From: a virus
Direction: 5' to 3' (one strand)
Length of the DNA: 20,746 bases
IMG/VR virus record: IMGVR_UViG_3300025120_000712
Location: 1 to 20,746 of that record
Part shown: positions 1 to 20,746 of the stretch, in pieces
Numbering within the stretch: position 1 is the stretch's first letter
Layout: each line of letters opens with the position of its first letter
Made by a program: the position numbers and the translations under genes
Notes under the pieces: generated by a model
Seen by the model: only the letters and a program-made list of their open reading frames with translations
Database searches by the model: none
Told to the model about the DNA's origin: nothing

Positions 1-2
1 AA

Positions 3-53
3 GCACTTGCTGATCTTGACAAAGACAGTGATGAGTGTTTATCCTGTCAATAA
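3..53 (+). CDS. 3' end of an upstream gene (partial)
   Basis: The first bases read as an open frame ending in TAA at 51-53, giving the C-terminal peptide ALADLDKDSDECLSCQ. It stops directly before the ATG of the M15 peptidase gene, as expected for the tightly packed neighbours here. Another frame stays open to 57, but its stop would overlap the peptidase start and its peptide looks less protein-like. Too little is visible to name the gene. Confidence 0.45.
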   Translation, partial: ALADLDKDSDECLSCQ

Positions 54-527
54 ATGAACTTATCACGTAACTTCACTCTTCAAGAATTAATTAAATCGGA
101 CACAGCTGTCCGTAAGGGCATAGATAATAATCCTAACTCAGATCAAATAGCAAAGTTAAAACTATTGTGTGATAATATTTTACAGCCTGTAAGAGACCAT
201 TTTGGTCCTGTAACAGTGACCAGCTGCTATCGTTCTCCAGAGCTATCTGTTGCAATAGGAAGTTCTATTAACAGTCAGCACTGCGATGCGGAGGCCGTTG
301 ATTTTGAATGTCCGGGAGTTGATAACGCAGAGCTCTGTGATTGGATATATAAGAATCTTGATTTTGATCAAATGATTCTCGAGTTCTACAAAAAAGGAGA
401 ACCTAACAGCGGATGGTGTCATTGTAGTTATGTCGAAGATAAACCTAGAAAGCAGTTCTTGCATGCCTTTAGAGAAGAGGGTAAAACTAAATATAGACCA
501 ATAATAGGAAAGGCAGTAGATTTATAA
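54..527 (+). CDS. M15-type zinc D-Ala-D-Ala carboxypeptidase (peptidase M15_3-like), probable lysin
   Basis: This 157-residue protein matches the single-domain M15 peptidase pattern: an N-terminal FTLQEL helix motif, then SCYRSPELSVAIG (57-69), SQHCDAEAVDF (74-84) and WCHCSY (121-126). The expected zinc ligands are H76, D83 and H123, and the likely catalytic glutamate is in QMILEF near residue 110. The family cleaves peptide cross-links or stem peptides of peptidoglycan, and in phages usually serves in lysis or entry. No signal peptide is visible, so a holin from elsewhere or virion packaging would be needed for access to the wall. It starts straight after the upstream stop and its own stop shares bases with the next start. 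Cysteines flank the third ligand (CHC), where hydrophobic residues are commoner. The family call is strong; lysis versus entry is inference. Confidence 0.85.
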   Translation: MNLSRNFTLQELIKSDTAVRKGIDNNPNSDQIAKLKLLCDNILQPVRDHFGPVTVTSCYRSPELSVAIGSSINSQHCDAEAVDFECPGVDNAELCDWIYKNLDFDQMILEFYKKGEPNSGWCHCSYVEDKPRKQFLHAFREEGKTKYRPIIGKAVDL

Positions 528-688
528 TGGCAATAACAAGAGCACAGATGGCTAGACAATTAGAACCTGGTCTAGGGTCATCAGATAAAAGAAAATTTGA
601 TAAAGTAATCGCAAAAACACATGGAAAAGTCTATAAAGAAAAGAAATCCGGTCGCAAGAACCCTCTTGCAAAGCCGTTTACTGTTTAG
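527..688 (+). CDS. Small basic protein of 53 residues, unknown function
   Basis: The frame begins at the ATG inside TAATG (527) and ends with TAG at 686-688. The product starts MAITRAQMARQLEPGLG and continues with a lysine-rich stretch (residues 21-50) ending KNPLAKPFTV. It is strongly basic with no membrane segment. The coupling to the peptidase stop and the protein-like composition support translation. Its last 68 bases are also read in another frame by the gene at 621-776. I recognise the type as one of the tiny proteins common next to head-tail genes in marine phages, but not a function. Confidence 0.65.
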   Translation: MAITRAQMARQLEPGLGSSDKRKFDKVIAKTHGKVYKEKKSGRKNPLAKPFTV

Positions 689-776
689 CCCTAAGGTGGT
701 ACAATCGAAGAAGTTATATAACCGCAAACAGCAGAAGTTATACACTCTGAATGCCGCGGCACAAAAGGAGATTTAA
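621..776 (+). CDS. Small basic protein of 51 residues, overlapping the previous gene out of frame
   Basis: An ATG at 621 opens a 51-residue frame ending in TAA at 774-776, immediately before the next ATG. The peptide includes KKRNPVARTLLQ near the start and KVVQSKKLYNRKQQKLYTLN in its second half. The pattern NPVA...KVV.SKKLYNRK is familiar to me from tiny proteins of marine cyanophages and pelagiphages, which makes translation likely. It explains the otherwise empty 88 bases between 688 and 777. No strong ribosome binding site precedes 621, so initiation may depend on ribosomes translating the gene it overlaps. A shorter form from the GTG at 696 is possible. Function is unknown; nucleic-acid binding is only a guess from the basic charge. 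Confidence 0.55.
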   Translation: MEKSIKKRNPVARTLLQSRLLFSPKVVQSKKLYNRKQQKLYTLNAAAQKEI

Positions 777-1103
777 ATGGCTAAAAAAGGACCTTGTTGG
801 GAAGGATATGAAATGATTGGGATGAAATCCAAAGGTGGAAGAAAAGTTCCTAACTGTGTTAAGAAAGCTAGTGTTGGACTTCACGCAGAAAAACCAAAGA
901 AAAAACAGGAAGCTGTTTCCGGTGATAGAGACAAAAGACGAAAAGAATTAATAGATATCCAGAATCCAATTTCTGATTATGATAAAAAGGGTAAACTAAA
1001 ATACACAGCAGCTTACCAAGGTAAATTTATTAAACATGATTCAGGCGGAATAGAATTATCAAATAAAAATTTAGAAAACTATTATGGAGATTTATTAAAG
1101 TAA
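777..1103 (+). CDS. Small conserved marine-phage protein with VPNCV motif, unknown function
   Basis: The 108-residue product begins MAKKGPCWEGYEMIGMKSKG and continues with GRKVPNCVKKA. This N-terminal block, with two cysteines at residues 7 and 27, recurs in small proteins encoded near structural genes of marine phages. The remainder is lysine-rich and charged, with a C-terminal region of GGIELSNKNLENYYGDLLK type. The ATG at 777 is supported by AAGGAG at 765-770, six bases upstream. Its stop shares bases with the next start (TAATG at 1101-1105). No enzymatic motif or membrane segment is visible. A role as a minor virion or morphogenesis protein is inferred only from position. Confidence 0.7.
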   Translation: MAKKGPCWEGYEMIGMKSKGGRKVPNCVKKASVGLHAEKPKKKQEAVSGDRDKRRKELIDIQNPISDYDKKGKLKYTAAYQGKFIKHDSGGIELSNKNLENYYGDLLK

Positions 1104-1282
1104 TGGATGAAGCAACTGAATATAAAGCTTACTTAAAAGCATTAAAAGAAGCAACGGATTCTGTCAAAGGAGACAAGCAGGATAAAGCTGCAAAAGCTGC
1201 AGCTAAAAATAAAATAATCAATCTATCTTGCGGCGGTATGGGTATCGCTGTTAAGGGTGGAAAATTTGAAGGAGTAAAGTAA
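1103..1282 (+). CDS. Small alanine/lysine-rich protein of 59 residues, unknown function
   Basis: The frame runs from the ATG in TAATG at 1103 to TAA at 1280-1282. The product has a helical, charged first part (MDEATEYKAYLKALKEATD, then a KDKAAKAAAK-like stretch) and a glycine-rich tail with CGGMGIAVKGGKFEGVK. That tail resembles the GGM.I.GG pattern in the next gene, suggesting related minor proteins. Both junctions are TAATG overlaps, which supports coupled translation. No function is recognised. Confidence 0.6.
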   Translation: MDEATEYKAYLKALKEATDSVKGDKQDKAAKAAAKNKIINLSCGGMGIAVKGGKFEGVK

Positions 1283-1464
1283 TGAGTAGTAAAAAAGTTT
1301 ATAAAGTAGCTAAAGCAAACGCTAATGCTAAAAAAGAAAGAATGACAATAGATGGTATTAAAGAAGCTAGAAGAGAAGTAGCTATGATGAATAAAATGTC
1401 AGGTGGAATGGCAATTGGTGGCGGTCATAAAAATTATAAAATGACTGGCAAAATAAAATCATAA
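1282..1464 (+). CDS. Small basic protein with GGMAIGGG motif, unknown function
   Basis: This 60-residue protein starts MSSKKVYKVAKANANAKKER, has a basic helical middle, and ends with MSGGMAIGGGHKNYKMTGK and a short basic tail. AAGGAG at 1269-1274 lies eight bases before the start, inside the preceding gene, and the start itself overlaps the previous stop. The product is very basic and has no membrane segment or known catalytic motif. It closes a run of five tiny basic proteins directly before the adaptor genes. Function unknown. Confidence 0.65.
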   Translation: MSSKKVYKVAKANANAKKERMTIDGIKEARREVAMMNKMSGGMAIGGGHKNYKMTGKIKS

Positions 1465-1471
1465 GGATGCA

Positions 1472-2146
1472 ATGGCTACATCAGGAACTACAAGTTTTAA
1501 TATCACAATCGATGAGGTTATAGAAGAAGCTTACGAAAGATGTGGCTTACGAACTAACTCAGGGCATGATATCAAATCTGCTAGAAGAAGTTTAAATCTT
1601 TTATTTTCTGAATGGGGCAACAGAGGTATCAACCTTTGGAAAGTTAAATCTGAAACTACAACACTTATTAATGGACAAGTAACTTACGACACACCTAGTG
1701 ATTGTAATGATGTGCTTGAAGCTGTTGTTACTACTACAGGCGGTAATCAACAAACATTAACAAAAGTATCTAGATCTGAATACATTGCGATACCTGATAA
1801 GACTATAACAGGAACACCTTCGCAGTATTATGTTGATAGACAAATTAATCCAACTATAAGTTTATATCTGGCGCCTGATACGAGTGCCGTGAGTAATATA
1901 TTCTATTACTATCTTGCAAGAATTGAAGACGCGGGGGCATACACTAATACATCAGATATGCCATTTAGATTCTTTCCTTGTATGGTATCTGGATTAGCAT
2001 TTTATCTATCACAAAAAGTTGCACCTGATAGATTACAAGCATTAAAATTATTATATGAAGATGAATTAAAAAGAGCATTAGAAGAAGATGGACAGAGAAC
2101 TTCTGTTTATATCACTCCTAATGTTTATTACCCACAAGGATCATAA
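1472..2146 (+). CDS. Head-tail connector/adaptor-like structural protein
   Basis: The 224-residue protein opens with a helical segment of the type TIDEVIEEAYERCGL, followed by a stretch including SARRSLNLLFSEWGNRGINLW (residues about 38-58), then beta-rich sequence (TTTLINGQVTYDTPSDC). This arrangement, with small N-terminal helices packed around LLFSEWGNRGINLW and then a beta region, is common in connector proteins between portal and tail in phages with short tails. A helical C-terminal region carries VAPDRLQALKLLYEDELKRA. An AAGGAT-like ribosome binding site lies just upstream. It is followed without a gap by two more structural genes. It could be a P22 gp4-like or T7 gp11-like adaptor; the exact family is uncertain. 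Confidence 0.6.
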   Translation: MATSGTTSFNITIDEVIEEAYERCGLRTNSGHDIKSARRSLNLLFSEWGNRGINLWKVKSETTTLINGQVTYDTPSDCNDVLEAVVTTTGGNQQTLTKVSRSEYIAIPDKTITGTPSQYYVDRQINPTISLYLAPDTSAVSNIFYYYLARIEDAGAYTNTSDMPFRFFPCMVSGLAFYLSQKVAPDRLQALKLLYEDELKRALEEDGQRTSVYITPNVYYPQGS

Positions 2147-2487
2147 TGGCTTACGCAAAAGGTAAACGTTCTCAATCGATATCAGATAGATCAGGACAAG
2201 CTTTTCCATATTTAGAAATGGTAAAAGAATGGAACGGTTCATGGGTACATACATCTGAATTTGAAGCTAAACAACCACAACTAGATCCAAAACCACATAT
2301 GGCGGATCCTCAAGCGTTATGGAATGCTAGACCCCAAAGAGCTGCACCTGTAACTGTTAATTTAGACCCGCAATATTGGCCTGGACAATTTTTATCTAAT
2401 GGTATGCAACCAGGAGAATCTTCTTTAGCAGAAAATAACAAGAGACAGTTGGGTGCTGCAGTAGGGAGTGTTACAATAACTACATAA
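2146..2487 (+). CDS. Small conserved structural-region protein, unknown function
   Basis: This 113-residue protein starts MAYAKGKRSQSISDRSGQAF and contains FPYLEMVKEWNGSWVH followed by a proline-rich region (QLDPKPHMADPQALWNARP, then VTVNLDPQYWPGQF). The order, sandwiched between two adaptor-like genes with TAATG junctions on both sides, is typical of marine phage head-tail modules in my recollection. The tryptophan- and proline-rich composition suggests an extended virion component rather than an enzyme. No catalytic motif is visible. Confidence 0.6.
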   Translation: MAYAKGKRSQSISDRSGQAFPYLEMVKEWNGSWVHTSEFEAKQPQLDPKPHMADPQALWNARPQRAAPVTVNLDPQYWPGQFLSNGMQPGESSLAENNKRQLGAAVGSVTITT

Positions 2488-3176
2488 TGACATACGCAGA
2501 ATTATTACAAAAGGTTAGAGATTATACAGAAGTTGATTCAGCTGTTTTAACAGACACTATTGTTCAAGGAATGATAAGAGATGCTGAGCTTCGTATATTT
2601 AGAGAAGTGGACGCTGATTACACAAGAGAATATGCAACAGCTAATTTAAATATTAATTCACCTTATTTAGATTTACCAAGTGCTGCTACAACAACAGCCA
2701 CAAGAACATCTATTATTGTTAGATCTATGCTTGTTTTTGATTCAACACAAACACCTACTACTAAAGAATATTTAGATAAAAGAGATACAAGTTTTATTTT
2801 TGAATACAATAGTACGGGAGCAACAGGGGTTCCTAAATTTTATGCTAATTGGAAAGAAACTACTATTATTATGGCTCCGGCACCAGATGCTCAATATAAG
2901 GTTCAGCTAAGCTATATATACTCCCCAGAGGCTTTATCGGCTACAAATACGACAACTTACTTATCGGATAATGTTTCAGATCTATTATTTTATGGAACAA
3001 TGGTACAAGCATATGAATTCTTAAAAGGACCCATGGATATGTACAAAATCTATTCAGACAAGTATAATGGAGCTATACAAAGTTTTGCGTTAGAGCAAAT
3101 GGGTAGAAGACGTAGAGACGAGTATATGGATGGAGTGCCAAGGATAAAAGTTCCTTCACCTTCACCAAATAATTAA
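2487..3176 (+). CDS. SU10-like head-tail adaptor protein
   Basis: The 229-residue protein begins MTYAELLQKVRDYTEVD, then IVQGMIRDAELRIFREVD (residues about 26-43), which is the hallmark start of the phage SU10-type adaptor family: a short helix, a loop, and a second helix with the AE.RI.R pattern. A beta-rich middle follows (SPYLDLPSA, IIVRSMLVFD) with YKVQLSYIYSPEAL, and a helical C-terminus ends in a basic stretch (EQMGRRRRDEYMDG). Such adaptors sit below the portal and join head to tail. Its start overlaps the previous stop. The family call is from pattern memory and is fairly confident. Confidence 0.7.
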   Translation: MTYAELLQKVRDYTEVDSAVLTDTIVQGMIRDAELRIFREVDADYTREYATANLNINSPYLDLPSAATTTATRTSIIVRSMLVFDSTQTPTTKEYLDKRDTSFIFEYNSTGATGVPKFYANWKETTIIMAPAPDAQYKVQLSYIYSPEALSATNTTTYLSDNVSDLLFYGTMVQAYEFLKGPMDMYKIYSDKYNGAIQSFALEQMGRRRRDEYMDGVPRIKVPSPSPNN

Positions 3177-3200
3177 AGATTTTAATAAGGAGAAAATAAC

Positions 3201-3632
3201 ATGGCAATATCACAAGCAGTAGCTAACTCATTTAAAAAAGAAATTCTTGAGGGAATTCATGATTTAGAGAGTGGCGGAGATTCATTTAAATTAGCACTAT
3301 ACACATCTGTAGCAACTCTAAGTTCTGCAACAACTTCATACACAACATCAAGTGAAGTAGCAGCATCTGGAGAATACGTAGCAGGTGGTGGAGTACTACA
3401 ATCACAACAAGTTTCATTAGCAACAGGCGGAGTCGCGATTGTTGATTTTGCAGATCTATCTTTCACAGGAGTAACACTTACTGCGAGAGGTGCTTTAATT
3501 TATAACGATACTGAATCAGATAAATCAGTTTGCGTTTTAGATTTTGGTGCAGACAAAACTGCAACTTCAGGAACTTTTACAATTCAATTTCCACAATTTA
3601 CTAGTTCGTCAGCTATATTAAGAATCGCATAA
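3201..3632 (+). CDS. Phage structural protein, beta-rich, possibly tail or head decoration
   Basis: The 143-residue protein has a short helical N-terminus (SQAVANSFKKEILEGIHD), then FKLALYTSVATLSSATTSY, and a beta-rich remainder with LTARGALIYNDTESDK and VCVLDFGADKTATSGTFTIQ. The ALYTS...ARGALIYN...VLDFG pattern is widespread in phage proteins annotated only as structural. The start at 3201 is set by AAGGAG at 3187-3192. There is no signal peptide or enzyme motif. A small beta-sandwich virion protein is the best reading. Confidence 0.6.
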   Translation: MAISQAVANSFKKEILEGIHDLESGGDSFKLALYTSVATLSSATTSYTTSSEVAASGEYVAGGGVLQSQQVSLATGGVAIVDFADLSFTGVTLTARGALIYNDTESDKSVCVLDFGADKTATSGTFTIQFPQFTSSSAILRIA

Positions 3633-3649
3633 TTTAACAGGAGGGCCTG

Positions 3650-4930
3650 ATGGCAGATATTACAGTACAGGTATCGTCAGCAGGTCTTACTGCATTTGGA
3701 GCTTCATCATGGTCATCAGAATCTTATGGTGGGGAAAATTCTGCTAGTACAACTATTGGATCTTTAGATGCATACAACATTTCTGGTTGGGGTGGTATTA
3801 CTTATGGTTATGCTCAATGGGGTAACCTAAATGATGTAAGTATTCAACTTACAGGCCTAACAATTCTACAAACAGCTACAGGAGACGAAGCCGCAACACC
3901 TAACCAAGGTTTTGGTAGATTAAATTGGGGACAACTTCCTTGGGGGCAAGCTTTCCAAGATGCAACTGTAGAAGTTACAACTCCTGGATCAGGAACTGTT
4001 TGGGGCACCGATGTTTGGGGTGATGCAGAATGGGCTCAAATATCTGGAATGGATATGGATCAGGGTTCAGCTGATTCTTCAATTAGTGTTTCCCCTTCAG
4101 TTACAGGTGAAGAATTAAATTCAACAACGGATAGTGTATTAGCTGGAACAAGTGCTGTAGCAACACCTAGCTCACCTTCTCCTATTGCAAATACTTCTGT
4201 CAATGATGTTTTTGGTGGAGAAACTAATGTAGTTCAAGTAACCTCTCCTTCTAATGATGAATGGGGAACTGAACTGTGGGGTTCAGGACAGTGGGGTGTT
4301 GGGGACGGTATTACAATATTTGTTGGTACTGAAACAGAACATATTGCAGACGGAAATGTAGAAGTTACAGGAAATCAAATTGACTTTGAAGCAGTAGGAA
4401 CAGTAGAAATACCTGTAGTAACTGAGGGTATACAAATAGCTTCTTCGGTTAATGATGTTTTTGGTGGGGAAGTTGTTGAAGTACAAGTCACTACAGCTTC
4501 AGCTACGAATTGGGGTGATGCTCCGTTTGGAGCAGGACAGTTTGGTCAAGGTCCTGGAACAGATATATCACAAGGAGGTGAAGAAATTGGATTACCTTCT
4601 CAAGAGGTGCCTGTTACAAATACTAATTTAACACTAAATTCATCTGCTAATAATCAACCTACAATTACAGCAGATGCTAACGTACCAGTCACAGGTCAAG
4701 AAATAACAACTGTTTTAGGTAATGAAGATGCTATTCCAAACACTATAGCTAGTCCAACAGGTATTGATCTTACAGTCAGTCTTAATGATGTTTTAGCAGG
4801 TATCAGTGATATTGCTTTACCTACCGGAGTGACAATGACTGCTAGCAGTGGTACAATAGGTTTAAATGCGTGGGAAATTGTTGACCCGGGAACAGCTCCA
4901 ACTTGGACGGTAGTTGACAAGGCAGCGTAA
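3650..4930 (+). CDS. WG-repeat virion protein, probable tail/fibre component
   Basis: This 426-residue protein is built from repeats. Tryptophan-glycine clusters occur at about 46-58 (GWGGITYGYAQWG), 93-99 (WGQLPWG), 118-128, 205-216 (WGTELWGSGQWG) and 288-300 (WGDAPFGAGQFG). A second repeat, SVNDVFGGE, occurs at 183-191 and 266-274, with a weaker SLNDVLAGI at 377-385. The units alternate with threonine/serine-rich beta-type spacers. A strong site AGGAGG at 3639-3644 precedes the ATG. There is no signal peptide. It lies among tail genes, so a fibre or decoration protein is likely; repeats of this sort can change in number by recombination. Function unproven. Confidence 0.6.
   Translation: MADITVQVSSAGLTAFGASSWSSESYGGENSASTTIGSLDAYNISGWGGITYGYAQWGNLNDVSIQLTGLTILQTATGDEAATPNQGFGRLNWGQLPWGQAFQDATVEVTTPGSGTVWGTDVWGDAEWAQISGMDMDQGSADSSISVSPSVTGEELNSTTDSVLAGTSAVATPSSPSPIANTSVNDVFGGETNVVQVTSPSNDEWGTELWGSGQWGVGDGITIFVGTETEHIADGNVEVTGNQIDFEAVGTVEIPVVTEGIQIASSVNDVFGGEVVEVQVTTASATNWGDAPFGAGQFGQGPGTDISQGGEEIGLPSQEVPVTNTNLTLNSSANNQPTITADANVPVTGQEITTVLGNEDAIPNTIASPTGIDLTVSLNDVLAGISDIALPTGVTMTASSGTIGLNAWEIVDPGTAPTWTVVDKAA
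4202..4467 (+). repeat. In-frame 17-bp direct repeat pair within the WG-repeat gene
   Basis: AATGATGTTTTTGGTGG occurs at 4202-4218 and again at 4451-4467, 249 bases (83 codons) apart and in frame. It encodes the NDVFGG part of the protein repeat. A degenerate third copy starts at 4784 (AATGATGTTTTAGCAGG). The spacing suggests a duplicated module of about 83 residues. Confidence 0.85.
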
Positions 4931-4968
4931 TAGAAATAAAATTAAAGAATTAATAAAGGATAAAAATT

Positions 4969-6042
4969 ATGGCATCAGCATACTCAACAGATCTAAAATT
5001 AGAGCTAATGGTAACAGGGGAAAACTCTGGTACATGGGGTGATAAAACAAACACAAATTTAAACTTAGTACAACAAGCAATTGCAGGTTATGAAGCAATA
5101 GATGTTGCATCAGCAAATGTAACTTTAGCAATGACAAACGCAACTTTGTCAAACGCTAGAAATATGGTTCTAAATCTAACAGGGACTTTAGCAGGCACAA
5201 GAGTTGTAAACGTTCCAGATGGAATTGAAAAAACTTATATCGTTGCAGACAGCACTACAAGAGCGGGTTATACATTAACTATTAAAACTGTATCAGGTAC
5301 AGGTGTAGCAATTCCAGCAGGTAAAACAGTTTTAGTTTTTGCTGATGGCACAAATGTTGTTGACGTGTTCTTTATGAAAGATTTAGTAGAAGACACTACT
5401 CCTCAATTAGGTGGTAACTTAGATGCTAATGGAAATAATATTTTAATTGATAACGGAAACTTCATCGGTGATGAAAATGGTTTAGAGCAAGTTAAATTTG
5501 CAACTACTGCATCAGCAGTAAATGAATTGACAATTACAAATGCAGCAACAGGTAATGCACCTGAAGTATCAGCAACAGGTGGAGACACTAATATTGATTT
5601 TAATATTACACCAAAAGGAATTGGCAGAGCAACTTTCAACGGTCAAGGTAAAATTCAAAGTGTTGCAGAAAAAGTTACAACTGAAGCAACGGCTGCTACA
5701 GGAACTGTTAACTATGATGTTTTAACACAAGCAGTATGGAATTTCACAACAAATGCCTCAGGTAACTGGACTTTAAATGTTAGAGGTGATGGATCAAACA
5801 CATTGGACTCAATCATGGATACAGGTGAATCTATTACAGTAGCGCACATTGTTTCTCAAGGTGCGACAGCTTACTATAATAATGCTTTTACAATTGATGG
5901 ATCAAGTGTTACTCCAGAATGGCAAGGCGGATCAGCCCCCACTGAAGGTAATGCAAGTTCATTAGATACATATACATATACAATTATTAAAACTGCAAGC
6001 GCAACGTTTACAGTTCTTGCATCGCAAACACAGTTTGCATAA
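4969..6042 (+). CDS. Tail fibre-like structural protein
   Basis: The 357-residue protein begins MASAYSTDLKLELMVTGENS and continues GTWGDKTNTNLNLVQQAI, a start I recognise from many phage fibre-like proteins. Beta-rich sequence follows, with VVNVPDGIEKTYIVAD and a region LVEDTTPQLGGNLDANGNNI (about 144-163), a motif common in fibre shafts and tail-spike repeats. Threonine, asparagine and alanine are abundant and cysteine is absent, typical of extracellular fibres. AAAGGA at 4955-4960 serves as ribosome binding site. It precedes the glycine-rich fibre gene, so the two may form shaft and tip. The receptor is unknown. Confidence 0.65.
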   Translation: MASAYSTDLKLELMVTGENSGTWGDKTNTNLNLVQQAIAGYEAIDVASANVTLAMTNATLSNARNMVLNLTGTLAGTRVVNVPDGIEKTYIVADSTTRAGYTLTIKTVSGTGVAIPAGKTVLVFADGTNVVDVFFMKDLVEDTTPQLGGNLDANGNNILIDNGNFIGDENGLEQVKFATTASAVNELTITNAATGNAPEVSATGGDTNIDFNITPKGIGRATFNGQGKIQSVAEKVTTEATAATGTVNYDVLTQAVWNFTTNASGNWTLNVRGDGSNTLDSIMDTGESITVAHIVSQGATAYYNNAFTIDGSSVTPEWQGGSAPTEGNASSLDTYTYTIIKTASATFTVLASQTQFA

Positions 6043-6060
6043 TAGGAGGATTATAGAAAG

Positions 6061-6915
6061 ATGCCAATTCTAGGTTCAAGAGGCGCAGGATCAGCAGCAG
6101 GATTTGGCCAACGTAATGGCGGCGCTGGTGCTATTGAAGTAAATTATTTAATTGTCGCTGGAGGCGGCGGAGGTGGTACAAACTACGCAGCAGGCGGAGG
6201 AGCTGGAGGAGCTAGAATTTCTTTCGACTCTCCAATATCTTCTGATGAACCTATTCTTTTAAATACAGGTAATACATATACAGTTTCTATTGGAGGCGGA
6301 GGTGGAACTTCTGGTTCTGGTAGTGCTTCTGGTATTTCCGGAGGAGATTTAGCTGCACCTTTTGAATCTACCGGTGGTGGAAGAGGAGCCGGTGCTAGTA
6401 GTCCATCAGCAGCTCCAGGCGGATCTGGAGGCGGCGGCGGAGGTACTGGAAACGCTGGAAGTTATACTCCATCTGAAGGTAATGATGGAGGTACATCACC
6501 AAGAGGTGGCGGTGGTGGAGCAACTACTGTTGGCGGATCAGCCCCAGCTGATAGACCAGGAGGAACAGGGCTTACATCTAGTATAACAGGTTCATCTGTC
6601 ACTTATGCTGGCGGCGGTGGCGGCGGTGGATATATTCACGGCCAACCCCCTGGACCAGGAGGCTCTGGCGGAGGAGGCTCTGGCGGAGGTCAAGGATCTG
6701 GAGGAAGTCCAGGAACTGGCGCTCTCGGCGGCGGCGGCGGAGGCGGCGGCGGTGACGGCGGAGGAGGATCTTCAGGAGGAGATGGAGTAATCGTTTTAAG
6801 TGCACCTTCTGATTATACATGGACAGTCGCACCTGGAACTAACACTACAAGTACAGCTCCAGACGGAAGAAAAATTGCTAGATTCACAGTATCAGGAACG
6901 GCGGAGATATCTTAA
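6061..6915 (+). CDS. Glycine-rich tail fibre/adhesin protein
   Basis: The 284-residue protein has a short non-glycine start, then VNYLIVAGGGGGGTN (28-41), the usual entry to glycine-rich phage fibre domains. From about residue 33 to 240 it is dominated by polyglycine runs separated by short turns, as in polyglycine-helix sandwich adhesins. It ends with a beta-type cap including GDGVIVLSAPSDYTW. Such domains form packed polyglycine helices whose connecting loops bind receptors. AGGAGG at 6044-6049 precedes the start. The GGC/GGA codon runs make this the most GC-rich stretch here. Its stop overlaps the next start. Glycine-rich fibre is secure; receptor-binding tip is inference. Confidence 0.7.
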   Translation: MPILGSRGAGSAAGFGQRNGGAGAIEVNYLIVAGGGGGGTNYAAGGGAGGARISFDSPISSDEPILLNTGNTYTVSIGGGGGTSGSGSASGISGGDLAAPFESTGGGRGAGASSPSAAPGGSGGGGGGTGNAGSYTPSEGNDGGTSPRGGGGGATTVGGSAPADRPGGTGLTSSITGSSVTYAGGGGGGGYIHGQPPGPGGSGGGGSGGGQGSGGSPGTGALGGGGGGGGGDGGGGSSGGDGVIVLSAPSDYTWTVAPGTNTTSTAPDGRKIARFTVSGTAEIS

Positions 6916-7358
6916 TGAAAACATTTGCTAAATTAGATGAAAATAATGTTGTACTAGAAATTATTGTAGTAGATAATGAAGCTTGTTCTGTAGATATGGC
7001 TATAGAAGGAGAAACATATTGTCAAAATTTATTTAATGGAGGGGTTTGGAAACAAGCTAGCCCTGAGGGATCTTTTAGAAAAAGATATGCTCAAGTAGGA
7101 GGTACTTATGATCCTGTAAATAATGTATTTATAGATGCTAAACCTTTTGATAGTTGGACATTAGATAATGACTTTAAATGGCAAGCACCAGTAACTTATC
7201 CAAATAATAAAGATTTTCCACATAATAATGAAACTGGTTTACCTGATGTTTATCCTATTTCATGGGATGAAGAAAATCAAAGATGGCTTGGAACTGCAAG
7301 AGAATCACAAGAAAATCTAGTTTGGAATACTAATACTTTTTCTTGGGAAGTATTGTAA
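6915..7358 (+). CDS. Conserved fibre-associated protein, unknown function
   Basis: The 147-residue protein starts MKTFAKLDENNVVLEIIVVD and contains FRKRYAQVGGTYDPVNNVF (54-72) followed by IDAKPFDSWTLD (73-84). The Y...G..YD...F...KPF.SW.L pattern is one I associate with proteins near tail-fibre genes in marine cyanophages and related phages. Tryptophans recur in the C-terminal third (SWDEENQRWLG). It is coupled to the glycine-rich fibre gene by TAATG. A fibre chaperone or accessory tip protein is possible, but nothing shows this directly. It is the last gene before the AT-rich cargo cassette. Confidence 0.6.
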   Translation: MKTFAKLDENNVVLEIIVVDNEACSVDMAIEGETYCQNLFNGGVWKQASPEGSFRKRYAQVGGTYDPVNNVFIDAKPFDSWTLDNDFKWQAPVTYPNNKDFPHNNETGLPDVYPISWDEENQRWLGTARESQENLVWNTNTFSWEVL

Positions 7359-7382
7359 ATATTATAAAATCTGTTATATAAC
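7353..7382 (+). promoter_or_regulatory. Candidate promoter at left edge of the cargo cassette
   Basis: TTGTAA (7353-7358) and TATAAC (7377-7382) are separated by 18 bases and resemble sigma-70 -35 and -10 boxes (four and five of six matches). The predicted transcript would start near 7389, inside the adjacent 18-bp palindrome. The region is very AT-rich, so chance matches are likely. Confidence 0.3.
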
Positions 7383-7399
7383 ATATCTATATAGATATG
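7373..7399. promoter_or_regulatory. Two abutting palindromes, the second covering the first cargo start codon
   Basis: GTTATATAAC (7373-7382) is a perfect 10-bp palindrome. CATATCTATATAGATATG (7382-7399) is a perfect 18-bp palindrome sharing base 7382. The ATG of the first dioxygenase gene is its last three bases. As DNA it could be an operator; as RNA it could fold into a hairpin holding the start codon. Either role is inference, but the symmetry is exact. Confidence 0.5.
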
Positions 7400-8023
7400 A
7401 ATGTACAATGGAAATATTGGTATTTTGACAAAGCTCTTTCAAAAAAAGAATGTCATAAAATTATAAAACATAGTCTTTCTAAAAAAAATAGAACAGCAAG
7501 GACATTTGGTTTAAATAAAAAAAGATTATCCGGTAAAGAGATAAAAGATTTGAAAAAACGTAGAGATTCAAATATTATCTGGTTAAGGGATAAGTGGTTA
7601 ATTGATAGAATTAGACCTTATATAAACATAGCTAATTCCAACTCTGGTTGGAATTTTGAAATTAGTTCCATAGAAGATATTCAATTTACAATATATAAAA
7701 AAAATCAACATTATAACTATCATCAAGATAGCAGTTTTGTACCTTATGATCGTTCAGATAATATTCATCTTCATGGAAAAATTAGAAAATTGTCTATGAG
7801 TATTTGTTTAAGTGATCCTTCTGATTACAAAGGCGGTGATTTTAAAATACTTACCCATGATATAACCGACCCCACTAAATTAAAGGAAATTGAAGTTAAA
7901 GAATTAAAACCCATGGGATCAATTATTGTTTTTCCTTCAGATGAGTATCATTGTGTTACTCCAGTAACAAAAGGTACAAGATATTCTTTGGTAGTTTGGT
8001 GTGTAGGAAAGCCTTTTAGATAA
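7397..8023 (+). CDS. 2-oxoglutarate/Fe(II)-dependent dioxygenase, PKHD/prolyl-4-hydroxylase-like
   Basis: The 208-residue protein carries the iron-binding facial triad of the double-stranded beta-helix fold: H109-Q-D111 in YNYHQDSS and a distal H185 in DEYHCVTPV, with R195 (KGTRYSLV) as the likely 2-oxoglutarate carboxylate ligand. SMSICLSDPSDYKGGDF (133-149) matches the PKHD-type hydroxylase strand-and-loop. The family couples decarboxylation of 2-oxoglutarate to oxidation of a substrate, often hydroxylation of proline, other residues, or small molecules. It is the first gene of the AT-rich cassette, its start lies inside an 18-bp palindrome, and there is no Shine-Dalgarno sequence. It is coupled by TAATG to the sulfotransferase. 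Family call strong; substrate unknown. Confidence 0.85.
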   Translation: MNVQWKYWYFDKALSKKECHKIIKHSLSKKNRTARTFGLNKKRLSGKEIKDLKKRRDSNIIWLRDKWLIDRIRPYINIANSNSGWNFEISSIEDIQFTIYKKNQHYNYHQDSSFVPYDRSDNIHLHGKIRKLSMSICLSDPSDYKGGDFKILTHDITDPTKLKEIEVKELKPMGSIIVFPSDEYHCVTPVTKGTRYSLVVWCVGKPFR

Positions 8024-8763
8024 TGAAAAATATATATTTTTTAAGTGGATTACCAAGAGCTGGAAACACCTTATTTGGATATTTATTAAATCAAAATAAG
8101 GATATAACGGTAACAGCAAATTCTATATTACCAAGTATTTTATATTCTTTATATAAATTAAAATTTGAAGAAAACTATTTAAATTTTCCAGATAAAAAAT
8201 CTTTTGATAATATATATATAAATGTATTAAATAATTATTTTAAAGATTGGAAATCAAATAATATAATATCCAGAGGACCTTGGGGAACTGAAGCTAACTT
8301 ATTTTTGTTAAAAAATATTATAAAAAAACCTAAATTTATAATTTTATATAGACCAATACATGAATGTATAAATTCTTTTATAAGTATAAATAAAATTAAA
8401 AAAGAAAATATAAATAGTTATTCAACAGAATTAATGTCTCTAAATGGACCTATTGGTAAATCCTTATTATCTATCAAAAATATTCTAAAGAAAAAAGAAG
8501 ATTACTTAGTAATACATTACAAAGAATTAATTAAAAATCCTGAAAAAGAAATTAAAAAAGTATTTAAATATTTAGATATAAAATATGAAAAATTAAATTT
8601 TAATGTAAAAAAACAATTTCAGGCGAATGATATAAAATATGATGATTCTATTTTTGAACAACCTATACATGAGATACGTCTTGGTAAAGTTAAAATGTCA
8701 AAAACAAAAAATTATTTAAGTAAATTTTTAATACAAAAATGTAAGAATGAAGATTTATTTTAA
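8023..8763 (+). CDS. Sulfotransferase-family protein
   Basis: The 246-residue protein starts with a P-loop-like 5'-phosphosulfate-binding motif, FLSGLPRAGNTLFGYLLNQN (6-25), close to the family consensus SGLPRSGSTLL. The second cofactor motif is FIILYRPIHECINSF (105-119), with R110 and S118 at the positions that usually contact the 3'-phosphate of PAPS. A helical C-terminus with YLVIHYKELIKNPEKEI (155-171) fits the family end pattern of Y..L..nP......i. Such enzymes move sulfate from PAPS to hydroxyl or amino groups of glycans, lipids or proteins. It is TAATG-coupled on both sides to dioxygenase genes. It is very AT-rich. The family is well supported; the acceptor and actual donor are unknown. 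Confidence 0.85.
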   Translation: MKNIYFLSGLPRAGNTLFGYLLNQNKDITVTANSILPSILYSLYKLKFEENYLNFPDKKSFDNIYINVLNNYFKDWKSNNIISRGPWGTEANLFLLKNIIKKPKFIILYRPIHECINSFISINKIKKENINSYSTELMSLNGPIGKSLLSIKNILKKKEDYLVIHYKELIKNPEKEIKKVFKYLDIKYEKLNFNVKKQFQANDIKYDDSIFEQPIHEIRLGKVKMSKTKNYLSKFLIQKCKNEDLF

Positions 8764-9356
8764 TGAACAGTTTTAAAGAAAAAGGATATTATTTAGAAAA
8801 AAATATAATAAGTAATGATCTTTGTGTTTTTTTATATAATTATGTAAAACTAAAATATAAGGTTTTCAATACTTTATCAAAGCATGAGTATATATTTTTA
8901 AAGAACACTGATTGGGGAGCAAAAAGTGATCACATGATGAAAAATACTTTTTGTGCATATGGAGATTTAGCAATGGATAACTTATTAACTAGTATTAAAA
9001 GTAAAGTTGAAAATATTACTAAATTAAAATTAAACGAAAGTTATTCTTATTTAAGACTATATAAAAAAGGAGATACTTTATATAGACATTTAGATAGAAA
9101 AGAATGTGCAGTTTCGTTAACTTTGAATTTAGGAGGACATTGGCCTTTTTATTTTATTGATAAAAATAATATTCAAGTAAAGGCAAACATAGCACCTGGC
9201 AATGCTCTTCTATATGATGGTGTAAAATTAGTTCATTGGAGAGAAGAATTAAAAGAAAAAGAATGTGTTCAAGTTTTTCTTCATTATGTAAAAAAAAATA
9301 AAAATAAATTTGATAGTAGGATTCATTTAGGTTTACCAAAAATTTTTGCAAATTAA
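8763..9356 (+). CDS. 2OG-Fe(II) dioxygenase-like protein, second type in the cassette
   Basis: The 197-residue protein contains YLRLYKKGDTLYRHLDRKEC (96-115), giving H109 and D111, then VSLTLNLGGHWPFYF (117-131), and a distal histidine in LVHWREELK (156-164, H158) followed by VQVFLHYV. The RH.DR..C..S.TLNLGG..WP....HWRE pattern is a recognisable subgroup of marine-phage 2-oxoglutarate/iron oxygenases and differs clearly from the PKHD-type gene at 7397. IAPGNALLYDG (143-153) is the usual strand before the distal histidine. It begins in a TAATG overlap and has no Shine-Dalgarno sequence. Iron ligands are intact, so activity is likely; the substrate is unknown. Confidence 0.8.
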   Translation: MNSFKEKGYYLEKNIISNDLCVFLYNYVKLKYKVFNTLSKHEYIFLKNTDWGAKSDHMMKNTFCAYGDLAMDNLLTSIKSKVENITKLKLNESYSYLRLYKKGDTLYRHLDRKECAVSLTLNLGGHWPFYFIDKNNIQVKANIAPGNALLYDGVKLVHWREELKEKECVQVFLHYVKKNKNKFDSRIHLGLPKIFAN

Positions 9357-9357
9357 A

Positions 9358-9963
9358 ATGATAAAAATTATTCCTAATATTATAAATAAAAAAGAACAAA
9401 ATTTATTAAATAAAAAAATACAAGATAATAATTTCCCTTGGTATTATTATGATAATGTTATTGAAGGAAGAGATAATAATTATAAAAAATATAAAAACAT
9501 AACTGAGACATACGCTTGGGTACATTCTTTATTTTTATTACCTAACGGTGTAAACTCTAGTTACTTTGATGATTTTAAAATCATTCTTTCTGAATTTGAA
9601 AAAAAAGAAAAAATAAAAATAAAAGAACTACTAAGAATAAGAATAAGAAAAACCTTTTATTGTAAAGGACACAATTTAAAAAAATATAATTTTCCTCATG
9701 TAGATTTATGTAATTTTAGTAATTATAAATCTTTACTTTATTATTTTGAAGACTCAGATGGAGATACCATATTTTTCAAAGAGAGATATAATAAACGAAA
9801 AAAATTTGATTTAACTAACTTAACTATTGATAAAAGAAATACACCAGTTAAAGGAAATGCAGTTTATTTTGATGGCGACATATTTCATGCAGGTAACTGT
9901 CCTGTTAATTACAATACAAGAACTGTTTTAAATTTTGATTTTAAAATAAATGAAAGTGTATAA
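9358..9963 (+). CDS. 2OG-Fe(II) dioxygenase-like protein, FPWYY/DSDGDT type
   Basis: I start this 201-residue protein at the ATG at 9358, just after the previous stop; an in-frame TTG at 9346 would add four residues but is less likely. Iron ligands are H114 and D116 in FPHVDLC and H177 in DIFHAGN, with R188 in NTRTVLNFDF as the probable 2-oxoglutarate ligand. The strand SLLYYFEDSDGDTIFF (125-140) and the N-terminal DNNFPWYYY (23-31) are features I recall from marine cyanophage oxygenases. It overlaps the next gene by 14 bases. The N-terminal FPWY block is shared with the following gene, suggesting an old tandem duplication. The substrate is unknown. Confidence 0.8.
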   Translation: MIKIIPNIINKKEQNLLNKKIQDNNFPWYYYDNVIEGRDNNYKKYKNITETYAWVHSLFLLPNGVNSSYFDDFKIILSEFEKKEKIKIKELLRIRIRKTFYCKGHNLKKYNFPHVDLCNFSNYKSLLYYFEDSDGDTIFFKERYNKRKKFDLTNLTIDKRNTPVKGNAVYFDGDIFHAGNCPVNYNTRTVLNFDFKINESV

Positions 9964-10426
9964 AAATTTTTTAGAAAAAAAACTTTTAAAAAAAATTCAA
10001 GACAGAGTTTTTTCACAAGATTTCCCTTGGTATTGGAGGAACAATATGGTTTATAATAATAAAGACCATTATTGGTTTAATCATGCTTTTTTTAATAATA
10101 AAAAAATACTATCTCCTCATTATAAGGAATGGATTGTTCCTATTATAAAGAAACTTAAATTTAAAGAATTAATAGAAGCAAGATGTAATATGATGACTAA
10201 AGAAAATTTTTCCTACACATCAGAATTACATATAGATTATGATATTAAGAATGGTAAGACTGCTATATTATATCTAAATACATGTAATGGAGGTACCTAT
10301 ATAAAAGAAAAAATGATAAATTCTGAAGAAAATAAAATTATTATTTTTCCCTGCAAAACTTTACATAGAGGTGTAAGTCAAACAGATGTAGATAGAAGAG
10401 CAATAATAAATATTAATTATATATAG
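9950..10426 (+). CDS. 2OG-Fe(II) dioxygenase-like protein, compact FPWYW type
   Basis: The 158-residue protein starts MKVYKNFLEKKLLKKIQDRV and carries DFPWYWRN (24-31). Iron ligands are H94 and D96 in SELHIDYD and H139 in KTLHRGV, with R149 or R150 in VDRRAIININY as the likely cofactor ligand. TAILYLNTCNGGTYIKEK (104-121) is the expected strand pair before the distal histidine. The protein is short for the fold, a minimal double-stranded beta helix, but all key residues are present. It overlaps the preceding gene by 14 bases and lacks a Shine-Dalgarno sequence. Relationship to the gene at 9358 is suggested by the shared N-terminal motif. Substrate unknown. Confidence 0.78.
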   Translation: MKVYKNFLEKKLLKKIQDRVFSQDFPWYWRNNMVYNNKDHYWFNHAFFNNKKILSPHYKEWIVPIIKKLKFKELIEARCNMMTKENFSYTSELHIDYDIKNGKTAILYLNTCNGGTYIKEKMINSEENKIIIFPCKTLHRGVSQTDVDRRAIININYI

Positions 10427-10428
10427 AA

Positions 10429-10527
10429 ATGAAATTTACTTATTATTACATTAATAATTACTTAACTAAAACTGAAATTAAAAAGGTAAATAAAGAATTT
10501 AATAAAACAGGCCCATGGTGGAAATAG
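10429..10527 (+). pseudogene. Probable remnant: N-terminal piece of another FPWYW-type dioxygenase
   Basis: An ATG two bases after the previous stop opens a 32-residue frame, MKFTYYYINNYLTKTEIKKV followed by NKEFNKTGPWWK, ending in TAG at 10525-10527. Its order of features (a short beta start, N-[YF]-L, a charged helix, then PWW) mirrors the N-termini of the genes at 9950 and 9358 (NFL...FPWYW). Nothing resembling the catalytic core follows in this frame. The next gene starts inside its last 13 bases and has its own complete N-terminus. The simplest reading is a deleted third copy; a short leader peptide coupling translation of the next gene is an alternative. Confidence 0.5.
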
Positions 10528-10991
10528 AAAACTTTATTTCTAATAAAGAAGCAAATTACTTTATAAATTTTCATAAGAAAAATTTTAATTTAAATAATCA
10601 TTTTTGTATAAAACATAGAGAAACAGAAATCATACAATGTAATTTAATATTAAATAATACTAAGATTAAAAAAATGAATAACCTCTTAAATAAATTTGTT
10701 AAAAAAATAAATAAAAAATATGAAATAAATTATTTTCAAATAGTAAAATGGCCAACTTATGGGTTTCAACTAAAACATGTAGATTTTGATATACACCCAT
10801 ATACTAGTATATTATATTTAAATGATGATTTTGAGGGTGGTAAAACTATAGTAGAAGATAAAATTGTCGAACTTAAAAAATGTAAATTAATAGCTTTTAA
10901 TGGGGATAAAATAGAGCACGAAGTTAATAAAATTACCAAGGGAATAAGGTACACCATGCCTTGTTGGTATAAATTAAAAAGTGAAATTTGA
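10515..10991 (+). CDS. 2OG-Fe(II) dioxygenase-like protein, prolyl-4-hydroxylase-like type
   Basis: The 158-residue protein begins MVEIENFISNKEANYFINFH, the usual helix start of prolyl-4-hydroxylase-like oxygenases. The iron ligands are H88 and D90 in FQLKHVDFD and H135 in KIEHEVNKI, with R145 in KGIRYTMPCW as the likely 2-oxoglutarate ligand. SILYLNDDFEGGKTIVEDK (98-116) matches the conserved strand and EGG loop. An in-frame stop upstream limits the start to about 10515. It overlaps the 3' end of the remnant frame upstream and the GTG start of the next gene. It is distinct in sequence from the other four oxygenases. Substrate unknown. Confidence 0.82.
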   Translation: MVEIENFISNKEANYFINFHKKNFNLNNHFCIKHRETEIIQCNLILNNTKIKKMNNLLNKFVKKINKKYEINYFQIVKWPTYGFQLKHVDFDIHPYTSILYLNDDFEGGKTIVEDKIVELKKCKLIAFNGDKIEHEVNKITKGIRYTMPCWYKLKSEI

Positions 10992-11298
10992 AAATAAATT
11001 AGAAAATATAGAATATCCTTCTAAAAAAGAATCTTGGGATATAGCAGGAATTATAAAAGGTCAAAATCGTTTTTACAAATTTGATACAAGACCTATACAA
11101 AAAACTAAAGAAGGTAAAATAGGTAAATATGGTTCCTTTAATACTAAAGCAGATAAAATAGTATTTGAATCTAAACAACAATGGATAATAGTTGATATTG
11201 AAGAACTTCACACTTATTTAAAAGAAAATAAACTAAAAGAGGTACATTTACAAGATTTGCTATCTAAGCTAGAGTGGAATATAATACTACCAAAATAG
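10981..11298 (+). CDS. Unknown conserved-looking protein at the end of the cargo cassette
   Basis: The 105-residue frame starts at a GTG (10981) that overlaps the end of the last dioxygenase gene by 11 bases. It contains WDIAGIIKGQNRFYKFDTRP (19-38), then GKYGSFNTKADKIVFES and QWIIVDIEELHTYLKENKLK (67-86), and ends LEWNIILPK. The mixture of beta-type and helical segments looks like a small folded domain. I recall similar QWIIVD.EELH sequences in marine phages without a function. No catalytic triad is visible. It might be an accessory to the oxygenases or independent. There is no ribosome binding site, so translation probably follows from the upstream gene. Confidence 0.6.
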   Translation: MKFENKLENIEYPSKKESWDIAGIIKGQNRFYKFDTRPIQKTKEGKIGKYGSFNTKADKIVFESKQQWIIVDIEELHTYLKENKLKEVHLQDLLSKLEWNIILPK

Positions 11299-11305
11299 CC
11301 TAATC

Positions 11306-11334
11306 TTTATAGATATACGCTTATAGTGTATAAT
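11306..11334 (+). promoter_or_regulatory. Candidate sigma-70-like promoter giving a leaderless tail-hub transcript
   Basis: TATAAT at 11329-11334 is a perfect -10 box, and TTTATA at 11306-11311 is a weak -35 at 17-base spacing. The expected start of transcription, about seven bases after the -10 box, coincides with the ATG at 11341. The inverted repeat TTATA-GTG-TATAA (11321-11333) overlaps the -10 box. Confidence 0.4.
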
Positions 11335-11340
11335 CCAAGC

Positions 11341-13260
11341 ATGTCATTACAAAAAGTAAACTTTCAACCAGGTTTTAATAAACAAGCATCGGACTCAGGG
11401 GCTGAAAACCAATGGGTAGATGGTGATTTTGTAAGATTCAGATATGGAATGCCTGAAAAAATTGGCGGTTGGACAGAAATTATGGACAAGAAACTTGTAG
11501 GAGCGGGCCGTGCTTCACATACTTGGGCTGATTTAGATGGTAGAAAATTCTTAGCTATCGGTACAAACAAAATTTTATACATTTACAATGGGGATGACTA
11601 CTATGACATTACACCTTTTGATGCAAATTTAGCAAGAACCGGATGTGACATCACTACAACTAATGGTTCAACAACGGTTACAATTACAACGCCCACGGCT
11701 CACGACCTAGAGCCAGGTGATCTTTTAACTTTTGACAATGCCGGATCATTTACAGGTGGTCAAACAAGTTATACAGCTACTGACTTTGATGATGTTTTAT
11801 TTGAAGTACAACTAGCACCTACTACTTCAACCTTTACAATTTTAATGCCTACTGCTGAAACAGGAACAGGCGCAACAAATGATGGTACTCTTGATAGTAA
11901 ACCTTACTATAAAATAGGACCCTTACAACAAGCCTTTGGTTATGGCTTTGGTACAGGTTTATACGGAGCTTCTACTTGGGGTACACCAAGAACTACTTCA
12001 AATGCGATACTAGATCCAGCTTCATGGTCTTTAGATAATTATGGTGAATTATTAATTGCAACTATCAAAAACGGAGCTACTTTCTCATGGGATCCGGACG
12101 GAGGATCAGGAATAGCAGCTAGAGCAACTATACTATCTGGAGCACCAACAAGATCTGTTATGAGTATAGTATCTGATAGAGACAGGCATTTAATTATTTT
12201 AGGAACTGAAACAACTATAGGTTCAGCATCAACACAGGATAAAATGTTTATTAGATTCTCAGATCAAGAATCTTTAACAGACTATACTGCAACCTCAGTT
12301 AACACTGCGGGTTCATTTAGAATAGATAGTGGTACCAAAATTGTAGGTGCTGCAAAAGCAAAAGATTACATATTAATTTTAACAGATACTTCTGCGTACC
12401 TTATGCAGTTTGTAGGGCCTCCTTTTACCTTTAGTATTAGACAAGTAGGTTCAAACTGTGGATGTGTCGGACAACATTCAATAGTATATGCTAATGGAGC
12501 TGTTTACTGGATTTCAGATTCAGGTGGTTTCTTTATGTTTGATGGTACTGTTAAAGCTTTGCCATCGCTAGTAGAAGACTTTGTATTTCAAACTAATGAT
12601 AATGCACCAGGTTTTAATTTTGCTAATGGTTCAGAAATAACTTATGCAGCCCACAATTCTTTATTTTCAGAGATTTCTTGGTTTTACGCATCCTCTACTT
12701 CAAGCTATATAGATAGACAAGTAACTTTTAATTATGCAGAACAAACTTGGACTACAAGTTCATTAGCTAGAACAACTTTTACTGACACTCACTTATTTGA
12801 TCAACCTATCGCTACAGAGTTTGATGTTAATTTTACACCTACAACACCAACAGTTCAGGGGGTATCGAACGGTGCAAGTAGAGTATTTAATCATGAAATA
12901 GGGACTAACCAAGTACTAGCGGATGGCACAACCACAGCTGTTCCTGCATTCATAACTTCAGGAGATTTTGATTTAGATGCTCAGGGTGACGGAGAATACT
13001 TTATAAAGCTTAGAAGATTTATACCTGATTTTAAATATATTAATGGTAATGCAAAAATTACAATAACAACTAGAGACTATCCTGCACAAACACAAGGAAG
13101 CTCTCCACTAGGGCCCTTTACAATTAACTCATCTACGAATAAAGTAGACACAAGAGCAAGAGCAAGACTTGCTGCAGTTAAAGTAGAAAATGATGGTTTA
13201 AATGAAAGTTGGAGATTTGGTCAATTTAGATTTGACATACAACCTGATGGAAGAAGATAA
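11341..13260 (+). CDS. Large tail hub/nozzle-like protein (P22 gp10-like or T7 gp12-like)
   Basis: I start this 639-residue protein at ATG 11341 (MSLQKVNFQPGFNKQAS); a GTG at 11326 would add five residues but lies over the -10 box. The N-terminus, with WVDGDFVRFRYGMPEKIGGW (about 26-45), is a familiar opening of marine-phage tail proteins. The body is beta-rich with repeated strand-turn patterns (FLAIGTNKILYIYNGDDYY; HLIILGTETTIG; NGAVYWISDSGGFFMFDG), consistent with a propeller-like tail nozzle. The end has a beta region with NAKITITTRDYPAQTQG and RFGQFRFDIQPDGRR. Such proteins extend the tail tube and retain packaged DNA. It resumes the structural operon after the cargo cassette. Family inferred from pattern, size and position. 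Confidence 0.6.
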   Translation: MSLQKVNFQPGFNKQASDSGAENQWVDGDFVRFRYGMPEKIGGWTEIMDKKLVGAGRASHTWADLDGRKFLAIGTNKILYIYNGDDYYDITPFDANLARTGCDITTTNGSTTVTITTPTAHDLEPGDLLTFDNAGSFTGGQTSYTATDFDDVLFEVQLAPTTSTFTILMPTAETGTGATNDGTLDSKPYYKIGPLQQAFGYGFGTGLYGASTWGTPRTTSNAILDPASWSLDNYGELLIATIKNGATFSWDPDGGSGIAARATILSGAPTRSVMSIVSDRDRHLIILGTETTIGSASTQDKMFIRFSDQESLTDYTATSVNTAGSFRIDSGTKIVGAAKAKDYILILTDTSAYLMQFVGPPFTFSIRQVGSNCGCVGQHSIVYANGAVYWISDSGGFFMFDGTVKALPSLVEDFVFQTNDNAPGFNFANGSEITYAAHNSLFSEISWFYASSTSSYIDRQVTFNYAEQTWTTSSLARTTFTDTHLFDQPIATEFDVNFTPTTPTVQGVSNGASRVFNHEIGTNQVLADGTTTAVPAFITSGDFDLDAQGDGEYFIKLRRFIPDFKYINGNAKITITTRDYPAQTQGSSPLGPFTINSSTNKVDTRARARLAAVKVENDGLNESWRFGQFRFDIQPDGRR

Positions 13261-13424
13261 TGGCTAAAGTACAAGTATTTTTACCGGAACCACCACAGGA
13301 GTTTAACACAGAAACTTTCAGACAAATAAATGCAGCTATTGAGACTTTACAAAATCAATTAAACACTTCTTATCAAGAAGAACAAAAAAATGAACAAAAC
13401 ACATTTAACTATTTCATGTCATGA
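13260..13424 (+). CDS. Small protein of 54 residues, tail-region, unknown function
   Basis: The frame starts in TAATG at 13260 and ends with TGA at 13422-13424. The product, starting MAKVQVFLPEPPQEFNTETF, continues with a predicted amphipathic helix (RQINAAIETLQNQLNTSYQE) and a glutamine- and asparagine-rich end. The helix has heptad-like spacing, so a coiled-coil or spike-like role is possible. It is linked by a four-base ATGA overlap to the next gene. I have seen this N-terminal pattern in marine phages near the tail-hub gene, without a function. Confidence 0.65.
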   Translation: MAKVQVFLPEPPQEFNTETFRQINAAIETLQNQLNTSYQEEQKNEQNTFNYFMS

Positions 13425-13756
13425 CAATAAGATATAAAAGCGAAACATTTGATTTAACTACGACTAACATCACAACAGTTTTAACCTGTCCTGCAGATGC
13501 GACTATTATTATTAAAAATGTACAAGCAGTTCACGATACTGCAAGTGGTATAGATACAGATTTATTTATAACAAAATCAGGAGCTTCTCGTGTTCAAATA
13601 GGCCACATTAGTTTAAACAAAGCTACTGATAATCTAATTAAGGAATCACTAAACTTAGAAGCAAGTGATGTCCTTGAAATGCAAGCAGATACAGCTAACG
13701 AGATTACAGGCGCTATAAGTTATGCTTTAATAGATAGATCGCAGGAAAATGGCTAG
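13421..13756 (+). CDS. Beta-rich small structural protein
   Basis: The 111-residue protein starts MTIRYKSETFDLTTTNITTV and contains ATIIIKNVQAVHDTA, DLFITKSGASRVQIGHI and SDVLEMQADTANEITGAISY. Alternating hydrophobic strands and absence of enzymatic motifs suggest a beta-sandwich virion protein; short proteins of this pattern are common in phage tail regions. The start overlaps the previous stop (ATGA), and the gene ends over the start of the next small gene. Virion role is inferred from fold type and context. Confidence 0.6.
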   Translation: MTIRYKSETFDLTTTNITTVLTCPADATIIIKNVQAVHDTASGIDTDLFITKSGASRVQIGHISLNKATDNLIKESLNLEASDVLEMQADTANEITGAISYALIDRSQENG

Positions 13757-13886
13757 GAAGTTTAAAGATTTTATTACAAGAGATAAACCTAAAAAAAGAG
13801 GTCCTCGAAAACATAAGAAGTCTTTAAACAAAGGTGAGAAGAGACAGAAACGTACTAAACGTTATAAAGGCCAGGGAAAGGGCTAG
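13749..13886 (+). CDS. Very basic 45-residue protein, unknown function
   Basis: The ATG at 13749 lies inside the end of the previous gene, and the frame ends with TAG at 13884-13886. The product begins MARKFKDFITRDKPKKRGPR and continues with lysine- and arginine-rich sequence to GQGKG. About half the residues are basic, so nucleic-acid binding is plausible but not shown. I recall similar short basic proteins in pelagiphage-type genomes at this place. The GGAAA just upstream is a weak ribosome binding site. Confidence 0.6.
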   Translation: MARKFKDFITRDKPKKRGPRKHKKSLNKGEKRQKRTKRYKGQGKG

Positions 13887-13929
13887 ACAAAAAAATTTAA
13901 TAAAGTTATAACAAATAAGGAAAAAAATA

Positions 13930-14154
13930 ATGACACAAAAAACAGTAATGATTAATGGTAAAGAAGTACCAGTTATTCCAGCTAAGGCGGAAGAAGAAGT
14001 TAAGAATAAAAGAACAGGTAAGCTTTATGCTGACAAAGCTGAGTTTGATGCCGATGTGGCCAATAATGACACGGACACTTCTGCGGAGGATTTACAAATA
14101 AATCAAAAAATAACTGTTGCATCTATGAGTATCTTTGGTAAAACAAAGGTATAA
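13930..14154 (+). CDS. Small acidic/charged protein of 74 residues, unknown function
   Basis: The product begins MTQKTVMINGKEVPVIPAKA and has RTGKLYADKAEFDADVANND in the middle, ending SMSIFGKTKV. The V.INGKEV beta hairpin start and NKRTGKLYADKAEFDADV pattern recur in small phage proteins with no known role. An AAGGAA site (13917-13922) lies eight bases before the ATG. Its stop shares bases with the glycosyltransferase start. No motif suggests an activity. Confidence 0.6.
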   Translation: MTQKTVMINGKEVPVIPAKAEEEVKNKRTGKLYADKAEFDADVANNDTDTSAEDLQINQKITVASMSIFGKTKV

Positions 14155-15092
14155 TGCAACCAGCAGGCGGTACCGAACTACAACTAGCTTATCTTAAAAA
14201 ACACATCAACCAAGGTGTGTTTGATTCCGTACAAATCACTACTTCAGTTCCAGAAAAGATTCCATTAGATCCTATTAAATCAAATATTCTTTGGCAGAAA
14301 AATTCTTACGATCAACCTAATATTCATCCTTGGTTTAAAAATAAAGATAATCATTCTAAATATGATTGGTATGTTTTTAATAGTCATTGGAATTACGAAA
14401 ACTTTAGAAAACATTTTCAAGTACCTGAAGATAGATGCACGGTAATTAAAAACGCAATAGACTATGATGAGCTACAATTAAAAACAGATTTTACCCCAAA
14501 GCCTAAAGTTAAGATGTGCTATATCTCTACACCGTGGAGAGGTTTAGAAATAGCTTTAGCTGCTATGGATGCAATTAAAGATCCTGATATAACTTTGGAT
14601 GTTTATTCTAGTACAAAAATTTATGGTAAATCATTTGAGCAAAGTAACGATGATCAATACAAACCCTTATATGAAAAAGCTCAATCTTTACCTAATGTAA
14701 ATTACATGGGTTATTGTGACCATAAAACTTTAATGACTAAGTTAAAAGATTATGACGTTAATTGTTTTCCTAGTATCTGGGAAGAAACATTTTGTATCTC
14801 TGCTATGGAATCGTTAGCAGCGGGTCAGATTTTAATAACCACGGACCTCGGCGCAATACCAGAAACATGCTGCGAGTTTCCAATTTATATACCTTATACT
14901 CAAAACAAACCTAAATTATCAATACAATTAGCTGAATGTATTTTAAGAACAAAAGATATTTTAAAACAAGATTTAAGTAACGGACTTAAATTCCAACAAG
15001 AATATTATAAAAGATTTTATGATTGGAAATATATAGCAGGACATTGGGAAAACTTTTTGAAAGGAGCTATAAGTGTCAAAAGAAATAAATAA
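14154..15092 (+). CDS. GT4-like (GT-B fold) glycosyltransferase
   Basis: The 312-residue protein has GGTELQLAYLK (5-15), the usual N-terminal GG-x-E helix, WYVFNSHWNYENF (72-84), and the donor-side motifs ISTPWRGLE (124-132) and E211-x7-E219 in EETFCISAMESLAAG (210-224), followed by ITTDLGAIPE. The E-x7-E pair normally binds the nucleotide sugar in family 4. The N-terminus is short: the strand normally preceding the GG motif is missing, and an in-frame stop at 14139-14141 rules out an upstream start. It overlaps the next glycosyltransferase by 20 bases. It may glycosylate a surface glycan, virion protein or other acceptor; this is not determinable here. Confidence 0.82.
   Translation: MQPAGGTELQLAYLKKHINQGVFDSVQITTSVPEKIPLDPIKSNILWQKNSYDQPNIHPWFKNKDNHSKYDWYVFNSHWNYENFRKHFQVPEDRCTVIKNAIDYDELQLKTDFTPKPKVKMCYISTPWRGLEIALAAMDAIKDPDITLDVYSSTKIYGKSFEQSNDDQYKPLYEKAQSLPNVNYMGYCDHKTLMTKLKDYDVNCFPSIWEETFCISAMESLAAGQILITTDLGAIPETCCEFPIYIPYTQNKPKLSIQLAECILRTKDILKQDLSNGLKFQQEYYKRFYDWKYIAGHWENFLKGAISVKRNK
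15061..15066 (+). promoter_or_regulatory. Ribosome binding site deciding a GTG start
   Basis: AAGGAG lies six bases before GTG 15073, favouring this start over the in-frame ATG at 15103 for the second glycosyltransferase. Confidence 0.75.
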
Positions 15093-15831
15093 AAACCATC
15101 TAATGGTTTGCACACCTGTGCATTCAGACGTATCCATTCATTTTATGAGAGCTTGTTTAGACTTACAAAAGGAATGTATTTTAAATAAAACTAAAGTAAC
15201 ATTTCAATTAATGAAGTCTTCACTTGTAACACAAGGAAGAAACTTACTTACTTCTTCTTTCTTAAATTCAGATGCAGATCAAATGTTATTTATAGATTCT
15301 GATATAGAGTTTTCTACTAGATCTGTTTATAGATTATTTAATTGTAAGCATGAGATAAGTTTAATCCCTTACCCAATGAAACAGAAAACCGATAGTAAAT
15401 TTAGACAAGATTTTGAAGCTAGACCTGATGATAATATAAGCACCATGGGTATGTTATTCCCTATTGAGTTACCAGATACAAAAAATATTACCCCCGTAGA
15501 CGGTTTTATTGAGGTTAGAAAAGGACCAACAGGTATGATGATGATTAAAAGATCTGCATTTAATAAGCTTATTGAGCATTATAAAGAGTTAACAATAAAA
15601 CAAAAAACTATGATGAATGGGGAGTTAGTAGACAGACCAAATTACTTTAACTTTTTTGATACTTATTGGAGCCCTAAAGATAAAACTTACATGGGTGAAG
15701 ATTTCTTTTTCTGTAAGCTTTGGACATCTATTAATGAGAAAATTTATGCCTTAGTTGACGAAGAAATAAGCCATATTGGAGAACATCATTACACAGGTAA
15801 AGTTAAGGATGAGTTCTATAAAATTGGGTGA
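15073..15831 (+). CDS. GT-A fold glycosyltransferase (GT2/Anp1-like)
   Basis: The 252-residue protein opens with a Rossmann-like strand, HLMVCTPVHSDV (9-20), then TQGRNLLTSSFL (53-64), and a DXD metal site in MLFIDSDIEFS (71-81; D75, D77). Further family features are GPTGMMMIKRSAF (151-163), the acidic GED at 208-210, and a late HIGEHHYTG (234-242). Together these match phage glycosyltransferases of the GT-A type that use a nucleotide sugar and divalent metal. The start is a GTG with a good ribosome binding site. It overlaps the GT4 gene by 20 bases, so the two are probably made together and may act in sequence on one acceptor. Acceptor unknown. Confidence 0.8.
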   Translation: MSKEINKNHLMVCTPVHSDVSIHFMRACLDLQKECILNKTKVTFQLMKSSLVTQGRNLLTSSFLNSDADQMLFIDSDIEFSTRSVYRLFNCKHEISLIPYPMKQKTDSKFRQDFEARPDDNISTMGMLFPIELPDTKNITPVDGFIEVRKGPTGMMMIKRSAFNKLIEHYKELTIKQKTMMNGELVDRPNYFNFFDTYWSPKDKTYMGEDFFFCKLWTSINEKIYALVDEEISHIGEHHYTGKVKDEFYKIG

Positions 15832-15833
15832 TA

Positions 15834-15862
15834 TTGAAGAATAGCCTTATATAAGTTAAAAT
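15834..15862 (+). promoter_or_regulatory. Candidate promoter before the internal-virion genes
   Basis: TTGAAG (15834-15839) and TAAAAT (15857-15862) are 17 bases apart and match the -35 and -10 boxes at four and five of six positions. They lie in the largest intergenic gap of this part (15832-15887). The gap also holds the palindrome CTTATATAAG (15846-15855), between the two boxes. An alternative -10 is CATAAT at 15865-15870. A real but modest candidate. Confidence 0.4.
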
Positions 15863-15887
15863 AGCATAATAACTGTAAAAAATTATT

Positions 15888-16853
15888 ATGGATCCATTTA
15901 CAATAGCACTAGCAACCTTCGGCATTCAAAAGCTTAGAGGTAAATCTACAAAAAGATCATTAAGAGACGCTGCAATAGCAGGCGGTATAGGACAAGTTGC
16001 AGGTATGGCAGGCTTTGGTTCTACAATGGGACCTAACATGGGTTCTTTCGCACCAACAGCATTTGGTAACACAGGTAATTTTATAGGTAGACAAGCTGCG
16101 ATAGAGGCAGGTACAGGAGAAATAGCAAAACAAACATTAGGTTCACAAGTATCCCAAGCCGGCGGTGGAATATATGATTTAGGGAAAAATTTAATTGGTC
16201 AACCTGATAAATATAATAAGGCGGGTACAGAAATTTTAACAGAGGGTTCGGGTTTTAGAGGTTTATCTACAGGCGCACAATTAGGGCTAGGTCTTGGAGC
16301 AACAACATTATTAGCAGGAGAAGATGAGCCGACAGAAATGCCTGAAGGTACTAAACCTGAAGATTACGCTGAAGCTAAGAAAAAAGCAGATGAACAGTTA
16401 GAAAATATTTTAAATACATATGATTATGAAGCAGATGCTGCAGGCGTTAACCAAACTCAATCTCCATACAACTATACAGATAATTCTTTGTATACTTTTA
16501 GCAAAGGTGGAATTGCAGAAATAAAAAAATTTAATAAAGGAGGTATAAATTATTTACCTTCTATGACAGATCACGATAAAAATGATGAAACTAATTACGT
16601 TAGAGCAATGGGTTACGTAGAAGATGGTTCTGGAAATGGTGATAAAGATGAGGACACTATGCTAGCTCAGCTAGCGGATGGGGAATTTGTATCAAGAGCA
16701 GATGCAATTTTAGGTGCAGGTATTATGGAAGGCGGCGATCCAAAAAGCTACAAAGATATGCGTAAAAAAGGTGCTGCGTTTTTTTATGGACAACAAGCTA
16801 AATTTAAACGAATTTTTGATTTATTAGATGCGTCTAGAAAAAAAACAAATTAA
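15888..16853 (+). CDS. Glycine/alanine-rich virion protein with ADGEFV motif
   Basis: The 321-residue protein begins MDPFTIALATFGIQKLRGKS and has a glycine-rich, moderately hydrophobic first half (residues 29-145, such as AGGIGQVAGMAGFGSTMG), an acidic linker (146-180), and a C-terminal part with FSKGGIAEIKKFNKGGI (204-220) and MLAQLADGEFVSRADAILGA (258-277). The KGGI and LADGEFV..ADA patterns recur in phage proteins encoded beside internal-virion or tape-like genes. A role in the virion core or DNA ejection is inferred from composition and position. It overlaps the next gene by 26 bases. No catalytic motif. Confidence 0.55.
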   Translation: MDPFTIALATFGIQKLRGKSTKRSLRDAAIAGGIGQVAGMAGFGSTMGPNMGSFAPTAFGNTGNFIGRQAAIEAGTGEIAKQTLGSQVSQAGGGIYDLGKNLIGQPDKYNKAGTEILTEGSGFRGLSTGAQLGLGLGATTLLAGEDEPTEMPEGTKPEDYAEAKKKADEQLENILNTYDYEADAAGVNQTQSPYNYTDNSLYTFSKGGIAEIKKFNKGGINYLPSMTDHDKNDETNYVRAMGYVEDGSGNGDKDEDTMLAQLADGEFVSRADAILGAGIMEGGDPKSYKDMRKKGAAFFYGQQAKFKRIFDLLDASRKKTN

Positions 16854-17289
16854 AAAAGAAGTCGCTGTATTACACATCGACGCTAAAAAACTTGATGAGT
16901 ACTGGGTGCTTGTTGAGTTTATGTTAAGAGAAGGTCTTAAACACGATGGTGAACCCATGAATATTGAAGACCTTAAAGAAGGAATTAAAGAAGGAGCCTT
17001 TCAATTGTTTACAATGTTTGGTTCTGATGACGGAACACGATACAAGGTGTTTGGAGTATTTGTAACAAGAATAATGATACTTCCAAATTATAAACAGTGT
17101 GAAGTTATTTTATTAAAAGGAGAAAAAAGAGAACTATGGCAAGACGAAGCTGCAGACACTATAGAGGATCTAGCGATATCAGAAGGTTGCAAAAAGATAG
17201 CAGTGCATGCAAGACCGGGTTGGCAACAGTTTTTAAAGGGTAAAGAATGGAAAGTAAAAAGATATTTATACACAAAGGAGTTAAAATAA
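16828..17289 (+). CDS. GNAT-like acetyltransferase-fold phage protein
   Basis: The 153-residue protein starts MRLEKKQIKKEVAVLHIDAK and contains EYWVLVEFMLREGLKHDGEP (24-43), FQLFTMFGSDDGTRYKVFGV (57-76), VFVTRIMILPNYKQCEVILL (76-95) and a C-terminal helix-strand (IEDLAISEGCKKIAVHARPG). This follows the GNAT layout: a substrate helix, paired central strands with FGVFVTRI and LPNYKQCEVI, then a late helix and AVHARPGW strand. Marine phages commonly carry such a protein near ejection genes. The classical acetyl-CoA loop is not clear, so it may be a non-catalytic fold. It begins inside the previous gene by 26 bases. Confidence 0.55.
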   Translation: MRLEKKQIKKEVAVLHIDAKKLDEYWVLVEFMLREGLKHDGEPMNIEDLKEGIKEGAFQLFTMFGSDDGTRYKVFGVFVTRIMILPNYKQCEVILLKGEKRELWQDEAADTIEDLAISEGCKKIAVHARPGWQQFLKGKEWKVKRYLYTKELK

Positions 17290-17290
17290 T

Positions 17291-18136
17291 ATGAGTTTTA
17301 TATTTGGCGGCGGCGGTGGCGGCGGAGGAGGAGGATCCTCTTCAGGCACTCAAGTTTCAATTGCTAGAGAAGCACCAGAAGTAGAAAGCAGAAAACTAGC
17401 TCTTTACGATCAAGCAGCAAAACTTGCATCTACTCCGGTAGGTATTCCAGGTTTTCAAGTTGCAGGACCTAGTGGTTTACAACAAACAGGTTTTCAACAA
17501 GCAGGTACAACAGGTGTTGGAGCACCCACTACAGCTGCAGGAATAGGTTCAGTATTACAATCAACAGCAGGACCAAACATAAATCAATTTTTAAATCCTT
17601 ATCAATCATACGTGACAGATGAGATTGCAAGACAAGGTCAAATGGCACAAAATCAACTTTCAGCTAATGCAGTAGGTGCAGGGGCATTTGGTGGTGCAAG
17701 AGAAGGTATACAACAAGCAGAATTACAAAGAGCAACTCAAGCAAACATCGGTCAATCAATGGCTGGAGGATTTAACACTGCGTTAAGTGCAGGAATGCAA
17801 CAGCAAGGTTTACAACAACAAGCAGGTCAATTATTAGGAGCTCTAGGTGGTCAACAACAAGCAATGCAACAAGCAGATATTGCTAGTCTATTACAAGCCG
17901 GTGGAGTACAGCAACAGTTAGGACAGCAAGCATTAGATGCAACAAGAGCAAGTACAATGGCTCAAGCTTATGAACCTTATCAAAGACTAGAGTTCTTAAA
18001 AGGAATCATGACTAATATGCCAACATCACAGTCTGCCGTTACAGCGACCACGGCACCAGGAACTAATCCATTAGCGCAAGCAGCAGGTACAGGAATAGGA
18101 GCATACGCTGCCTATAACATGGCGAATAGGAGATAA
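17291..18136 (+). CDS. Glutamine/alanine/glycine-rich internal-virion or DNA-ejection protein
   Basis: The 281-residue protein starts MSFIFG with ten consecutive glycines at residues 6-15. It then contains FLNPYQSYVTDEIARQGQMA (about 100-119), NAVGAGAFGGAREGIQQAEL (125-144) and long glutamine/alanine-rich helices (GMQQQGLQQQAGQLLGALGG and similar to about 220), ending in a glycine/alanine tail AYNMANRR. The NPY...V.D...AGAFGG.R pattern is typical of phage ejection proteins that leave the capsid with DNA. AAGGAG at 17275-17280 supports the start. Function inferred from composition, motif and neighbours. Confidence 0.6.
   Translation: MSFIFGGGGGGGGGGSSSGTQVSIAREAPEVESRKLALYDQAAKLASTPVGIPGFQVAGPSGLQQTGFQQAGTTGVGAPTTAAGIGSVLQSTAGPNINQFLNPYQSYVTDEIARQGQMAQNQLSANAVGAGAFGGAREGIQQAELQRATQANIGQSMAGGFNTALSAGMQQQGLQQQAGQLLGALGGQQQAMQQADIASLLQAGGVQQQLGQQALDATRASTMAQAYEPYQRLEFLKGIMTNMPTSQSAVTATTAPGTNPLAQAAGTGIGAYAAYNMANRR
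17306..17335 (+). repeat. Polyglycine-coding GGN tract
   Basis: Ten consecutive glycine codons (GGC, GGT and GGA mix) follow immediately after the fifth codon of the ejection-protein gene. A similar nine-codon tract lies at 6727-6753 in the glycine-rich fibre gene, and both are followed by a GGGGSSxG-like linker. The tracts are GC islands in an AT-rich genome. Confidence 0.8.
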
Positions 18137-18139
18137 CAT

Positions 18140-20287
18140 ATGCCTATACCAATATTATACGGATTAGGTGCAGGTTTAGCACGTTTGGCTCCAGCAGCTA
18201 TTAAAGGGTATCGTACGCTTAAAGGTATCAGAGCAGCTCGTAAAGCAGCTGGAATGCCTATGGGTTATCAAAAAGCTTTAGGGACTTCAGGTACAGGTTT
18301 AGGAACAGGAACAGGTGGCTCAGGACTTCAAGGTCTTATGGCTAGAGGAGCTAAAAAGTTTCCAGGAGCTACAGGATCAACTGAACTTGGTACAGGTGTT
18401 TTACTTGGTGGAGAAGGTGTTGGAGATATTGTAACAGGCAGTAGAGAAGGAGACTTTGGTCAAATTGCTTCAGGTATAGGTCAACTAGCTTTAGGTACAC
18501 CATTAGCAGCAAGAGGTTTAAGACTTACAGGAGCACAAAGAACATTAAAAAGCAAGTTTCCACAAACATCGGCAGCAATGCAATCAACAGGAAAAGAATT
18601 TGGCAAAAGAATACCAAAAGGAACTACAGCAGTAGGTCTAGGGGGTATTGGAACAGGTTTAGTTTTAGGGGATGAAGCACCAGCAGAAGAAAAAGTTTTA
18701 AGTGAACCAATTCCATTTACAGTAAAAGATGTATTGAAAAGCGTAGAACAAGATAAAAAAAATCTTGGTAAGCCTACAGTTATTGATGGACAAGAAGTAG
18801 TTATTGGATCACCAAGTTACAAAAAAATTGCACAAATGAAATTAGACGAAGCTTATAAAAATGAGCAAGTAGCAAAAACAACACCTACAGCTACAGCAGA
18901 TCAAATAGCAGATGTATTTACATTTGATAAAAATGTAACAGGTGGGGCTAACATAACTAATGAAGCAGAGTTACCAAAAGTTTCAAGAGTAACAGATTTA
19001 GATGAAGATGAGATAAAGTTCATGGCTAAGCAACAAGAGGACAATGCTAAGAAAGGTGCTCTTATTAAAAAGAAAATGGCAGCTAGTAAAGATGCTGATG
19101 AGTTTAATGCATTTTACGATAGAATTACAAACTTAACTGGTGGTAACGATCAAACAAGTAATCTTTTACTTATGAAGTTTGCTACAGGTTTAATGTCAGG
19201 TAAAACAGCTAGGGATGGTGTTAGAGGGTTTTTAGATGTTGCAGGTCAATCAGGTGCGGGAGTTACTGATACAGCGTTAGCTTTATTTAGTAAAGAACAA
19301 GATAGAAGAAAAGATTTAGCAGTATCATTTTTAAAAGCAAAAGAAAAACAAAAGAAAGATGGAATAATTAAAGCAGATAAAACAAGACAAACAGTTGTTA
19401 TCAGAGATCCAAGTTTACCTTTTGGTGCAAGAACAGTAGAAAAAGGAATAGATAAAGAAACAGGTTTAGATATTATGTTTGTACCAACTCCAGATGGTTC
19501 AGGAACAATGGCTGTTCCAATGAAGTATACAGAATATACAACAGTTAAAAAATCACCTGCAAGATTGGATAAAATGAGAAAGCAACTATCTAGTATTGAA
19601 CAAGGTTATAAATTTACTCAAATAGTAGACTCCTTACCTAAAGAAGCATTTGGTTTAACTGCTAAAGGTAAATTAGGTTATGAAAAAGTTACAGGAGCTA
19701 TAGGTGATGTATTTGAATTAGTGGGTGTTGGTGACATTGGAACTGCAAGTACAAACGCTGATGCTGAGATAATAGAGTTAATAAATGAACCTAAAATAGG
19801 TGGTGATGGACAAGTTGTTGCTACTACTGAGGCTGAAAGAAAAGATCAACAAGAATTAGTAGATCAGTATAAAAAAGAAATAAGATCTATTACAGATGGG
19901 GCTAAAACAACTGACGGTGAATTAGATAATATTACAAGAGCAAGACTAATTGAAGTTAGAATGAAATATATTCTTGCTAATGCTAACAAAACTGAAGATA
20001 GATTAACAAGAGCTGACGTACAAGATGCAGAGCAGGCTACAAAAATTATGGGTCTATTTACAGGTGAAAAAGAAGTTAGATCATCTTACAGAAATTTATC
20101 TAAAGACTTAGAAGCACAATTTTTAAGACTATCTAAAAACTATATGGAAGCCGGCGGTAATGAAGATTTCTTATTAAGTTTCACACAAATGCCTTACGTT
20201 AGAAAAGTTTACGCAGATAGAAACAGTGCACAAGTTAATGCAAACGTACAAGCAAACCAAGAGGACATACTTGGGAGTATTCAGTAA
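18140..20287 (+). CDS. Large internal-virion-type protein, unknown family
   Basis: The 715-residue protein has a hydrophobic/basic N-terminus (MPIPILYGLGAGLARLAPAA, then KGYRTLKGIRAARKAAG), a glycine-rich region to about residue 185, and a long charged, mostly helical remainder. Segments such as DEDEIKFMAKQQEDNAKKGA and RKDLAVSFLKAKEKQKKDG fit coiled helices. Repeated short glycine patches (TGLGTGTGGSGLQG) are typical of this module's proteins. No hydrolase or transglycosylase signature is visible in what I read. AGGAGA upstream supports the start. It lies between the ejection-like protein and another long gene, so a core or ejection-channel component is likely. Confidence 0.55.
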   Translation: MPIPILYGLGAGLARLAPAAIKGYRTLKGIRAARKAAGMPMGYQKALGTSGTGLGTGTGGSGLQGLMARGAKKFPGATGSTELGTGVLLGGEGVGDIVTGSREGDFGQIASGIGQLALGTPLAARGLRLTGAQRTLKSKFPQTSAAMQSTGKEFGKRIPKGTTAVGLGGIGTGLVLGDEAPAEEKVLSEPIPFTVKDVLKSVEQDKKNLGKPTVIDGQEVVIGSPSYKKIAQMKLDEAYKNEQVAKTTPTATADQIADVFTFDKNVTGGANITNEAELPKVSRVTDLDEDEIKFMAKQQEDNAKKGALIKKKMAASKDADEFNAFYDRITNLTGGNDQTSNLLLMKFATGLMSGKTARDGVRGFLDVAGQSGAGVTDTALALFSKEQDRRKDLAVSFLKAKEKQKKDGIIKADKTRQTVVIRDPSLPFGARTVEKGIDKETGLDIMFVPTPDGSGTMAVPMKYTEYTTVKKSPARLDKMRKQLSSIEQGYKFTQIVDSLPKEAFGLTAKGKLGYEKVTGAIGDVFELVGVGDIGTASTNADAEIIELINEPKIGGDGQVVATTEAERKDQQELVDQYKKEIRSITDGAKTTDGELDNITRARLIEVRMKYILANANKTEDRLTRADVQDAEQATKIMGLFTGEKEVRSSYRNLSKDLEAQFLRLSKNYMEAGGNEDFLLSFTQMPYVRKVYADRNSAQVNANVQANQEDILGSIQ

Positions 20288-20746
20288 TGGCTACACTACA
20301 AGAACTTCAAAAAAGATTAGATGAAAAAACATTTGATCCTTCAGCATTAAACAACGATCAAAGAGCAGCGGTAGATTTAGCGTTAGAATCTGGTCAACTT
20401 AAAGGTTACACAAATGTAGCTGAAGTAGAAAAAGAAAGAAATCTTGGTGCAAAATTATTAGCAAGAGAAAAAACAAAAAAGGCAGATCCATTTAAAACAG
20501 CAACAGAAGGTATTTTTCCCTTTACAGGGGAAGGTATTGAAAGATCTGATTTAGAATTAATAGGTGATGTAGCAGGTAGTGGAGCTGTTTATCTTAATGA
20601 TATGCCTAAAATAGTTAGTGCATTTACTAGAGACCCAAGTGCTACTTATGCAGCAGACAAATTAAGAGCAGCGTCTATAAATTTTGACAAATACGAAAAA
20701 GCCTTAGGTAAATTACCAGTTGTAAAAAACTTTAAAATGTTAGGTA
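20287..20746 (+). CDS. N-terminal part of a probable internal-virion protein (cut by window end)
   Basis: An open frame starts in TAATG at 20287 and runs to the window end; 153 residues are visible. It begins MATLQELQKRLDEKTFDPSA and continues with helical charged sequence, then GIFPFTGEGIERSDLELIGD (about 75-94) and LNDMPKIVSAFTRDPSATYA (about 101-120). No catalytic motif has appeared yet. By position and length class it may be a large ejection protein or a virion transglycosylase whose active site lies beyond the window. Confidence 0.6.
   Translation, partial: MATLQELQKRLDEKTFDPSALNNDQRAAVDLALESGQLKGYTNVAEVEKERNLGAKLLAREKTKKADPFKTATEGIFPFTGEGIERSDLELIGDVAGSGAVYLNDMPKIVSAFTRDPSATYAADKLRAASINFDKYEKALGKLPVVKNFKMLG

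Follow-up and report, generated by a model that had tools for sequence, protein, structure and literature searches.

The closest described relatives of the locus analysed here are the HTVC023P-type pelagiphages, which carry eight non-orthologous 2-oxoglutarate (2OG) oxygenase genes, often close together and beside 'ferrochelatase' genes (Wittmers et al. 2022, PMC9599517). That study regarded the 2OG genes and a true ferrochelatase as partner metabolic genes and found their origin untraceable. 2OG oxygenases and 'ferrochelatases' are also among the genes reported as enriched in seasonal marine phages, and a role in metabolism or iron supply was ascribed to them (PMC11561400, which uses phrog2954, and PMC9599517). 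T4-like cyanophage genomes encode several 2OG oxygenases, the halogenase prnA and a carbamoyltransferase; the part of PMC3037559 considered here reads these enzymes as modulating nitrogen or 2OG, or as acting in DNA repair, and makes no link to an exchange of tail genes. As for host recognition, distantly related Alteromonas phages exchange modules of tail fibre and chaperone (PMC10579305), and in the T2-type phages S16 and PP01 the polyglycine protein gp38 is the receptor-binding tail-tip adhesin (PMC12892980).

The window, i.e. the whole stretch of 20,746 nucleotides analysed here, derives from an HTVC023P-type SAR11 phage, the group for which co-located oxygenases were already published (PMC9599517). 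What differs from that account is that the 'ferrochelatase' has an oxygenase fold, that the genes fill a single slot and that this slot is swapped together with a glycine-rich tail gene; in the literature searched we found no published account of such an exchange. The tail operon encodes, at 7397-11298, five complete iron-oxygenase-type proteins and one sulfotransferase (Table 1), and the open reading frames and H-x-D...H triads described in the sequence-only reading were all recovered. The cassette is not a chance assembly, since near-identical modules recur in independent contigs. Its genes have a G+C content of 19-28%, compared with 30-53% in the surroundings. A promoter and terminator scan gave no signal exceeding that of shuffled sequence, and the BLAST matches of the 54-bp stretch downstream of oxD were not significant, leaving an origin from another oxygenase gene unsupported.

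Table 1 Features of the exchangeable module and its borders in the window
Feature	Position	Strand	Remarks
FIB, tail-fibre-like protein (phrog_31104/phrog_5906)	4969..6042	+	backbone; left border of the module
GLY, glycine-rich tail protein	6061..6915	+	36% Gly; Pfam Gly_rich_2; phrog_2295
p147, small Trp/Pro-rich partner of GLY	6915..7358	+	phrog_7759; start overlaps GLY stop
oxA, Fe(II)/2OG dioxygenase, P4H/PKHD-like	7397..8023	+	triad H109/D111/H185 and R195 invariant in homologues
SULF, PAPS-type sulfotransferase	8023..8763	+	Sulfotransfer_3
oxB, iron-oxygenase fold (predicted)	8763..9356	+	phrog_2954; triad H109/D111/H158 invariant in homologues
oxC, Fe(II)/2OG dioxygenase, same family as oxD	9346..9963	+	TTG start; ATG at 9358
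oxD, Fe(II)/2OG dioxygenase	9950..10426	+	phrog_274; triad H94/D96/H139 and R150 nearly invariant in homologues
54-bp stretch between oxD and oxE	10438..10491	+	missing from relatives L001, L101, L102 and L103
oxE, Fe(II)/2OG dioxygenase	10515..10991	+	phrog_2297; triad H88/D90/H135 and R145 invariant in 5 homologues
sm, small protein directly upstream of STAB	10981..11298	+	right edge of the module at or in sm
STAB, P22-gp10-like stabilization/tail protein	11326..13260	+	backbone; right border
Two glycosyltransferase-like genes (GT1/GT2)	14154..15831	+	backbone; outside the module

The claim that the oxygenases comprise at least four types held: oxA, oxC with oxD, and oxE are separate families by BLAST (E 1e-10), and oxB stands apart in profile searches. 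The iron sites are kept across the homologues of all four families, whereas their non-conservation had been named as evidence against the cassette. The triad of oxC is H118/D120/H181 when counted from the TTG at 9346 and H114/D116/H177 when counted from the ATG, as in the sequence-only reading. An Arg or Lys 8-14 residues past the distal His, associated with 2OG binding, is conserved as R195 in oxA, R150 in the oxD family and R145 in oxE. The homologue alignment of oxB revealed no such conserved residue, in which it differs from prolyl 4-hydroxylases and PKHD hydroxylases; its Arg112 and Arg160 are invariant. We therefore label oxB an iron-oxygenase-fold protein with putative use of 2OG. Purifying selection is indicated by a dN/dS of about 0.3 for oxA, oxB and oxC (L017/L018).

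Only oxA, among the five, passed a Pfam cut-off as an oxygenase. The nearest relatives of its profile are PKHD hydroxylases and algal and bacterial prolyl 4-hydroxylases (E 3e-16 to 1e-7), which it resembles in fold and triad, at low identity. Examples of these enzymes are PPHD, which acts on EF-Tu, and PiuC. With 63 bits oxA falls below the NCBIfam equivalog cut-off of 143 for the PKHD-type hydroxylase; it probably works like such an enzyme and is not filed as a member. For oxE, comparing its profile to that of oxA confirmed the assignment as an oxygenase (98.5% probability); for oxC, membership in the oxD family did so. The corresponding comparison of oxB with oxA is weak (27% probability), so the identity of oxB depends on its structure model. 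AlphaFold models of oxB (pLDDT 95.6) and oxD (pLDDT 95.3) have 2OG oxygenases as their best structural matches, with Z up to 17.2 and 15.6, respectively, and, at the level of predicted structure, confirm a double-stranded beta-helix oxygenase barrel for both. Prolyl hydroxylases are among the top matches of both models, on a par with enzymes that act on small molecules, such as SnoN.

Two public names are consequently wrong, since these models show the oxygenase barrel: phrog_2954 (oxB) is called ferrochelatase and phrog_274 (oxD) DNA endonuclease V. Neither matched any Pfam family at E up to 1, and no ferrochelatase or endonuclease V entry is among the structural matches listed for the two models. 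T4 endonuclease V has a helical fold.

The PAPS-type sulfotransferase was likewise borne out, with Pfam Sulfotransfer_3 at 40.3 bits against a cut-off of 27. The nearest solved structures of SULF are the protein-tyrosine sulfotransferases TPST1 and TPST2 (E 5.5e-6 and weaker), and it is weakly similar to NoeE. In relatives the same slot also houses genes for a tryptophan halogenase, with sub-cut-off matches to QhpG and LodB, a carbamoyltransferase similar to NodU, and a methyltransferase. QhpG and LodB serve in the maturation of other proteins; NodU and NoeE are enzymes of glycolipid decoration.

Comparison of related phages delimits the unit to which these enzymes belong. FIB is 94-97% identical to that of L025 and L037 despite different modules, and the alignment of these two records to the window stops at 6107/6119 and resumes at 11124/11077, short weak stretches aside. 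The first ~16-20 codons of GLY are constant and the remainder is swapped, placing the left edge at ~6107-6119; the right edge lies at the start of sm or inside it, from ~10986 to ~11124. Phages with ~97% identical flanking proteins have GLY, p147 and the enzymes all replaced jointly. Among pairs whose STAB identity is 95% or more, the median identities are 95% for FIB and 98% for GT1/GT2, compared with 50% for GLY, 42% for p147, 45% for oxA and 56% for oxB. Conversely, L102 and L103 share the module of the window (GLY 90%, p147 94%, oxA 80%, SULF 96%, oxB 97%) despite a diverged backbone (FIB 68%), and L101, which matches L102 at 99.8% identity across 3.1 kb, has a STAB only 53% identical to that of the window. 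Both joint replacement on one backbone and sharing across backbones are therefore observed, and because of the two patterns together these alignments show GLY-p147-oxA-SULF-oxB-oxC-oxD-oxE to be transferred, evidently as one unit of ~5 kb. Its recombination borders, as placed by the same alignments, are the constant 5' end of GLY and the surroundings of sm ahead of STAB. The sequence-only reading was right about the enzyme locus and overlooked GLY and p147, the tail genes of the mobile unit. As in the Alteromonas phages, a receptor-binding module (putative here) with accessory genes crosses divergent backbones; the accessories there are chaperones or caps (PMC10579305), here redox and group-transfer enzymes.

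p147 adjoins GLY in most phages examined. Its association with the array is not obligatory, for HTVC025P, Greip, Bellamy, Melnitz and HTVC104P each have a GLY-p147 pair and no oxygenase in the regions retrieved, so that the pair can do without these enzymes. The two glycosyltransferases were rejected as cassette members, as they are 90-98% identical between phages with unrelated cassettes and remain with the backbone; the suggested glycosylation by them as a further step is thereby unlinked from the cassette.

All 39 complete slots examined contain iron-oxygenase-type genes, 3-10 per slot with a mean of 5.5, so that five copies are not exceptional. The enzymes form a narrow set, almost all being oxygenases, with the halogenase, sulfotransferase, carbamoyltransferase and methyltransferase in addition, and their combination varies from phage to phage. 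Downstream of STAB only 2 iron-oxygenase-type genes were found in the fetched loci. The genes thus occur as one locus, and not as the random insertions that had been set as the observation speaking against a cassette. Of the two pathway readings offered earlier, substrate-diversifying tailoring fits, because enzyme sets turn over and the halogenase, carbamoyltransferase and methyltransferase occupy the slot; a fixed multistep route of hydroxylation and then sulfation is unlikely as a general rule, given that this sulfotransferase is present in 7 of 84 records and combinations change.

Similar arrays adjoin tail-fibre, GLY/p147 or neck genes in the unrelated phages HTVC008M, Mosig, HTVC033P, S-CAM8, S-MS29, Sf-FP1, S-RSM4, S-RIM44 and S-PM2. 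T4-like cyanophages share with the window the kinds of enzyme, and the position of their arrays near neck and tail genes was observed in this analysis; a 'hyperplastic region' was reportedly described in these cyanophages by Millard in 2009. In one lineage (L058, L064, L069, L077 and HTVC027P) the array lies on the opposite strand and adjoins a different tail-collar gene. Genes of the oxB family also occur singly in cyanophage replication regions, with a Dam-type methyltransferase gene or genes of the clamp loader as neighbours. Loss of the array is possible too, as the 57-kb record L078 keeps just a broken oxB remnant; the oxA, oxC/D and mixed profiles had no match in it. A single-protein scan of genome contigs matched only phage-like ones, in SAR11 and Maricaulis assemblies.

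With moderate confidence, we regard the cassette as the enzymatic part of a host-recognition module that is exchanged between phages and whose enzymes modify tail-tip proteins. GLY resembles gp38 in being glycine-rich, variable and located among tail-fibre genes; a PDB sequence search with GLY gave no meaningful match, and by position, variability and this analogy it is a putative receptor-binding protein that, with p147, would form the receptor-contacting tip. We know of no modifying enzymes in the gp38 systems of T2-type phages. The enzymes, co-produced with the tail proteins, would place hydroxyl groups on side chains of GLY, p147 or both; in certain phages, sulfation, halogenation or carbamoylation of these proteins might be added. 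Different enzyme sets would yield differently decorated tips, which may match different host surfaces or evade host countermeasures. A protein substrate is favoured because oxA, the oxB and oxD models, SULF and the halogenase resemble protein-acting enzymes, and the joint exchange with the tail gene suggests the tip proteins as the predicted target. A literature search combining tail fibre, prolyl hydroxylase and post-translational modification found no paper.

Joint transfer may also reflect physical linkage instead of joint function. If the slot, flanked by conserved tail genes, is a hot spot of recombination, co-transfer with GLY and p147 would be incidental and the genes would be auxiliary metabolic ones that alter the 2OG level, iron or nitrogen signalling of the host. 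Metabolic roles of this kind have been proposed for pelagiphages (PMC9599517, PMC11561400) and, as 2OG modulation, in the part of PMC3037559 considered here for cyanophages; the single oxB-family genes elsewhere in cyanophage genomes and the loss of the array in L078 agree with them. The enzyme content is, however, narrow, as many as ten different oxygenases in one phage would be odd if consuming 2OG were the purpose, and the same type of neighbourhood recurs in unrelated phages, so that we consider this explanation improbable. We judge equally improbable that the enzymes tailor the host surface, altering the lipids, lipopolysaccharide or surface glycans of SAR11 in the course of infection, for instance to block superinfection or to prevent re-adsorption of released phage. 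They would then travel with the tip since the tip's receptor and the altered surface need to match, which accounts for the linkage to the tip genes equally well; the resemblance of the carbamoyltransferase to NodU and, weakly, of SULF to NoeE, and the two glycosyltransferase-like genes downstream, also point this way. Those glycosyltransferases nevertheless belong to the backbone without co-varying, oxA is closest to protein hydroxylases, and genes of the tail operon, to judge from their position, are probably expressed late for a remodelling of the surface.

DNA hypermodification, in which TET/JBP-like oxidation of modified bases would be followed by carbamoylation, sulfation or glycosylation, seems very unlikely. 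In other phages, sets of oxygenase, carbamoyltransferase and glycosyltransferase do modify DNA. A carbamoyltransferase is mentioned in cytosine modification (PMC8670742), and oxB-family genes adjoin Dam-type methyltransferases in some cyanophages. Against this, there was no Tet/JBP match among Pfam families at E up to 1, the sole PDB match to Tet-like proteins was insignificant (E 0.33), and both the location and the exchange with tail genes would be left unaccounted for.

The renaming of the two families and the behaviour of the module appear to be new. With 'ferrochelatase' being an oxygenase-fold protein, the iron/heme story falls away, and because the array is swapped along with a tail gene, there is a concrete candidate substrate in cultured phages, HTVC023P and HTVC027P. 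More tentatively than for the module itself, we propose that the receptor-binding tips of marine phages vary in chemistry in addition to sequence, with every swappable tip gene accompanied by its own combinatorial kit of hydroxylases, halogenase, sulfotransferase, carbamoyltransferase and methyltransferase for decorating the tip protein. If this is true, there would be a reason for the up to ten different oxygenases and the halogenase in ocean phages, and such a kit, shared by SAR11 podoviruses, T4-like SAR11 phages and cyanophages, would supply a native substrate for the many orphan enzymes of these two kinds, 2OG oxygenases and halogenases, that ocean phages encode. Chemical modification would then join the known routes by which receptor-binding proteins vary.

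The sequence-only reading had described five complete oxygenase genes (oxA to oxE) packed with a sulfotransferase gene (SULF), and all six ORFs proved to be real, complete and closely packed, several junctions in the cassette overlapping by 1 to 14 bases. The iron triads listed for the oxygenases were recovered, with residue numbers in oxC varying with the start codon chosen, and are kept across homologues. Among the five, Pfam gave an oxygenase call for oxA alone, to which oxE was aligned by profile with 98.5% probability. PHROG profiles matched oxB ('ferrochelatase'), oxC and oxD ('DNA endonuclease V'), and also oxE. AlphaFold, supplied with 36 sequences for oxB and 35 for oxD, modelled both as oxygenase barrels (pLDDT 95.6 and 95.3; Foldseek E 8e-10 for oxB and 5e-7 for oxD, with Z reaching 17.2 and 15.6), so that on these models both public names seem to be misapplied to the families in question. 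In oxB, Arg112 and Arg160 are invariant; since a conserved Arg/Lys is absent from the usual 2OG-binding position, its use of 2OG is only putative. The apparently misnamed PHROGs are phrog_2954, phrog_3531 (judged solely via its oxB match) and phrog_274, and their names have spread to public records and ecological papers, e.g., one reporting seasonal marine phages enriched in phrog61 and phrog2954 (PMC11561400).

We classed ORFs by iterated profiles in 80 loci around homologues of the P22-gp10-like stabilization/tail protein STAB, the right border of the cassette, and in three annotated relatives. All 39 complete slots between tail genes and STAB, the window counted, hold 3-10 oxygenase-family genes (mean 5.5); downstream of STAB just two were found in all fetched DNA. 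Median G+C is 27% in the slot versus 36% in STAB. The H-x-D...H...R/K pattern occurs in 198 of 273 ORFs of the oxA/C/D/E superfamily, and many of the remainder show HxH as a variant. When 53 such proteins were sampled broadly, PF13759 matched 34 and PF13640 matched 13. In relatives the slot also carries carbamoyltransferases, further sulfotransferases, a methyltransferase and tryptophan halogenases, the last matching PF04820 at E 4e-102. One small family has no clear iron triad and is possibly a non-catalytic barrel near oxA. In the sub-lineage of HTVC027P (L058, L064, L069, L077, L082), the oxygenase array lies on the opposite strand and adjoins a tail-collar protein, the glycine-rich tail gene GLY and its small partner p147 are absent, and methyltransferase and ParB-like genes accompany the array in several cases.

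Features in the window and in loci of related phages (L numbers)
Feature	Position	Remarks
Tryptophan halogenase in slot	L031:5851-7446, L033:4575-6143 and others	cluster of 14 ORFs, SAR11 phages
NodU/TobZ-type carbamoyltransferase in slot	L027:2089-3735, L025:5514-7079 and others	cluster of 6 ORFs
'LTEQALYYG...' small family	L081:9549-10052, L083:9208-9711, L063:1669-2175, L067:205-708	oxygenase grouping by profile
54-bp stretch between oxD and oxE	window 10438-10491	missing from L001, L101, L102, L103
Broken oxB remnant	L078:1788-1922	profile positions 162-206, one stop; directly upstream of STAB
STAB	window 11326-13260	

In phage pairs whose STAB proteins share 95% identity or more, the tail-fibre-like FIB and both glycosyltransferases are retained (median identity 95% and 98%), and GLY (50%), p147 (42%), oxA (45%) and oxB (56%) are replaced. 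Alignment of the window to L025 and L037 stops at 6107 and 6119, 16-20 codons into GLY, and restarts at 11124 and 11077; between these points L025 shares no alignment and L037 just two short stretches (~66%). The order GLY-p147-oxA-SULF-oxB-oxC-oxD-oxE is common to the window, L102 and L103, with 80-97% identity in five proteins compared and 68% in FIB; L101, 99.8% identical to L102 over a 3.1-kb overlap, has a STAB of just 53%. The oxB-oxE segment of L001 hardly differs from that of the window (dS 0-0.025), the STAB dS being 0.20. Replacement on like backbones and sharing by unlike ones show that GLY, p147 and the enzymes form one mobile module. Over all 42 loci with p147 the association is weaker (Spearman 0.33, pairs not being independent), which indicates that the module is also reshuffled internally. 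Genes of the module evolve under purifying selection, with a dN/dS of about 0.3 for oxA, oxB and oxC in L017/L018 (approximate, as dS is near 1).

The 54-bp stretch lies within a short ORF (MKFTYYYINNYLTKTEIKKVNKEF...), shortens the oxE N-terminus and looks like a recombination scar. The 57-kb phage record L078 matched no other oxygenase profile tried beyond its oxB remnant, and is read as a case of array loss.

On sequence similarity the window, a 20.7-kb IMG/VR fragment, is assigned to the HTVC023P-type pelagiphages: its full-length STAB is 55% and 53% identical to those of the cultured SAR11 phages HTVC023P and HTVC027P, and its DNA matches HTVC023P at 72% across 1.5 kb. A 59.5-kb Pelagibacteraceae single-cell contig with the same kind of array and a STAB gene is in line with a SAR11 host. 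Same-family arrays adjoin tail-fibre, GLY/p147 or neck genes in the T4-like SAR11 phages HTVC008M and Mosig, in HTVC033P and in cyanophages S-CAM8, S-MS29, Sf-FP1, S-RSM4, S-RIM44 and S-PM2, and a halogenase in syn9; other phages have GLY-p147 pairs without oxygenases in the regions fetched. Syn30, P-SSM7 and S-RIM14 carry single oxB-family genes within replication modules, so this family has more than one setting. In cyanophage loci L108, L110 and L114 such single genes lie beside Dam-type methyltransferase or clamp-loader genes, and a DNA-related role is possible for that branch.

The analysis shows the fold and metal sites, the slot and the co-exchange with tail genes. We propose that GLY would be a receptor-contacting tip, likened to the glycine-rich gp38 of T2-type phages (PMC12892980), and that the cassette enzymes may modify GLY and/or p147. 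Nearest relatives of oxA are PKHD and prolyl 4-hydroxylases, those of SULF are tyrosylprotein sulfotransferases, and the slot halogenase matches two flavoenzymes, QhpG and LodB, below the cut-off. The latter two have a role in protein maturation. Together these relatives lend indirect support to tail-protein modification; tailoring of the host surface would account for the linkage of enzymes and tail genes nearly as well, and hitch-hiking metabolic genes or DNA modification less well.

Eight non-orthologous 2OG genes, often co-located and with 'ferrochelatase' partners, were reported in HTVC023P-type phages by Wittmers et al. (PMC9599517). PMC3037559 describes several 2OG genes, prnA and a carbamoyltransferase in cyanophage genomes, and proposes 2OG modulation and DNA repair. 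Three points are new here: two families are renamed, the genes fill a single, nearly constant slot, and they are exchanged jointly with the glycine-rich tail gene. Unrelated phages are known to share host-recognition modules (PMC10579305); the jointly exchanged tail gene and enzymes of the window would belong to such exchangeable modules rather than to a category of their own.
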